From Reyranella sp. (lineage in GTDB: Bacteria > Pseudomonadota > Alphaproteobacteria > Reyranellales > Reyranellaceae), in the NCBI RefSeq assembly GCF_030651995.1, contig NZ_JAUSBN010000004.1, positions 1-64,000 on the forward strand: a DNA stretch of 64,000 nt, given 5' to 3'. The notes below the pieces were generated by a model. The model was not told the origin of the DNA. It saw only the letters and a program-made list of their open reading frames with translations, and made no database searches. The translations under genes and the position numbers were made by a program. Below, one piece after another: positions 1 through 64,000 of the stretch. Numbering within the stretch: position 1 is the stretch's first letter; the number at the start of each line of letters is the position of its first letter.

Positions 1-213
1 GTAGATCTCGTCGACCTCGACATAGAGCGGGAAGGTCACGTCGTGGCGCAGCAGCTCGAAGCGCCGGTTGTCGAGGCAGGCCGCGAGGTTGGCCTTGCTG
101 CCCGTGAAATAGTTGTCGACGCAGAGCACGTCGTGGCCCGCATCGAGCAGCCGCTCGCAAAGATGCGAGCCGAGGAACCCCGCACCGCCCGTGACCAGAA
201 TACGCTTGCCCAT
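1..213 (-). CDS. NAD-dependent sugar-nucleotide epimerase, UDP-glucuronate decarboxylase type (partial)
   Basis: Only the first 71 codons lie in the window; the gene runs off the left edge. Reading the minus strand from the ATG at 213 gives [20 protein letters not shown], a textbook Rossmann start with the GxxGxxG NAD-binding loop, followed by [11 protein letters not shown], which is characteristic of the UDP-glucuronate decarboxylase/UDP-xylose synthase branch of extended short-chain dehydrogenases. Such enzymes make UDP-xylose from UDP-glucuronate in the cytoplasm as a polysaccharide precursor, which fits the surface-polysaccharide genes to the right. The exact substrate is inferred because the catalytic YxxxK segment lies outside the window. 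The ORF track misses it because it has no stop here. Confidence 0.8.
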
Positions 214-377
214 GATGCCTCTTGGAATCGCCTCCGACGTCGCGAGCGACACTAGGCGATCAAGCTCCGGGATTCACTTCAAAATCATTACAGGCACGGG
301 CACACACGGTTTGCCGCCTTCCCCCTTCGCACGACTGTCGCTATCGTCTGAACGCGCCAGCGGCTGGGGAGATGGAC

Positions 378-716
378 ATGTTCGAACTCGAGAAAGACGA
401 ACGGATTCGCGGCATCGATTCAAGTACGGCCGCCCTCTCGATGGCAATGGCACATGACTTCATCCTCGAGATTCTGCTCACGCGCGACATGCTGGAAACC
501 GGCCATGACGAGGCGCGAAAACTCGCGCGTCTCGCCATCGAGCGTTGGGAGCGGCGATACGGCCAAGGCTCGAACTCGAGCGTCCTGCGCGAAGACGATC
601 GCGACCGCCTTCACAGTTCCGGAAAGGCATTCGTCGACCGGCTGATGAGAAAGGCGCTGGCGCGATCCGATCATATCCGCGAGCAAATGGCCCAGGACGC
701 AGACGACAAGCGTTGA
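378..716 (+). CDS. small hypothetical protein
   Basis: The track ORF opens at 222, but its first 50 residues look non-coding. An ATG at 378 sits six bases after GGGGAG, a good ribosome binding site, and gives a 112-aa charged, mostly helical protein (FELEKDERIRGIDSSTAA...). An ATG at 372 in the same frame touches the GGGGAG and is less likely. The protein has no signal peptide or membrane segment and contains repeated Arg/Glu/Asp helices (RLAIERWERRYGQ). I do not recognise the family. It is divergent from the epimerase on the left and convergent with the next small gene. Confidence 0.5.
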   Translation: MFELEKDERIRGIDSSTAALSMAMAHDFILEILLTRDMLETGHDEARKLARLAIERWERRYGQGSNSSVLREDDRDRLHSSGKAFVDRLMRKALARSDHIREQMAQDADDKR

Positions 717-761
717 GCCCCCGGCATAGCGAGGCGCTTCGATGGAAAGCTGTCTGACCTG

Positions 762-1124
762 TCAGGCTGCCGAAAGCAGCTTGCGCGCCACCTCGTTGAG
801 ATCGACGGTCCCCTGAATCTCGGTCAGCGCACCCGTTGACGGGTTTCCCGTCACCTTTGCAGTGCCGGACTCCGACAGGACTTTGTACAGGCCCGCCGCA
901 AGCCGATCCGGACTCGCCTGCTGGCGCGCCCTCTTTTCCGGCTTGTCCTTGGCATCGTCCTGTTTGGCGCGCTTTTCCTTCTTCAGGGTCTTTGCAGCCT
1001 TGCGGATTGCAGTGGCCACGATCTTCTTTTCTTCTTCGGACGCGCCTTTCTGATAGAATTCCATCGCCTTTTTCGTAACGCGCGGGAACTTCGCTGCGTT
1101 GAACTGCGATTGCTCTTCGGCCAT
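762..1124 (-). CDS. small basic hypothetical protein
   Basis: The track ORF starts at 1214, but the ATG at 1124 is preceded by GGAGG at a proper distance (GGAGGTGTACCC-ATG), so I take this 120-aa version. It has a short N-terminal helix (AMEFYQKGASEEEKKIVATA), then a strongly basic Lys/Arg-rich linker (residues about 45-70), then a more ordered C-terminal part (LAAGLYKVLSESGTAKVTGN) that could be a small beta-alpha domain. The charge pattern suggests a nucleic-acid or ribosome contact, but this is inference. No neighbour in the same direction helps, and the family is not recognised. Confidence 0.55.
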   Translation of the reverse strand: MAEEQSQFNAAKFPRVTKKAMEFYQKGASEEEKKIVATAIRKAAKTLKKEKRAKQDDAKDKPEKRARQQASPDRLAAGLYKVLSESGTAKVTGNPSTGALTEIQGTVDLNEVARKLLSAA

Positions 1125-1268
1125 GGGTACACCTCCGTTGAAGCGATGGTTCGGACTCATCATAGATCGCATGGTATCTGGTTCAAAAGGACAAGTGCTG
1201 ACCGGCAAACTCACAATGCGACTCCCCTCGCGGGCCGTCCGGCGTCAGCCGAATGACGGCGCCCCTGC

Positions 1269-1877
1269 ATGAAGAAGGCGACATCCTCTCCGCTCATGTG
1301 GCCGGAGGCCTGGCAGCGCACGCCGGCGGCGAAGCGCCTCCCCTTCGCCGATGCGCGCAAGGGAATGCCCCTTCCCGCGGCCGTGAAGCGTCTGAAGCGG
1401 GTCCTCGAAGGGCTTGGCGCGGGACAGGTAATTGTATCGCTGAATGCCGAGCCGCGAAGGCTGCGCGAGGCCGTCACGCCCCAAGACCCGGGCGCCGCCG
1501 TCTATTTCTCGCTGGGATCGCAACACTATGTGCTGGCATGTGATCGCTGGCAGCGCGCCGGCGACAATGTCATTGCCCTCGCCCGCCATATTCGCACGGT
1601 GGCCGCATCCCTCGAGCATCTGGGGATCGGCTTGTTGGCACAAGCCTTCGCCGGGTATGCTGGTTCTCCCCCGCCTCCCGATGTATCCGGCACATCGCGG
1701 GGATGGCGTGTCGTCCTGCACATCCGCTCAAGCGAGGGTATTACCGTGGAACACATCAATGCGCGCTATCGCGCGCTCGCGAAGAAGCTGCATCCGGACC
1801 AGCCCACCGGCTCGCATGGGGCCATGACCGAACTCAACCTCGCGCGGGCCGCCGCCCTGCGCGAATTGCGGCGCTGA
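1269..1877 (+). CDS. J-domain protein of phage-associated type
   Basis: 202 aa. The C-terminal 50 residues form a J domain: VEHINARYRALAKKLHPDQP carries the invariant HPD tripeptide between two helices, followed by a third helix (MTELNLARAAALRELRR). The N-terminal two thirds (AAVKRLKRVLEGLGAGQVIVSL, then YFSLGSQHYVLACDRWQRAGDN and a helix of about 20 residues) matches a layout seen in phage and prophage proteins in which a small alpha/beta domain precedes a minimal J domain. J domains stimulate Hsp70 ATPase, so a role as a DnaK cochaperone is possible; its partner is unknown. No other phage genes are visible nearby. The start is uncertain, since neither 1269 nor the in-frame ATG at 1296 has a clear ribosome binding site. 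Confidence 0.65.
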   Translation: MKKATSSPLMWPEAWQRTPAAKRLPFADARKGMPLPAAVKRLKRVLEGLGAGQVIVSLNAEPRRLREAVTPQDPGAAVYFSLGSQHYVLACDRWQRAGDNVIALARHIRTVAASLEHLGIGLLAQAFAGYAGSPPPPDVSGTSRGWRVVLHIRSSEGITVEHINARYRALAKKLHPDQPTGSHGAMTELNLARAAALRELRR

Positions 1878-1891
1878 CACCTGCTCCTTTC

Positions 1892-2230
1892 ATGAACACG
1901 CCTCCCCCTTCGGATCGCGACCAGGATATGGCCGCACGGATGCAGGCTCGCGAGGAGCGCCGGGCACGGAAACGCCTGCAACGTGCCGCACGACAAGCCG
2001 CCATGAACCAGGCAGCCCATGCGCCAGCAGCCCCTGCCCCAGCGACTCCGGTCCCGATCGCCGTTCCCGCCGCGCCGCCACCCTCCCGGCGGGCGGCCCC
2101 GGTCCAACCAAAAGCTCCTTCCTCCTCGCCGATGGGCCCAATGGCGCGCCGTGTCGCAAGAACGGCCGGCAACACGATGATCAAGCAGATCATCAAGACC
2201 CTGATGCGAACACTGCTGCGTGGACGGTGA
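1892..2230 (+). CDS. Ala/Pro-rich basic hypothetical protein
   Basis: 112 aa from the ATG at 1892, only 14 bases after the stop of the J-domain gene, so probably the same transcript; the longer track ORF from 1703 overlaps that gene and is not credible. The N-terminus is a charged Arg-rich helix (MQAREERRARKRLQRAARQ), the middle is an Ala/Pro linker (PAAPAPATPVPIAVPAAPPP), and the end is a basic amphipathic stretch (ARTAGNTMIKQIIKTLMRTL). That last segment is faintly like the C-terminus of HerA-like (DUF853) ATPases, but not enough to name it. Function unknown. Confidence 0.45.
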   Translation: MNTPPPSDRDQDMAARMQAREERRARKRLQRAARQAAMNQAAHAPAAPAPATPVPIAVPAAPPPSRRAAPVQPKAPSSSPMGPMARRVARTAGNTMIKQIIKTLMRTLLRGR

Positions 2231-2608
2231 TCTGGCGGACGGGCGATCGGATCCGGTCGAACGCCAGGGCACCGCGCCGATCACTTTTGAAATCGGTGGA
2301 TCGCACGTCAGGCCGATGAAGAGTCGGCCATCAACTCCACAACCTCAAGCAACGGCATCTCGAAATTGGAGCGGCGTGGTCGTGTGTAGCGCCCCACCGC
2401 AATCTACCACTGCCGTGCACCAACCATAATGGAGGGCCAAAGGACCCCTCGAGCTCGGCCAACCTTGCATTCCCACGCCATCGTCCAGAGGCGACGACAA
2501 CAGCCACCGCGGGGCCATATTTCTTCGCGATCTTCACCCCGCCCCAATCCGCTTCCCTATCGCACCATCAGGCGGCATAGAGTGGGCGTTTGAATGTGCG
2601 GAGCGGCA
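2231..2608. other. intergenic stretch without a supported gene
   Basis: About 380 bases. The short ORFs here have poor codon use and no ribosome binding sites. I see no repeat, terminator hairpin or RNA gene. It presumably holds the promoter of the secreted protein that starts at 2609. Confidence 0.5.
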
Positions 2609-4879
2609 ATGCGGCTCAAGTTCCTCCTGGCCTTCCTGGCGGTCGGGTACTTCCCGGCGGTTCATGCCCAAGATGCGGCCAGCCCGGCCATCACGGCCGA
2701 TGACGCGGCAACGAAGCGGCAGGATGCCCGCCCGGGTGCTCAACGCCGAGCAAACCGAGCCGCCGCCGCCGAGCGTCCGGGCTGTACTCTTTCCGTAGCG
2801 CCTTACGTCGTTCTCAAGCCGGGGCAGCAGCAGGTCAGGGTGACTTGGACGACAAGGCACGCGACATCCGCGAGCATAGAAGGCATCGGGTCGGTATCGC
2901 TCGCCCCGCAGCAGAAGGTGCTGGATCATCCGGATCGCACCAAGATCTACGAGATGGAAGTCTCCGGCCCGAAGGGTACCGGGACCTGCCGTGTTGGCGT
3001 CGCCGTTCCCCAGAGGGTCGAACCTCTTCACTGGCCGCCGCTGGCGATGGCGGGCATGCCGGCCGACTACCTGGAACGGGCACGGGCGTCGGTCGCATTG
3101 GCGATCACGGGAGCCAAGCTGATAGACGACTACCGGTGGGTGGGCTACGCCACCGCATCGCTGCTCTTCGAGCAGGACATTGAAATCGTCAACGCGTACC
3201 TCGCCGGCCCCTGGGAGGCACCGCAGCATCCGGAGTTCGGGTTCGGCCTGTTTTCGATGGACACCGTGCGCCTCTACGGTCTTTTCAACGCGAGGTCCGG
3301 AACGTTCCCGGGCCGGCTGACATCCGCCGCACAGCGCCACATGGAAGCGGAGTTCCATAAGGTGGCGTTCCAGACCCGCTTCAATGACTATAGACATTCG
3401 AGCAGTCTCGAAGACCTTTGGACGTTTCGCGGGTCCGACAATCATATCTTCGCCTCGCGTTCTTCCTCCCTCCTCGCATCCCAGTTCCTGAAGAACAGCC
3501 CGGACTTCGCCGACCGGGCCTTCGAGGACGGCAGAAAGCCCGCCGAACACTACGAAGCCTGGCGCAAGTACTGGTCAAAGGTGTTGGACGAACGTGCCAA
3601 GCGCGGCATCTACATCGAAGTAGGCTCTCCTTCGTACGAGGACGAGACGCGCCAGGCGATCCAGAACATCCGGGACTTCGCCGAGGATCCGATCCTTCGG
3701 CAGAAAGCCGAGATGCTGCTTGACGTGACCTACGCGCTCATCGCCCAGGACAGCTTGCGGAACGGCGTCAGGGGCGGCGCCAAGAGCCGCGTCTATACCT
3801 TCAAGGACAAGTTCTTCTATGGGGGCGACGATCCGAACTACAATCTCATCTTTGGGCCGCCGGGCTCTCCGCCGGCTCGAACGGATCAGGCGACCAGCAC
3901 ATATTTTCCGCCACCCGTTGTCTTGAAGCTGGGCCGGGACGTCTTGGCGCGCGGCATCTATGAGAACGTCCAGAGGGTCCCGGGCGTCGGTGAGCGCAAG
4001 GCCAAGGTCAGCACATTGGCTGCGGAAAGAAGCGTCCTTCGTTATGGCTTCGTGACGCCATCTTACGTGATGGGGTCGTTCGTTCTCGACCCCGCGGCGA
4101 CCTATGCCCCGATCAGCGGCCAGAACCGCTGGCAGGGGATCGTTTTCGAAGGGGATCGCGCGGCGCGCATCGCTCCTCGAATCGCCAGGATAACACGCAA
4201 CGGAGCACTCGACCGGGAACAGCGGGTCATGGACGGCTTCGCCTCCCTGCAGGACCGCAATGTCCTGATCGTCCAGCGGTCGAAGGGTGTGGGCGGGTCC
4301 AACATGCGAGTCGAGGTTTACCTGTCGAGTACCTTCGACCGCGTGGACGAAGAAGAGGGCTGGATATTCGTCAGGGAGGGTACGGCTTTTGGCGCGGTTC
4401 GAGTGGTGGGAACCGCCCCCAAAGCCTATCAATGGCTCAACCCTGCGGAGAAGAACAAGAACTCGGACCCCAACAGGAATGTCGTGACGCTGCAGGATCC
4501 GGACTCGCCGGTCATCATCGTGGCGGGCGAAGCAAGCGACTACGCCAACGACTTCGCGAAATTCAAGGCGGCCCTGAAAGCCCAGAAGGTCGAGCATGAT
4601 CGCCAGGGGCTCAGGTTCGCCGACCTGACGTTCTACGGACCGCAGAAGGTCGGAAGCCGAACGGGCCAGACCGTCGACCTGTCTCCGGCGCGCCTGTACG
4701 ACTCGCCGTTCGTCCGGTCGGAATGGGAAAGCGGAAAGATCTTCATGCGCTTCGGCAACGACGCCGCAAGCTTCGATTTCAGCGACGCGACCAAACCCCG
4801 GAAGGACACTTCATCGGCCAACGGCTCTGATTTTCCGCCAGGCGTCGGCCGATCCAGGGCAATCGTCTTTCCGAAATGA
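2609..4879 (+). CDS. secreted polysaccharide-acting protein, possible lyase-like alpha-toroid
   Basis: I take the ATG at 2609 (MRLKFLLAFLAVGYFPAVHA, then QDAAS), a clean signal peptide with an AxA-type cleavage site; the track start at 2594 only adds five residues. The mature protein has an Ala/Arg-rich linker, an Ig-like beta segment (about residues 55-130, LSVAPYVVLKPGQQQVRVTW), then a long helical region with ASLLFEQDIEIVNAYL and the motif FRGSDNHIFASRSSSLL, which resembles the GSENH-type centre of heparinase/alginate-lyase-like toroids, and finally a beta-rich C-terminus. It is therefore a periplasmic or secreted protein that may bind or cut polysaccharide. Its position beside sulfotransferases and glycosyltransferases supports that. 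No lyase catalytic set was verified, so the enzymatic role is inference. Confidence 0.6.
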   Translation: MRLKFLLAFLAVGYFPAVHAQDAASPAITADDAATKRQDARPGAQRRANRAAAAERPGCTLSVAPYVVLKPGQQQVRVTWTTRHATSASIEGIGSVSLAPQQKVLDHPDRTKIYEMEVSGPKGTGTCRVGVAVPQRVEPLHWPPLAMAGMPADYLERARASVALAITGAKLIDDYRWVGYATASLLFEQDIEIVNAYLAGPWEAPQHPEFGFGLFSMDTVRLYGLFNARSGTFPGRLTSAAQRHMEAEFHKVAFQTRFNDYRHSSSLEDLWTFRGSDNHIFASRSSSLLASQFLKNSPDFADRAFEDGRKPAEHYEAWRKYWSKVLDERAKRGIYIEVGSPSYEDETRQAIQNIRDFAEDPILRQKAEMLLDVTYALIAQDSLRNGVRGGAKSRVYTFKDKFFYGGDDPNYNLIFGPPGSPPARTDQATSTYFPPPVVLKLGRDVLARGIYENVQRVPGVGERKAKVSTLAAERSVLRYGFVTPSYVMGSFVLDPAATYAPISGQNRWQGIVFEGDRAARIAPRIARITRNGALDREQRVMDGFASLQDRNVLIVQRSKGVGGSNMRVEVYLSSTFDRVDEEEGWIFVREGTAFGAVRVVGTAPKAYQWLNPAEKNKNSDPNRNVVTLQDPDSPVIIVAGEASDYANDFAKFKAALKAQKVEHDRQGLRFADLTFYGPQKVGSRTGQTVDLSPARLYDSPFVRSEWESGKIFMRFGNDAASFDFSDATKPRKDTSSANGSDFPPGVGRSRAIVFPK

Positions 4880-5002
4880 GACAGCTAAGGATGCCCTCTC
4901 CGCCTCCGTCAATTTCGACGGCTGTCTCTCTTCCCGCAACTTTCCCTTTCCGGCTTGCAGGCGTAGAGTGACGTCTTATGGGGCACCCGATGTCGTGGAC
5001 AC

Positions 5003-5719
5003 ATGATCGCTTCGCGTAAATACGGTTTCATTTTCATCAAGACGATGAAGACCGCCGGCACATCCATCGAGATGGCGATTGGGCCGCACTGCGGTCCGGA
5101 GGATATCCTTTCGCCCATCAACCCGAAGTTCGATCGTCAGAGGGTGGAAGCTGGGGTCTACCCGCGCAATTTCGCTCCCGAGGCTGTTGTGACGGCCTAT
5201 GTCGATGCTTTGAAGCGGAACAAGCCGAAGGCGGCGCGCGAAGCCATGGCCCTCATCCGCAAGAAGGGCAACAGCGCCTCTTCACATGCGAGGGCGGTCA
5301 GTATCAAAGCCGTAGCCGGCGACCTTTGGGATACGGCCTTCAAATTCACGGCGGAGCGGCACCCTTATGAAAAGGCCGTGTCCCTCGCCTTCCACGTCAA
5401 CCGACACGCCTCCCGCCGGGCCCGTGAATTTGGCGAGGCCCTGGAAACCGTCGTGCGCTCCGGGAAGCGCTACGTCGGCTACCCGTGGTACATCGTCGGA
5501 GGACAGGTCATCGTGGACGATTTCGTGAAGCACGAGACGATCCAGGCCGACATGCAGCGGATATGCGAACGAGTGGGCCTTCCTGCCATCGAGCTTCCTC
5601 GTGCCCGGGAACTCGAACGGGACAGAAAGCCGGCAAGAGAGATGCTGACAGCCGAGCAACGGCGCATTGTTCAAGAGACTTGCGCTCCGGAGTTCGAGCT
5701 TTTTGGCTGGGAGCGCTGA
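5003..5719 (+). CDS. sulfotransferase family protein
   Basis: 238 aa. Near the N-terminus FIFIKTMKTAGTSIE fits the 5'-phosphosulfate-binding loop of PAPS-dependent sulfotransferases (KTGST-like), and TAERHPYEKAVSLAFH in the middle fits the 3'-phosphate-binding RxP...S motif. It would move sulfate from PAPS to a carbohydrate or other acceptor in the cytoplasm. It has no transmembrane anchor, unlike Golgi enzymes. Two more sulfotransferase-like genes (7451 and 17012) and a complete PAPS-making module (cysD and cysNC) lie within 13 kb, so sulfation of the locus product is the coherent reading. The acceptor is unknown. Confidence 0.75.
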   Translation: MIASRKYGFIFIKTMKTAGTSIEMAIGPHCGPEDILSPINPKFDRQRVEAGVYPRNFAPEAVVTAYVDALKRNKPKAAREAMALIRKKGNSASSHARAVSIKAVAGDLWDTAFKFTAERHPYEKAVSLAFHVNRHASRRAREFGEALETVVRSGKRYVGYPWYIVGGQVIVDDFVKHETIQADMQRICERVGLPAIELPRARELERDRKPAREMLTAEQRRIVQETCAPEFELFGWER

Positions 5720-5812
5720 CAGGCGTTTTTGACGGCAGGCTCCTCACCCTGCCAGCGGGTCGCGCTTCCAGATGCGGCGCCGACTGAAACGGTGTCGGCC
5801 CAGTCACGCCCT

Positions 5813-6154
5813 TTATGCAGGGTCGTCGAGCGATATTATCTGCTGGCAAATCCTCGCCACTTCTCGGTAGTTCTTCAGGTCCATGTAAGCCTGCGCGAGA
5901 TGCGCATAGGGAGCAGCCTTCGTGTGCTCGATCGCGGCAATGCCGGACAGGAGCTTGCGAGCTCCCGGTCGATTCTGCATCCCGACCATGGCTCTGGCGG
6001 CCAGGCAAGTAGCCTCGACACGGGCGTTTCGCGGAAGTTTCCCGAAGCTTCTCACTTCGTCGAACAGCTGAACGGTCTCTTCCCAGCGCCGCTCATCAAA
6101 GGCAGTTCGCATCTGCTTCAGCAGGCCATCCAGTCGTTCGGATTCTGTCATCAT
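5813..6154 (-). CDS. small TPR-like helical repeat protein
   Basis: 113 aa. The whole protein is a run of helix pairs resembling tetratricopeptide repeats: MRTAFDERRWEETVQLFDEV, ATCLAARAMVGMQNRPGARK and AHLAQAYMDLKNYREVARIC, each with the Ala/Gly/Tyr spacing of TPR units. There is no signal peptide. TPR proteins scaffold complexes, and in polysaccharide loci they often help assembly, but no partner can be named. It is convergent with the sulfotransferase gene on its left. It starts at MMTESER; the second ATG is equally possible. Confidence 0.6.
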   Translation of the reverse strand: MMTESERLDGLLKQMRTAFDERRWEETVQLFDEVRSFGKLPRNARVEATCLAARAMVGMQNRPGARKLLSGIAAIEHTKAAPYAHLAQAYMDLKNYREVARICQQIISLDDPA

Positions 6155-6403
6155 GACGAACGCCTTCTCACTTTCCTCGATTAGTCCGCTCGCAGAACTT
6201 TAAGCTTTGCCACGACGCTCAAGCAAAACACTCCACGAACCCATATCATAGCAAAAATACCCTATTGGTGACTGCGACATCAAAGCTTGGACGCCCTACC
6301 CTGCCTGAGCCCAGCCACCCTTTGGCGATGATGTCGATGGATCAATCCGCAATCGGAATGGTTGACCGCCCACACTCGGACCACGCAGCCAGATGACCGT
6401 CCT

Positions 6404-7120
6404 TCATGTCTTCGGCATGGCGGCGTGAACGTCATACCAGCCTCCGCCGTACAAGATGCCTCTGCCCAGCCAAGCGTACAGCACCTGATCCGCCGTCAGC
6501 CACCGCCCCGAAAGGTCGTTGCCAAACGGGCCGGACGAATGCCGCATGAACTTATGCCCTACGACCAGACCGTCGGCGGTGGTGATCTTGCTGGGCTTGT
6601 CCCGCTTCCCGATCACCGAGCAGCGAACCAGCTTGAATCTCTGATACCCCATGCTCACCAACTTGCACACGACCTCGACCTGGTGCGCCTCGCATGAGAT
6701 GTTGGAGGGAAGCACTCTGTGTCGATACAGATCCTCCAGAGCCAGCAAGTCCGCGCCCTCGATATCCAGTTTCACGAACTCGATGGAATCGGGCGATTCG
6801 AGAATCGATGTCAGCGGCAGCGATTTGCATTCAACCTCGCGCCATCCCGACATATCGGCGGGCTCGTGCAACGTACTGAGGACGCTCTTCTTGTCGTTTA
6901 CGTAGAACTTGATCACCCCGGCTTCCGCCGCGATCGCTACGTTGTGAACCTGCAGTTGCCCGCTCGCAATTTGCTCGGCAAAACGCGTCTTGGCCGCCTC
7001 GCAGAGCGATGGGTTTGCTTCCACGGCAACGACACGGAATCCCTTCTTGAGATAGTACTCCGTGTCATCTCCGTTATGCATGCCGATATCGTAGATAACC
7101 TTCTGGTTCACCGTTTCCAT
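6404..7120 (-). CDS. FkbM-family SAM-dependent methyltransferase
   Basis: 238 aa from the ATG at 7120, which follows GGGAGAGG at good spacing; the track start at 7174 adds an unlikely Trp/Arg leader. SAM motif I is YDIGMHNGDDTEYYLKKGF followed by VVAVEANP, and motif IV/V is FVKLDIEGADLLALEDL, the FkbM signature (KxDxEG). The C-terminal part (ADGLVVGHKFMRHSSGPFGNDL) probably shapes the acceptor site. FkbM enzymes O-methylate hydroxyls of sugars or macrolides; in this setting a sugar of the surface glycan is the likely substrate. It lies upstream of the TPR gene on the same strand, but a 250-base gap argues against tight coupling. Confidence 0.85.
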   Translation of the reverse strand: METVNQKVIYDIGMHNGDDTEYYLKKGFRVVAVEANPSLCEAAKTRFAEQIASGQLQVHNVAIAAEAGVIKFYVNDKKSVLSTLHEPADMSGWREVECKSLPLTSILESPDSIEFVKLDIEGADLLALEDLYRHRVLPSNISCEAHQVEVVCKLVSMGYQRFKLVRCSVIGKRDKPSKITTADGLVVGHKFMRHSSGPFGNDLSGRWLTADQVLYAWLGRGILYGGGWYDVHAAMPKT

Positions 7121-7450
7121 AGAAACCTCTCCCATCTCAAACGCCCCCCAGCCGACACGCCTTGGCCATAGCACTCTGCATCATTCAGTACGGTTACTCG
7201 TTCAGAACCGCATTTGTGCCCTCGCTGTCTCGACAACTGGCGGCGTCCACTCGGAGCAGAACACCGTCCCCAGCTTCGGAGAAGCCGGACTGCCGGGCAA
7301 TCCAAATCTCGGCCATGGCGACTTCCCCAATCAACGCTTTCAACGATCAAAGGCCGCTCCCGGGACACGGCCGTCGATCGTCACGACAATCAGCTCGACC
7401 AAGGCGTCGAGCCGACGCGCACAACGGTAGCGTCTCAGCGAGCTAACGGA
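7121..7450. other. intergenic stretch without a supported gene
   Basis: About 330 bases between two minus-strand genes. ORFs in it have no ribosome binding site and poor coding character. It likely carries the promoter of the FkbM gene. No repeat or hairpin of note was seen. Confidence 0.45.
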
Positions 7451-8089
7451 TCATAGCGCGGCCAAGGCTACACCCCTTCCAGGTGCAGCGCCGCTGTCCT
7501 TCTTCCTGCGGGCGGTCTTGGGGGAGACGCCCCACCAATTGATATCGACTCCGAGAGCCTTCTGGAGCGTCGCCCGAGACTCGTCATTCCTGGTAATTGG
7601 AAGCTCGACGAACTTCGGGTCATTGGCGAAGACAGTTCGGCACGCGTGATAGTGATTCTCCATCCAGATGCGCAGGTGCTCATCCTTCTTGCCATAGCCC
7701 GTCGGCAGGCCAACTATGTCGGCGTCGATAATGCACTGACGAAGGTCTGCCCAGCCATTGATGCTGGCGATATGGCCGGCGATATCCCTTGTATTCAGAA
7801 TGAAACAACATTCCGGATGAAAGCGGCGAATGGTAAGCAATAGCGCAATGTCGAGATTCGGCCAGAAATTCAAACCCGATGCGGGACGGCAAATGTCGGC
7901 CTGGGCGATCACGTCGTAGGCCTTGAGATCCAACAGAGGATCTTCACCCGCGAGATACCTCTTGTAGATCATCTTGCCGCAGAATCCCTCGGGGACTCGC
8001 CAGTGGGCCGACTTAAGCCCACTTTTGATACAGGCTTCATGAATAGTGGTCGTGCCACACTTCGGAAACCCGACGACAAAACCCTTCAT
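7451..8089 (-). CDS. sulfotransferase family protein
   Basis: 212 aa. It begins MKGFVVGFPKCGTTTIHEAC, where GFPKCGTTT is the PAPS 5'-phosphosulfate loop typical of sulfotransferases, and FILNTRDIAGHIASI fits the 3'-phosphate-binding RD...S motif. The length is short but normal for bacterial carbohydrate sulfotransferases. The start has AGGTGAAATA upstream. The GT61 gene on its right is transcribed towards it with a 75-base gap, so the two may form one unit and act on the same glycan. The C-terminal tail (TARRKKDSGAAPGRGVALAAL) looks disordered. The acceptor is unknown. Confidence 0.75.
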   Translation of the reverse strand: MKGFVVGFPKCGTTTIHEACIKSGLKSAHWRVPEGFCGKMIYKRYLAGEDPLLDLKAYDVIAQADICRPASGLNFWPNLDIALLLTIRRFHPECCFILNTRDIAGHIASINGWADLRQCIIDADIVGLPTGYGKKDEHLRIWMENHYHACRTVFANDPKFVELPITRNDESRATLQKALGVDINWWGVSPKTARRKKDSGAAPGRGVALAAL

Positions 8090-8164
8090 TATTTCACCTC
8101 TAGTGTTCTCGACGCAATAAAGATGCCACGCGTTGACACAGCCTTGCCGCGCCCCAGGAGCGGA

Positions 8165-9151
8165 TCAGCGAATTTCGAGATCATTCAAGGCCGTCGCCAA
8201 TGCCGGAAGGTTGACCTCGAACTGCTCCTTCCGAAAGCCGATACCCCCGGCGACGCGAACAAAATGGTGGCCGGCACCCGTGCTGATATTCTCGAAGAAC
8301 CGGCGGCCGGGTTCGCAGTCTTCCGGGGCGATCTCGACAACCTTACACCCCGGAGGGGAGAATACGACGTTCGATAAGCCAGCTCCATGCGCACCGACAA
8401 CGGCTTCACACTCGGCAAAAAGCCCAACCTGAGCCTCGAACGACAACTCCTCCAGAGCGACATCTTCGAACCCCCTGCCGCTCAGGAGAGCTACAACCTC
8501 CGCCTCATTGCTCGCCCTGCGCTGCGCCGCCAAACGCCGGGATATGTAGATGCGGCGCCCCCGATGACCCGCTCGCCCGCCGACGAAGCGCTCTCTGATC
8601 CAGTCGAAGACACCTGGCTCCAGCGCGGATCCAAACTTTCGGAATGATCTTGGAATAACGCTCAGCGCCCTGCAACGCACCGCACTCAAAGGCTTCACTT
8701 CTATGAGGCGATCCGGGGTGAGCTCCAGATACCGGGCAATATCCTTCTGGAAAGGATGCTGCATCTCCAATACCAGGAACGGCAGCGACTTGTTGGCGTG
8801 CGGACTTCGTTCCACGTAGTAGAGATTGAACATGTAGTCCACCAAGTGGTGGTAATAGTTCGAATAGCCACCCAGCAATATGCAAGGCCGTTCGACGCTG
8901 CACCAGGACCGAGGATAGTAGGCCACAGTAGGCTCGGCACGGCCTTTCTGAACCAGCCACTTCTTATGTGCGACTTCGGAATTGACGAGTATTCCCCTTC
9001 CCGGCGCGATCACATGCCAGCCGAGCGTCAGAACTCTCGCGTTCTCGATCTCGATCGGGCGCTGAGACAAGGGGGCGGCCGAGCGATGATAGATTCGATT
9101 GAGCCCAATCGGGCGAGTGGTTGCGGAGACGCGGAGGTCAGCGACGGTCAT
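8165..9151 (-). CDS. glycosyltransferase family 61 protein
   Basis: 328 aa. The C-terminal half has the GT61 (DUF563) hallmark ECEAVVGAHGAGLSNVVFSP followed by GCKVVEIAPED, preceded by RRIYISRRLAAQRRASNE, the usual (Y)ISR...R element. The N-terminal half has GGYSNYYHHLVDYMFNLYY, matching the conserved N-terminal H-x-x-x-D region. GT61 proteins transfer sugars such as xylose or N-acetylglucosamine, and bacterial members are common in capsule and lipopolysaccharide loci. A second GT61 gene lies at 15867. It sits just upstream of a sulfotransferase on the same strand. Confidence 0.85.
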   Translation of the reverse strand: MTVADLRVSATTRPIGLNRIYHRSAAPLSQRPIEIENARVLTLGWHVIAPGRGILVNSEVAHKKWLVQKGRAEPTVAYYPRSWCSVERPCILLGGYSNYYHHLVDYMFNLYYVERSPHANKSLPFLVLEMQHPFQKDIARYLELTPDRLIEVKPLSAVRCRALSVIPRSFRKFGSALEPGVFDWIRERFVGGRAGHRGRRIYISRRLAAQRRASNEAEVVALLSGRGFEDVALEELSFEAQVGLFAECEAVVGAHGAGLSNVVFSPPGCKVVEIAPEDCEPGRRFFENISTGAGHHFVRVAGGIGFRKEQFEVNLPALATALNDLEIR

Positions 9152-9486
9152 GAGCTGACGCGGTTCTAAAGGACTGAAACGGGACTAGCAAACCGCCCGT
9201 CATCGAAGCGTCCAATCCCCGGATGCAGCGACCGAAGGCTCCAGCGAAGCCGGCTCTCCTTCATCTTGCAGCATTTGTCCATAACAGCCTACGCTCCAGT
9301 CGACTTCAGAATGCCAAGATGGGGCGACGAAGACTATCACATCGGATTTGGGCCTCATCTCCCCAAGTTCAATTTTGGAATGCCTCGACTATGCTGTCCT
9401 TCCACTGCTTCAAGAGAAGGATCGTGCTATGCTTGGTATGACGAGCGATAAAATGCACGAATAATGCAATCCCCCGAAGCCATCCA
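9152..9486. other. divergent intergenic region
   Basis: About 335 bases between the GT61 gene (minus) and a small plus-strand gene. It is less GC-rich than its flanks and should hold promoters for both. The 61-aa ORF at 9266-9451 has some protein-like stretches (FRMPRWGDEDYHIGFGPHL) but no ribosome binding site; I do not call it. Confidence 0.45.
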
Positions 9487-9771
9487 ATGTCTGTGATTTA
9501 CTCCGAAATTCTGTCGTTGGGCGCGATCGTTCTCGTCCTGACGACTGCTGCTCTGATCGGGCTCTGGAGACGTCAGGATCCCCGGGGGTTCGAGCCTGTG
9601 AAGCCGCTGCTGCTTTCTCCGGCGGAACGTGAACTGCTCCTTGAGGAGAAGACCTCGACGATCCAAAAGGCCGTGGGTGCCAGGAAGGCCGCAAAGAAGG
9701 CGGTCCGGGCCAACCGTCGCGAGCTGCTGAAAAGCCGGCGTGCGGCTGAAACCACTGACCCGACGACGTGA
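9487..9771 (+). CDS. small single-pass membrane protein
   Basis: 94 aa. One hydrophobic segment near the N-terminus (EILSLGAIVLVLTTAALIGLW) is followed by RRQDPR, the positive-inside signal for a cytoplasmic tail. The rest is a charged, probably coiled helix rich in Glu, Lys and Arg (ERELLLEEKTSTIQKAVGARKAAKK). Topology is therefore N-out/C-in with a basic cytoplasmic tail. No family is recognised. It stands alone between a GT61 gene and the cysNC terminator region. Confidence 0.5.
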   Translation: MSVIYSEILSLGAIVLVLTTAALIGLWRRQDPRGFEPVKPLLLSPAERELLLEEKTSTIQKAVGARKAAKKAVRANRRELLKSRRAAETTDPTT

Positions 9772-9844
9772 GCGCATAGTCACGCCGCCTCGAATTCAAG
9801 CGGACCGCTTCAAGCCCTGAGCGGGCTGGGTCCGCCCCGCTCCC

Positions 9845-9892
9845 GCCGCCCCCGAGCTCGAGGGCGGCTCCGCAACAGGCCTTGACGGCCTG
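9845..9892. terminator. two hairpins between convergent genes
   Basis: GCCGCCC (9845-9851) pairs with GGGCGGC (9862-9868), and CAGGCC (9876-9881) pairs with GGCCTG (9887-9892) around a five-base loop. They lie between the end of a plus-strand gene and the stop of minus-strand cysNC, eight bases past that stop. There is no T-run, so they may be weak or Rho-assisted terminators. Confidence 0.4.
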
Positions 9893-9900
9893 CATTGCCT

Positions 9901-11799
9901 TTATACCTTCAAGGTCCCGCTGCCGCTCAGATGAGCGATCAACTGCTCCACCGATTCCTCGACCGACTGCGCGCCGGTCTCGAGGCGGATCTCGGGATTC
10001 TCCGGTGCTTCATAGGCCGAACTGATCCCGGTGAAATTGGGAATCTGGCCCTTGCGAGCCTTGCGATACAGCCCCTTCGGATCCCGGGATTCGCAAACCT
10101 CGAGCGGCGTATCCACGAAGATCTCCACGAATTCGCCATGACCGATCAGTTCCCTGGCCATCCGGCGCTCGCTGCGGAACGGAGAGATGAAGGACACGAT
10201 CACGATGAGCCCCGCATCGGCCATCAGCCGCGCCACCTCGGCGACCCTGCGTATGTTTTCCACGCGGTCCGCATCGGTGAATCCGAGATCGCGATTGAGG
10301 CCGTGCCGGACATTGTCGCCGTCCAGGATGTAGCTGTGACGCCCCAGGCTGAAGAGTCGCTTCTCGAGCGCGACCGCAATGGTGGACTTCCCCGACCCGG
10401 AGAGGCCCGTGAACCAGACCACGGCGGCTTTCTGCCCCTTCTGCAAAGCGCGGCTCTCGCGGCTGACGTCCAGCTCCTGCCAGTGAATGTTGGTGGCACG
10501 ACGCAGGGGAAAGTCGAGCAGTCCCATGCCGACGGTCTGGTTGGTGACCCGGTCAATGAGAATGAAGCCGCCGAGTTCGCGGCTTTCAGCGTACGGCGCG
10601 AACGGAATGGCCTTCGCCAAGGAGAGATTGCAGACGCCGATCTCGTTCAAGGCAAGCGTCTTGCCGGCGGTATGCTCGAGCGTGTTGATGTTGATCTTGT
10701 GCTTGAGCGACGTCACCGTCACTTCGGTCGTGGTCGCCCCGACCTTGATCAGATAGGTGCGGCCCGGAAGCATCTCTTCGGGCGCCATCCAGAGCAGCCG
10801 CGCGACGATCTGGTCCGCGATCGGCACGGGATGCTGGTGGTCGCAGACCAGATCGCCGCGACTGACATCGATGTCCCGATCGAGGACGAGCGTGACGGCC
10901 TGTCCGGAAATCGCCGCCGGAAGGTTACCGTCCGCGGTGACGATCTGCGTTACAATCGCCTCCTGCTCCGACGGCAGGACCTTCACGCGGTCGTCCTGCC
11001 GGATCGTTCCGCTGACGATCGTGCCGGCATAGCCGCGAAAATCCGCATTCGGACGGTTCACCCACTGAACCGGCATCCGGAACGGCCGCTTCTCTTCCTG
11101 GGGAGCGAACTCGACCGTCTCCAGGTAGGGCAGCAACGCGGGGCCGTGATACCAGGGCATGTGCGGGCTGGGCGCGACGACATTGTCGCCGAGCAGCGCC
11201 GAAATGGGAATGCAGGCGACGTCTTCGATGCCCAGCTGCTTGGCGAATGCGATGTACTTCGCGGTATAGGCCGCGAAAACGGCCTGATCGTAACCCACGA
11301 GGTCCATCTTGTTGACGGCCAGCACCAGCTTCTTGATGCCGAGCATCGAACAGATGTAGGTGTGCCGCCGGGTCTGCGTCAGCAGCTCCCGGCTGCGATG
11401 GACGTCGCCCAGGATGATCGCCAGGTCGGCCGTCGACGCGCCGGTCGCCATGTTGCGCGTGTATTGCTCGTGACCCGGCGTGTCGGCGACGATGAACTTG
11501 CGCTTGTCGGTCGCAAAGAAGCGATAGGCCACATCGATGGTGATGCCCTGCTCGCGCTCCGCAGCCAGGCCGTCGACGAGAAGCGCGAAATCGAGTTCAC
11601 CTCCCTGGGTGCCGACCTTCGCGCTCTCCGTCTTGAGGCTCGCCAACTGGTCCTCGAAGAGCATCTTGCCTTCGTAGAGAAGTCGGCCAATCAGGGTCGA
11701 CTTGCCGTCGTCGACGCTTCCGCAGGTGATGAAGCGAAGAAGTTCCTTGTGCTCTTGCTGGCGCAGATATGCTTCCAGGCGCTCTTCCGAACCATCCAT
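9901..11799 (-). CDS. cysNC: bifunctional sulfate adenylyltransferase subunit 1 / adenylylsulfate kinase (CysNC, NodQ type)
   Basis: 632 aa. The N-terminal about 430 residues form an EF-Tu-like GTPase: [10 protein letters not shown]-loop, [11 protein letters not shown] switch, [11 protein letters not shown] and NKMD. The C-terminal about 170 residues are APS kinase with GLSGSGKST near residue 460, [10 protein letters not shown] and the [10 protein letters not shown] substrate segment. With CysD it makes APS from sulfate and ATP using GTP, then phosphorylates APS to PAPS, the donor for sulfotransferases. The fused form is normal in rhizobia (NodQ). It overlaps the cysD stop (TAATG), so translation is coupled. 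With three sulfotransferases nearby, this copy probably supplies PAPS for polysaccharide sulfation, not only for cysteine synthesis. Confidence 0.96.
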
Positions 11800-12713
11800 T
11801 AGAAATAGCCTTCCTGCTTCTTCTTCTCCATCGACCCTTCGCCATCGCGATCGATGACCCGTCCGTGCCTCTCCGAATGCTTGGCGCGGAACATCTCCTC
11901 GAGGATCGCCGGCAATGTGGTCGCCTCACTCTCGATGGCGCCGGTCAGCGGATAGCATCCGAGAGTGCGGAAGCGCACCAGCTTCATTTCAGGCTTCTCG
12001 CCCGGCTGCAGCGGCATCCGTTCATCATCGACCATGATCAGGTTTCCGTCGCGCTCTACGACCGGCCTGTCCTTGGCGAAATACAGGGGCACGATCGGGA
12101 TCTTCTCCTGATGGATGTATTGCCAGATGTCGAGTTCCGTCCAGTTCGAGAGCGGGAAGACCCGGATGCTCTCTCCCTTGCGCTTGCGTGTATTGAAGAG
12201 ATTCCACGGCTCGGGTCTCTGGTTCTTCGGGTCCCAGCGGTGGTGCTCGCTGCGGAAAGAGAAGACCCGTTCCTTGGCGCGCGACTTCTCTTCGTCGCGG
12301 CGCGCACCGCCGAATGCCGCATCGAAGCCGTGCAAATCGAGGGCCTGCTTCAATCCCTGCGTCTTCATGACATCGGTATGGATCGCCGATCCATGCGTGA
12401 AGGGATTTATGCCCCGCTCGACCCCTTCGGGATTTATGTGGACGATGAGCTTCAGCCCCAGTTCGGCCGTAATGCGGTCGCGGAACGCGATCATTTCCCG
12501 GAACTTCCAGGTGGTATCGATGTGCATCACGGGAAAGGGCGGCTTGGCCGGATAGAATGCCTTCATCGCGAGATGAAGCATCACAGACGAGTCCTTGCCG
12601 ATCGAGTAAAGCATGACGGGATTTTCGCACTCCGCCACGACCTCGCGCATGATGTAGATGCTTTCAGCCTCCAGGCGCTGAAGGTGACTTAGACGATCGG
12701 TAACAGTGAGCAA
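11799..12713 (-). CDS. cysD: sulfate adenylyltransferase subunit 2
   Basis: ATP sulfurylase small subunit of the PP-loop (adenosine nucleotide alpha-hydrolase) fold. [20 protein letters not shown] is the pyrophosphate loop, and [15 protein letters not shown] and [14 protein letters not shown] are family signatures; it ends in KKKQEGYF as most CysD do. The track ORF begins at 12866, but family homology starts at the [16 protein letters not shown] segment, and a TTG at 12713 follows a GAGG-containing site, giving a normal 304 aa. A start further out would add 51 residues of unlikely sequence. The gene is first of a two-gene unit with cysNC and is divergent from the KpsT-like gene. A second cysD copy exists at 39095. 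Confidence 0.93.
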
Positions 12714-12920
12714 ATTTCCGTTCCTCTGCTTGGAGACATTTCGGGGCGCCTCGCACTTCGTTTGCTCGACGGCGGCACGCAGCATTCTGCTACTCGCCAT
12801 CCGATGAAGGCCTTCCCCGCGTGACCTCTGGTGAAATTTTGGATGCGTGCATTCGCTGGTGCCCATAGAATACCGGCTAGCCCAAGCGAATCCAAGAACC
12901 CCCCTTCTTTACGGCGCCAG

Positions 12921-13646
12921 TTGACGATTAATTTATACTCCGTCTCGAAGGTGATCGGACATAGGCGCTTTCAGCGCACGATTGCCCGGGACGTGACGTG
13001 GACGATCGAGCCCCGCTCGAAGTACGTCATTCTCAGCCATCAGCAGGCTGCCCTGTCGGTTTTCGTGAATATCATCGCGGGCCTTTCGATACCAAGCGAA
13101 GGATGGGTCAAACCCGAAGGCAAGATCTCGCCGCCGGGAGGATTTCTCAGATATTCCAAGGGCGGAACGCCGCCAGAGCTCATTAAGCTTCTCGCGCCTC
13201 TTTATCGATTCGACGCCGAACAGGTCATCGATTTCGTAGCGGCCACCGTTCAGTATGATCGCCTGCTCCGCACGCCGACGGGCCAGCTTCCCATCGCACT
13301 CAGGCGCGAACTGAACCTGGCTCTAACCTTTGCCATCCCTTGCGATCATTACTTCTTCGTAGGTATGCCCACCGGCGGCCGCTCCCAGTTTCGCAAGCTC
13401 TGTCAACAGGCACTGGCCCGCCGAAGCGAAGAAGCGGCCGTGGTGGTCGGAGCTGGCTCAGATCGAGTCGCCAGGTCACTGGGGCCGGATGCCAAGGCTG
13501 CCATTCTATACCGTGGCAACTTCACGCTTTATCAGCGGCTGGATGACGCTCTCGCGGTATTCGAACGACTGGAGCCAGAATCGGCTATCCCGAACGAAGC
13601 GCTGGAGGATGAGAACTACGAGGACGACGTAGATCTCGTTATCTGA
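12921..13646 (+). CDS. KpsT-like ABC ATPase homologue with all ATPase motifs lost
   Basis: The protein aligns by eye along its whole length with capsule-export ATPases of the KpsT type: INLYSVSKVIGH at the start, a strand/loop/helix where Walker A should be, NIIAGLSIPSEGWVKPEGKI, and AILYRGNFTLYQRLDDALAVF at the end. The Walker A position reads SHQQAALS instead of GxxGxGKS, the LSGGQ-like signature position reads LPIALRREL, and the Walker B/Glu position (after DHYFFVG) has no acidic pair. It should not hydrolyse ATP. The acidic tail (EDENYEDDVDLVI) is extra. The start is uncertain: TTG 12921, which gives a family-like N-terminus, versus GTG 12831 or ATG 12843. KpsM- and KpsE-like partners lie at 18.4-20.9 kb, and no intact KpsT is in the window. 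Confidence 0.7.
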   Translation: MTINLYSVSKVIGHRRFQRTIARDVTWTIEPRSKYVILSHQQAALSVFVNIIAGLSIPSEGWVKPEGKISPPGGFLRYSKGGTPPELIKLLAPLYRFDAEQVIDFVAATVQYDRLLRTPTGQLPIALRRELNLALTFAIPCDHYFFVGMPTGGRSQFRKLCQQALARRSEEAAVVVGAGSDRVARSLGPDAKAAILYRGNFTLYQRLDDALAVFERLEPESAIPNEALEDENYEDDVDLVI

Positions 13647-13800
13647 AAACTGCGCCTCCCCTGCTCAGACGACGCGAGGGAGTCATCAGGGGTTCTCAAT
13701 CCCACTCCAACGGCACAGCTTGCGTCACCTTCTCCCCGGCACGCCGGCCGGGACACCGCCCCGGCCTCGAAGTGCTTGCCAGCGCCTCAGCCGTAGATAA

Positions 13801-14433
13801 TCAGCTCTGCGACGAAGCAGCCTGCGCCTCGGATGCGGCCGCCGCTTGCTTCGCCTTTTTCCCCTTCTTCTTTCCCACCTTCTCGGTATTCACAGCACGA
13901 AGACCGCGTCCCAAGGGGGCCATTCGTTTCAACGCAGCACTCAACGTGCGGGCCTTCATCATACCGCCCAGAACCGACTTGAGTTCGCCGTTGATGGCCT
14001 CCAACTTGGCCTTGCCTGCGTCCGTGACCTTAATCACTTTCCCGGCCTTGGCCCCTTGGGACTCCGCCTCGGTTGTTTGCCCGACCGAAATCAGTCCGCT
14101 CTGCGTGAGCGAACCGGTGATTTGTGAAACGCGCTGAACCGGAACGCCGAGATTCCGACTCATCAACTTGATGGTCGCGCCCTCCTGCCTCGCCAACATG
14201 CCCAGCGCCACCCACTCGCCAAGCCCCAGGCCGGCTTCTCTCAGGGGCTTCAGTTGACCAAAACCGACCAGCAGTCGGCTCATGCTGGCAACCAGGCGAC
14301 CGAAGTCATCGACGTTGATCTCTTCCGCGGGAGCTGCGGCGGCAGCCTTCTCGGCAGGCGCCGCGTCCGCGTTCTGCCCGCCAGGATTCGCCACTGCCTC
14401 GGGCTTGTCCTTGCTTTCCTTCTTTATAGCCAT
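13801..14433 (-). CDS. MarR-like winged-helix regulator
   Basis: 210 aa from the ATG at 14433, which follows GGAGGG; the track start at 14463 is less likely. After an Ala/Glu/Lys-rich N-terminal tail of about 45 residues comes a MarR-type core: helix LVASMSRLLVGFGQLKPLRE, LGLGEWVALGMLARQEGA, the recognition region MSRNLGVPVQRVSQITGSLT, then a wing with KVIKVTDAGKAKLEAING. The C-terminus is very basic (KKKGKKAKQ). It is clearly paralogous to the regulator at 15202, with the same EW-ALxxLA and NLGVxxQR spacing. It lies downstream of the basic protein gene at 14523 on the same strand. Target unknown; polysaccharide control is a guess from position. Confidence 0.75.
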   Translation of the reverse strand: MAIKKESKDKPEAVANPGGQNADAAPAEKAAAAAPAEEINVDDFGRLVASMSRLLVGFGQLKPLREAGLGLGEWVALGMLARQEGATIKLMSRNLGVPVQRVSQITGSLTQSGLISVGQTTEAESQGAKAGKVIKVTDAGKAKLEAINGELKSVLGGMMKARTLSAALKRMAPLGRGLRAVNTEKVGKKKGKKAKQAAAASEAQAASSQS

Positions 14434-14522
14434 AAAGGTCCCTCCAATCGCCCAAACTCGCATACAGATACTAAAGCCGCTTGTCCATATTGGTCAATCT
14501 CCCGTCTCGCCGGGCGACCAGA

Positions 14523-15029
14523 CTACTGCGCTTCCCGCCGCCGCTTCCGGCGTCCAGCTGCGGCATCGGCGTCGGCCTGCCGATGCTTCATCTTGCGCTT
14601 CGCCTGCGACCCACCCGCATCAATCTCGCCAAGCTGACGCTGCCTCTTCCGCTTCGCGCCCGGGGCTCCGACGCCCATCGCAATGTCGACAAGCTGATGA
14701 GCAATCTCGCGATTTTCAGACTCCGCGGCAGGTTCCGCGACCAGGCGTCTCGCCCTGCGCTCCTTTCGCCGCTTCACGAGCGATGGCGATTGCACCTCTC
14801 CGCCACCCGGTCTGCCCGCACCTTCACCGGCCGGTTCCACCTGGTGAGTCGCGGGTGGCAACTCGGAAATCGCGGAGGCTTCACCAACATCCACACCTCC
14901 GGTCTTTTCGTCGCGCCGGCGTGCAATTGCCTGCTTCAAGGCCAGTTCGTGTGCGGGCGCACCGCGCTTCTCGGATGGAGGCGAGGTCTGCACTCCCAAT
15001 CCTATCAGATAGCGAAAGAGCTTCTTCAT
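14523..15029 (-). CDS. Arg/Ala-rich hypothetical protein
   Basis: 168 aa beginning MKKLFRYLIGLGVQTSPPSE, followed by low-complexity sequence rich in Arg, Lys, Ala and Glu with two strongly basic blocks (LVKRRKERRARRLVAEPAAE and AKRKRQRQLGEIDAGG). No domain is recognisable, and such composition is typical of disordered nucleic-acid-binding tails. Opposite-strand ORFs of similar length overlap it, so coding status is not certain. I favour this frame because it has a plausible start (AAAGG just before the ATG) and lies directly upstream of, and in the same direction as, the MarR-like gene. Confidence 0.4.
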   Translation of the reverse strand: MKKLFRYLIGLGVQTSPPSEKRGAPAHELALKQAIARRRDEKTGGVDVGEASAISELPPATHQVEPAGEGAGRPGGGEVQSPSLVKRRKERRARRLVAEPAAESENREIAHQLVDIAMGVGAPGAKRKRQRQLGEIDAGGSQAKRKMKHRQADADAAAGRRKRRREAQ

Positions 15030-15201
15030 CCTTTGCCCGGGAGCTCAATGCAGTTCGAAGGCAGACAGGCGTCGTACATCGACTGGATCCGCAACATCAG
15101 AGGCACCGCTCGCAGCCTCTTGCACAATAGACAAGGGACTTTACAATAACCCCGCACCGGACGCAATTGGAGGCGGAGTGGAATGAGAATGGATTCATGT
15201 C

Positions 15202-15747
15202 ATGCGAGCGGCTGACGCGCAGGCGTCCCATGACCCGATCGACATTCTAGACCTGGCAACGCTGGTGGTGGCCGCAAGCCGGCTGATCGGCGGTTTGGCG
15301 AGCCTTCCTCTGTTCAAGAACGCCCGCGTAAGCCTGACCGAATGGCTGGCCTTGTCGGTCCTCGCCGACAAGGAGGGTGTGAGCAACAAAATCCTCGCAC
15401 GGAGCCTGGGTGTAACCGGACAGCGCGCAAACCAGCTGTGCACATCGTTGAGCGAAGCCAAGCTGATATCGATCACTCACGCCGAGGACGACAGCCGAAG
15501 GAACGTGATTCGCATCACGGACAGCGGAAAGAAGCAGCTCGGAAGTCTCAACACCCAGTTGCAGGGGCTTTTTACAGAGGCCTTGCGGGGGAAACGACGC
15601 CCCCTGACAATGGCAAGCAAGCAGATGCGCCTCATGCTGAGAATCGTCCAGGATGGGACTCCGGAGTTGGCGGCCAAGCGAACCAAGAGAAGAGAAAAGA
15701 AGAAGGCGGAAATGGATAGGCCAGACGATGCACTCAGCAAGGAATGA
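15202..15747 (+). CDS. MarR-like winged-helix regulator
   Basis: 181 aa. Dimer helix LATLVVAASRLIGGLASLPL, then VSLTEWLALSVLADKEGVSN, recognition region LARSLGVTGQRANQLCTSL, and a wing EDDSRRNVIRITDSGKKQL complete a MarR-type core, followed by a basic C-terminal tail (KRTKRREKKKAEM). It is a paralogue of the protein encoded at 13801-14433 but runs the opposite way, with a 170-base divergent region between it and the basic-protein gene. A pair of related regulators could cross-regulate. It is followed after about 120 bases by the GT61/sulfotransferase pair on the same strand, which is a plausible target. The ligand is unknown. Confidence 0.75.
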   Translation: MRAADAQASHDPIDILDLATLVVAASRLIGGLASLPLFKNARVSLTEWLALSVLADKEGVSNKILARSLGVTGQRANQLCTSLSEAKLISITHAEDDSRRNVIRITDSGKKQLGSLNTQLQGLFTEALRGKRRPLTMASKQMRLMLRIVQDGTPELAAKRTKRREKKKAEMDRPDDALSKE

Positions 15748-15866
15748 ACTGGCTGGGAGCGCCGTGTGCCAGCGAAATGCGGGCGGGTATTCTCCAAAGT
15801 TGACGAACGTGAGGACATGCTGTTGTGTATTTTTGTTCTCGGTAGGTTTCGAAATGGGAGGGCCGT

Positions 15867-17012
15867 GTGAGTCCCAGTGACACATTGCCGGCTGACGTCT
15901 TGTCTCTGTCGAATTCCGCGAGAAACAAAGTCGGCGTCTTCGAAGTTCAGAAGGGGGTCTTCCTCGAGGTATTGGAGACCCAGAAGTTCAAGACACATCG
16001 GCATTTTCGCGCTTCCTTGCCGGAATCGAAAGGGATCGAGCCGGGCTTCGACTCGGGGCCGGTGTACGTCGTCTACGCCGAGGACACTCACGTCGACATC
16101 CAGGCGGGTCTCACGTTGATCGACGGCAATCCGGTGCGGGAAACCGCCGTCGTGCCGAAGCTCGTGACGACCTATCAACGTGCGTCCGCAGAGGATTTGG
16201 CGGCAGCGCCGTTGATCGACGACGGACGCATCGTCCTGCCGCTAGCTTCCCAGCGTATGGGCAACTATTGCCGTTGGTGGCTCGACAGCGTCGCCAAAAT
16301 GTTCGTCTGCGGACGGTCAACCGTGCTCCGCGACAACCTGCGGGGAAGCAATCTGGATGTCGTGATTCCCGAACTGGGAACCCAGTTTCAGAAGCAGGTC
16401 GTCGACCTCTTCACCTGGCAGCCGTTCGTTGCCGACCACAGCAATCGCTTCCTGCGCGGCCGCTCGGTCAATTCCTCTGGCCTCACCTTTGGCGGCGGCC
16501 AGCGCATCGCCGGATTGGTTCGGGAAATGGCTTCCTTCCTCGACAATCTGATCATCCCTCCGGAACATCGAACGCGCGACAGGTCCGGCGAACTCCTCTA
16601 TGTCTCCCGCAACGAATCCTCCATGCGCCGTATTCTGAACGAGAACGACCTTCTGCCGGGGCTCAGGGACATGGGGTTCCGCATAATTTCGCCAGGAAAG
16701 CTCTCACTCACCGAACAGATCGAGGCCTTCCGCAACGCAAGGATCGTCCTTGCCGCCCATGGAGCGGGCCTCACGAACATCATTTTCTGTCGCCCGAATA
16801 CGACTTTGATCGAGATATTTCCGGAAGGCGGCGTGCATGGCTCGGCGTTTCTGCGCATCGCGAGCCAACTCAACTTCAACTACTACTACGCCGTCGGGCA
16901 GAAAGTTGAGAACAGGCAGTCGAAGAAGAACCCGAACAATTCCGATCTGATCCTCGACAAGTCGTCATTTCTCTCGTTTGTGCGCCGCGCCGTCGACGCC
17001 GATCTGAAGTAA
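15867..17012 (+). CDS. glycosyltransferase family 61 protein
   Basis: 381 aa from a GTG with GGGAGGGCC just upstream. The C-terminal half has RNARIVLAAHGAGLTNIIFC followed by TTLIEIFPEGG, the GT61 signature, preceded by LLYVSRNESSMRRILNEN; the N-terminal part carries QRMGNYCRWWLDSVAKMF, the family's N-terminal catalytic-region element. It is a second member of the family in the locus (the other at 8165) but only distantly similar outside the signature. Its stop overlaps the ATG of the sulfotransferase-like gene (TAATG), so the two products are probably made together and act on the same glycan. The donor sugar is unknown. Confidence 0.85.
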   Translation: MSPSDTLPADVLSLSNSARNKVGVFEVQKGVFLEVLETQKFKTHRHFRASLPESKGIEPGFDSGPVYVVYAEDTHVDIQAGLTLIDGNPVRETAVVPKLVTTYQRASAEDLAAAPLIDDGRIVLPLASQRMGNYCRWWLDSVAKMFVCGRSTVLRDNLRGSNLDVVIPELGTQFQKQVVDLFTWQPFVADHSNRFLRGRSVNSSGLTFGGGQRIAGLVREMASFLDNLIIPPEHRTRDRSGELLYVSRNESSMRRILNENDLLPGLRDMGFRIISPGKLSLTEQIEAFRNARIVLAAHGAGLTNIIFCRPNTTLIEIFPEGGVHGSAFLRIASQLNFNYYYAVGQKVENRQSKKNPNNSDLILDKSSFLSFVRRAVDADLK

Positions 17013-18112
17013 TGAATGGCCAAGACTACGACACGACAGGTGCGCAAATGACGCAACAGGAACAGGTCGGCGAAGGGCAAGTCCGTACAGATTCCCCGAC
17101 AAAGACTTCGGTCCTGCCTCCGCTCTTTGTCCATATCGGGCGTGGCAAGTCAGGTTCGTCGACGATCCAGAGCCTTGCCAGCGACTACGTCGAATTCATG
17201 AACGCGATGGGGGTTGCCTGCCCTCTCACCGTGCACGGCCTCGCGAATCACTCGCGGTTGGCGGCGGCCCTGCAGACTCCCAAGAGCGACCCGGAAACGA
17301 TCGAAAAGCTGCGCAAGGATGTTCGTCGAAACAAACGAAAGAAGGTCTTCATTTCCGCCGAGGCGCTGTTCTCGCTGACGACGGACGGCATGGCTCAGTT
17401 GAAGCGCCACGCCGGAGGTCGAAAGATTCATCTCCTTTGCTATATCCGCGACTACCCAAGCTGGCTCCAGTCGATCTATGGCCAACGCACCAAGCGGGCG
17501 GCCAACATCGAGAATTTCGACGTCTACTACACCGCGATGCGGAAGAGCATATCCGCTCTACCGCGCATAGAGCGCTGGGCGGAAGTATTCGGATGGAAGG
17601 CAATGCACGTTCGGCCCCTGCTTCCCGAAGCTCTCCATGACGGAGATCTCATCTGCGATGTCCTGCACGCACTCGGACTGAACGCCATCTCTCCCGATGT
17701 CGAGACGCTCAACGTCTCGCCACACTGGATGAGTCTCGAATTGCAGCGTGCCGTTGCGCGGGCCGCCAGGTCGGCGTCAGTGGCCTTTGACCTGCGCTCA
17801 GCAAAATTGACCCGACAGCTTTTCGAGAAGTGCACGGAGGGCGTCGAGCCTCGCCGGGTGCAGTATCTCACCCGTGAGCAATGGCTCGACCTCGCCGAAC
17901 TGTACCGGTTGGACATGGAGGCTCTTGGCCGGCACATGGGCCAGCTGTTCCCCGTTAATCTGACGCCGCCCCCCGAGAGGCCCTTCCTACCCGACTTTTC
18001 GGCTGTCCCTGACAAGGTGAAGCGCGACGTGTTGGAAAGTCTGGATCAGGGCTTGTACCAGTCGCGGCTCGACCCAGCCCTGGTCGACGTGCTGCGGAAG
18101 GCACTCGGTTAA
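17012..18112 (+). CDS. sulfotransferase-like protein
   Basis: 366 aa, translationally coupled to the GT61 gene by a TAATG overlap. After a polar 35-residue N-terminus comes LFVHIGRGKSGSSTIQSLAS, matching the HIGxxKTGTTxIQ form of the PAPS 5'-phosphosulfate loop found in bacterial sulfotransferase-like proteins; LLCYIRDYPSWLQSIYGQ fits the 3'-phosphate RDP...S element. The C-terminal half is mostly helical with no clear motif. The pairing suggests sulfation of the sugar added by the neighbouring glycosyltransferase. That is inference from context; catalytic residues beyond the PAPS loops were not verified. Confidence 0.75.
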   Translation: MNGQDYDTTGAQMTQQEQVGEGQVRTDSPTKTSVLPPLFVHIGRGKSGSSTIQSLASDYVEFMNAMGVACPLTVHGLANHSRLAAALQTPKSDPETIEKLRKDVRRNKRKKVFISAEALFSLTTDGMAQLKRHAGGRKIHLLCYIRDYPSWLQSIYGQRTKRAANIENFDVYYTAMRKSISALPRIERWAEVFGWKAMHVRPLLPEALHDGDLICDVLHALGLNAISPDVETLNVSPHWMSLELQRAVARAARSASVAFDLRSAKLTRQLFEKCTEGVEPRRVQYLTREQWLDLAELYRLDMEALGRHMGQLFPVNLTPPPERPFLPDFSAVPDKVKRDVLESLDQGLYQSRLDPALVDVLRKALG

Positions 18113-18418
18113 GGGAGTCGTCCGTCAACCGCCGGCACATCGCGCGATTGCCTGCGGATGGCACGGGACAGCGGCTCACCCTGCGTCCGAGCCCAAAGGT
18201 GGCGGTAACGGCGGGCCCGCGTGAGCCCGGCGGAGCTCAATCGGCGCAATCGCGAAGAGGCCTGCCCGCTGATCCGGCCCGGTCCGCCAGCGATATTCGC
18301 CGCGAGATCTTCGACAGCTACAGCAGGACACGCCCTACGACGGTGTCAGCTCACGAAACGTCATGGCTCATGAGGAACGAGCGACGCGCCCAGCGTCCAA
18401 TATCTTGGCGACCGCCGA
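18113..18418. other. intergenic stretch between convergent genes
   Basis: About 306 bases between the convergent sulfotransferase-like and permease genes. The ORF at 18148 lacks a ribosome binding site and has weak coding character. There is a poor GC-rich dyad near 18210 but no T-tract. I see no gene here. Confidence 0.45.
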
Positions 18419-19240
18419 CTATCTGAATCGTCCCAGCGTCCTGATCGATCCGCGGTCAATGACCATGCCCAGAAACAAGCAAACCAGGACCCATGTAATC
18501 AGGTAGCCTTCGTCCAATGAGTTGTGGGGATAGCGCTCCCAGACGCCGAGACGAAACCACTCGACTGCATGCGACAGCGGATTGAGTATTGAGTAATACC
18601 GAAGGTGGGGGGCTTGAAGATCGACGATCTGCAGGATGCCTGACAGGAACACCAACCCTCTGGTCGCAAGCGAGTAGAAGAGGTTCCAAAATGGAACGTA
18701 GCGACTGATGGCCGTGTTCAGCATGCCCACGCCCATGGCCAGCATGATAAGCAGGAAAATCGGCACCGCACACACGGAAATGGAGATATTGCTTATTTCC
18801 CGGATGTCCGACAGCCACCACATGCCAAGAAAGAGCGCCACCATCATGGTAATCCAAATGGTGGAATTGACCAGAAGACTGGCGATGTAGGCATCCAAGG
18901 CGGACATCCCAGGCAACCGCTTGTCTGGACCGGTGCCGGCATTCCGAGTCCCGCTCGAGAGGCGTAAAAACATGAAGTAGGGAATGAACCCAGTTGCATA
19001 GAACAGGAACAGCGATGAGCCGTAGTTCGGCGTGTTCATCTTGAGCAGGCCGCGAATGGCATAAATCATCGACACGGCGACAAGCGGTTCGGCCAGCGCC
19101 CAAACCAGTCCCAGACTGTTTTTCCGGCTGAGGCCGAGGAAGATCTGACACATCGCCAGCCAGATCACGCGTCGCCACGCGGAGAGCGCCACGAACCAGT
19201 TGGAAATACCCAACCACAAACTGCTGGCCTGACCGATCAT
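18419..19240 (-). CDS. ABC-2 type polysaccharide export permease (KpsM-like)
   Basis: 273 aa from the ATG at 19240; the longer track ORF adds a non-hydrophobic leader. It has six hydrophobic segments in the ABC-2 permease pattern: the N-terminal amphipathic stretch before NSLGLVWALAEPLVAVSMIY, LFLFYATGFIPYFMFLRLSS, a cluster around IWITMMVALFLGMWWL, ISVCAVPIFLLIMLAMGVGM, FYSLATRGLVFLSGILQIV, and a C-terminal span followed by DRGSIRTLGRFR. The LNPLSHAVEWFRLG segment is typical of KpsM/Wzm. It would form the inner-membrane channel for capsule-like polysaccharide with a KpsT ATPase. The only KpsT homologue in the window is the degenerate one at 12921. Confidence 0.88.
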   Translation of the reverse strand: MIGQASSLWLGISNWFVALSAWRRVIWLAMCQIFLGLSRKNSLGLVWALAEPLVAVSMIYAIRGLLKMNTPNYGSSLFLFYATGFIPYFMFLRLSSGTRNAGTGPDKRLPGMSALDAYIASLLVNSTIWITMMVALFLGMWWLSDIREISNISISVCAVPIFLLIMLAMGVGMLNTAISRYVPFWNLFYSLATRGLVFLSGILQIVDLQAPHLRYYSILNPLSHAVEWFRLGVWERYPHNSLDEGYLITWVLVCLFLGMVIDRGSIRTLGRFR

Positions 19241-19309
19241 TTGAATCTCACCGCAATACTCGCGTAACCTCCCCCGCACTGGTGAATGACCACATGAGGC
19301 ACCTTCCAC

Positions 19310-19441
19310 ATGACCGCCATTGCCACAGCGCTCGAATTCCTCTCACACTGGTTCCTGGACCACACGATGTGGGCCGTCCTGATCGTGGGGGTTGTCGTTG
19401 GCACCTTCGCTATAACGCTCCAAATGGATCACGACCAATGA
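19310..19441 (+). CDS. 43-aa single-pass membrane microprotein
   Basis: This is too short for the ORF track. Reading from the ATG at 19310 gives MTAIATALEFLSHWFLDHTM, then WAVLIVGVVVGTFAITLQMD and HDQ before TGA. It has one strong transmembrane segment and a short polar end. GAGG lies about ten bases upstream. It sits in the gap between the permease and co-polymerase genes but on the opposite strand. Coding status is moderate; no family is recognised. Confidence 0.35.
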   Translation: MTAIATALEFLSHWFLDHTMWAVLIVGVVVGTFAITLQMDHDQ

Positions 19442-19462
19442 CGCCGGGCTTCGTACTGCCCA

Positions 19463-20854
19463 TCAGGTCAGGTGTTCACCGATCGACCGGCTGAGCAGAA
19501 GGCTGATCGTCCACAACAGCAGGCTGGCGGCCGCCACGGTCAGCACGGCGATGAAGCGCCTGGGATGGGTCGACACCTGGGGCTCGGCCGGCTTGACGAA
19601 TGCCGTCACGTAGAGCCGCTTCGCCGCAGCGTTGGCGCGGGCCTGCTCCAGGGACTGCATTGTCGACGTCAGCATGTTCTGCGCAAACAGGCGCTCGAGT
19701 TCCAACTGCTCGAATCGACCGACGATCTTCGAAATCGACGAGTCCCCCGACTGCTTGGCTTTGGAAATCTGCGCCTCGACCTCCTTCAACTGCTCCTCGG
19801 TCGCCTTGAGCTTCATCTGCTGCGTTTGAAACTGCTGTGAGTTCGTGTTGAGGCCCTGCTTCCTCAGCATTGCCATTTCGGTCTGAATCATGGCCATGGA
19901 ACTGCGCAGTGTCGCTGCCACCGTGGCATTCGACGTCACCAGGTTGCTCATGGGATCGATCACGCCCGACTGATCCCGGAATGCCGCCAACTCCCCCAGG
20001 ACGGACCTCAGCCGATCTTCGGCCCGTTTGACCTCGACCTCCGCATACTGAACGGCTTCGCGCTGCGGACGCTGCACAGTCTCGTTGATCAGGTCTTCTG
20101 CCAGCGACAACAGCGTCTTCGCGATCAAAAAAGCGTCCTCGGGCGTGAATGCCCGCACCTCTGCGGCCGACGACCCCTGAATGGTGTCGTACTCGACCTT
20201 GGTCATGATCTTCCAATACCTGGCGAAGCGCTCCAACGAAGCGTCGTCGGGCAAACGCGACCAGACGTCGATGAACGGCCGGGAATAGCGCGATGAAATG
20301 TCGATCCTGCTCTGAAGATCCTGCACCGCCTGACGGCTGAGCATGTACTCCACGACCATGTAATTCTCGATCGGGCTCGTCGAGGCGGTGACGCCGACCA
20401 TCGCCGTCAGCGCATCGGAAGCCGACGACGTGCTGGTCATCGTGCTGATGTCCCGGACCGTGAATTTGAAGCTGGCCACGAATTGGTCGGTTGCGTAGGC
20501 GAAGTAGTAGACGCCGGCGATCAGCGTAGGCAGCACCACACAGAGCAGGAAGGAAACAATACCGCCCCACCGACGCTTCAAGGAGCGTCTCGGCAGTTCA
20601 GGCAATGGTATGTCGACCGTGGTGTCCACGGCATCGGCCCGGCCCGTTGGACCAACGGGCGGCGTCCGCGCCTCTTCGGGGCTCAGCAACCCGGCAGGAG
20701 CCCCATCCCGCCGGTCCACGCTTCCGGCGCCCGCCGACCGATCGTGGGCCCCGCCAGCAGGGGTCCCGCCCCTCTGCCTGACCTCCTGCTCCCCGCCATC
20801 AGAATTGATCGCCTCGAGCAGCGAAAGGTGCTTTCCGGATTTTGGGTTCGCCAT
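19463..20854 (-). CDS. capsule export inner-membrane protein, KpsE/polysaccharide co-polymerase type
   Basis: 463 aa from the ATG at 20854 (GGGAG four bases upstream). An N-terminal 90-residue Pro/Gly/Arg-rich cytoplasmic region precedes the first membrane helix (GGIVSFLLCVVLPTLIAGVY). A large periplasmic part with long coiled-coil helices follows (EVEVKRAEDRLRSVLGELAA and QQMKLKATEEQLKEVEAQIS), and then a second membrane helix near the end (FIAVLTVAAASLLLWTISLL) preceded by the proline-rich KPAEPQVSTHPRR. This two-helix hairpin plus coiled coil is the KpsE/CtrB family pattern, which bridges the ABC exporter to the outer-membrane channel. It is followed by the KpsM-like permease. No KpsD/Wza outer-membrane partner is in the window. 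Confidence 0.88.
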   Translation of the reverse strand: MANPKSGKHLSLLEAINSDGGEQEVRQRGGTPAGGAHDRSAGAGSVDRRDGAPAGLLSPEEARTPPVGPTGRADAVDTTVDIPLPELPRRSLKRRWGGIVSFLLCVVLPTLIAGVYYFAYATDQFVASFKFTVRDISTMTSTSSASDALTAMVGVTASTSPIENYMVVEYMLSRQAVQDLQSRIDISSRYSRPFIDVWSRLPDDASLERFARYWKIMTKVEYDTIQGSSAAEVRAFTPEDAFLIAKTLLSLAEDLINETVQRPQREAVQYAEVEVKRAEDRLRSVLGELAAFRDQSGVIDPMSNLVTSNATVAATLRSSMAMIQTEMAMLRKQGLNTNSQQFQTQQMKLKATEEQLKEVEAQISKAKQSGDSSISKIVGRFEQLELERLFAQNMLTSTMQSLEQARANAAAKRLYVTAFVKPAEPQVSTHPRRFIAVLTVAAASLLLWTISLLLSRSIGEHLT

Positions 20855-20900
20855 CAAGCTCCCGACCGGTTGAAATGATGCGGCTATGTCCTTGTATAGA

Positions 20901-20941
20901 CTAGAACATCCAGGACATCGTTAACAGCCAAAATGTTCTAG
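20901..20941. promoter_or_regulatory. perfect 9-bp inverted repeat upstream of the kpsE-like gene
   Basis: CTAGAACAT at 20901-20909 is mirrored exactly by ATGTTCTAG at 20933-20941, with 23 bases between. The dyad lies about 50 bases upstream of the kpsE-like start and just past the stop of the preceding minus-strand gene. The half-site spacing is 32 bases, about three helical turns, which suits a dimer-of-dimers or looping regulator. The loop is long for an intrinsic terminator and there is no T-tract. Confidence 0.5.
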
Positions 20942-20963
20942 GGCATTGTGCATTTCCGGCCTG

Positions 20964-22052
20964 CTAGCCCCCCGCGAACTGCTGGAGAATCCGCAATTCC
21001 GACAAGGCCGCCTTTGTCACAGTGAATTCAGCGCTGGTCTCGAGGGCGGCTTGGCGCAATTCCGCACGGGCAGCGGGCGTCATCGTGATGAAGGTATCGA
21101 TCGCCGACAAAACCTCCTGGTCGCTGCGCGTATCGACGACAAAGGCATTCCGGCCATGGACCGCGTACTCGCTGGTCCCGCCCAGCACGGGAACGATGGG
21201 AATGCATCCGCAAGCCATTCCCTCCAGACCGGTTCGCCCGAACGCCTGATAGTCGGACAGGTCGAGAAACAGGTCACTGGATCGAAGCAGGTCTGGCACC
21301 TGTGAGCGCTTCAGGACACCCCAGTTCTTGACGTTGGCCGGCAGCACGATGCCCGCAGCTTCGAGTTCCTCGTCCGAGGCGCCGAACACCTGCATGGACA
21401 CGTCGCTGTACTTCCCGGCGATCGCCCGCATGATCCGCACCGTCCGCTTTGGCGCGCGCCGCGGGGTCGCCGGTCGCAGCATGGCCACGACCGAGAGAGG
21501 CGAGCCGGCGCGACGGAGATTTGGATAGTGAACCTCATGGTCGATCGACGGGATGACCTTGAGGACCTTGATGCCGTGATTGGCGTAGACGATGTCACAC
21601 AGCCAGTTCGTCTTGGCGAACAACATGGCATCCTTCAACGCCGTGTAGGACTGGCCGGCCTTGACCCAACGCTCGCTGTTGGCAGGATAGAACAACGGCT
21701 CGTAATCCTGCACGTAATAGGCAAATTTGGGGGCCGCCTTGGGCTCGCCCTTCATCATCTCCGCACGCGCATTGGCGACATCGAATACCGATGCATTGGT
21801 CGTGGCGACTGCGATCTGGCACGAGGCCAAATGCTCGGCGAGCCCCGCACCATCGGCATAGGAGAGAACCGGGATCTTGAGTGCCTCGAGTTCGGGATAG
21901 CTTGCGAGAAACTTGCTGTAATTGGGCACGTTGACCGCCAACCGCACGTCGACACCCAACCTCGCCAGCCCCATGGCCTCCTGGGCGACGGAATTGGATC
22001 CACCTCCGCCGCCGCCGGAGGGCAGCACGAACATGATACTGACGGCTTCCAT
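20964..22052 (-). CDS. glycosyltransferase family 4-type (GT-B)
   Basis: 362 aa. The N-terminus MFVLPSGGGGGGSNSVAQEA is a Gly-rich GT-B nucleotide-proximal loop; the C-terminal domain contains SSDLFLDLSDYQAFGRTGLE followed by GMACGCIPIVPVLGGTSEYA, the E(x7)E-type donor-binding region of GT4 enzymes. It would add a sugar from a nucleotide donor in the cytoplasm. It is 48 bases downstream of the giant GT2 gene on the same strand, so both likely form one unit (25085 to 20964) building the same glycan. The linkage formed cannot be told. Confidence 0.85.
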   Translation of the reverse strand: MEAVSIMFVLPSGGGGGGSNSVAQEAMGLARLGVDVRLAVNVPNYSKFLASYPELEALKIPVLSYADGAGLAEHLASCQIAVATTNASVFDVANARAEMMKGEPKAAPKFAYYVQDYEPLFYPANSERWVKAGQSYTALKDAMLFAKTNWLCDIVYANHGIKVLKVIPSIDHEVHYPNLRRAGSPLSVVAMLRPATPRRAPKRTVRIMRAIAGKYSDVSMQVFGASDEELEAAGIVLPANVKNWGVLKRSQVPDLLRSSDLFLDLSDYQAFGRTGLEGMACGCIPIVPVLGGTSEYAVHGRNAFVVDTRSDQEVLSAIDTFITMTPAARAELRQAALETSAEFTVTKAALSELRILQQFAGG

Positions 22053-22100
22053 GGATGTTGCCCCGTCCCAGAAAACTCTATTGCCGCCTCAGCCTTGGCA

Positions 22101-25085
22101 TCAGGTGACGGCCGTGCCGGTGGAAGCCAACCGCTCGTGCTTCCCGGCCGACGGCGCCGCCGCTTGCGGGGCTTCGCCGCGCAACCGCCGACGCAACCGC
22201 TTGCGCAGCTCCGTCAACGATGTCAGTTCCGCCATCTCGCGCTGAACCGCCTTCATATCGACCTCTGGATGCTTGAGCGCCAGCTGGGCTGTCCCCCGCT
22301 TGGAAAGTTCAGCCCGACGCGCACTTCCAAAGCTCGCGGATTTGACGTGGTAAACATAGACGTGGTCGGCGACGACCAGCGTGTAGCCAGCCTTCCTCAC
22401 ACGAAGGCACAAGTCGTTTTCCTCCCCATAGCCCATGGGGAACGCAACTTCGTCGAGGTATCCGACCTGCTCGATCACCTCTCGCCTCATGAGCGTACAA
22501 AAGCCATTGAGCAGGGTCGCTTCGGGAAACTGCCTGGGCGACAGGGTGTTGACCAGCCGCGACACATCCTCAGGCCGGACTCCCTCCGGCAACGGATTGC
22601 TGCTCCAACCGCCCTTCACGTCATGCAGGTCCGGCACCGATTGCCACGAGGCCGCATTCGAAACCGGTCCGATCATCGCCGCCTTGGGGTGGGCTTCGAC
22701 GGCCTCGAACATTCCTTCCAGCCAGCCTGGCGTGACGATCGTGTCACTGTTCAGCAACACGACCCATTCGGCGGTGGAACGGCTCATGCCGATGTTCGCA
22801 GATTTCGTGTAACCGAGATTCGTCTCGTTCTCGATCAGTCGAATCCAGGGCTTGCCTCGTACATACGACCGCAGTTGCAGACGTGTCGTATCGCCCGACT
22901 TGTCGTCGATGATCGTGACCGTGTGCGGGACTGACGTATTCCGGGCGATCGACTCGAGGCAGTCCAGAGTCTCCTCGACGGCATTGTAAACGCAAATGAC
23001 GATGTCGACCGAGTGCTTCGAGTCGGGCAACCATGCCCAGCTGGTCGCCCCGCCCTCTTCAGCGGCAGAACGAGGGGCCATTGCCTGGATGGGCTGCGTC
23101 GACTGCCAGTGCTCGAGGCCCTTCACGAGGGCCAGCTGCCCGGCAATGTTGGGGTCCTCCATCCTGACTTCATGAGACTGGGACCCGGCATTCTCCGCCA
23201 CGGCTGTTCCGCTGCCCAGATAAACGTCGCCGATGGCAATATCGACAACGCCGGCGAACTCGAAGATCAACACAAGCCCGTGGCCGACGTCGCGCAACGT
23301 TTCCCTGGCTTTCGTCTCCAGAAGCTGGCGATGGTCGTTCCGAAGCGGCAGCGTATGGTACTCGCCGATACGACTGATCCTGACGTTCTTGCGGATCGTG
23401 AACAGGCGCTTGACGTCGAAGTCGGGCCTGTCAGGAGCAATCCGTCGACGCTCGGCGACGATGATCTGCTGGATGACAAGAGCTTCCCGCTTGCCGGCCG
23501 ACCCTGCCGGCTCGGCCGCGCGCGCGCAGAAGCCGAGCTGGCGTGCCGACGCTGCCAGGATCTGGAGCGAGTCCAGCCCCGCCTCGAGACGCAAGTAGGG
23601 TCCCGCGATCTCGCCATGGAGCGCCAGGGCGAGAACGCTGGAATGGTCACGACCATCCCTCAATCCGCGCGGCGCGATTTCGGTGAGCCTCGCCTCGACG
23701 GCGGGGCACGGCGACTTGCACGCCAGGAGCCATTCATCCGTGATCTCGGTGCGCCGTGTCGCCAAGGCGAGCCTGAGCTTGCCCGACCAATGCTCGAAAC
23801 GTCCGTTTACGACGGCGTTCGAGTCGAGCGGCACCTGGCGCGGCTTGAACTCCTCGGCGATCGCCTCGCCTGCGGCGCCGGCGGCGACAAAGGCCAACTG
23901 AACGGTGCTGCTCTGTCCGTCGCGAACGATCAGGGCCACTCCCTGCTGCCCCGCCTCGAGTTTCGCAGGCAGTCGCAGCCGTGCCGTGCGATAGAGCCAC
24001 TTCGACCAAAGTATGACGGTTGTCCGCGCTCCCGGGATGATCTTGCCCGAGGAATTGGTGAGGGCAACCTCCACTTCCGTGCGGGCGTCAGCTCGCCCGA
24101 CGACCACGACGTCCACGAATTGCTGCGCAGAAAATCCTTCGATCCGTTGGGCAATGGAAACAACGTGGTTTGCCGGCGACTTGCCGAAAACCACCGCCAG
24201 ACTGGGCGTCGCAAACGGTCGCTCTCGCGTCGGTGACTCACGCCTGATCGTCACGCCAGGCGGTGCGGTCACGCTCCAGTGGGCCGGCCTGTTCTCCGTC
24301 CATTTCTCGAATCCCGCATTGAGCAGTACATTGGAGACGGCCGGGCTGACCGGCGACGACGGTGCAGCCGCAGGCTCGATCTTGACGCTCGTGACCTCGG
24401 TGGTGCTGGCGGATACGACCAGTGGCGGCTCGACAACCCCATGGCCCTCATCGTGCACTCCGTCGGTGCCAGCCGCCACGGGGGCGGTGCGACGGAAGCC
24501 CGTAACCAATTTCGCGGCGAAGCTCTTGGCCGAGGCCAGAACCCTGGTCGCAACAACAGGATCCTCGATGCGACAAAATTCGATTTCGACCGTGCCCGCA
24601 CCGGAGAACCGCAGCGAGAGATAGCGTTGTCCCGGTGGAGACGTGCCACTTGGCCGCAGCGGGACAGAGAACTCGTGCCAGTCACGGTTCAAAGGAACGG
24701 CACCGATCAATCGGCGGTCCACTTTCCGCTGCTCGTCATTGCCATTGAACAAGGCAATCGAATCCAGCTGCAGTTTCGCGCCGTCGCCCTGCACTCCCCT
24801 CAGGCGAACCCTTACGACTTTGCTGCCGCCCTCTATCGCTCCTTGGTCCAATGGATGCCAAAATCGCACTTGCTCGGGCGGCGTGGTGAGCAGCAACCGA
24901 ACGCCCCTCTCCGATCGCGGCTCCAGAGGCTCGAGTGCAATCTGCATCGGCTGACCGCGGCTCACATGCGTTAGGAACCACTCCCTGCAGAAGCGGAACC
25001 CGCTTCTCGGGTTCACAACGCTTGCAGATACCCAGTTCTCGAACGTCGAGTTGAAAAGATGCCCGCCGCCGGCGTCGCCCAGCAT
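22101..25085 (-). CDS. large GT2 glycosyltransferase with three N-terminal carbohydrate-binding-like modules
   Basis: 994 aa. Three similar beta-rich modules open with related motifs, FNSTFENW (about residue 11), LNAGFEKW (about 255) and VNGRFEHW (about 428), each resembling jelly-roll carbohydrate-binding domains. From about residue 690 comes a GT2 domain: HSVDIVICVYNAVEETLDCL, VTIIDDKSGDTTRLQL, NLGYTKSANIGMSRSTAEWV, LLNSDTIVTPGWLEG (the DxD-like metal site) and GYGEENDLCLRVRKAGYTL. The C-terminus is basic (LRKRLRRRLRGE). Binding modules may tether the enzyme to its growing polymer. Such fusions occur in flagellin and surface-glycan loci. It is first in a unit with the GT4 gene. Confidence 0.85.
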   Translation of the reverse strand: MLGDAGGGHLFNSTFENWVSASVVNPRSGFRFCREWFLTHVSRGQPMQIALEPLEPRSERGVRLLLTTPPEQVRFWHPLDQGAIEGGSKVVRVRLRGVQGDGAKLQLDSIALFNGNDEQRKVDRRLIGAVPLNRDWHEFSVPLRPSGTSPPGQRYLSLRFSGAGTVEIEFCRIEDPVVATRVLASAKSFAAKLVTGFRRTAPVAAGTDGVHDEGHGVVEPPLVVSASTTEVTSVKIEPAAAPSSPVSPAVSNVLLNAGFEKWTENRPAHWSVTAPPGVTIRRESPTRERPFATPSLAVVFGKSPANHVVSIAQRIEGFSAQQFVDVVVVGRADARTEVEVALTNSSGKIIPGARTTVILWSKWLYRTARLRLPAKLEAGQQGVALIVRDGQSSTVQLAFVAAGAAGEAIAEEFKPRQVPLDSNAVVNGRFEHWSGKLRLALATRRTEITDEWLLACKSPCPAVEARLTEIAPRGLRDGRDHSSVLALALHGEIAGPYLRLEAGLDSLQILAASARQLGFCARAAEPAGSAGKREALVIQQIIVAERRRIAPDRPDFDVKRLFTIRKNVRISRIGEYHTLPLRNDHRQLLETKARETLRDVGHGLVLIFEFAGVVDIAIGDVYLGSGTAVAENAGSQSHEVRMEDPNIAGQLALVKGLEHWQSTQPIQAMAPRSAAEEGGATSWAWLPDSKHSVDIVICVYNAVEETLDCLESIARNTSVPHTVTIIDDKSGDTTRLQLRSYVRGKPWIRLIENETNLGYTKSANIGMSRSTAEWVVLLNSDTIVTPGWLEGMFEAVEAHPKAAMIGPVSNAASWQSVPDLHDVKGGWSSNPLPEGVRPEDVSRLVNTLSPRQFPEATLLNGFCTLMRREVIEQVGYLDEVAFPMGYGEENDLCLRVRKAGYTLVVADHVYVYHVKSASFGSARRAELSKRGTAQLALKHPEVDMKAVQREMAELTSLTELRKRLRRRLRGEAPQAAAPSAGKHERLASTGTAVT

Positions 25086-25146
25086 TCTTTGCCCCGCAGT
25101 TCCTAGCGATACCTAGACTTTTAGCAATATGCGTACCGGCACAAAA

Positions 25147-25162
25147 GGCGGCTAAAGCCGCC
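25147..25162 (-). terminator. intrinsic terminator of rmlA
   Basis: On the minus strand GGCGGCT TT AGCCGCC is followed by TTTT, about 30 bases after the rmlA stop. The perfect 7-bp stem and T-run fit a Rho-independent terminator, separating rmlA from the glycosyltransferase unit. Confidence 0.7.
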
Positions 25163-25193
25163 GACCACCGGCTGCCATTCCGGCCTTGGCGGG

Positions 25194-26081
25194 CTACAGC
25201 CGTCTATCGCTTGTGAAGCTATTATACACGGACATCAGGTACTGACCATAGCGGCTCTTCCCTGCGGAAGCCGCCAGCTTGAGAAACGCCTCGAGCGAAA
25301 TGTAACCCAATCGCAGGGCAATCTCTTCCGGACAGGAAACCCGCAGTCCCTGACGCTGCTCGAGAATCTGCACGAACTGGCTGGCTTCCGTCAGTGCTTC
25401 GTGGGTGCCGGTATCGAGCCAGGCGAACCCCCGCCCCAGAACCTCGACGAAGAGCTCGCCCCGCTCCATGTAGGCACGGTTGACATCGGTAATCTCGATT
25501 TCGCCCCGCGGCGAGGGCTTCAACCTCGCGGCAATATCGATCACACGATTGTCATAGAAGTACAGACCGGTCACCGCGGCATTCGACTTGGGATGGGCGG
25601 GCTTCTCCTCGATCGAAATCGCCTGCCCGCGCGCGTCGAGTTCGACGACGCCATACCGTTCGGGATCGGCAACGACATAGGCAAAGACCGTGGCGCCCAC
25701 CTCTCGCGCCACTGCGCCAGCCAGCGCTTCCGGCAAGCCGTGACCGTAGAAAATATTGTCGCCGAGGATCAGGGCAACGCGATCCGATCCGATGAAGTCA
25801 CGCCCGACGATGAAGGCGTCAGCGAGACCGCGCGGCGTCTCCTGGACCGCATATTCGAGGCGCAGCCCCCATTGGCTTCCATCGCCCAACAACCTCTGGA
25901 AGAGCGGCATATCGAGCGGCGTCGAGATTATGAGGATTTCCCGAATCCCCGCGAACATCAGCGTCGAAAGCGGGTAATACAGCATCGGTTTGTCGAAGAC
26001 GGGCAATAGCTGCTTCGAGACCACCGCCGTCACAGGATAGAGGCGGCTGCCTGTGCCGCCCGCCAGAATAATGCCTTTCAT
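25194..26081 (-). CDS. rmlA: glucose-1-phosphate thymidylyltransferase
   Basis: 295 aa from the ATG at 26081; the track adds 12 residues that are not conserved. [20 protein letters not shown] is the nucleotide-binding start (GGxGxRL), [20 protein letters not shown] is the family signature, [10 protein letters not shown] holds the metal-binding Asp, and [10 protein letters not shown] is the sugar-phosphate site. It makes dTDP-glucose from dTTP and glucose-1-phosphate, the first step to dTDP-rhamnose. It is divergent from rmlC and rmlD with a 90-base shared promoter region. No rmlB (dTDP-glucose 4,6-dehydratase) is in the window, so that step must be encoded elsewhere. Confidence 0.96.
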
Positions 26082-26171
26082 CCAGTGCCCCGCGCTGCCA
26101 GTTCGTCGCCTTGCCATTAGACCAGAATCGTTCCTATAAAAAGGACGTTACGTGTTGGGAGCAGTTGCGGC

Positions 26172-26723
26172 ATGCGGACAATCGAGGCGCCATTGCCAGG
26201 AGTGATTGTCTTCGAGCCTCGCCGGTTCGGCGATGCCCGTGGCTTCTTCGTCGAGACATTCCAGGCCGAGCGTTACGCGGCGGCAGGCGTTCCCGGCCCG
26301 TTCGTGCAGGACAATCTGTCGAGATCGACTCGCAACGTGTTGCGCGGCCTGCATCTGCAGAATCCCCGCTCTCAGGGCAAACTCGTGAGCGTTCTGCGAG
26401 GTGCGGTGCTCGATGTCGCGGTGGATGTCCGGGTCGGCAGCCCGGCCTTCGGCAAGTATTTCGCGATGGAACTCAGCGAGGAGAACGGCCGGCAGATGTT
26501 CGTACCACGAGGCTTCGCGCACGGGTTCGTCGTCCTGTCGGAAACGGCTGATTTCTTCTACAAGTGCGACGGTCCCTACAGCCCGACTGACGAGATCACC
26601 GTGCGGTGGTGCGATCCGGCGCTCGGCATCGATTGGCGTGTCGACACCCCCCAGGTGTCGGCCAAGGACGCAGCCGCTCCCCTGCTCTCGGAGATACCGA
26701 ACCTTCCCCGGTACGAGGGCTGA
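26172..26723 (+). CDS. rmlC: dTDP-4-dehydrorhamnose 3,5-epimerase
   Basis: 183 aa. Cupin fold with DARGFFVETFQAERYAAAG, FVQDNLSRSTRNVLRGLHLQ (catalytic His in RGLHLQ), AVLDVAVDVRVGSPAFGKYF and FVPRGFAHGFVVLSETADFF. It epimerises C3 and C5 of dTDP-4-keto-6-deoxyglucose on the way to dTDP-L-rhamnose. The start has GGGAG upstream. It is followed two bases after its stop by the TTG start of rmlD, so the two are co-translated. Length and motifs are normal for the family. Confidence 0.96.
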   Translation: MRTIEAPLPGVIVFEPRRFGDARGFFVETFQAERYAAAGVPGPFVQDNLSRSTRNVLRGLHLQNPRSQGKLVSVLRGAVLDVAVDVRVGSPAFGKYFAMELSEENGRQMFVPRGFAHGFVVLSETADFFYKCDGPYSPTDEITVRWCDPALGIDWRVDTPQVSAKDAAAPLLSEIPNLPRYEG

Positions 26724-26725
26724 CG

Positions 26726-27622
26726 TTGCGTATTCTCGTTACCGGCGTGACGGGTCAGGTCGGATCGGCACTGGCAACGAAGCTGGCGGCCTTCGGAACC
26801 GTGGTGCCCGCCGACCGCTCGGTTCTCGACCTGACACGACCGCAGGATATCGCATCGCGTCTCGACGAGATTGCGGCGGACGTCATCGTGAATCCGGCCG
26901 CCTACACGGCGGTCGATCGTGCCGAAGACGAACGCGATCTCGCCTTCCTCGTGAACGCCGAAGCCCCGCGAGCCCTGGCGCAATGGTCGGCCCGGCGAGG
27001 GGTCCCGCTGCTGCACTTCTCGACCGACTATGTCTACAGCGGCCGCGGAAGCACCCCTTGGAAGGAAAGCGACGAGACCGGCCCGCTTTCGGTTTACGGC
27101 GCCAGCAAACTGGCTGGCGAGGCCGCCATCCGCGAAGTTGCCGGCCCCCATCTCATCGCCCGGACATCGTGGGTTTATGCCCCGACGGGCAGCAACTTCC
27201 TGCGCACCATCGTGCGACTGGCCCGGGAACGCGAGGAACTGCGCATCGTCGCGGATCAGATCGGAGCCCCGACGTCGACCGCCATCATTGCGGATGCGCT
27301 GGCGGCCTTCTGCGCGTCGCCAGGGGGGCTTGCTTCGGTCATCGAACGCACGGACGGCCTCGTCCACGTCGCCGCCGCGGGCAGCACCAGCTGGCATGGC
27401 TTCGCAACGTCCATCGTAGAAGGCCTGCGGGCGCGAGGCGTTCCATTGAAAGTGGAACGGGTCACAGCGATCGGCACGGCCGACTTTCCCACCAAGGCGC
27501 AGCGTCCGATCAATTCGCGCCTCGACTTGTCAAAGCTGTCGCAGGTCCTGGGGCGCTCGACGCCGGACTGGTCGGTCGGCCTCACCACCGTGCTGGACGA
27601 TCTCGCTGCTTCAGGCGTCTAG
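26726..27622 (+). CDS. rmlD: dTDP-4-dehydrorhamnose reductase
   Basis: 298 aa. I start it at the TTG at 26726, two bases after the rmlC stop, giving RILVTGVTGQVGSALATKLA with its GxxGxxG NAD(P) site; the track start at 26606 lies inside rmlC and is wrong. FSTDYVYSGRGSTPWKESDE and the catalytic YGASKLAGE (YxxxK) follow, and the C-terminus has SRLDLSKLSQVLGRSTPDW. It performs the last step of dTDP-L-rhamnose synthesis. With rmlA and rmlC it implies rhamnose, or a 6-deoxyhexose made the same way, in the surface glycan. Confidence 0.95.
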   Translation: MRILVTGVTGQVGSALATKLAAFGTVVPADRSVLDLTRPQDIASRLDEIAADVIVNPAAYTAVDRAEDERDLAFLVNAEAPRALAQWSARRGVPLLHFSTDYVYSGRGSTPWKESDETGPLSVYGASKLAGEAAIREVAGPHLIARTSWVYAPTGSNFLRTIVRLAREREELRIVADQIGAPTSTAIIADALAAFCASPGGLASVIERTDGLVHVAAAGSTSWHGFATSIVEGLRARGVPLKVERVTAIGTADFPTKAQRPINSRLDLSKLSQVLGRSTPDWSVGLTTVLDDLAASGV

Positions 27623-27673
27623 CGCCTGATCTGATCGCTCGGAACGATCACGGTATAAACGACGGTATGCTTC

Positions 27674-28651
27674 GTGCCTAAAGTCTGCTTCGTGCCGATC
27701 TGGTATCCGCTGGAACAGTACGCCACCTCCCGCCTGAGGGCGAAGAGCGTGGTCGACCTGATGCGTCACGACCCGCGCTGGGAGGTCGAACTGGACTACA
27801 GGGACGATGCCGACATTGCAGTCATCGTCCAGCTCTGCAGCGACCGGACGCTCGAGGAGATCAACAGGAATCGCGACCAGGTGGTAGTCTATGACATCTG
27901 TGATCGGTTCTTCGCGACGGACAGCATCTTCAGGACCGACGAAGGTGTTCTGCATTCGCAAAGCCGCTGCCTTGAAGTCATCGATCGCGCCGATGTGCTG
28001 ATCGTCCCGACTCCACATTTGAAAGCCGAGCTCAACAGATTGTTCCCTGCGAAGCCGTGCGTGCACCTGCCCGAACTCGTCGACTACGGCGCGACGCCAG
28101 GTCCTGCGAGCCCGGCTGATTCCCGACGCTTCGTCTGGTTCGGCCATACAACGCGCGGCAACTTCGAGAGCGTGCGCTGGATGATCGATCACCTCAGGTC
28201 GGCGCACGGCTATCAGCCGGTCCTCGTCACCAACCCGTCCACGCTCCGCCGCCGCTATCCGGCCTATGCCGATTTCTGCACAGAGTGGTCCGGCGATACC
28301 GTCAGGTCGGAACTGGCCGCCGCGGCGCTTTGCATCGTGTCACACTCTCCAGCGGAGCCCTTCAAGAGCCCCAATCGCTTTGCGACGGCGATGACGCAGG
28401 GCGTCCCCACCCTGGCAAGCGGATCGCCGGCCTGTGACGAGATTCTCGTGGCGGCCGGGTATCCTCAATTTTCCGTAAGCACCACGCTCGACGTGGATCG
28501 TGCCCTCGAGTTCATCGCCGATCCCGCGCGGCGCAACCTCTATGTGGCGGACGTGCAACGGGAGATATGGCGACGACATGCTCCCGAGGTCGTGCGCGAC
28601 GCCTATGTCGGGCTCTTCGAACGAATCCTGCCCGACAGCGACAACTACTGA
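27674..28651 (+). CDS. GT-B type glycosyltransferase-like protein
   Basis: 325 aa from a GTG. MPKVCFVPIWYPLEQYATSR opens a first Rossmann-like domain with VVYDICDRFFATD and RADVLIVPTPHLKAELNRLF; the second domain has RRFVWFGHTTRGNFESVRWM and LCIVSHSPAEPFKSPNRFAT, then AMTQGVPTLASGSPACDEIL, which fits the donor site of GT4-like enzymes. It lacks a clear E(x7)E pair, so family assignment is loose. It lies 51 bases after rmlD on the same strand and may transfer rhamnose, but that is inference from position. Confidence 0.65.
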   Translation: MPKVCFVPIWYPLEQYATSRLRAKSVVDLMRHDPRWEVELDYRDDADIAVIVQLCSDRTLEEINRNRDQVVVYDICDRFFATDSIFRTDEGVLHSQSRCLEVIDRADVLIVPTPHLKAELNRLFPAKPCVHLPELVDYGATPGPASPADSRRFVWFGHTTRGNFESVRWMIDHLRSAHGYQPVLVTNPSTLRRRYPAYADFCTEWSGDTVRSELAAAALCIVSHSPAEPFKSPNRFATAMTQGVPTLASGSPACDEILVAAGYPQFSVSTTLDVDRALEFIADPARRNLYVADVQREIWRRHAPEVVRDAYVGLFERILPDSDNY

Positions 28652-28670
28652 TCGCCTGCCGACCTCGCAG

Positions 28671-29606
28671 TCATCTCTCCCGGTCGAGAAACCATTGCCA
28701 TGTTGCCTGCAGACCCGCTTCCAGTCCGGTTTTCGGCGAGTATCGAAAAGCTCTAGCGGCCTTGGCGATGCTTGTATGGGTTCGCCGGACTTCGCCCGCA
28801 CGCCAGGGGGCATAGCGTACCTCGAGAGGCCAGTCGGGCCCGATGACACGGCCAACCTTCTCCAACAGCTCCGTGAGGGACGTCGGGCTTCCCGAACCGA
28901 GGTGGAAAATACCGGAAGCTTTCACGTCCATTGCCTCGACTATGCCGTCGCACAGGTCGTCAACGAAAACGAAGTCCCGAGCCTGACTTCCATCGCCGTA
29001 GATGGTGATCGGCTCGCCGGCCAGGATCTGACGGAACAGATGGGCGATGATGCTGCCTTTGCGCGTCGAATAGGGCCCATAGACGTTGGCGAACCGCATC
29101 ACGGCCGACGGCAAACCATAGGACCCGGCGAAGGCGTGCGCATAGCCTTCCATCGCCAGCTTCGAGGCGCCATAGGGAGAAGACGGCATGGGCAGCATGT
29201 CCTCATGAATGGGACCGGCTGCATCGCCGAACATGGCGCCCCCCGTCGAAGCCAGCACGACATGCTCGATGCCGGCTTCCCGGGCGGCCAGCAGCACGTT
29301 CAGTGTCCCCCGCGCGTTTACCTCGAAACCAAGAACGGGATCCTGGATTGATTCAACCACGCGCGTCTGGCCAGCGAGATGAACGATCGCGGTACAGCCA
29401 CTGGCCGCACGCCTCACCGCGGCCATGTCTCGGATATCGCCATCCTGATCGACGATGGTGGCGTCTGCCGGCAGTCCGGGCACCGTCATCGATCCGTTGT
29501 CCAATACGACGAGTTCCGTCTCCGGGCTCTTGTCCCTGATCCGGCGAATCAAATTGGTTCCGATGAAGCCACGCCCACCGGTAATCAGGATCTTCTGTCT
29601 AGCCAC
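28671..29606 (-). CDS. NAD-dependent sugar-nucleotide epimerase/dehydratase
   Basis: 311 aa from a GTG at 29606; the ATG at 29708 used by the track lies inside the next gene. Extended short-chain dehydrogenase with KILITGGRGFIGTNLIRRI (GxxGxxG), VVLDNGSM, DIRDMAAV, VHLAGQTRVVESIQDP, SPYGASKLAMEGYAHAF (catalytic YxxxK) and RDFVFVDDLCDGI. The pattern is that of UDP-glucose 4-epimerase and related enzymes, but the substrate cannot be told. It is 29 bases downstream of the chimeric gene on the same strand and convergent with the glycosyltransferase on the left. Confidence 0.88.
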   Translation of the reverse strand: MARQKILITGGRGFIGTNLIRRIRDKSPETELVVLDNGSMTVPGLPADATIVDQDGDIRDMAAVRRAASGCTAIVHLAGQTRVVESIQDPVLGFEVNARGTLNVLLAAREAGIEHVVLASTGGAMFGDAAGPIHEDMLPMPSSPYGASKLAMEGYAHAFAGSYGLPSAVMRFANVYGPYSTRKGSIIAHLFRQILAGEPITIYGDGSQARDFVFVDDLCDGIVEAMDVKASGIFHLGSGSPTSLTELLEKVGRVIGPDWPLEVRYAPWRAGEVRRTHTSIAKAARAFRYSPKTGLEAGLQATWQWFLDRER

Positions 29607-29635
29607 GCGATGAACCGCTGCCCAAATCAGCGCTT

Positions 29636-31708
<2,073 letters not shown>

Positions 31709-31709
<1 letters not shown>

Positions 31710-32134
31710 TGCTCTATCTCGACACCTCCCTGATCGTCGCCGCGCTTTCCAACGAGGCCATGACCGCGCGGACGCAGGCCTGGCTGGCACAGCAGGACCC
31801 TGCGCAGCTTCTGATCAGCGACTGGACGCTGACCGAGATGTCCTCCGCGATGGCCATCAAGGTGCGGACCGGACAGATCGATCTGGCCCAGCGGGCCACC
31901 GTGCTCGCCCTGTTCAACAAGCTCGTTGCCGAGAGCTTCACCGTTCTGCCGGTCACGAGCGCGCATTTCCGGACGGCGGCGAAATTCGTCGACCAGCAGG
32001 CGCTCGGGCTGCGCGCCGGCGGTGCCCTGCACCTCGCGACGGCATCGGCGCAAGGCGCCACGGTGCAGACGCTCGATCAGCGACTTGCGACGGCGGGCCC
32101 GGCTCTCGGTGTTCCCACGCAGCTGCTGCAGTAA
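31709..32134 (+). CDS. PIN-domain toxin (VapC type) lacking one catalytic Asp
   Basis: 141 aa, coupled to the antitoxin by TGATG. PIN fold with [16 protein letters not shown] (Asp5), [11 protein letters not shown] (Glu43) and [10 protein letters not shown] (Asp123). The third conserved acid normally lies in LRAGDALHLA, but here the sequence reads [10 protein letters not shown], so position 105 is Gly. VapC enzymes are Mg-dependent ribonucleases that cut tRNA or rRNA and need these acids, so activity may be weak or lost. Everything else is normal in length and order. It might be an inactivated toxin still bound by its antitoxin, or a single-base sequence error. Confidence 0.88.
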
Positions 32135-32242
32135 GGACGCTCGTCACCAACGGGGCCTCGCGCTCGAAGACTGGACCCGGGACTGAATTCTTTATGACGT
32201 GATCGACCGTCGAAGATCGTTAGGGGGAATCGCCTATTGGAT

Positions 32243-32360
32243 CCCGTCGTCTCGACCGGAGCGCGCAGCGCGGAGTGGAGAGACCTTTTTTTCACCAAAG
32301 GTCGTCAAACCGAGGAAAAGAGGTCCCTCCACTTCGCTTCGCTCCGGTCGGGACGACGGG
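32243..32360. repeat. long palindromic intergenic repeat, copy 1
   Basis: The left arm CCCGTCGTCTCGACCGGAGC and right arm GCTCCGGTCGGGACGACGGG pair with one mismatch over 20 bases, around about 78 bases that include a smaller dyad (GACC...GGTC). A second copy with a nearly identical left arm lies at 40254-40378. It sits past the toxin gene, between it and the DUF2256 gene. This is a REP/MITE-like dispersed element without a coding region. Confidence 0.7.
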
Positions 32361-32375
32361 TCGCCCGGAAAGATC

Positions 32376-32552
32376 CTAAGACACCCGCCCCGCCGCCGGC
32401 GCCTTGCGCCTCAGCTCGCCCTTGCAGCGGTCGGAGCAGGTCTTCACCTGGTCCCAGTCGCGCGCCCACTTTTTGCGCCAGGCGAAGGGTCGGCCGCAGG
32501 CGGCGCAGATTTTCTGCGGCAAGGTCGACTTGGTGTAGCGCTTCGCGGTCAC
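32376..32552 (-). CDS. DUF2256 zinc-ribbon-like small protein
   Basis: 58 aa, too short for the track as a separate ORF. It starts with GTG at 32552, overlapping the photolyase stop (GTGA), so translation is coupled. STLPQKICAACGRPFAWRKK, then WARDWDQVKTCSDRCKG, is the DUF2256 signature with four Cys likely to bind zinc. Genes of this family are regularly found next to FeS-type photolyase/cryptochrome genes, as here, although their role is unknown. The C-terminus is basic (RRKAPAAGRVS). Confidence 0.88.
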   Translation of the reverse strand: MTAKRYTKSTLPQKICAACGRPFAWRKKWARDWDQVKTCSDRCKGELRRKAPAAGRVS

Positions 32553-34084
32553 AGGCCGGCCAGGAAGGCGGCGGCGCTGTCGGCGATGCGCTGTTGCTCC
32601 TCGGCCGGAAACTTGTCGTAGGTGCGAACCATCTGCGCCATGCGGGGGTTGCTGCCGATCTTCGCCCGATGGCGCGAGACGAAATCCCAATAGAGCGCGT
32701 TGAAGGGGCAGGCCTCTGGCCCGGTCCGCTGCTTCACGTCGTAGGGACAGCCGCCGCAATAGTCGGACATGCGGTTGATGTAGGCGCCGCTCGCCGCATA
32801 GGGCTTGGAGGCGAGCAGGCCGCCATCGGCGAACTGGCTCATACCCACCGTGTTCGGCAGCTCGACCCACTCGTAGGCGTCGGCATAGACCGTCAGATAC
32901 CATTCGTGCAGCGCGTGCGGATCGATCCCGGCCAGCAGCGCGAAGTTGCCGGTGATCATCAGCCGCTGGATGTGATGGGCATAGGCGTGCTCGCGCGTCT
33001 GGCTCACCGCCGCGCGCAGGCATTCCATCGGGGTCTCGCCCGTCCAGTAGAAGTCAGGCAGCTTACGCGCATGGCCGAAGAAGTTGCTGCGCTCATAGCC
33101 CGGCATCTTCAGCCAGTAGATCCCGCGGACATATTCGCGCCAGCCGATGATCTGCCGGATGAACCCTTCCGCCGCGTTCAGCGGCACCCGGCCCGCCCGC
33201 CACTCGCTCTCGACCCGGCGGCAGACGCGCAGCGGATCGAGCAGGCCGCAGTTGAGATACTGCGACATGACGGCGTGATAGAGGAACGGCTCGCCCGTCA
33301 GCATCGCGTCCTGGTAGTCGCCGAACTTCGGCAGCGCGCGCGCCACGAAGGCGTCGAACGCCGCCTCGGCATCGCTTCGGGTGACGGCAAAGCCGAACGG
33401 CGCGAGATCGCCGAAATGATCGCCGAACCGCGCCTCGACCAGCGCCAGCACCTGCTGCGTGACGGGATCGGGCTCGAACACGGGCGGCCGCGGCATGAAG
33501 AGATCGGCCTTGGCGGGCTTGCGGTTCTCCGCATCGAAGTTCCAGCGCCCTCCGGCGGGCGCGTCGCCGTCCATCAGCAGCCCGCTGCGCCGCCGCATCT
33601 CGCGATAGAAATACTCCATGCGCAGCTGCTTGCGTCCCGCCGCCCAGCGCGCGAAGTCGGCGGACGAACACAGGAAGCGCTCGTCCGGCAGGATGTCCAC
33701 CGGCCGCGAGAACCGCTCGGCCCAGGAGGCCTGCATCTGCCGGACCCGCCACTCCCCCGCCTCGGTGACGACCACGCGCTCGGGCCGGTGACGTGCGATG
33801 GCCTCGCCCAGCTGCGCGGTGAAGGAGCCGCGATTGTCGGGCGCATCAAGCGTCACGTACTCGACCGTCCAGCCGAGCCCGCGCAGCTCCGCCGCGAAGT
33901 GGCGCATGGCGGAGAACAGGAAGGCAATCTTCTTCTTGTGATGGCGCACATAGCGCGCCTCGTCCCCAAGCTCTGCCATGAGCACGAGGTCCCGCGCCGG
34001 ATCGCCGCCCGCGAGGCTGGTGATCGAGGGCGTCAGCTGGTCGCCGAGGACGAGGATGAGGTTGCGGATGGGCGCCATCGACAT
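32549..34084 (-). CDS. FeS bacterial cryptochrome/(6-4) photolyase family protein
   Basis: 511 aa. NLILVLGDQLTPSITSLAGG opens the antenna-binding alpha/beta domain; the C-terminal helical FAD domain contains GFIRQIIGWREYVRGIYW, THE-like HAYAHHIQRLMITGNFALL and YEWVELPNTVGMSQFADGGL. Cysteines in PLRVC, YCGGCPYDV and EACPFNALYWDF match the four ligands of the 4Fe-4S cluster in this family (PhrB/CryB). These proteins repair UV (6-4) photoproducts using blue light or act as light sensors. The repair substrate here is inferred from the family. Coupled downstream to the DUF2256 gene. A decayed copy of its first codons lies at 41604-41648. Confidence 0.93.
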   Translation of the reverse strand: MSMAPIRNLILVLGDQLTPSITSLAGGDPARDLVLMAELGDEARYVRHHKKKIAFLFSAMRHFAAELRGLGWTVEYVTLDAPDNRGSFTAQLGEAIARHRPERVVVTEAGEWRVRQMQASWAERFSRPVDILPDERFLCSSADFARWAAGRKQLRMEYFYREMRRRSGLLMDGDAPAGGRWNFDAENRKPAKADLFMPRPPVFEPDPVTQQVLALVEARFGDHFGDLAPFGFAVTRSDAEAAFDAFVARALPKFGDYQDAMLTGEPFLYHAVMSQYLNCGLLDPLRVCRRVESEWRAGRVPLNAAEGFIRQIIGWREYVRGIYWLKMPGYERSNFFGHARKLPDFYWTGETPMECLRAAVSQTREHAYAHHIQRLMITGNFALLAGIDPHALHEWYLTVYADAYEWVELPNTVGMSQFADGGLLASKPYAASGAYINRMSDYCGGCPYDVKQRTGPEACPFNALYWDFVSRHRAKIGSNPRMAQMVRTYDKFPAEEQQRIADSAAAFLAGL

Positions 34085-34116
34085 GCAGGCAGATACGGGC
34101 GAGGCCCCTGCCCGGT

Positions 34117-34989
34117 TCAGTGCGGGGTCAGGAGAAGCCGGACGAGAGGATTGGGGAACCGCCGCGCCATGGTGACGGCGTAGAAGGTCTCGACGATCCC
34201 CGCCAATTGTTCGCCTTCCACCAGCACGCCGGCCGCGATCTCGTCCTTGACCACGATCGGGGGCAGCACCGCGAGGCCGATATCCTCGCGGGCGAGAAGA
34301 CGCATCATCGCCATGTCCTCGACTTCCGCGACGATCTGCGGCCGGACCCCCAGGCGATCCGCCAGCGCGTCGAAGCCGGTGCGCACGCTGCTGTCCACGG
34401 TCGGCAGGATGATCGGATGTTTGTGCAGTCGTTCCGCCAGACCGGCCGCGGACCGCATGCGATCCGGCGTGCCCACCAGGCTGACCGGACGCTCGGCCAG
34501 GCGATGGGTGACCAGCGGAGTGAGCGCGTCGCCCGCTGGCGCCCGGTTGAGTAGCACGACGTCGAGATTGAGCGCCTCGAGCGCGCGCAGCAGCTCGGCC
34601 GCGCCGCCGGAGCGCAGGATCAGGTCGATGTCGGTGCGGCCGAGAACCGGGCGCAGGAACTCCATCTGGAAGTTGCGCGACAGGGTGGCGAGCGAGCCGA
34701 CGCGCAGCGCCTGTCGCGCGACACCCGTCTGGCGCAGCGTGCCTAAAAGTTCCTCGCCGGTGGCGAAGATCGCATCGGCATGGTCGAGCACGATCTGTCC
34801 CGCCTCGGTGAGATGCAGCTGCCGCCCGCGCCGCTCGAACAGCGCATGCCCGAGACGCTCCTCGAGCTTGCGGATCTGCACCGAGAGCGCCGACTGCGTG
34901 AGGTTCAGCCGCTCGGCGGTACGGGTGAGGTTGCCGTCATGGGCGACCGCCCAGAAGTACCGAAGGTGGTTGTAGTTCAGCGACTGCAT
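34117..34989 (-). CDS. LysR-type regulator (NhaR-like N-terminus)
   Basis: 290 aa from the ATG at 34989. LNYNHLRYFWAVAHDGNLTR, then TAERLNLTQSALSVQIRKLE and ERLGHALFER, is the winged helix of the LysR family in the NhaR-like subset; the rest is a two-lobed effector domain (LRVGSLATLSRNFQ through VETFYAVTMARRF). The track start at 35025 reads through the operator and is less likely. It is divergent from dabB, and LysR genes next to dab operons are common, so it probably controls inorganic-carbon uptake. An 8-bp dyad lies immediately upstream of its start. Confidence 0.9.
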   Translation of the reverse strand: MQSLNYNHLRYFWAVAHDGNLTRTAERLNLTQSALSVQIRKLEERLGHALFERRGRQLHLTEAGQIVLDHADAIFATGEELLGTLRQTGVARQALRVGSLATLSRNFQMEFLRPVLGRTDIDLILRSGGAAELLRALEALNLDVVLLNRAPAGDALTPLVTHRLAERPVSLVGTPDRMRSAAGLAERLHKHPIILPTVDSSVRTGFDALADRLGVRPQIVAEVEDMAMMRLLAREDIGLAVLPPIVVKDEIAAGVLVEGEQLAGIVETFYAVTMARRFPNPLVRLLLTPH

Positions 34990-34991
34990 GA

Positions 34992-35010
34992 CGTTCGATT
35001 TTATCGAACG
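34992..35010. promoter_or_regulatory. LysR-type operator dyad in the lysR-dabB intergenic region
   Basis: CGTTCGAT-TTT-ATCGAACG is a perfect 8-bp inverted repeat with a T-N11-A core, as expected of a LysR recognition site. A further half-site-like TTGAAC lies at 35035-35040, towards dabB, where an activation site would be. Confidence 0.65.
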
Positions 35011-35094
35011 ATTTAACTCATACAATGCATTTTATTGAACCATCGGGGAGAGCCATAAGGCGGGCGCACGCCCTCTCCGACCTCTGGTGACCCC

Positions 35095-36666
35095 TTGTCG
35101 TACGCCCTGCTGCCGCTCGCCGCGCCCCTCCTGCTGCTCGTTGCCGCCCTCCTCGGGTTCGTCCGACCGGGCCAGCGGCCGCGCCTGGTGCCGGTCTTTG
35201 CTGTCGGCGCGGCGCTCGGGGCGCTGCTGATCGCGATCCTGTCCCTCGCGCTCCTGATCGTACGCGGCGCCGGCACCAGCGCGCTCATCGGATTTGGCGG
35301 CATCGGCCTGTCGGTCCGGCTCGACGCGGTGAGCGCCACCATGCTCCTCCTGGTCGCCTTCGTCGGCTGGATCGTCGTGCGCTACGCCCGCACCTACCTC
35401 GATGGCGAGGCGCGGCAGGGCTACTTCCTCGGCTGGCTCTGCGCGGCGCTCGCTGCGGTCCTCCTCCTCGTCCAGGCCGGCAATCTCGTGCAACTGGTCG
35501 GTGCCTGGATCGCGACCGCGGTCGCGCTGCACCGCCTGCTCCTGTTCTACCCGGAGCGCGCGGCGGCCCGGCGCGCGGCGCGCAAGAAGGCCCTGTTCTC
35601 GATGATCGGCGCCGCCGCCCTGATCCTGGCGTCCGTCCTCGTCTGGGCGAGCTTCGGTACGAGCGACATCGCCAACATCAACGCGATGGCCCGGAGCGGC
35701 GACGCGACCTGGGCCGGCATCGTCGCGGCCGCCCTGCTGGCGCTCGCCGCGGTGCTGAAATCGGCGCAGTTTCCGACCCACGGCTGGCTCACCGAGGTCA
35801 TGGAGGCGCCGACGCCGGTCTCGGCCCTGCTGCATGCCGGCGTGATCAATGCCGGCGGCTTCCTGCTGATCCGCTTCGCCGACCTGATGCTGTCCGCCCC
35901 CGGCGTGCTCGCGGTGCTGGCGATGGTCGGCGGCTTCACGGCGCTGTTCGGGGCCCTCGTCATGCTGACCCAGCCCGCGGTCAAGACCTCGCTCGCCTGG
36001 TCGACGGTGGCGCAGATGGGCTTCATGGTGCTGCAGTGCGGGCTCGCGCTGTTCCCACTGGCGCTGCTCCACATCGTCGCCCACTCGCTCTACAAGGCGC
36101 ACGCCTTCCTGGCCTCCGGCGGCGCCGTCGAGCAGGTGGCGGCCATTCGCCGGCCGGGACCGGTCGCGGTTCCCAACGGGCTTGCCGTGGGCCGCGCCTT
36201 CCTGATCGCGCTGGCGATCTATGCCGCCATCGGCACCGCGTTCAGCCTCGCCTTCGGCTTCGACCACAAGTCACCGCAGGCGCTGGCGCTGGGCACCATC
36301 CTGATCTTCGGCGTCGCCTACCTGCTGGCCCAGGGGCTGGCCGATGCCGCGCCGCGTGAACTGACCCGCCGGACCGCGCTCTACGCCAGCGCCGCCGCGA
36401 TCGGATACTTCGCGCTCCATTCCGCGGCCGAATGGCTGACCGCCGGCGTACTGCCGGCGACGCCGGCACCCGGCCGTCTCGAATGGACCCTGATGGCGCT
36501 CGCGGTGCTGACCTTCGGGCTGGTCGCCGTCGCCCAGGCGCTCTTCCCGCTGTGGGCGACGCACCCCGCCGCCACCGGCCTGCGCGTCCACCTCTCCAAC
36601 GGCCTCTACGTCAACGCCACGATCGACCGGCTGCTCGGCGGCTGGTCGGTGTCGAAGGCGCCGTGA
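35095..36666 (+). CDS. dabB: DabB-type proton-conducting membrane subunit (NuoL-like)
   Basis: 523 aa from a TTG. It has about a dozen hydrophobic segments and the proton-pump antiporter pattern of NuoL/Mrp[25 protein letters not shown]-like [40 protein letters not shown] with [20 protein letters not shown] (conserved Lys and His of the channel), and [20 protein letters not shown]. Placed directly before a DUF2309 gene, it is the membrane half of a DAB complex, which accumulates bicarbonate in the cytoplasm using ion flow. The start is uncertain because no strong ribosome binding site precedes the TTG. Regulation by the divergent LysR is likely. Confidence 0.9.
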
Positions 36667-36692
36667 TCCCCCGACCGCAAGGACCCAGTCCC

Positions 36693-39098
36693 ATGACGAC
36701 GACCACGATCCTGCAGGCCGCCGACCGGGCGGCGCGCGCCATCCCGCCGCTCTGGCCGCTCGCGTCGAGCGTCGCCGTGAACCCGTTTCTCGGCCAGACC
36801 GGCGAACCGCTGGCGACCGCGTCCGCCCGCCTGCGGCGCACCGCCGGCATCGCGCTCACCATGCCGCGCAGCTGGTACGCGGCGCGGCTGCGGTCGGGCG
36901 AGATCGCCGACGCGGATCTGCAGGCCGCCTTCGACGCGGCGCCCCAAGGCCAGCGCCCGAAGACGCTCGCGGCGCTGAAGCAGGCGGCCGCGGCCGAGCG
37001 TCCGGCCTCGCAGGCGATCCCGACCGTCGCCGAGCTGGCGCGCGACCTCTCCGCGATCGACTGGCCGCGCCTCGTCGAGGAGCGGATCAGCCACTTTGCC
37101 TCCGCCTACTTCGATCAGGGCCAGGCGCTGTGGATCGGCGGCCCGGCGCGCGGCGCCTACGCGGCCTGGCGGGCCGTCGCCACCCACGACCTGACGCCGG
37201 AAATCGTCGGCCTCGAGGGTTTTGCCCAGACCGTCGCCGATGCCCCCGCCGATGCCGGGGCCGCGCTGGAGGACTGCGTCGCCCGCCTCGGCCTGAGCGG
37301 GCCGGCGCTGGAGAGCTATTTCCACCGGCTGCTGACGACGCTCGGCGGCTGGGCCCAGGTCGCCCGCTACCGGCTCTGGCAGGCGGAGCTGGGCGGCGGG
37401 ACCAACGGCGCCGTGACCGACCTGCTCGCCATCCGGATCACCTGGGAGGCGGCGCTCCTTCGCCAGTACGGCGGCGCGCTCGAACCCCAGTGGCAGGCCG
37501 CCATCGCCAACCATGCCGAGCCGGCCGCCCCGACCCCGGAAGATGTCGTCGACGCGATCCTGCAGGAGGCGGCCGAACGCGCCGCGCAGCGGCGGCTGCA
37601 CGCCCTTCTCGGCGCGACGCCGTCGGCGCCGGCGGCCCCCGGTCGCCCGGCACTCCAGATGGCCTTCTGCATCGACGTGCGGTCGGAAGTGTTCCGGCGG
37701 GCGCTGGAGAGCGTCGATCCCGCCATCCGGACCCTGGGCTTCGCCGGCTTCTTCGGCCTGCGGCTCGGCCATCGCCGCTTCGCCTCGGACGTGGTCGAGG
37801 ACCGCCTCCCCGTCCTGCTCGCGCCGACGCTGCTGACGTGCTCCGGCACCGCGACTCCCGCGACGGAAAGCGCCGACCGGACGGCGCGGATCGCGGCCCG
37901 CGCGCAGCGCGCCTGGGGCCGCTTCAAGCTGGCGGCGATCTCCTCCTTCGCCTTCGTCGAGGCCGCGGGTCCGCTCTATGTCGGGAAGCTCCTGTCCGAC
38001 GGACTGGCGCTGAAGCGGCATACGGCGCCGAACGACCCGGCACCGCGCCCGGCCGAGAGCCTGGATCACGAAACGAGACTGGCGATGGCCGCCAGCGTGC
38101 TCAAGGCGATGTCGCTCACCGAGGGGTTCGCGCGGCTGGTCCTGCTGGCCGGACACGGCGCCAACGTCGTCAACAACCCGCATGCCAGCGCGCTGCATTG
38201 CGGCGCCTGCGGCGGCTATTCCGGCGAAGTGAACGCCCGGCTGCTCGCCGTCCTGCTCAACGACCGCGAGATCCGCAGCGGCCTCGCCGCCCAGGGCATC
38301 GCGATCCCCGACGACACGCTGTTCCTCGGCGCCCTGCACGACACCACGACCGACGCGGTCACGATCTACGCCGACGACCACCCCTCCGCCGCCCATGCGA
38401 ACGACCTGGCGCAGGCCGGGCGCTGGCTGAAATCGGCCGGCCTGCTGGCGCGGGGCGAACGGGCGCTGCGCCTGCCCCGGGCCGCGCACGGCGAGGACAT
38501 CCCGCGCCGCGCCCGCGACTGGGCCGAGCTGCGGCCCGAATGGGGGCTGGCCGGCTGCAACGCCTTCATCGCCGCGCCGCGCGCGCGCACCGCGGGGCGC
38601 GACCTCGCGGGCCGCGCCTTCCTGCACGACTATGACTGGCGGCGCGACGAGGGCTTCGGCGTGCTGGAGCTGATCCTGACGGCGCCGGTCGTCGTCGCCA
38701 GCTGGATCAGCCTGCAATATTACGGATCGAGCGTCGCGCCCGAGATGTTCGGCGCGGGCAACAAGCTCCTGCACAATGTCACGGGCGGGATCGGCGTGGT
38801 CGAGGGCAATGGCGGCCTGCTGCGGGTCGGACTGCCCTGGCAGTCGGTCCATGACGGCGAGGCGCTGACGCACGAACCGCTGCGGCTGTCCGTGCTGATC
38901 GAGGCGCCGCGGGAAGCCATCGCGGACGTGCTGGAGCGGCACCCCGAGGTGCGCGCGCTGTTCGACAATCGCTGGCTGCACCTGTTCGCGCTCGACGACC
39001 AGGGCCGCAGGACCTGGCGCTATGCCGGCGACCTCGGCTGGGAGGCTGCGACCGGTGAACCGACGACTCAACACGAACCGGAACGGGTAATCGCATGA
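36693..39098 (+). CDS. dabA: DabA-type inorganic-carbon pump subunit (DUF2309)
   Basis: 801 aa from the ATG at 36693 (AAGGA upstream); the track start at 36432 lies inside dab[21 protein letters not shown] gives the Cys326/Asp328/Arg330 of the beta-carbonic-anhydrase-like site; [20 protein letters not shown] supplies His488 and Cys503, so the zinc triad Cys-His-Cys and the Asp/Arg pair are all present with family spacing. DabA is thought to hydrate CO2 directionally while DabB supplies energy. The C-terminus contains [20 protein letters not shown] and [18 protein letters not shown]. Its stop overlaps the ATG of the cysD-like gene (ATGA), an unusual coupling discussed in the findings. Confidence 0.93.
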
Positions 39099-39991
39099 CC
39101 GACCTTCCCCGCCATCTCGCCGCGCTCGAATCGGAATCGATCCACATCCTGCGCGAAGGCGTCGCCGAATCGCGCAACCCCGTGCTGCTCTTCTCCGGCG
39201 GCAAGGACTCGACGGTGCTGGCCCATCTGGTGCTGCGCGCCTTCTATCCCGCGCGCCCGCCGATCCCCCTGCTCCACATCGATTCGACCTGGGAGTTCGC
39301 CGACGTGCTGGCCTTCCGCGACGCCTTCGCGGAAAAGCACGAATTCCGTCTGCTGGTCCACGCCAACGAGCAGGGCCGCGCGGAGAACATCAACCCGTTC
39401 GACCACGGCGACGTCTACACGACCGTGATGCGCACCGAGCCGCTGAAGGCGGCGCTGACGGAAGGCGGCTTCGACGTCATCTTCGGCGGCGCCCGGCGCG
39501 ACGAGGAGGCGACCCGGGCCAAGGAGCGCATCGTCTCGGTCCGCAGCGCCAGCCATGGCTGGGAGCCGCGCGCGCAGCGCCCCGAGCCCTGGCGCGCCTT
39601 CAACTGGCGGCTCTCGCCCGGCCAGTCGATCCGCGCCTTCCCGCTCTCCAACTGGACCGAGCAGGATCTGTGGCTCTACATCCTGGCGCGCCGGATCGAG
39701 CTGGCGCCGCTCTATCTCGCCGCCGAGCGCCCCGTGGTGATGCGCGACGGGCTGCGCATCGTGGTCGACGACCCGGCGCGCATGCGCTGGCGGCCGGGCG
39801 AAGAGGCGGCCCGCGAAACCGTCCGCTTCCGCACCCTGGGCTGCTGGCCCGTGACGGCCGCCGAGCCCTCGCACGCCAACACCCTCACCGAGGTGGTCGC
39901 CGAGACCCTCACAGCAAAAGCCTCCGAGCGCCGCGGCCGCATCGGCGACGCCGGCTCGCTCGAGAACCAGAAGCGCCAGGGCTATTTCTGA
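39095..39991 (+). CDS. second CysD-type ATP sulfurylase small-subunit homologue
   Basis: 298 aa. [20 protein letters not shown] is the PP-loop (SGGKDS), [20 protein letters not shown] and [20 protein letters not shown] are CysD signatures, and it ends NQKRQGYF. It is clearly a CysD paralogue of the copy at 11799 but diverged, and shares the dab operon by a 4-base ATGA overlap with dabA. No cysN accompanies it, whereas CysD normally needs CysN. It may pair with the CysNC at 9901, or have been recruited to a different adenylation. Higher GC than the first copy, like its operon. Confidence 0.9.
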
Positions 39992-40003
39992 CGGAGGACG
40001 CCC

Positions 40004-40243
40004 ATGCCGCCGCCCGATGACGCGCTGAAGACGAACGAACAACGCATCGCCTGGGTCCTTGCGCACCCCAGCACGAGCGCCTGGCTGAAGGACGCGCTCC
40101 GGGGCGCCCGGCAACGCGATCCGGTCGAGGTGCTGAACGAGCTGGAGATCCTGACCCTGCTGCTGCGCAACGACTGCGATGCCCGGATTCGTTTGTTTCG
40201 TTTGGAGGCGGAGACCGACACGGACGGCCAGAGGAAGGATTGA
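40004..40243 (+). CDS. small hypothetical protein, last gene of the dab operon
   Basis: 79 aa with a clear ribosome binding site (GGAGGACGCCC-ATG), 12 bases after the cysD-like stop, so it belongs to the same operon. The sequence is helical and charged: TNEQRIAWVLAHPSTSAWLK, DALRGARQRDPVEVLNELEI, LTLLLRNDCDARIRLFRLEA. No membrane segment or signal peptide. The family is not recognised. Position suggests a function linked to dabA or the cysD homologue, but nothing in the sequence says which. Confidence 0.65.
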   Translation: MPPPDDALKTNEQRIAWVLAHPSTSAWLKDALRGARQRDPVEVLNELEILTLLLRNDCDARIRLFRLEAETDTDGQRKD

Positions 40244-40253
40244 GCGGGCAAAA

Positions 40254-40378
40254 GCCGTCGTCTCGACCGGAGCGCGCAGCGCGGAGCGGAGAGACCTTCT
40301 CTCGACGATTCGCCGGCTTTTGTTGGAGAGAAGATCTCTCCACTCCGCACCTTCGGTGCTCCGGTCGAGATGACGGGC
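40254..40378. repeat. long palindromic intergenic repeat, copy 2
   Basis: The left arm GCCGTCGTCTCGACCGGAGC and right arm GCTCCGGTCGAGATGACGGG pair almost perfectly; inner dyads (GGAGAG...CTCTCC) extend the hairpin. The left arm and following GCGCAGCGCGGAG match copy 1 at 32243 closely. It lies just after the dab operon stop and could also act as a terminator. No coding content. Confidence 0.7.
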
Positions 40379-40549
40379 TGCATTTGGAATTCCTTGCGGA
40401 CCCATATAGAGAGTCAAACTCAGCAAGGGCTGGCATAACAAGTCATCCCGGCGGCCCGCCGAGCCCCTTGGCAAAACAGGAAATCTCGAAATGGCAGTGA
40501 CGGGCCCCGTGGGCTGCTCTCCCCGGTCGCTTCGGCGTTCAGTGCGGCC

Positions 40550-41557
40550 ATGAGCGGCGGTCTCGTGGCGCTGCTCGACGACATCGCGTCCCTGGCGAAG
40601 CTCGCCGCCGCGTCGATCGACGACATCGCCGGACAGTCGGCAAAGGCCGGCGTCAAGGCAGCCGGCGTGGTCATCGACGACACGGCCGTCACCCCACGCT
40701 ACGTCACCGAGTTCAGCCCGGCGCGCGAGCTGCCGATCATCGGCCGGATCGCGCTCGGCTCGCTGCGCAACAAGCTCCTGATCCTCCTCCCCGCGGCCCT
40801 GGCCCTGAGCCTCCTGCTGCCCGGGGCGATCACGCCGCTTCTGATGATCGGCGGGGCGTACCTCTGCTACGAAGGCGCGGAGAAGCTCTACGAAGTCGTT
40901 TTCCCGCACGCGGCGCAGGCTCACGAGGCGACGATCGAGCCGGTCGCCCTCGATGCGCAGACCCTCGAGGATGAGAAGATCGCGAGCGCCATCAAGACCG
41001 ACTTCATCCTCTCGGCCGAGATCATGGCGATCACGCTGGCCGCCCTGCCCGCGGGCGGCTGGCTGAAACAGGCGATTATCCTCGCCGTCGTGGCCGTCGG
41101 CATCACCGCGGCGGTCTACGGCGCCGTGGCCCTGATCGTCAAAGCGGACGATTTCGGCCTGGCGCTGGCCCGGCTGTCGCCGGCATCGGCGCTTGCCGCG
41201 CCGTTGCGCGTCACGGGCCGCGCGATCGTGCGGGCCATGCCGCATCTCCTGAAGGCGCTCGCGGCGATCGGCACGGCGGCGATGATCTGGGTCGGCGGCG
41301 GCATCATCCTGCACGGCCTCGACGCCTATGGCCTTGGCGGACCGACGCATATGCTGCACGACGCCGGCGCCGCCGTCGCGTGCGCCGTTCCCGTGGCCAA
41401 GCCGCTCGTCGCCTGGGGGGTGGAAGCCGCCGGCTTCGGCGTGGCCGGACTTGTCATCGGGCTGCTGGCGATCCCGTTGACCAGCCGCGTGCTGTCGCCG
41501 CTCTGGCGCCGGGTCAAACCGCTGGGCCGCCGGATGCTGTCGAGAGGCCGGGCCTGA
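40550..41557 (+). CDS. DUF808 family membrane protein
   Basis: 335 aa. MSGGLVALLDDIASLAKLAA, then AGVVIDDTAVTPRYVTEFSP and ARELPIIGRIALGSLRNKLL, is the highly conserved DUF808 (YedI) N-terminus. Several hydrophobic segments follow, including LLILLPAALALSLLLPGAIT, AIILAVVAVGITAAVYGAVA and FGVAGLVIGLLAIPLTSRVL. It is an inner-membrane protein of unknown function, widespread in proteobacteria. It stands alone after the palindromic repeat; no operon partner is visible. Confidence 0.92.
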   Translation: MSGGLVALLDDIASLAKLAAASIDDIAGQSAKAGVKAAGVVIDDTAVTPRYVTEFSPARELPIIGRIALGSLRNKLLILLPAALALSLLLPGAITPLLMIGGAYLCYEGAEKLYEVVFPHAAQAHEATIEPVALDAQTLEDEKIASAIKTDFILSAEIMAITLAALPAGGWLKQAIILAVVAVGITAAVYGAVALIVKADDFGLALARLSPASALAAPLRVTGRAIVRAMPHLLKALAAIGTAAMIWVGGGIILHGLDAYGLGGPTHMLHDAGAAVACAVPVAKPLVAWGVEAAGFGVAGLVIGLLAIPLTSRVLSPLWRRVKPLGRRMLSRGRA

Positions 41558-41603
41558 CGGCGGCAAGCGATTCTCGGCGAGGCAGAAATCCATTGCCAGT
41601 GCT

Positions 41604-41648
41604 CAGCCGGTCGCGGAGGACGAGGATGAGGTCGCGGATGGGCGGCAT
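41604..41648 (-). pseudogene. remnant of a photolyase 5' end
   Basis: Reading the minus strand from 41648 gives MPPIRDLILVLRDRLS, closely similar to the start of the intact photolyase at 34084 (MAPIRNLILVLGDQLT). The nucleotide match covers about the first 45 bases and then stops. It is a scar of duplication or recombination with no function. Confidence 0.5.
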
Positions 41649-41951
41649 GCGGGCGAGGAATTAAGGCCTCAGGTATCCGCTCAGCCGGCTTACAGATGTT
41701 ATCGAAGGCAATTAAGGAGGCTGCACTCACCGGGAAGACGCCGCGAGGCAAGCCGCAGCTGGAGCCAATTGTCGCCCCTCGATAAGCGAAGGCTCGGCGA
41801 AACGCGGCGCCAAGCGCTATTCTCAAGCCATGCCCAAGAATTCTTTCTTGTCTTGCGTAACGTGTTTGAGCGCGTCCTGGCCAAAAAGGTCGGCAATCAA
41901 ATGACGGGTAACTTCTCGCGCGTTGCAGGAGATGACGTACAGTCATGCCAT
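41649..41951. other. intergenic stretch without a supported gene
   Basis: About 300 bases between the photolyase remnant and the outer-membrane pseudogene. ORFs here have no ribosome binding site and no family resemblance. Less GC-rich than the dab block. Nothing else seen. Confidence 0.4.
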
Positions 41952-42749
41952 TCAGAACCTAACCTGCAGCCCACCAACGAACAGGTTTCAGGATTGCCGC
42001 CCCAGGCCCACCGTCCAGGAATCCGTCGGCAAGTGAGGGGGAAGCGTTTCGCCGAACGTGTACTGCGTGGGATTGATGGACAGGTGCCTGTATTCGGCGA
42101 ACAGGAGCAGGTTCCTGGCCACCTCCCCTTTCACGCCCGCCTTGAATTGCATTGCGAAGGCCGTCGCCGACGCATCCGGTCCTGAGTCGAAATGATTGAT
42201 GCCGGGCTCGCTGGGATTGGTCGAATTGGCCCCCTGGATGGAGACGCGCGCCACGCCCGCGCCCACGCCGAGATAGGGAAAGATCTTGCTGGAATAAGGC
42301 GTCTGGACGGTGAAGACCGCGTTCGCGAGCAACACGCCGACGGTCAGGGGAGGGTGACGTACTGCGTTCCCAGCACGCCGGGGTTGATGGGCATGTCGCC
42401 GACCGGCGATTGCTGCCCGATGTAGAGGCCCTCCAGCTCGGCGGCAGGCTTCAGGCTCCATTCCGATGGCCCGAAGGTCTGGCGCTTCCCTTCGTAGCCC
42501 GCCTGGAGGCCCAGCACGCCAACGGGTTCGCCGCCGGTCTTGCCCTGCGCATCGACACCGACGCGCGTGTTCAAGGGGCCGGGAAGGTAGAAGCCCCCTT
42601 CCTGCCGCGCGCTCATCGACGAGGCCGTGCCGGCGCCGCCGAACACGCCGATGTAGACGCCCGGCTCGCTCGTCGTGTCCGACGCGAAGCACGGGCTCGC
42701 GCCGAGCGAACAGATGAGGGCTAACAGGGAAATCAGCCGGCTTTTCATC
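41952..42749 (-). pseudogene. outer-membrane beta-barrel protein, broken by a frameshift and a nonsense codon
   Basis: The start MKSRLISLLALICSLGASPC, then FASD, is a signal peptide, and TTSEPGVYIGVFGGAGTASS opens a porin-like barrel. The frame stops after GTQYVTLP (TGA at 42344), but an in-step continuation LTVGVLLANAVFTVQTPYSS resumes in the next frame, so one base is missing from the CCCTCCCCTG run. That frame reaches TGA at 41988-41990 after TVGLGRQS; reading past it in the same frame gives NLFVGGLQVRF and a stop at 41952. Ending in Phe is the beta-barrel assembly signal, so this TGA is a second lesion. The product would have been a small outer-membrane porin-like protein. Confidence 0.75.
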
Positions 42750-42780
42750 TGCGGACGCCTGTCCCTTCCGATATCACGCG

Positions 42781-43761
42781 TCATTGCCCCCGAGCCGCCC
42801 AATGCTCGAAATGCCGCTTCAGGGCCTCGGGAAGTTCACCAAAGAAGGCCGCATCGAGCGGATAGTGCGGCATCGTTTGCCGAACGGCGTCGAGCAGCGC
42901 GATGCCTTGCTTGCGGTCCTTGGGCTTCTTCTGGGGATTGCGCCCGGGCTTTTCGGCCATCCACAGTTTGTGAAGCGCAAACCAGCGTGGGTCCGGGACG
43001 ATCATGCGCGCGGCTTCCCCACCGTACACGCCAACCACCCGATCGATCGGGCGGCCGTTCAGCAGCCATTCCTGTTCCGGCAGCGCCACCGGGCGCGGCT
43101 TGTCGCGCGCCTGCTGCCCGCCGATCCGGCTGGGCGCCGAGAGGATTTCGACCTCGTAGGCCTTGGCATTGCGGGCCTGGAACGGACGTTCGGCGTTGAC
43201 GGTATAGGTCATGTCGACCTCCTTGAGCACTTTCCACAAGGTCGGGCGGGTCGTGTCCGCCGCGATCGCGGTCAGGGCCATGTCGAAGTCGAGTGTCGAA
43301 TCCGGCGCATCGCGGATGAAGGCATTGGCTTCGAGTGCATAGGCGACGAGTGCATTGGTGCCGACGACCATGGCCTGCTCGCCCAGAAACCGAATGCGAT
43401 CGGCCTCGCGCAGGATCTTGCCGGCTTCGGCGGGAAGCATTGGCAGGCGCAGCGCGCGGTAGAGACTGGCTTGCTCCTTGAGCGTCTTCTTGCTCTGGGC
43501 GAGGCGGTCCTTCAGTTCGGCCTTCCCGGTCTTGTAGGTCTCGAACTCGGCTTGCTTGTCGGGGTCGAGCGGTCCCTTGCTCCTCATGTTGCCGGCCCGG
43601 TCCGTCACCTCGTAGAGATACTCCCGGCCCGAGACCTCCTTGATCCGCATGTTGTAGGGGATGTCGTTCAGCGTGCGCAGTGTCTCCATCCAGACCTGAT
43701 AGGCCTGTTCGAGATTTACGATGACCCGCGCCTGTTCATCGGAGAATGCTTCGAGCGCCAT
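42781..43761 (-). CDS. nucleotidyltransferase-fold protein (GSU2403 type)
   Basis: 326 aa. The N-terminal half is helical (ARVIVNLEQAYQVWMETLRT and KGPLDPDKQAEFETYKTGKA); then FLGEQAMVVGTNALVAYALE and STLDFDMALTAIA form a nucleotidyltransferase-like strand-loop-strand with a TNAL...D-D pattern in place of the usual GG(T/S)...DxD. The C-terminal half (EVDMTYTVNAERPFQARNAK onward) includes RPIDRVVGVYGGEAARMIVP and DPRWFALHKLWMAEKPG. Proteins of this type resemble AbiEii-like toxins and are found in mobile regions. The start ATG lies three bases beyond a tandem inverted-repeat array, described separately. No antitoxin partner is adjacent. Confidence 0.75.
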   Translation of the reverse strand: MALEAFSDEQARVIVNLEQAYQVWMETLRTLNDIPYNMRIKEVSGREYLYEVTDRAGNMRSKGPLDPDKQAEFETYKTGKAELKDRLAQSKKTLKEQASLYRALRLPMLPAEAGKILREADRIRFLGEQAMVVGTNALVAYALEANAFIRDAPDSTLDFDMALTAIAADTTRPTLWKVLKEVDMTYTVNAERPFQARNAKAYEVEILSAPSRIGGQQARDKPRPVALPEQEWLLNGRPIDRVVGVYGGEAARMIVPDPRWFALHKLWMAEKPGRNPQKKPKDRKQGIALLDAVRQTMPHYPLDAAFFGELPEALKRHFEHWAARGQ

Positions 43762-43763
43762 GG

Positions 43764-43863
43764 ATTACCCTGCAAATTCTGTATCTAACAATATGCAGGG
43801 TAAATACTTATATTTCAATGATTACCCTGCATATTATACATTTCTCTATTTTGCAGGGTAAAT
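43764..43863. promoter_or_regulatory. tandem inverted-repeat array upstream of the nucleotidyltransferase gene
   Basis: ATTACCCTGCA occurs at 43764 and 43821, and its mirror TGCAGGGTAA at 43794 and 43852; a partial ATTACCCT follows at 43871. They form two hairpin-capable pairs with AT-rich loops of about 20 bases. In the transcript the last TGCAGGGTAAT carries the AGGG likely to serve as ribosome binding site, three bases before the ATG. This could be a repressor operator pair or an RNA switch hiding the start. Confidence 0.6.
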
Positions 43864-44056
43864 CGGAGAAATTACCCTCTCGAACGAAATGACCGAAATA
43901 AACGAAACATTCGAAGCCGATGCCGCACCCTCGAATTCGCCGCGAATGGTTCTCATTTCTGGGCATGCGCGGCCGGCAGCGCGTTTCCGGCGCCGGGCAC
44001 GGGTTCGCGCCGACGGCGCGGGATGCCGGCGCGTTCGGAATCGATTCAGGCACTTG

Positions 44057-44166
44057 CCTCATCCTGAGGAGCGCCGCGAAGCGGCGCGTCTCGAAGGATG
44101 GGTACGAGCACCGCATCTGTTGCCCATCCTTCGAGACGGCTGCTGCGCAGCCTCCTCAGGATGAGG
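44057..44166. repeat. long palindromic intergenic repeat, second family
   Basis: CCTCATCCTGAGGAGCGCC at the left pairs with the right arm ending CCTCCTCAGGATGAGG, with an inner pair TCTCGAAGGATGGG / CCCATCCTTCGAGA and smaller GC hairpins. Elements of this kind are widespread between genes in rhizobia and relatives. It contains no gene. Confidence 0.8.
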
Positions 44167-44585
44167 TTGTAGGGGTAAACCTGGCGCGGAGACTCAAGCG
44201 ACGTAACTCACATCACGTGGGAGCAGATCCCTCGCAAAGGCTCGGGATGACGGCCACGGGCCGTCACTCCCACTCGATTATTTCCTGTCGACATATCACA
44301 TTGATTTTATTCAAGAAAATAATTTCCTTAGACTTCTATACCGTCATGCACACCGTCAGAAAACGCCGCTGTTGAAAGCATTGAATTTTTTGGCCTGATC
44401 TCTGAGATGCGCCTTCCGCCATCTATCGCCAAGCCCGGCTAAGAAAGCCCGCGCAAGGCCCACTCAAATCGACCCCGCCGATTCCCCGCCTGAATAGCCG
44501 AGGTTAATGGCGACCTGTGAACTATACCGTCACGGCCGCCCCACCGCCCATGAGCGGCGCGCGCTACCCTCTTCGAAACAACCCG
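44167..44585. other. AT-richer intergenic stretch
   Basis: About 420 bases between the palindromic repeat and the HNH gene. The middle (about 44280-44400) is distinctly AT-rich for this window. No ORF with a ribosome binding site, no hairpin with a T-run. It marks the downstream end of the defence-like operon. Confidence 0.4.
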
Positions 44586-45344
44586 CTAACCAGACGCTTG
44601 CAACCGCTCGCGATGACGGGCCAGCCTCCGCCGATGTTCGTCGTTAAGCGAGATCGGCGAGCACCAGCGCAATTCGCTCCGTGCAGCTTCGCTCAGGGTT
44701 CGCGAGAGTTCTGGTTTGCCCTCGTCGTCAAAGGTCACAAGCGCGCGGTCGAAGGCGGCATCCCATAGGGCCGACAGAAGTAGTCCGTTGTGCACATCAA
44801 GCCGCTCGGCATCACTTTCGCAGTCCGCCCATGGGACGATGTGCGAGGCGCGCAGAAGGGCCGCATCGGAGATACCAGTAAGGGGGCAGCGTCCCTGCCA
44901 GTAATCCATCAGGCGCGCCCGAAATATGTCCTGGCCGATTCTCTGCACTACAAGCCGTTCGGCCTCAGTTGTTCGGGGCAGATCTGCGACGCAACGCTCA
45001 AACTCCCTTAGCGGTGCATCGGGCAGGCTGACACTTAATTCATATACGCGACGCAGCACCACGTAGAGCGCTCCGAGAGCCTCGAAAAAATAACGAGCGT
45101 GGCCGGGACCAGGAACGTCGGCGGCGGGTAAATCCAGTTCTTGGATGACGCCAAAATGGTCGAGGGCCAGAAACCACGGCCCTGACGGTGTTGTAGCAGC
45201 TACAAAAATTGAGCCCCTAGCGGTGGTCGAGCCGAAAGCCGCCCAACCCGCTTCTTCCCCGAGAACGCGACGGAAGCCACTCTGCGACGCGACCTTCTGG
45301 CACTCCTCGCGGACAACGAACGATTGAGGCGATTCGATTGTCAT
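44586..45344 (-). CDS. HNH endonuclease
   Basis: 252 aa; GAGGAGG eleven bases before the ATG. The N-terminal half (GWAAFGSTTARGSIFVAATT and PWFLALDHFGVIQELDL) is a beta-rich recognition-like domain. The C-terminal half is HNH of the type with GRCPLTGISDAALLRASHIV, PWADCESDAERLDVHNGLLL and SALWDAAFDRALVTFDDEG, including the H of ASHI, N of VHNGL and later D/H residues. It should cut DNA with a divalent metal. It is the last gene of the minus-strand defence-like operon, 24 bases after the Rad50-like ATPase stop, suggesting the two act as a nuclease/ATPase pair. Confidence 0.88.
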   Translation of the reverse strand: MTIESPQSFVVREECQKVASQSGFRRVLGEEAGWAAFGSTTARGSIFVAATTPSGPWFLALDHFGVIQELDLPAADVPGPGHARYFFEALGALYVVLRRVYELSVSLPDAPLREFERCVADLPRTTEAERLVVQRIGQDIFRARLMDYWQGRCPLTGISDAALLRASHIVPWADCESDAERLDVHNGLLLSALWDAAFDRALVTFDDEGKPELSRTLSEAARSELRWCSPISLNDEHRRRLARHRERLQASG

Positions 45345-45368
45345 AGTTTCGGTCGCCTCCTCTGAGAA

Positions 45369-47339
45369 TCAGATGTCCATTCCAAACAGACGCATCTCCG
45401 CCGGCGTCGAGCTCATTCGAAGTCTTATATGATTGTCGCCCTGCAGCTCGGGCGGGGGAGCGGTAGTGGTCGTAACGATGTACTGGAAGCATGGTATTTC
45501 CACCTCTTTCTCCCATTGATGCACAAGGCTGAAGAGGCGGGCGTAGAGCTGCCCATCCAAGTCCGCTTCACGCGGACTGTCGTGAATGAGGAAGGCTGGC
45601 AGGTCGGCTTTCTCCTCAATAGCCATGTGCAAAGCGGCAAGGTCGAAGGCCACAATCTTGAGGGAGTCCAAGGCGGCGGTTGATACCTCACCTCGTCCCG
45701 AGAATTCGGCATCAACTTTCAAGCCGTGGCCATCCAGCTTGATGGTGCCTTCCACTCCGTCGGGGAGCCAGGCGGCCATGATCCCTTGGTATCTCTCCTC
45801 AAGCGTCCTGATGGCTGCCCGCGCCCGCGAGCGCCCCGACTCCAGCTGCGCGCGAACTGCTTCGAGCGCCGCAGTCCCCGGGGGTGTTGGTTTAGCGGCT
45901 GCTTCGGCTGCGCGCAGCGACCGCGCATCATCGAGTATTCGCCTCGATCGATAGATGCGGTCTTGGACCTCCTTCGCAGCCACCTGCGCGGTGCGGCTAG
46001 CGGTGTCAGCGGCTTTGGCCTCCGCCTCAAGTGCTTGCCGCCGAGGACCGAGCTGCTGAATCTGGGCTTCGACGCCCTTGGCCGCCTGTTCCGCACTGTT
46101 CGCCTCTGCGTCCAGCTCGGCGGCCCTCTTCTGCTTCTCAGCAATTGCGACCTTCAGCGCAGACAGGTCACATGCTTCGAGTGAAATGCCACACCCCTTC
46201 GCTCTGACCTCATCTATGCTGACTCTACAGACGGGGCAGACCCGGATCCGTCCCTGAGTGATATCGATCTCGCCCAAAGTTGCTTCGGAACGGTAACGCC
46301 CGGCTTCGTCCCGCTTGAAGCGCGTCTCGTTTTCGAACTTCTGTTGTTTCGCAATGAATACTCCGCGCTCCTCATTGAGTGCGTTCAGACGCCCGAAGAT
46401 CGAACTGACGTCGGGCGGCTTCGGCAGATCGGTTCGCATGGCGTCCGCCAATGCCCTCTCTGCCAACGAGACTAAGCCTTTCTGGTCGATGGTATCGTCG
46501 AAACCAACTTCATCGCCCACGCCCAATTCTAGCCTCACGGCTTTCAGACCATCGGCATACCGCTGCTGCTGATAAGCTTGGCGTCGCCGTTCATCCTCGA
46601 CAGCAGCCACGAGGTCTCGCTCGCGGCCGGCCGCCGCGCGCTCTTCCGCGTCGAGCGCGCGCAAAGCGAGGCGCACCATGGTCAGCTTAGCTGTTTCGCC
46701 CAGCACTTGTGCGCGTGAACGGGTTTGCGTCTGTGATGACCGCCACGCCAGAATGTCGGCAAGACGGCACTCCTGATCGCGCGTCAACCAAGCACGAAGG
46801 ACATCCCAGACTTGGTCATGGCTGACCTCAGGCGGCGTGACTCCTGCGATCGTCGGGAAAAAGGTGTCGATTAAGACAGGGTCGATGAATGTTTGATCCC
46901 CGTCGAGACGACCGCGCGCGATAGCCTCCTCTATGGACTCTGCTCGAACGGCGAACTCCCCGCCCAGAAATCCTAACGGGCGGACAATTACCCAGCATGC
47001 GCCATCGATTAGAACTTCCGCCGCTATCACGCCGTTCGGCAGCCTTGCCATGATCCGTGATCGCTGCGGATCGGTCGCATAGGCGGGCTCCCCCAGACAA
47101 GCTCGAAGCAAACGGCAGAAGGTTGTCTTGCCGCTGCCATGGGCCAAGGCGCGGTTGCCACTGCTCGACATATCCGGCGTCCAGATGATGTTGAGGCCGG
47201 GTTTCAACGACACGTCGCGGATGATGGTCTGCGGGTCCTTGAAGACGGCCAGCCGACGAAACCAAAACCGGGGCCCAGTGCGGCCTTCCGGCGCCATCGG
47301 CGGGTGCATCGTCGGGGCGAACAGGTCAGGCTGCGCCAT
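45369..47339 (-). CDS. Rad50/SMC-like zinc-hook ATPase
   Basis: 656 aa from the ATG at 47339 (GAGG upstream), overlapping the methylase stop by 14 bases. PGLNIIWTPDM and ALAHGSGKTTFCRLLRACLG (residues about 60-80) are the N-terminal ATPase half with Walker A. Long coiled coils (RERDLVAAVEDERRRQAYQQ and LDAEANSAEQAAKGVEAQIQ) flank a CPVCRVSIDEVRAKGCGISL centre at about residue 366, which resembles the CxxC zinc hook of Rad50. Near the C-terminus AFLIHDSPREADLDGQLYAR supplies Walker B. Such proteins dimerise and sense or hold DNA ends. Placed between a DNA methylase and an HNH nuclease, it is likely the sensor or motor for the nuclease. This pairing is not part of standard DISARM. Confidence 0.78.
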   Translation of the reverse strand: MAQPDLFAPTMHPPMAPEGRTGPRFWFRRLAVFKDPQTIIRDVSLKPGLNIIWTPDMSSSGNRALAHGSGKTTFCRLLRACLGEPAYATDPQRSRIMARLPNGVIAAEVLIDGACWVIVRPLGFLGGEFAVRAESIEEAIARGRLDGDQTFIDPVLIDTFFPTIAGVTPPEVSHDQVWDVLRAWLTRDQECRLADILAWRSSQTQTRSRAQVLGETAKLTMVRLALRALDAEERAAAGRERDLVAAVEDERRRQAYQQQRYADGLKAVRLELGVGDEVGFDDTIDQKGLVSLAERALADAMRTDLPKPPDVSSIFGRLNALNEERGVFIAKQQKFENETRFKRDEAGRYRSEATLGEIDITQGRIRVCPVCRVSIDEVRAKGCGISLEACDLSALKVAIAEKQKRAAELDAEANSAEQAAKGVEAQIQQLGPRRQALEAEAKAADTASRTAQVAAKEVQDRIYRSRRILDDARSLRAAEAAAKPTPPGTAALEAVRAQLESGRSRARAAIRTLEERYQGIMAAWLPDGVEGTIKLDGHGLKVDAEFSGRGEVSTAALDSLKIVAFDLAALHMAIEEKADLPAFLIHDSPREADLDGQLYARLFSLVHQWEKEVEIPCFQYIVTTTTAPPPELQGDNHIRLRMSSTPAEMRLFGMDI

Positions 47340-50300
47340 GTCCAAACCTCGCCCAGATCACGTTGTCCTCCTGCGCAACAGCCGCGGTAAGGCTGCTGAC
47401 GTCGAGATCCCGAGTTGCTCGGATTACGAAGGCCGCGCGCTGAGCATCGGCTGAAGCGGCTTGCAGTCCGACTGAACTAAAGTGCGAACCTCGTGTCCAC
47501 GCCCCGTCGGCGCGTTCCTCCAACTGGCCTGAGGCGATCAGCGTCTCGAACATTGATCGCCACCCCGCGTTGATGGGCGGGCTCAATCGGATCGTACCTT
47601 GTGCCGGGCGCGCCTCCGAGCCGACAAGTCTGATCCATTGATTGCGATCGCTGGTTGCCAGCAGAGGCGTGAGCAGTGCGGGCTCTGCAAGACTTGCGAT
47701 CACGAAGCGCGCTCGTGTACCGTCGCTCGCGGAATCTATCTGCGAAAGCACGTACTGGGCTGCGTAGCGGAGGCGGTCTCGACCTTGAATGCTTGTCGGC
47801 CATGCCCATGCGGCGTCAAACAGGTCTTCGAGAGGCTGCAATGTAGTCGGCGCAGGTAGCGTGTCAGACGCCTTATCCGCGTTCATTCGCTTCCACGCCT
47901 CTAGCACCAAGCGTTCTGTGCGGTATTCGCCAAACTGGCGGGTCTCCCTATCCTTCAAAACACGGAAGGTTTCGGAAGGGTAGCCCACCCCTTTAGCCTT
48001 AGCTGGATCAAGGACGTAGAGGAGCTCTTCCTCTGTGAAACCGTATTTTTTAGCGAAAAAAGCGTCTAGCTCGGCACGGAGCTGGGCGCGTCGATCCTCG
48101 TTCCACGCGAATGGATGACCGGAATACCCCAGATCCTCTGCCCAAGGTTTCATGGCGTGGCTGGTATAGGTTAGCTCCAACACACGCGAGCTAAGGAAGT
48201 TGAGATCATCCATCGTGTAGGCGGATGGCGGAAGAACAGGAAACTGCTTCAAGTAAAAATACGTGAGAGAAGTCCCTCCGATTTTCTGTCGAGCTATGTA
48301 GTCAAATGATAAAGCTGTCATATTTGCAAGAAATGCAGCAGCAAGACGGGGCGGTTGGGCTAGGTAAAACAACGGCATTTTATGATTCGTGCCGACCTTC
48401 GGAAACACACTCGCAATTACCGTCCGCTCGACGCTTCGAAGTGCGATGTCCCGCCAACCCATGAGCCAGCTCGGTTGCTTAGCGTCGATTAATAGTTCAG
48501 CCAGAGCGAGCGCTTCTTTCGGACCCTCGGCGATGAGGATAAGATCCGCTTCTATCAGCGGCGTCTCGCGCTGCATCTCCCCACCGCTGACGAGCGTCTT
48601 GGGATCCATCAGGAAACGCTCGGCCGACACCTTCAGCGCGCCGCGCCAGTCCTGTGTGCGGCCGAGCAAGTGAAAAATGTCAGCCTCCCGCGCTTGGTGG
48701 CCTTTGAGGGCAGAAATGGCCCCGGCAAGCCAGGTAACGAGCGCCTTAAGCGCGGCTGCGCGGGCGGGTTCGTCCACATCGGCGTCCGTCTTGCGGCGTC
48801 CTTTCCCGCTGTCGCTGCGTGCAAGTCTCACGGCGCTTTTCAACGCCGTCGGTACACGGGCAGCGCGTAACCATACCTCCTCCTCCGGCACCCAGTAACG
48901 CGGTGACGGCTCGAATGTCGGTGTCCCTTTTTCGTCGAGGGTGCAATCGCGAGCACCTTCTTCTTCCTCCTGCGCACCGGCACCATAAGTCGCCCAGCGA
49001 TGATCGAAATGGTGGATCATCTTGGCTTCATAGAGCGGAACGCGACGCTCGACGCCCACCGCTGTCCCCCGGACCCAATCCGCTCCCTCGCGCAACCAGC
49101 CCTCAAGTTCCAGCTGCGAAGATGTGCGGAAGAAGCCGGAGTCACCAGACATGTGGAACATCGTTTGGAACGTGATGCCCCAGGGATTGATATCTCCGCC
49201 TTCTTCTTGCGGCCGTTCCTCGATCAACACCGGCGCCCGGGCGTAAAGCTTCGCCGTCAGCTCTGCATCGGCACGGGAACGAAAGACAGGAGCGGTCTTG
49301 GTATTGGGGTTAATGCGCGCAATTTCGTCTTCCGTTAACGCGAAACGGCGTTCGGGATACTCGATTTCATTGATGGCCTTTATGTCGAAGCAGAACTCCG
49401 CTGCCCTTGCGGTACCGCCCGTGCAAATTATGCAGAAAGATTTTCTGTCATCCGTCCCTCTAAACCATCCTCTAATTTCATAAAAACTGAATAGCGACTG
49501 AAGCTTTCTAGTTGAGACAAGATATCCGAAGAATGCGGATGTGAAGGAGTCAGTCGCAATTCCCGTCGGCACGATTACGCCCGCACGCCCGGTAGTTTTG
49601 ACGAGGCGCGAGAACAACTCCGCAAAAAGAGCATAGGTGTTGACATCGCCCCGCCCGGTGAGCGGATAGCGGTCGGATGAACGCGCAAATTCGCTAGCTG
49701 CTTCAGCCGCGCGCTTGGCGAAGACAAAATCCCGCCACAAGCGGCCATCTGCGCTGTCAGGATCAGCTTCTTCCAAGGTGTCAATCAACTTCTGCCGCGC
49801 CGCCTTGTTGAGCGCGCTGGCAATAGCGGGCGAGCGGGCGGCGAAGAACTCCTGTTCCTGGAGCTTGATCCGCTCCCATGGCGGGTTGCCGATAACGACA
49901 TCGAAGCCGCCATCGCGTTCCATGATTTCGGGGAATTCAATGAACCAATGGAAGGCGCTTACTTTCTCAGATGTCAGTCTTGCGCCTTGCCGTAGATGTT
50001 CGGGAGGTGCTTCGCCTCCGGCGGCTTGCCACACATGTTCAGTAAGTGGCATGGCGTCCGCGCCCATAGCGGCTTTCGGCATAAAGAAAGCCGCCATGTA
50101 AAAATTGGCCGAGATATAGAGATCGCTGGCGGTTTTCAGACTCTGCCAGTCCTGCGATGCACGCATGTCTGCAAAGCCAAGTGCTTTTGCCTCGACGCTC
50201 TCTAGATCGTCCTGCGCCATCTCCCGCAGCTTGTGATCCCGCTCAGTCAGAATTTCCGGCGGCGCCCAAGTACGGAACAATTGCGGATGATCTTTCGCCC

Positions 50301-52152
50301 GATCCCGCTGTTCCCTGTTTAGGCGGGCGTAGCGGCGGGAGAGTTCCTTATCGTCGCCGGTCAGCGGCTTGTAAGCCTCATCAGGCAATCCCGCTCGCAA
50401 CATCGATCGGCCAAAGACGCCGATCAAACTATCACCACAGCGAATCTGCGCATCAAAGAAGGCGAGCGGACGGCCCGGCTCAAGAGCTTCGATCCAAAGC
50501 GCCACCTTGGTCAACTCCACCGCCATGGGGTTACGGTCAACGCCGTAAAGGCAGCGGCAGGCGACCTCGCGCAGTGCATGGCGGAAGTCGGCGGCCGATG
50601 GAATCCCACCGGCGCGATGGCGGGCGACGCGAGTGGCGATGCGCCGTGCGGCCGCAAGCAGGAAATGACCAGAGCCGCACGCGGGGTCGATGACGGTCAA
50701 CCCCAATAGCTCCTCGGCAGGATCCGCCGCCTGCGCTTCTCGCTCATCCAGCACGGGATTGAGAGTGTTATCGAGCAGAAGCTGCACCAGGGTGTCGGGC
50801 GTGTAATAAGAGCCCGTCGTCTTCCGCTGGTTGCCCCGCTGCTCAGAGACTTCAGAAGCGAAGAAAAGAGTCTTACCGTCGTCGCCCAGTTGCGGTTGGA
50901 GTTCGAGCAAGGATTCGTAGACCGAACCTAACTCCTCGGTCTCCATCGCGCGCCAGTTCACCGGGACAATACCGGTTTTGTCGGACAGCCACGAGAGGCG
51001 GTAGAGTGTCTCCATGAACGCGCGATTGCGCAGGCGAGCGGTTTCTAAATGCGGCAGCATGTCGGCGCCGAAGAGCCCGCCAAGGGCGGGAAGTCCGAGC
51101 GCCTCCTGACCATGGGCAAGCGACCGGAAGACGATTTTGACGCCTTCGTAACGGTCGTGATGCTTGTCCCAAGTGATCGCGCGGACGCATTGTGCACGCA
51201 ACGCAGTCAGGCTGTAACCCTCAGCATAGAGCTTTCGGACGATCGATTTCACATTCTCGGGGTGAAGCAGATTCCGATCCTCTGCTACCATCAGGAAGAT
51301 CAAGCGATAGACGAGGCGTAGAAGCTCATTGAACCATTTGGTTAAGTCGACCTCACCGGACTTCAGCCGTGCAGCCAGATCGGGGTTGGCTTCCAAGAAG
51401 CCGGAGCCGAGCACTTTAAGCGCTGTTTCTACCTGGGCCGCCAGTCGATCGCGGACAGCCTCGCCTTCGCGTGAGCCGGCCTCACGCCAGCGTTCGAGCG
51501 CACAGTCGGTCGCGGATGTGTCCGCAACGCCGAACCGGGTTCGATGAATCAGCGACCAGAGAACAGCGAAAGAAGTGGCGTCCTCGTTCGTGAAAATCTG
51601 GGCAAGGTCGGCTTCGACATAGGCCGGCCGGGTTAACGAGGCGTTATCTCGCATGAGGCGGATGACGACACCATTAGTGACAAGACCCCAGACCGCATCG
51701 CCGTTGTCGTTGAGGTAATCCTGGAGCGCGAAAGCCGGAGACCGTGAACGGTCGGCGGAAAGCGTCGGACTACGTCTGTCGAGCTTTTCGTCGGAAGGCG
51801 GCACGACCACGATCGCAACACGGCTGCCCGCTAGGAAAGAAACTACACCGTCGGTCGAGACGAGATCGTCAAAGCCGAAGGTTTCCGCAAGGAAACCGCG
51901 CACGAAACGGCGTGTTGCTTCGACCGAGGGGTTCTCCAGTTTTGCGAAGGAGTCAAAATGAGACTGGCCGACACGAAAGGCGGTCGAGATCTCCTCGCGA
52001 ATGGTCAGCCCTTTGCGGATCCGGTAGTCTTCTTCCGTCTGCTCAGAGGCTTGTCCGCGGTCGATGTTCGCGACCATCGCCGGTGCGATGAGATTGCCTT
52101 CGAGTGTGAGCGAAGGCCAGGCCGAAACATCGGTGACGAGCTTGCGTGCCAT
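47326..52152 (-). CDS. Eco57I-type N6-adenine DNA methyltransferase, very large
   Basis: 1608 aa. GLTVIDPACGSGHFLLAAAR (about residue 490) is SAM motif I and VIGNPPWERIKLQEQEFF (about residue 755) is the catalytic NPPW motif of N6-adenine methylases. The N-terminal 200 residues (TNGVVIRLMRDNASLTRPAY, VEADLAQIF) match the leader seen in Eco57I-family enzymes, and the long C-terminal part (about 800-1600) should hold target recognition (FPVLPPSAYTMDDLNFLSSR). No PD-(D/E)XK nuclease motif is obvious. It would mark host DNA while the rest of the island restricts unmarked DNA. It starts three bases after the SNF2 gene stop. Resembles DISARM DrmMI and BREX PglX in plan. Confidence 0.88.
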   Translation of the reverse strand: MARKLVTDVSAWPSLTLEGNLIAPAMVANIDRGQASEQTEEDYRIRKGLTIREEISTAFRVGQSHFDSFAKLENPSVEATRRFVRGFLAETFGFDDLVSTDGVVSFLAGSRVAIVVVPPSDEKLDRRSPTLSADRSRSPAFALQDYLNDNGDAVWGLVTNGVVIRLMRDNASLTRPAYVEADLAQIFTNEDATSFAVLWSLIHRTRFGVADTSATDCALERWREAGSREGEAVRDRLAAQVETALKVLGSGFLEANPDLAARLKSGEVDLTKWFNELLRLVYRLIFLMVAEDRNLLHPENVKSIVRKLYAEGYSLTALRAQCVRAITWDKHHDRYEGVKIVFRSLAHGQEALGLPALGGLFGADMLPHLETARLRNRAFMETLYRLSWLSDKTGIVPVNWRAMETEELGSVYESLLELQPQLGDDGKTLFFASEVSEQRGNQRKTTGSYYTPDTLVQLLLDNTLNPVLDEREAQAADPAEELLGLTVIDPACGSGHFLLAAARRIATRVARHRAGGIPSAADFRHALREVACRCLYGVDRNPMAVELTKVALWIEALEPGRPLAFFDAQIRCGDSLIGVFGRSMLRAGLPDEAYKPLTGDDKELSRRYARLNREQRDRAKDHPQLFRTWAPPEILTERDHKLREMAQDDLESVEAKALGFADMRASQDWQSLKTASDLYISANFYMAAFFMPKAAMGADAMPLTEHVWQAAGGEAPPEHLRQGARLTSEKVSAFHWFIEFPEIMERDGGFDVVIGNPPWERIKLQEQEFFAARSPAIASALNKAARQKLIDTLEEADPDSADGRLWRDFVFAKRAAEAASEFARSSDRYPLTGRGDVNTYALFAELFSRLVKTTGRAGVIVPTGIATDSFTSAFFGYLVSTRKLQSLFSFYEIRGWFRGTDDRKSFCIICTGGTARAAEFCFDIKAINEIEYPERRFALTEDEIARINPNTKTAPVFRSRADAELTAKLYARAPVLIEERPQEEGGDINPWGITFQTMFHMSGDSGFFRTSSQLELEGWLREGADWVRGTAVGVERRVPLYEAKMIHHFDHRWATYGAGAQEEEEGARDCTLDEKGTPTFEPSPRYWVPEEEVWLRAARVPTALKSAVRLARSDSGKGRRKTDADVDEPARAAALKALVTWLAGAISALKGHQAREADIFHLLGRTQDWRGALKVSAERFLMDPKTLVSGGEMQRETPLIEADLILIAEGPKEALALAELLIDAKQPSWLMGWRDIALRSVERTVIASVFPKVGTNHKMPLFYLAQPPRLAAAFLANMTALSFDYIARQKIGGTSLTYFYLKQFPVLPPSAYTMDDLNFLSSRVLELTYTSHAMKPWAEDLGYSGHPFAWNEDRRAQLRAELDAFFAKKYGFTEEELLYVLDPAKAKGVGYPSETFRVLKDRETRQFGEYRTERLVLEAWKRMNADKASDTLPAPTTLQPLEDLFDAAWAWPTSIQGRDRLRYAAQYVLSQIDSASDGTRARFVIASLAEPALLTPLLATSDRNQWIRLVGSEARPAQGTIRLSPPINAGWRSMFETLIASGQLEERADGAWTRGSHFSSVGLQAASADAQRAAFVIRATRDLDVSSLTAAVAQEDNVIWARFGHGAA

Positions 52153-52155
52153 GGC

Positions 52156-54921
52156 TCAGGCCTCAGCCGGCATGAGCACGAACAAACCGATCATGTCCGG
52201 CGGCAGCACGACTTCCACTGAGACGCGCGATGCCGACCCTGACGCGGCGCGAAGGCTTGCATGGTCCCCCATGAGTTCTTGCGCGCGCGCCTGACCAAAC
52301 TCGGCGATTGGTCCGTCGAGCAGGTTCGGGAGACCTTCCCTAGCCTTCGCGATGAACCTGTCGCGTGCGACCGGAGCCAGATCGGCCATCGCTGGTGTGT
52401 TCAGCAATCTCTGGGCAGCCTCGCCAACCGCAACGATCCGGCCGCCCTGGAGCGCAACGATGGCCGCCTCCTCGGCTAGCAGCAACCTTTCCTTGCGGGC
52501 ATGAACGGTCAGCTTGAAGCGGACACGGAGAAGAGCAAGGCAAGTTATTTTGTCCACAGCAGTTGTCGGCCAAGCGCCGACACGGCCGATCCCGAGACCT
52601 GAAAGCGTCTCGGGATCGAGCGACGCCTCGACCAGCGCTTCGGCAAGCGTGGACGTCAGAGGATGGGTTCTGGTCAACAGCGCCGTGCCCGATGGTGCCG
52701 GCTCGGTCATCGCCAAGCGCACTGATCCTGTTAGGCCGCGTCCGCTCAAGCGTTCGCGCAGGCCGGCGTCAAGCGCATCAACATGGGCTAGGAGCACCGC
52801 CTTCCGGACTTCGAGGGGGACCCCAAAGCGCGCCATCGCCCGCTCGACGAAGAGTCTCGCATCCGTCGGAGAGCCGAGCAGCGTTCGGACTTTCTCCCAT
52901 GCAGGGGCGACCTCCTGCGGCTTCATTGCGTTCTGGGCGAAACGCGCGCGGGATTTTTTTTCGTTCTCGGCAGCATCGCGCCACCGGGCCTCCATGACCT
53001 TGCCGCCGTCGCCGAGACGCAGATCTAGCGTAAGCTGGCGGGGCACGCCGCGGCGCAACATCATCGACGCCATTAGCGCTTCCGTCACCGGCCCTCGTTC
53101 ATCCGGAAGCGGAACGGTTACGCCCGTCGCGTCGCGGATCTCCGCCGCTTTGCGCAGGATGACATCGAGCACGGCGCCATCGATCGCACTGTCCGGCGAA
53201 AACATCATGATCGATCGGACAAGCTCTGCCGGTTGACCGAAGCGATTGACCCGTCCCTCGCGCTGCTGATGTCGGGTCGGATTCCATGACAGGTCGTAAT
53301 GGACGACCGTATCGAACAGCTGCTGCAGGTTGATTCCTTCGGAAAGACAGTCGGTGGCGACGAGGATGCGCTGAACCTGCTTTTCCTCATCCACCGACGC
53401 CATGTCCGCCACGCGGTCTCGGCGTTCGTCGGGCGTAAGAACACCTGTTACGGCTTCGACGATCAGCTTTGGGAAGGCCTTGCGCAGGCCATCGCGGACA
53501 TGTTCGGCGGTTGCTAGATAGCGACAGAAGACGACGGGATTGGCGCCCTTCTTGATGAGGGGGGTCAAAGCATCGACCAAAGCGATCAGCTTCGGGTCGG
53601 GTTTGCTAACCATTTCCTCGGCGCGCTTGACCAAAGCGAGAAGATCCGTATCGACGTCGAAGGCTGTACCTGGCTCGATGTCGACCGCGTCCTCGTCGTC
53701 GCTGTCCTCGTCAAAGATTTGCGGCTCGAGGCGGTCACTCTCGCTCGACATACGGTTCCGCAGCGCGCTCTTAGCTGCAGCCGGCGAAGAGCCGACACAA
53801 CGCATCAGGGCCAGCGTACCCCAGAAGGCCAAGCGTCGCTCACGCTGACCGGATCCTACTCGGGAAACGATGCCGAGGCAGTAGTCGAGCGCAGCTTCCT
53901 GGAATTCGAGGTGGGCCGGAGAAAGACGATATGGAAATTCCGTTGTCTCGTGGTTTGGGAAGGCGCGATCCTCGTCCCAATCCCCTGAGACGAGATCGAT
54001 CCGGCGCCGCTGCACGAAGTGTCGCGCCAAACGCTCCCGGTAGCGAGCGTCCTCGAAGTTCATCGAGGTGAATGATGGCTCGACCAGGGAGAGAAGGCGC
54101 GCGAAGGCTTCTTCATCTCCGGAATGCGGCGTCGCGGTTAAAAGGATCATCCGACGATCCGGATTCCGGGCCAACCCTGCCAGAAGCTCAAAGCGCTGCT
54201 GCCGACCCTTGTGCGTGCCTATGCAGGCATGCGCCTCATCGACGATAACGAAATCCGGGCATGCGCGTGCGAAGTTCTCCCGGCGCTTCTCTGCTTTAAT
54301 GTAGTCGAGACTGACGATCGTGAAGGGATAAGCATCAAACACGGTCTGAGCGAGTGGCAGGCTGCGCTCCAGCCTAGCGGCAGTACCCGACGTCACTGCG
54401 ACGGCTTCTATCCCGAAACGCACCTTCAGCTCCCCGACCCACTGTTCAACGAGATGCGGAGGACAGAGCACTGAGAACGCGTCCACTTCGCCCCGATCCA
54501 TCAGCTCGCGTAGGATCAGGCCAGCTTCAATCGTCTTGCCGATACCAACATCGTCCGCGATGAGCAGGCGCGGCACCGGCAGCCGAAGGGCCATGAGCAA
54601 CGGGACCAGCTGATAGGTCCGAGGTTCGAAGGCGAGTTGCGCTGCGGAGCGAAAAGGACCCGCACCACGGCGCAGCGTCAGACGCATTGCATCCGCGAGG
54701 AGCGCCGCCTTCGTCTGAACGGTTGTCGCAGCGTCGGCAGGCAAATCGAACCGTGCGGGCTCGACCGGGAGGATCTCAAAGTCCGGGTCAAGGATGACCG
54801 CGTCGTTCTCACCGCCTGAGAGTGGGCGGAGAGCCAGAACGCCATTGTGCGGGGAAGGTAATGCGACCCATTCACGCCCTCGGGCGCGCACTAGGTCTCC
54901 GGGGGCAAAGTTCACAGTCAT
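52156..54921 (-). CDS. SNF2-family helicase (DrmD-like)
   Basis: 921 aa from the ATG at 54921 (GGGGGAGA upstream), overlapping the preceding stop by ATGA; the track start at 55053 lies inside the previous gene. VPRLLIADDVGIGKTIEAGL (about residues 118-137) is motif I, PDFVIVDEAHACIGTHKG motif II, MILLTATPHSGDEEAFARLL motif III. The C-terminal lobe has NPVVFCRYLATAEHVRDGLR, VATDCLSEGINLQQLFDTVV and HQQREGRVNRFGQPAELVRS (motifs IV-VI). It moves along double-stranded DNA using ATP. In DISARM class 1 the equivalent is DrmD, next to the adenine methylase as here. Confidence 0.88.
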   Translation of the reverse strand: MTVNFAPGDLVRARGREWVALPSPHNGVLALRPLSGGENDAVILDPDFEILPVEPARFDLPADAATTVQTKAALLADAMRLTLRRGAGPFRSAAQLAFEPRTYQLVPLLMALRLPVPRLLIADDVGIGKTIEAGLILRELMDRGEVDAFSVLCPPHLVEQWVGELKVRFGIEAVAVTSGTAARLERSLPLAQTVFDAYPFTIVSLDYIKAEKRRENFARACPDFVIVDEAHACIGTHKGRQQRFELLAGLARNPDRRMILLTATPHSGDEEAFARLLSLVEPSFTSMNFEDARYRERLARHFVQRRRIDLVSGDWDEDRAFPNHETTEFPYRLSPAHLEFQEAALDYCLGIVSRVGSGQRERRLAFWGTLALMRCVGSSPAAAKSALRNRMSSESDRLEPQIFDEDSDDEDAVDIEPGTAFDVDTDLLALVKRAEEMVSKPDPKLIALVDALTPLIKKGANPVVFCRYLATAEHVRDGLRKAFPKLIVEAVTGVLTPDERRDRVADMASVDEEKQVQRILVATDCLSEGINLQQLFDTVVHYDLSWNPTRHQQREGRVNRFGQPAELVRSIMMFSPDSAIDGAVLDVILRKAAEIRDATGVTVPLPDERGPVTEALMASMMLRRGVPRQLTLDLRLGDGGKVMEARWRDAAENEKKSRARFAQNAMKPQEVAPAWEKVRTLLGSPTDARLFVERAMARFGVPLEVRKAVLLAHVDALDAGLRERLSGRGLTGSVRLAMTEPAPSGTALLTRTHPLTSTLAEALVEASLDPETLSGLGIGRVGAWPTTAVDKITCLALLRVRFKLTVHARKERLLLAEEAAIVALQGGRIVAVGEAAQRLLNTPAMADLAPVARDRFIAKAREGLPNLLDGPIAEFGQARAQELMGDHASLRAASGSASRVSVEVVLPPDMIGLFVLMPAEA

Positions 54922-57900
54922 CGGGTCTCCCCCCCAAACATCGAGATCAACGCTTGAGGCACACCTGCTGCGACCGTGTCCGGCAGCTCGAACAGCATCC
55001 AGCCCTTGATTTCCGCCGCCTCGCGCGTTGCCTGGCTGAGAGGAGTGAGACAAGCGGCGACGAAATGACTGCGCCAGGCGAAGCTCATCTCCTGATTAGA
55101 GAAGCTCACAGTGGAGGCGTCGGAAGCCGGAAGCCCAATCTCCTTGAAGGCGCTCGGCCATCCACTACCTTCAGCCGACTGGCCCGGCGCGACAGCGAGC
55201 ATCACCTTGCCTCGCGCCAGATCGATCAGCATCTGCTTCGCTTCATCGCTCGTTCGGTCGATCAGCTCGTGATCTGGCTGATTGAAATAGGAGAGTAGGC
55301 AGCGATAGCACCCGCGGACACAGGCCTCCCCATCATGAGCGGCGAGCAGCTTGGCATCGCCCGCTGCGATCGCTTCATCGACCTTCTCAAAGTGCATAAG
55401 GATCAGCGCTTCTCGGGCGACTTTGCCTAGGGCTAGCGGATCCTCGATCAGACGGCTCAACACCCCGGCGCCGCCCTCCGCAGCTTCGTAGGCTAGGACG
55501 GCGCGGCGGTTGTCACGGGCAGGCAATGGCTCGCCAAGTATCTCGCCCTCTTCCAATTGAAAGACGACCGCAATCCCTCTCATGAGGGCGTGCTGAACCG
55601 TGGGGATAGTTTTTGGCGCGTAGGCTGCAGGCTCGTTAAAACGGAAGAGAAGCGCGTTCTTGTGGTCGCGGACGATAGGCACGATCCGAACCGGCCTCAC
55701 GACGTCCGGCGGCACATCGACATCTGGATCTTCGTCTTCGGACTTCGACCAGTAGCCGCTGCGCGGATCGATATAAAAACCGAACTTGGTCTGTTGTGCC
55801 CGGCGTTTCAGCCCTTTGTTGATCCGGCTGATCTCGGCGCTATTGGCATATTGCAGATTGATGATCGAGGTGTCCTCGCAACGAAAATCCGCCTCGGTGA
55901 TCTGGACTCGGCCGTCGCGCTTTGGCCAGGAGAAGACGGTCTGAATCTCGAAGCCCTGCCGGACGCGCTCTTCGTCATTTGCCGTGATCCGCTCGGTAGG
56001 CGCGGCTTCCACGTTGTCGATCCGGAGCGTCCTCTGCACCGGCATCTCGCCCGCCATCGGAGCATTGCAGGCGTGGCAGCGCTCGACCTCGCCATCATGA
56101 CAGCCGCCGCAGTTCGAGCAGATGAAGATGTCTCGAGTGGCGAGCTCCGACCCATCATCCGTTCGGACTTCCGGCGGCAACTTCGCCTTCATGACTCTGT
56201 AAGCGCGGCCTTCGTGATAGATCAGGCTGCGCGGCCCGAACTCTGAGATTGCCAAGAAGCGGGCACGCTGGAGGAACGAGCCACTTTTTCCATCTCCAGG
56301 GATGAAGGCATAGAGCGGCAGCCGAGGAAAATTGTACCCCGGCAGGAAGCCCTCCGTCGCGAGATAGCGGTAGGAGTAAAAGTCCGAGCCGTTCGTGGCC
56401 TTGCCCTGCTCTAGGATCGTGATCTGATCGCTCGCCTGCATTTGCGCAGCCTTGATTCGACGACGGTCTGCGCCCGAGAGACCCGTAATCTCGGAGCGGG
56501 CATTGGCCTCCATCAGCTGCGTTCGTGCTGAGTTATACAGTTCCCGCCAGCGACCGAAGGCACGATCGAATTCCTGCGGCGCGCGCTGGGCGACCGCGGA
56601 GACGAAGTCATCTGGCTCACTCATCCAGACCGGTTTTCGACCAGCCACCGAGCCGAGAATCTGATCGAGAACGCGCTTCATCGGGAAATGCGCAGCAACC
56701 ACCAACTCAGGCCGGTCGATGACGTCTTGGATCTCTTGCTTCAGCGGAGAGCCTGGCTTCGCTAAGTCTAGGATGTCGGGGATGTCAGGAGACAGAGCGA
56801 GCTTCGCTTCGGCAAGCCAGACAGCATGTAGATGCGAGCGCACGAGCTCTTCATTGGTGATGTCGAGCGCCGGGGGACGAACGACACCAGCCACCATCTC
56901 ATTGCGCCGTTCGAAGAAATACTGGTCGTGAGGTGATTGAGCCGCGCAATAGGTCACAATGACGGCGGCCTGCCCGGAGCGGCCGGCACGTCCGGCGCGT
57001 TGCGCGTAATTCGCCGGCGTAGGCGGTACGTTTCTCAGATAGACGGCATTGAGCGCAGAGATGTCGACACCAAGCTCCATGGTTGGCGAACAGAATAAGG
57101 CGGGCAGAAACTGCTCCGACTCTCCTGCCGCTTTGAGATCGGGGGCATTCTTCGTGAGGTTCTCCCGGTCTTCCTTCTCAAATCGGAAGCGCCACTCGCG
57201 CCATTCGCGCTGTTTTTGGGAAACCTGGGCTGTATGTTCGCGGCCTTCGAGACCCCAATAGCTGCTATGGCCTGCCTTCAGATGGACAGCGATCTCATTG
57301 TAGAAATCGTGAAAATAGCGGTTGCCCTGCGCCGCCCCTGTCCTGATGGCTTCCCCAGGAAAGATCCGAACCGCTGACGGTGACAGACGCCAACCTTGCA
57401 GGTCGGCCTCGATGTCGACGCGCGACACCAACCCCTCGCGAGCCAGAAGTTCCATCAGGCCCGTCATGACTGTCAGGTAGTCTGTCTTGCTGAGCTTGGT
57501 CCCAATGACGCTTTTTCGATTGATGAGACGTCCGATACGGGAATTATGCCCAGCGCGGACGATCGTCTGTTCTTCCCGTAACCCAACCCGGTCCTTGCCC
57601 GGAGCTTGCAGAAATAGGGTCGTGCGGCTTCTCGGCGTCTCTTTCGCGTCGATGGCCCAGGGGACGCGCAGGAGATTTCGGGATTTTTGAGCGACGGCGT
57701 CGAGGACGGTCAGATCGAGCGCCTCCGTCCCAACGGCCAAGCCGTCGAGCATGGCGCCGAGGAGCAGCTTCAGCATCGCCTTGCGCACGGGCGCATCGAG
57801 TGTCCCGAAATCCGGCAAGATAGCCGTGAGGCGGTCCGTATCTTCCGCGATGTCATCGAGCCCAACGAACGCAACGTCGATGAGCTTGAGGACGGAGAGG

Positions 57901-60098
57901 CTCGGGTTGGTGTAACGCCATCCTCGACGCAGATCTGTCCAGAGCCGATGGGCGAGAACCTTCGCGAGAGAGCGCTGGGCGTCCTCGCGGACTACAGCGC
58001 CCGCCTCGGGATCCAACATCCAATGAACCCGCGCGACCTTATTGCCTGCCGTAAATCCGAGCGCCTTTACGACCCGCAGACCGAATTCGTCCTCGGCTAG
58101 GCCATCGTCGCCAGCGTCCAGCACTGCTCGCAGGATCGCACCACGCAATAGGCTGACGAACAAATAGTCGTTGAAGTGGCCAGCCTGGAGGGCGGCGTCC
58201 TGCCGGTTGTCCGTGAAACCTAGGAGTTTGCGTTTCTCTTTGGGAACGCCGCTGTTGTTCCCGTTCATCCATTCCAGGGCGGTCGAAACGAGGAGCGTCG
58301 TTGCCGAGCTGCGGCCCTCACCCGACAACCCGGTGAGCTTGGTGCGTTCGCGCATGTTGGGATGCGGCTGGTCGAGACAGCATGGGCAGAAACCAAATTT
58401 GCCCGGTATGAACCAAAAGCTTTTACCCGCCGAATCACAGCGCCCATCCGGGGCCACCGTGATCATCTGGGGCATCCTGCGTTTCCTGTTCGCTCGGAGT
58501 CGCTCGACGCCGTTGCGCTCCTCGCGCCAGTCCTCGGGGTACGCTTCGACCTCGCCTGTAAAGACGTACTCAGGATCGCCGTCGCCTGTAGTGGTCAGGT
58601 AGCCCGCCGTTTCACCCTCTTGATCGTCGAGCGGCGCATCATCGATGCCCCTGGGCAGAAACAGGGTGCCTTTGGCATCCTCGGTCTTCGTAATGACGTG
58701 GACCTCATGTCCGCATTCCCGACAGAAGCGGGTGGGATAGAGGCGATGGCCCGGGGCACTTGGATCTTCGAGTTGACCTTCGAACAACACATTCCTGGGT
58801 TGGCCAGTCAGTGTAGTGAAAATCTCGCCAGCGCCCGAGATGAATCGATGGAGCTTGAACGCCAGGAATGCGCCGGTTCCCGAGCCGCCGCGCTCAGTTT
58901 CCGGGAGGCTGACGCGCGTCAGGAATGCCTCGAGCCCGCTTCGACAGGTTTCGACGTTGACGCCACTATCTTTTGAAAGCAGCGCTACTGCCTTTTCAAA
59001 AGGGATCGGCTTCTTGCGCTTGAGCTCCTGTGCGTCGTCCAGGCCAATCGCCAGTTCGGTCCAAACCGCCAGCGGGTGTTCTTTCAGAACCTCATCTGTC
59101 AGCTCCGCTGGAAGTACGGATGTCAGGACAGGCGCAAGCTTCCGCCGCACATCGTCGAGCTTCAGCCGATCATCCGTCGCCCTTCGAAGCGACTCGTCTA
59201 TGACGGATTCCGGCCCGATGGGGGTCCCGAAAAGGCGCGACGCAACATTCGCCACGGCCTCAGCGCGATTGATATCGGATCCTTCGCTTGCCATGGTGGC
59301 AGAGGTTCCGATGCAGATAGGTGCCTTGTCTGGTGCGCATCGGTTGCGAAGACGACGAACGAGGATCGCGACATCGGCGCCCTGGCGGCCGCGATAGGTG
59401 TGCAGTTCGTCAAGAACGATGAAATTCAGTCCGTTCGCATTCTCTATAACCTTGGTATCGAGCTGGTCCTGCCGCGTCAGCAGAAGTTCGGCCATCATGA
59501 AGTTAGTCAGCAGAATGTCCGGCGGGGCGTCTGCAATTCGTTGCCGATCTTCCTGGCTTTCCTGGCCGGTGTAGCGACGCACAACCGGCTTAAGCTCGGT
59601 CGGCAGGCCAGACTGCGCGATGAATTTCTCGATCTCGTTGATCTGGCTGTTGGCCAGTGCATTCATCGGATAAACGAAAATGGCACTGGTTCTGCGCGGC
59701 CTCCCGGCCTTGCGGGCACGAACGATCGCGTCGACTACGGGTACGAAAAAGCAAAGCGACTTGCCCGAGCCTGTCCCCGTCGTAACCACGTAACTCTGAC
59801 CCGCCTGCGCCTTGGCGATGGACTGGGCTTGATGGCGATGGAACCGCAGCGGCTCTGACCCGAACCGGAATATTTTGCCCGTCGCTTCATCAAGATCGCC
59901 CGAGTTGACCAGGTCATCGACGGTTGGACCCTCGAGAAACTTCGGGTTGAGAGACAGCATAGCATCCGGCCAGAAACGCCCGGCATCATACTGGCGATCA
60001 ACCTCAGACTTCAGGTCATCAGATCGAATGATACTGAAAGACCGCGAGAACCTGGCGTAAGAGTCGACGAGGCGATGATCGAATTCAAACGCCCGCAT
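54918..60098 (-). CDS. DEAD-box helicase with C-terminal DUF1998-like domain (DrmA-DrmB fusion-like)
   Basis: 1726 aa. Helicase motifs: I at about 106-114 (TTGTGSGKSLCFFVPVVDAI), Ib/II LTNFMMAELLLTRQD and FIVLDELHTYRGRQGADVAI, III GTSATMASEG, VI NYAQRAGRAGRSGQAAVIVT. Zinc-like clusters occur at CRECGHEVHVITKTEDAKG, FCPCCLDQPHPN and CSNCGGCHDGEVERCHACNA. The end has GEACVRGCYRCLLSYFNQPD, the DUF1998/MZB Cys signature. In DISARM, DrmA is the helicase and DrmB the DUF1998 protein; both plans are joined here in one chain. Druantia DruE is also a very long helicase with DUF1998 and is an alternative relative. It begins the core of the operon and overlaps the SNF2 gene by four bases. Confidence 0.85.
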   Translation of the reverse strand: MRAFEFDHRLVDSYARFSRSFSIIRSDDLKSEVDRQYDAGRFWPDAMLSLNPKFLEGPTVDDLVNSGDLDEATGKIFRFGSEPLRFHRHQAQSIAKAQAGQSYVVTTGTGSGKSLCFFVPVVDAIVRARKAGRPRRTSAIFVYPMNALANSQINEIEKFIAQSGLPTELKPVVRRYTGQESQEDRQRIADAPPDILLTNFMMAELLLTRQDQLDTKVIENANGLNFIVLDELHTYRGRQGADVAILVRRLRNRCAPDKAPICIGTSATMASEGSDINRAEAVANVASRLFGTPIGPESVIDESLRRATDDRLKLDDVRRKLAPVLTSVLPAELTDEVLKEHPLAVWTELAIGLDDAQELKRKKPIPFEKAVALLSKDSGVNVETCRSGLEAFLTRVSLPETERGGSGTGAFLAFKLHRFISGAGEIFTTLTGQPRNVLFEGQLEDPSAPGHRLYPTRFCRECGHEVHVITKTEDAKGTLFLPRGIDDAPLDDQEGETAGYLTTTGDGDPEYVFTGEVEAYPEDWREERNGVERLRANRKRRMPQMITVAPDGRCDSAGKSFWFIPGKFGFCPCCLDQPHPNMRERTKLTGLSGEGRSSATTLLVSTALEWMNGNNSGVPKEKRKLLGFTDNRQDAALQAGHFNDYLFVSLLRGAILRAVLDAGDDGLAEDEFGLRVVKALGFTAGNKVARVHWMLDPEAGAVVREDAQRSLAKVLAHRLWTDLRRGWRYTNPSLSVLKLIDVAFVGLDDIAEDTDRLTAILPDFGTLDAPVRKAMLKLLLGAMLDGLAVGTEALDLTVLDAVAQKSRNLLRVPWAIDAKETPRSRTTLFLQAPGKDRVGLREEQTIVRAGHNSRIGRLINRKSVIGTKLSKTDYLTVMTGLMELLAREGLVSRVDIEADLQGWRLSPSAVRIFPGEAIRTGAAQGNRYFHDFYNEIAVHLKAGHSSYWGLEGREHTAQVSQKQREWREWRFRFEKEDRENLTKNAPDLKAAGESEQFLPALFCSPTMELGVDISALNAVYLRNVPPTPANYAQRAGRAGRSGQAAVIVTYCAAQSPHDQYFFERRNEMVAGVVRPPALDITNEELVRSHLHAVWLAEAKLALSPDIPDILDLAKPGSPLKQEIQDVIDRPELVVAAHFPMKRVLDQILGSVAGRKPVWMSEPDDFVSAVAQRAPQEFDRAFGRWRELYNSARTQLMEANARSEITGLSGADRRRIKAAQMQASDQITILEQGKATNGSDFYSYRYLATEGFLPGYNFPRLPLYAFIPGDGKSGSFLQRARFLAISEFGPRSLIYHEGRAYRVMKAKLPPEVRTDDGSELATRDIFICSNCGGCHDGEVERCHACNAPMAGEMPVQRTLRIDNVEAAPTERITANDEERVRQGFEIQTVFSWPKRDGRVQITEADFRCEDTSIINLQYANSAEISRINKGLKRRAQQTKFGFYIDPRSGYWSKSEDEDPDVDVPPDVVRPVRIVPIVRDHKNALLFRFNEPAAYAPKTIPTVQHALMRGIAVVFQLEEGEILGEPLPARDNRRAVLAYEAAEGGAGVLSRLIEDPLALGKVAREALILMHFEKVDEAIAAGDAKLLAAHDGEACVRGCYRCLLSYFNQPDHELIDRTSDEAKQMLIDLARGKVMLAVAPGQSAEGSGWPSAFKEIGLPASDASTVSFSNQEMSFAWRSHFVAACLTPLSQATREAAEIKGWMLFELPDTVAAGVPQALISMFGGETR

Positions 60099-60246
60099 TG
60101 CCGCCCCCCGTCATCGTTGTTCGGTAATTCGCGTTCTCTAGCAATGCGCTACCGTTGCCCCACCGCACGTCCATCTTCAAGGAGTCGGCGATGTTGCTGA
60201 TTTTTATCTGTACAATATCCACACTTCCCCCTCCCATTTTTCTTCG

Positions 60247-61263
60247 TTATTTACAGGCGCTATTGGCGCGCTCAGCTATGTCGGCACAGCGCGTCATGAG
60301 AGCCTCGAAAGCCTCGGCGTCTTCCAGAAGAAGTCCGTCGTCGACCATGCGGGCGTAGTCCTCTTCCAGCGCCTTTAGACCATCGCCCACGGGCGCAAGC
60401 CGCAGACCGCCGTTGACGGCCACGGTGTAGTCGACGGGTGTCCGATCGGACGCCTTCTCGGCGAAGAACATGGTCTTGTGGCGCGCCACTGCGTTCGCCA
60501 GGTCGCGATCAGCGAAGGCGGACGCGGCAAAGCCGGTTTCGTCCAACCGCGCGACATCGTGCCAGTGACGAGCAAAGCGATCGCCGCGCAGCCGCTCCTG
60601 CAGGCAGAAAACATGGATGGCCGTCGCCTTCTCCCAGAAGGTTCGCTCTGCATGCATCACGCGTGGGCGAGCCGTGGGAAAGGTCACGCCCTCGATCAGG
60701 CCTGACGCGTCGCAGGCGATGTCGCGCAAGCTCGCGGGCTCGCCCGTCGATCGTGCTCCGAATTCGAGCATCACGCTCGGCGCCACATAGCCGGAGCCAG
60801 CCGTCGCGGCCTCGTAATCGATGAACAGCTTCTCGCCTTCGACTCGGATGGTGGCCGCCAAAGCTTCAGCCGCGAGCGCCTCTGCGATGATCGGCTGAAC
60901 GCTTCCTTCAACCCACTCGGGCAGGCGCTTGCGCACCTCGCTGGACCAGCGTTTTTCCTCGCTACGGGTCTTGGGCAACCCTTCGCCGTTTTCGCGCACC
61001 AGATCAGGTGCTATCGCCCGGATGTCGTAAGTCAGGTCGACATCCTCAGAAAACCGGCGGATGACCTGATAGGCTTTGGACAGCGACGTGCCGCCCTTGA
61101 ATACCAGATGTTCGCCGAGCGCCGAGCCGTAAAGGGTGGCGAGCGCCCAGACCACCCACACGTCCTTCTCGAGAAGATGCGCCGGCCGGCCAGACCGATC
61201 GGCCGCGACGCCGAGCGCCTCACGCCGATCCTCGATCGGGAGGTGGAGAAACGGATCAGCCAT
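60247..61263 (-). CDS. AbiEii/AbiGii-type nucleotidyltransferase toxin
   Basis: 338 aa. HLVFKGGTSLSKAYQVIRRF, then SEDVDLTYDIR, is the nucleotidyltransferase motif (GGTSL...DVDL) of AbiEii toxins, followed by RVMHAERTFWEKATAIHVFC and FARHWHDVARL, other family landmarks. These toxins transfer nucleotides to tRNA or another target and stop growth after phage infection. It overlaps the 3' end of the AbiEi-like gene by eight bases, the normal arrangement in AbiE systems (antitoxin first). A 148-base gap separates it from the helicase gene, so the pair may be a separate module inside the island. Confidence 0.9.
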   Translation of the reverse strand: MADPFLHLPIEDRREALGVAADRSGRPAHLLEKDVWVVWALATLYGSALGEHLVFKGGTSLSKAYQVIRRFSEDVDLTYDIRAIAPDLVRENGEGLPKTRSEEKRWSSEVRKRLPEWVEGSVQPIIAEALAAEALAATIRVEGEKLFIDYEAATAGSGYVAPSVMLEFGARSTGEPASLRDIACDASGLIEGVTFPTARPRVMHAERTFWEKATAIHVFCLQERLRGDRFARHWHDVARLDETGFAASAFADRDLANAVARHKTMFFAEKASDRTPVDYTVAVNGGLRLAPVGDGLKALEEDYARMVDDGLLLEDAEAFEALMTRCADIAERANSACK

Positions 61264-61849
61264 GTGCAGCCTTGCCCACGCTGCGCGCCAGCCAGGTCGG
61301 AAGCTGCGGCGCTACCGCGACCAGCTCGCTGAAGGCGCCCGGCGGGAGTTTCCGCTTCAATGTCTGGAGGGCGGCCTCAGCCTTCTCCGGCCCAAGCCAA
61401 GCCAAGGCTCGCACCGCCTCGCCAGCGGGCCGATGCGCCATGGCGAGCTGCCAACGGGGTGCGTGGCGAAGCTCGACGACCTGTTTGCCGAGGCTCATCT
61501 TCCGGGTGCGGCCGGAAGTCAGATAGACCGACCGGATCGGCACCTGTGTCGTGAGACCGAGGGTGTTGGCGGCAGCGGCCCCACTCGGGACGATGATCTC
61601 CCCGCGCTGGCTGGCAAGCGCCTCCACCGCTTGCTCCACGGAGGGAGCCCGCGTGCCGAACCGGCTCGTAACCGGAAGGAGATAGACGCCGCGGCCCGCG
61701 CGGATCAACTGCGTCCGCTCGGCTAGACGCGACAATGCCTGATCCACCGCGGCGCGATTCCCGAGGTGAAGCAAGCTCTTAGCTGCGACGGACGTGCCCT
61801 CTGGCAGCCCTTTCGCGTGCGCAAGAATCTGTTCGGTCAACCGTTGCAT
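61256..61849 (-). CDS. AbiEi-type antitoxin/transcriptional regulator (DUF6088-like)
   Basis: 197 aa from the ATG at 61849, which has AGGAG seven bases upstream; the ATG at 61855 is too close to that site. The N-terminal winged helix (AAKSLLHLGNRAAVDQALSR, then ERTQLIRAGRGVYLLPV) would bind the operator; the C-terminal domain (SGAAAANTLGLTTQVPIRSV, then YLTSGRTRKMSLGKQVVELR) is typical of AbiEi-like antitoxins. It overlaps the toxin start by eight bases. A perfect 9-bp inverted repeat lies right at its ribosome binding site, consistent with negative autoregulation known in AbiE. Confidence 0.88.
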   Translation of the reverse strand: MQRLTEQILAHAKGLPEGTSVAAKSLLHLGNRAAVDQALSRLAERTQLIRAGRGVYLLPVTSRFGTRAPSVEQAVEALASQRGEIIVPSGAAAANTLGLTTQVPIRSVYLTSGRTRKMSLGKQVVELRHAPRWQLAMAHRPAGEAVRALAWLGPEKAEAALQTLKRKLPPGAFSELVAVAPQLPTWLARSVGKAAHG

Positions 61850-61859
61850 GGCCATTCTC

Positions 61860-61889
61860 CTGTCAGAACTATACGCAGTTTTCTGACAG
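61860..61889. promoter_or_regulatory. operator-like inverted repeat of the AbiE pair
   Basis: CTGTCAGAA (61860-61868) and TTCTGACAG (61881-61889) form a perfect 9-bp dyad with a 12-base centre, ending 11 bases before the AbiEi ATG and touching the ribosome binding site. AbiEi proteins repress by binding inverted repeats in this position. Confidence 0.65.
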
Positions 61890-61921
61890 TTTGCAACCGA
61901 CAGCTTGGCGGGTCAGCGCCG

Positions 61922-63217
61922 CTAGATCAGCGGCGCGCCCTTATCGAGCAGGCTGTCCAGAAAATCCTCGCGCGACGGGAGCTGTCCCGATTGCGTCGCC
62001 AAGATCAGCGCCTCTACGACCTGACGAGCCAGCGAACGGGCCATTACCTGCTCTCGGGTCGAGATGTCCGTCATGGCGCAGCCGTGCAGGAAGGCGCTTC
62101 TTATGTCGAAGAGCTGCTCATACTGGTCAGCGTGGCTACGGTTACCGAGCAAGCCGGCGACACGCCCTCGCATCCGGTTCGTCGCGCGCATTCCCTTATG
62201 GCGATCAGGCGCAACACGGAAACTCTTCTGATAGTCGGCGCGCAGCCCCAGCGCCGCCTCGATCGTTGTGATGTGGGCGAGAAATTCATCCACGCCTTCG
62301 GCAAGGAAGGCGCGGATCAGGAAATGGGCGACCGGCGTCTCAAACAGAACCGATTGCTTCGCCTGCTCAACGATCACCCACCGGCTCTGGTCCCAAACAG
62401 TCAGCTCGGTCGTAGCGTTGTCCTCAAGGCGCAGCTCGACTGGCCGCTCTTCTTCGTAGGTTCCGCCATAGCCGTCATCATAAATGCGATCTTCCCAGCT
62501 CAGCGTGTCGGGTGATGGCGGCGAGCCTGGACGCACGAAAATGTCGCTGTCGACGGTGTAAACCCACGGCACGCGGAATCCTCGCCAGTCCACTTCCGGC
62601 ATCGTCGACCAACTCTCCCAGGGCGCCAGCAGGAGGAAGAACAGCGCTTCGTCGAAGGCGCCTGGAAAACGTCCCTTGTGCGGCTCGATCTGCCCCAGAT
62701 CCTGGCTGAGATCCATCGAGAAAAACGGGACCGCCCGCACTTCCGGCCCGTGCTTGAACGCCACCGTCTCCTCGATGACCAGCCAGTGAAACTCCGACAG
62801 CCGTTCGGCGTCCAGTTCCAGCCGCGGATAGACCCGCTTTAGGCGGCGCTCATCGAAGAGCACCCGCAACTCGTCCGGCGTCAGCCGGCATAGCTTCGCC
62901 CGGCCGAAAGCAAGCGGCGATAGGTCATCCGCTAGATCGAGCGGCGCGAGATGCACCCGCGTGGAACGCGTGGAACGGAGCGCCGCGTCGAGACCCGCCG
63001 CCGCCTCTTCCACTGGAAGCGCCAAATGGACGGTGTCCTTTTGCAGATGGCACGGCAGCCCCAACGCCCTCAACGCCGTCGAGAGCGCGAATGCGGGGCC
63101 CGTCTTCCCCGTGCCGTAGTAGTCGTCACGGCAGGCCTCGCGCAGACGCACGAATGCCGGATGCGCGAGGATATTGTTAGGGCCAGGCGGGCTGAGCCGC
63201 CAGAGCTCGGCGATCGC
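61922..63217 (-). CDS. HEPN-domain protein, 5' end missing
   Basis: The open frame from about 63217 encodes 431 residues that read as protein from IAELWRLSPPGPNNILAHPA onward, with no ATG near the start; the only early start codon is a GTG at 63151 without a ribosome binding site. The middle contains a beta/alpha region (AKLCRLTPDELRVLFDERRL and EFHWLVIEETVAFKHGPEVR). The C-terminal about 130 residues are helical and carry LFDIRSAFLHGCAM, the R-x4-H motif of HEPN ribonucleases, followed by ARSLARQVVEALI. HEPN proteins cut RNA in abortive-infection and toxin systems. Upstream it runs directly into a trbE fragment in another frame, so it was probably truncated. Confidence 0.65.
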   Translation of the reverse strand, partial: AIAELWRLSPPGPNNILAHPAFVRLREACRDDYYGTGKTGPAFALSTALRALGLPCHLQKDTVHLALPVEEAAAGLDAALRSTRSTRVHLAPLDLADDLSPLAFGRAKLCRLTPDELRVLFDERRLKRVYPRLELDAERLSEFHWLVIEETVAFKHGPEVRAVPFFSMDLSQDLGQIEPHKGRFPGAFDEALFFLLLAPWESWSTMPEVDWRGFRVPWVYTVDSDIFVRPGSPPSPDTLSWEDRIYDDGYGGTYEEERPVELRLEDNATTELTVWDQSRWVIVEQAKQSVLFETPVAHFLIRAFLAEGVDEFLAHITTIEAALGLRADYQKSFRVAPDRHKGMRATNRMRGRVAGLLGNRSHADQYEQLFDIRSAFLHGCAMTDISTREQVMARSLARQVVEALILATQSGQLPSREDFLDSLLDKGAPLI

Positions 63218-63552
63218 TCCTCCTCCTCGAACGCCGCCTTTCGCTCGGCGTCTATCAGGGCGGACCCTGCATCGGGGAAGCTGCTCTCCGGGTAGGTGCT
63301 GGCCGGCAGTCGCTGGGCCTCGACGAAGATCGCCCAGCCGGAGCCCAGGCGGCGCAGCGAGTTGTTGAGGCGCCCGGCGACGCCGACGAGTTCCGCGGGA
63401 ACGGCCGAATCGAGATCGGGCCCCCGGAAATGCGCACTGCGTTGAAAGGACCCGTCCTTGTTGAGAACGACGCCGGGAGCGACCAGCGCCGCCCACGGCA
63501 GGAAGTCGGCAAGGCGCGTGGCCGAGTTTCGGTATTCGGCAAGGTTCATCAT
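63218..63552 (-). pseudogene. trbE: 5' fragment of trbE (conjugal-transfer VirB4-type ATPase)
   Basis: MMNLAEYRNSATRLADFLPW, GVVLNKDGSFQRSAHFRGPD and GWAIFVEAQRLPASTYPESS, then AERKAAFEEE, is the unmistakable N-terminus of TrbE/VirB4-like proteins. After FEEE the family sequence stops and unrelated sequence begins near 63217. The ATPase domain with its Walker motifs is therefore absent, and the normal downstream genes trbJ, trbL, trbF, trbG and trbI are not in the window. It starts ten bases after trbD. A functional TrbE cannot be made from this. Confidence 0.85.
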
Positions 63553-63562
63553 GCCCTGGTCC

Positions 63563-63826
63563 TCACACGCCGAGTCGAGCGGGGATGCGCAGGTGGCGGC
63601 GCACTACCTCGACGAAGAGCGGGTCGCGCCGGGCTGCCCAGACCGCCAGTCCGTGGCCGATCAGCCAGATCAGAAAGCCGGCGATCCACAAGCGCAGGCC
63701 GAGGCCCAAGGCGGCGGCCAGAGTGCCATTGAGGATCGCAATCGATCGTGGCGCGCCGCCGAGCAAGATCGGCTCGGTCAGGGCGCGGTGAAGCGGCACC
63801 ACGAAGCCGGGAACTGGGTCGATCAT
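63563..63826 (-). CDS. trbD: conjugal transfer protein TrbD (VirB3-like)
   Basis: 87 aa. GFVVPLHRALTEPILLGGAP, then RSIAILNGTLAAALGLGLRL and WIAGFLIWLIGHGLAVWAAR, with the final DPLFVEVVRRHLRIP, is the small two-helix membrane protein of the TrbD/VirB3 family that sits in the inner-membrane part of the type IV secretion channel. Its ATG overlaps the trbC stop (TGATG) and trbE follows ten bases later, the standard trb order. Confidence 0.93.
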   Translation of the reverse strand: MIDPVPGFVVPLHRALTEPILLGGAPRSIAILNGTLAAALGLGLRLWIAGFLIWLIGHGLAVWAARRDPLFVEVVRRHLRIPARLGV

Positions 63827-64000
63827 CAGACGAGAACCCCGCCGCCGAAGGAGAAGAACGACAGGAAGAAGCTCGACGCGGCAAAGGCGATCGAGATGCC
63901 GAACACGATCTGGATCAGACGTCGGAAGCCGCCCGACGTGTCACCGAAGGCCAGGGTGAGGCCCGTGACGATGATGATGATCACGGCAACGATCTTGGCC
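63826..64000 (-). CDS. trbC: conjugal transfer pilin-like TrbC (partial)
   Basis: Only the last 57 residues are in the window; the gene runs off the right edge. AKIVAVIIIIVTGLTLAFGD, then TSGGFRRLIQIVFGISIAFA and ASSFFLSFFSFGGGVLV, shows the two hydrophobic segments of TrbC/VirB2-type pilins with a polar centre. Its stop overlaps the trbD start. The track misses it because it is incomplete. Confidence 0.85.
   Translation of the reverse strand, partial: AKIVAVIIIIVTGLTLAFGDTSGGFRRLIQIVFGISIAFAASSFFLSFFSFGGGVLV

Follow-up and report, generated by a model that had tools for sequence, protein, structure and literature searches.

What does a KpsT-like protein do once it has lost every motif of an ATPase? 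ABC exporters are defined by ATP-driven nucleotide-binding domains (NBDs), and the KpsT family works as a homodimer. In the 64,000 nucleotides of Reyranella sp. contig NZ_JAUSBN010000004.1 that were analysed (positions 1 to 64,000, hereafter called the window), an open reading frame of 241 amino acids codes for a protein, hereafter called KpsT*, which the original prediction described as a KpsT homologue with the Walker A, signature and Walker B motifs erased and with the frame and overall KpsT pattern retained. A new structural or regulatory job was suggested for it, such as a non-hydrolysing partner of the exporter or a switch for the sulfation genes beside it.

A KpsT homologue without ATPase motifs

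The single sequence of KpsT* matched PDB KpsT 8tsh (E = 1.2e-4) and, as its top curated family, the NCBIfam family VexC of the Vi capsule exporter (NF011724, E = 1.4e-6), in which it scores far below the cut-off (27.8 of 313 bits). A profile built from KpsT* relatives matched KpsT 8tsi with E = 1.2e-62. Pfam ABC_tran (PF00005) gave no match even at E ≤ 1 and its gathering score was not reached, which fits the loss of the motifs. In the AlphaFold2 model (pLDDT 91.3, 34-sequence alignment) KpsT* is predicted to have a RecA-like core and a helical subdomain. The first-ranked Foldseek match of this model was KpsT 8tsh_A (TM 0.73/0.81), with further KpsT chains and chains of TagH/TarH and Wzt ranked below it, the matches being ABC NBDs. 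Structure prediction thus returned an ABC ATPase fold closest to KpsT rather than an unrelated one, and since the closest relatives by both sequence and fold are KpsT proteins, KpsT* belongs to the KpsT family by descent. Chance resemblance is ruled out by the profile match together with the fold match.

The best profile and fold match is the KpsT of the KpsMT-KpsE system of Schlegelella thermodepolymerans (8tsh/8tsi; Nature 2024, PMC11041684), in which the motifs are intact and Glu151 is needed for secretion, whereas KpsT* has no motif, a two-residue insertion and an acidic tail (Table 1). Where canonical KpsT proteins have GxNGAGKST, KpsT* has SHQQAALS, without the P-loop Lys; the signature YSSGMRAR is replaced by LPIALRR and the Walker B sequence xYLVDEx by HYFFVGM. 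Beyond the three motifs named originally, the H-loop His is replaced by Gly (GAGS) and the A-loop Tyr by Ile, so that Walker A, signature, Walker B and H-loop are all missing. The searches and the motif alignment thus bear out the original description of both the homology and the losses, and the open frame is confirmed. The TTG start is shared with the orthologue L021:10001-10720, whose earliest possible start past an in-frame stop is the same TTG, and a wrongly assigned start was therefore rejected.

Table 1 Features of the KpsT* locus, in window coordinates
Feature	Position	Strand	Remarks
Possible sulfotransferase	7451..8089	-	PF17784, E = 7.8e-4, below cut-off; weak match
CysN/CysC fusion (GTPase and APS kinase)	9901..11799	-	PF00009, PF01583
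CysD, sulfate adenylyltransferase subunit	11799..12866	-	PF01507; divergent neighbour of kpsT*
KpsT*, KpsT homologue devoid of ATPase motifs	12921..13646	+	241 aa, TTG start
Former Walker A, SHQQAALS	13035..13058	+	Alignment to canonical KpsT
Former ABC signature, LPIALRREL	13287..13313	+	Lineage pattern LPxxxR in place of YSSGMR
Former Walker B, HYFFVGM	13347..13367	+	Asp and catalytic Glu lost
Former H-loop, GAGS	13449..13460	+	Switch His lost
C-terminal acidic tail	13572..13643	+	Past the canonical KpsT end; throughout the motif-less subclade; its end predicted disordered
GT61 glycosyltransferase	15867..17012	+	PF04577; same order in the orthologous locus (L083)
KpsM*, proposed partner permease (ABC-2, matching lineage)	18419..19309	-	Likely start ATG at 19240; PF01061, 3.9e-8
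KpsE-type co-polymerase (BexC/CtrB/KpsE family)	19463..20857	-	TIGR01010, 3.6e-60, below family cut-off
GT1-like glycosyltransferase	20964..22052	-	
Second glycosyltransferase, 994 aa, with GT2 domain	22101..25085	-	

Selection and graded motif loss in Reyranella

The only relative from a scan of genome contigs was an orthologue in Reyranella sp. GW715_bin.16 (L021, which appears to be the contig G065:C41), which has 70.7 % amino acid identity with KpsT* and lacks the same motifs. The two loci share the gene order cysNC-cysD, kpsT*, MarR and GT61, followed further on by kpsM, kpsE and a glycosyltransferase gene. For this one close pair the dN/dS of KpsT* was 0.15 by the NG86 method (bootstrap 95 % CI 0.09-0.22) and 0.18 by YN00, and the NG86 values for the neighbouring KpsM and KpsE were 0.17 and 0.18, respectively. 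The pair differs at 195 nucleotides with the frame still open; in neutral simulations with as many differences the frame stayed open in 1.2 % of the runs and amino acid identity never exceeded 0.60. The kpsT* gene is under purifying selection, similar in strength to that on its neighbours KpsM and KpsE and exerted after the loss of the motifs. The dN/dS proposed as a check is thus far from the neutral value on which the original prediction would have foundered, and the orthologue in an independent assembly, the dN/dS and the neutral simulation together reject a pseudogene or an assembly error.

The former ATP-site codons evolved faster than the other codons (pN 0.27 vs 0.15, permutation p = 0.017), which indicates relatively relaxed constraint on the pocket, with the remainder of the protein held. 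Between the window and G065, 88 % of the Q-loop and helical-entry region, 86 % of the N-terminal and 81 % of the C-terminal region were conserved, vs 52 % of the former ATP site, the KpsM contact surface having been assigned by region and not from coordinates. Of the six pairs compared, window-G065 and window-G068 showed this contrast clearly; in the other four it did not reach significance.

Nine clear KpsT* proteins were found in a search of 65 Reyranella genomes, several of the assemblies being drafts (in the window, G065, G068, G078, G004, G015, G086, G061 and G084), with a tenth, fragmentary and resembling that of G061, in G033. The signature, mostly replaced by LPxxxR, and the H-loop His are lost in all nine, and the catalytic Glu in eight. 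G061 alone keeps the Walker B Asp-Glu; G084, G015 and G086 keep only the Asp. Four members (G015, G086, G061 and G084) retain Walker A, which has gone from the remaining five. In a tree from which the motif columns had been removed, so that the grouping is not an artefact of these columns, the nine are monophyletic (support 90/44, or 99/94 without G084). G061, with its Walker A, stands together with G004 in this tree with weak support (83/39), and the KpsM* tree places it (93/90) between G004 and the subclade of the window; Walker A would accordingly have been lost at least twice if it was not regained. The proposed path begins with the signature and the H-loop, continues mostly with the catalytic Glu and ends with Walker A, lost at least twice.

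Motif loss is not common noise in the family, since the motifs are intact in the canonical KpsT proteins sampled across the phylum; outside Reyranella, loss was seen in this sample only in G107 and G233 and partly in G308. G107 (L086) and G233 (L085) belong to another family of the same class, and the only KpsT found there is partly degenerate, with the signature LPAST, an intact Walker A and neither the catalytic Glu nor the H-loop His. It adjoins KpsE, and in L085 also KpsM, and apparently represents an independent partial loss. In G015 (L017:279-2120, - strand) and G086 (L079:9465-11234, + strand) KpsT* is extended at its C-terminus by about 370 residues with a TPR-like look.

The permease KpsM* and the gene neighbourhood

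KpsM* and KpsT* are confined to the same 10 of the 65 Reyranella genomes, fragmentary in G033, and neither occurs in the other 55. The KpsM* proteins of these genomes form a clade of their own (99/98), with branching nearly the same as in the KpsT* tree. As the genomes are related and the genes usually neighbours, the co-occurrence does not amount to ten independent events. The model of the window KpsM* (pLDDT 76) is weaker than that of KpsT*, and its best match was KpsM 8tsh_C (TM 0.76/0.79). As in the S. thermodepolymerans system, the partner of KpsT* would thus be a KpsM-fold permease, with a KpsE-type gene in the locus. Each of the four loci with a retained Walker A has kpsT* and kpsM* on one strand. 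In the motif-less loci with both genes on one contig (the window, G065, G078 and G004) the two are on opposite strands, and co-expression there is consequently not assured; in G068 the genes are on different contigs. A conserved protein with an apparent signal peptide is encoded between kpsM* and kpsT* in G015, G086 and G084 (L017:7838-9016, L079:7884-9095 and L082:5215-6351, respectively), and the L017 copy, which was examined, had no Pfam match.

The genome to which the window belongs also contains, on contig C1 (G000:C1), a separate canonical kpsM-kpsT-kpsE set, so that the intact kpsT for which a search had been proposed is present, with its own KpsM and KpsE. Most of the genomes with KpsT* likewise have a canonical set elsewhere; in G078 and G084, with assemblies about 91 % complete, no canonical KpsT was found at the threshold that detects the copies of the others. 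Another transporter ATPase close to kpsT* was considered and rejected, as the window holds no other transporter NBD and its only further ABC protein is an ABC-F fragment.

The classical group 2 capsule system has KpsC and KpsS and is anchored by a Kdo-lipid. These starter enzymes (PF05159) were found in none of the 10 Reyranella genomes, with a positive E. coli control, which indicates that the system is not of this type. Two other components of group 2 systems were present, namely a KpsE-type co-polymerase (the TIGR01010 match below cut-off) and the outer-membrane Poly_export protein (PF02563), the latter in all 10 genomes, with three copies in G000, none of them within the window.

The sulfate activation genes nearby suggest that the exported polymer is sulfated. 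Only three loci, those of the window, G065 and G068, have the cysD-cysNC pair next to kpsT*, and the other six KpsT* loci examined lack it; the conserved link of KpsT* is with KpsM and not with the sulfation genes. Two MarR-like winged-helix genes (13801-14463, - strand, and 15202-15747, + strand) flank kpsT*, and relatives of these are present in the G065, G068 and G078 loci. Further along the window, an in-frame chimera (29636-31432, - strand) joins an ABC-F N-terminal part (residues 1 to about 380, 97 % to G065:C15) to the C-terminal portion of an SQD1-like epimerase (94 %, G065:C41; there the epimerase gene is in one cluster with kpsM*). The genome of the window yielded neither protein as a separate full copy, and the junction, near 30.29 kb, is either a misassembly or a real rearrangement.

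Possible role of KpsT* in polysaccharide export

The reading we favour, and consider rather probable, is that KpsT* serves a second, divergent KpsM-KpsE polysaccharide exporter of Reyranella as its cognate, non-hydrolysing, NBD-shaped subunit. KpsT* would still dock with KpsM* at its cytoplasmic face, in the manner of KpsT and KpsM, and would neither bind nor hydrolyse ATP. It could stabilise or gate the KpsM* dimer within the KpsE cage, and it may also hold glycosyltransferases or sulfotransferases at the pore. The polymer, probably sulfated, would be moved through KpsM* by a drive other than this NBD, for example another machine or the growth of the chain. Secretion by canonical KpsMTE is abolished by one Walker B change, E151Q (PMC11041684), and a version without the motor must therefore be powered in some other way. 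Wzm-Wzt, the O-antigen exporter, is a relative among the type V polysaccharide exporters; with no nucleotide bound, the channel through its permease is already continuous (PMC6379404), so that a motor-less channel is conceivable but unproven; Wzt is a working ATPase, unlike the predicted state of KpsT*. We regard as possible, and put forward tentatively, the wider proposal of an ABC-type polysaccharide exporter which uses no ATP at its own NBDs, in which KpsM* and KpsE form a gated channel, the NBD homologue is purely structural and export is driven by chain growth or another machine. If so, the surviving relatives record the stepwise loss of a motor.

In this lineage KpsM, KpsE and an NBD-shaped protein are under purifying selection with every catalytic motif of the latter discarded and with intermediates still alive. 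It is thus a natural series in which to ask what NBDs do besides hydrolysis, and whether a KpsM-type channel can export polymer in its absence. A limited search of the open-access literature found no KpsT-type subunit described as lacking all of the motifs.

Among the other explanations, KpsT* might pair with a canonical KpsT encoded elsewhere to form an asymmetric NBD dimer on KpsM*. Asymmetric pairs are known among ABC exporters such as TM287/288, TAP and CFTR (reviewed in PMC7756269), where an NBD deficient in catalytic residues is kept by selection, as KpsT* is, and 8 of the 10 genomes with KpsT* have a second KpsT/Wzt-type ATPase. In those exporters, however, one site stays complete, whereas Walker A, signature, Walker B and H-loop have all gone from KpsT*; as Walker A and the signature are both missing, a heterodimer with KpsT would have no complete composite site. 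The canonical KpsT moreover has its own adjacent KpsM and KpsE, and it was not found in G078 and G084, whose assemblies are about 91 % complete, and such pairing appears distinctly unlikely. Still less probable is the use of ATP at a remodelled, non-canonical site, as might be proposed from the four relatives which keep Walker A without signature and H-loop, and from the conservation of the LPxxxR replacement in most of the lineage. In the motif-less subclade of the window, none of the regions compared is less conserved than the former Walker A, with a pairwise identity of 0.13 vs 0.77 in canonical KpsT, and the P-loop Lys and the Walker B Asp and Glu are gone.

It is very improbable that KpsT* no longer belongs to the exporter and instead controls or organises the sulfation genes or enzymes next to it (cysD, cysNC, sulfotransferase). 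The divergent arrangement of kpsT* and cysD, seen in the window, G065 and G068, agrees with such a role, but the cysD-cysNC pair is missing from the six other loci examined, whereas KpsM* is in every genome with KpsT*, and KpsT* has no DNA-binding or signalling domain, its predicted fold being that of an NBD. Of the two roles originally suggested, that of a non-hydrolysing exporter partner is thus strengthened by the co-occurrence and parallel branching with KpsM*, and that of a switch for sulfation genes is disfavoured. It is also unlikely, though less so than these alternatives, that the whole KpsM*-KpsT*-KpsE set no longer transports and either has another job, e.g. as a membrane scaffold for glycan synthesis, or consists of slowly decaying relics. 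Of the substrate-canyon residues of StKpsM, several have changed in KpsM*, with Leu, Tyr or Phe in place of Arg35 in the four-genome motif-less subclade; these residues are poorly kept in canonical Reyranella KpsM as well, and are therefore uninformative as a test of transport competence. In G033 (L099, G033:C666) KpsM* is split by frame changes beside the KpsT* fragment, which may reflect a pseudogene or a sequencing error, the draft being 75 % complete. The KpsM fold is predicted to be kept by KpsM*, and purifying selection is about equal on KpsT*, KpsM and KpsE.
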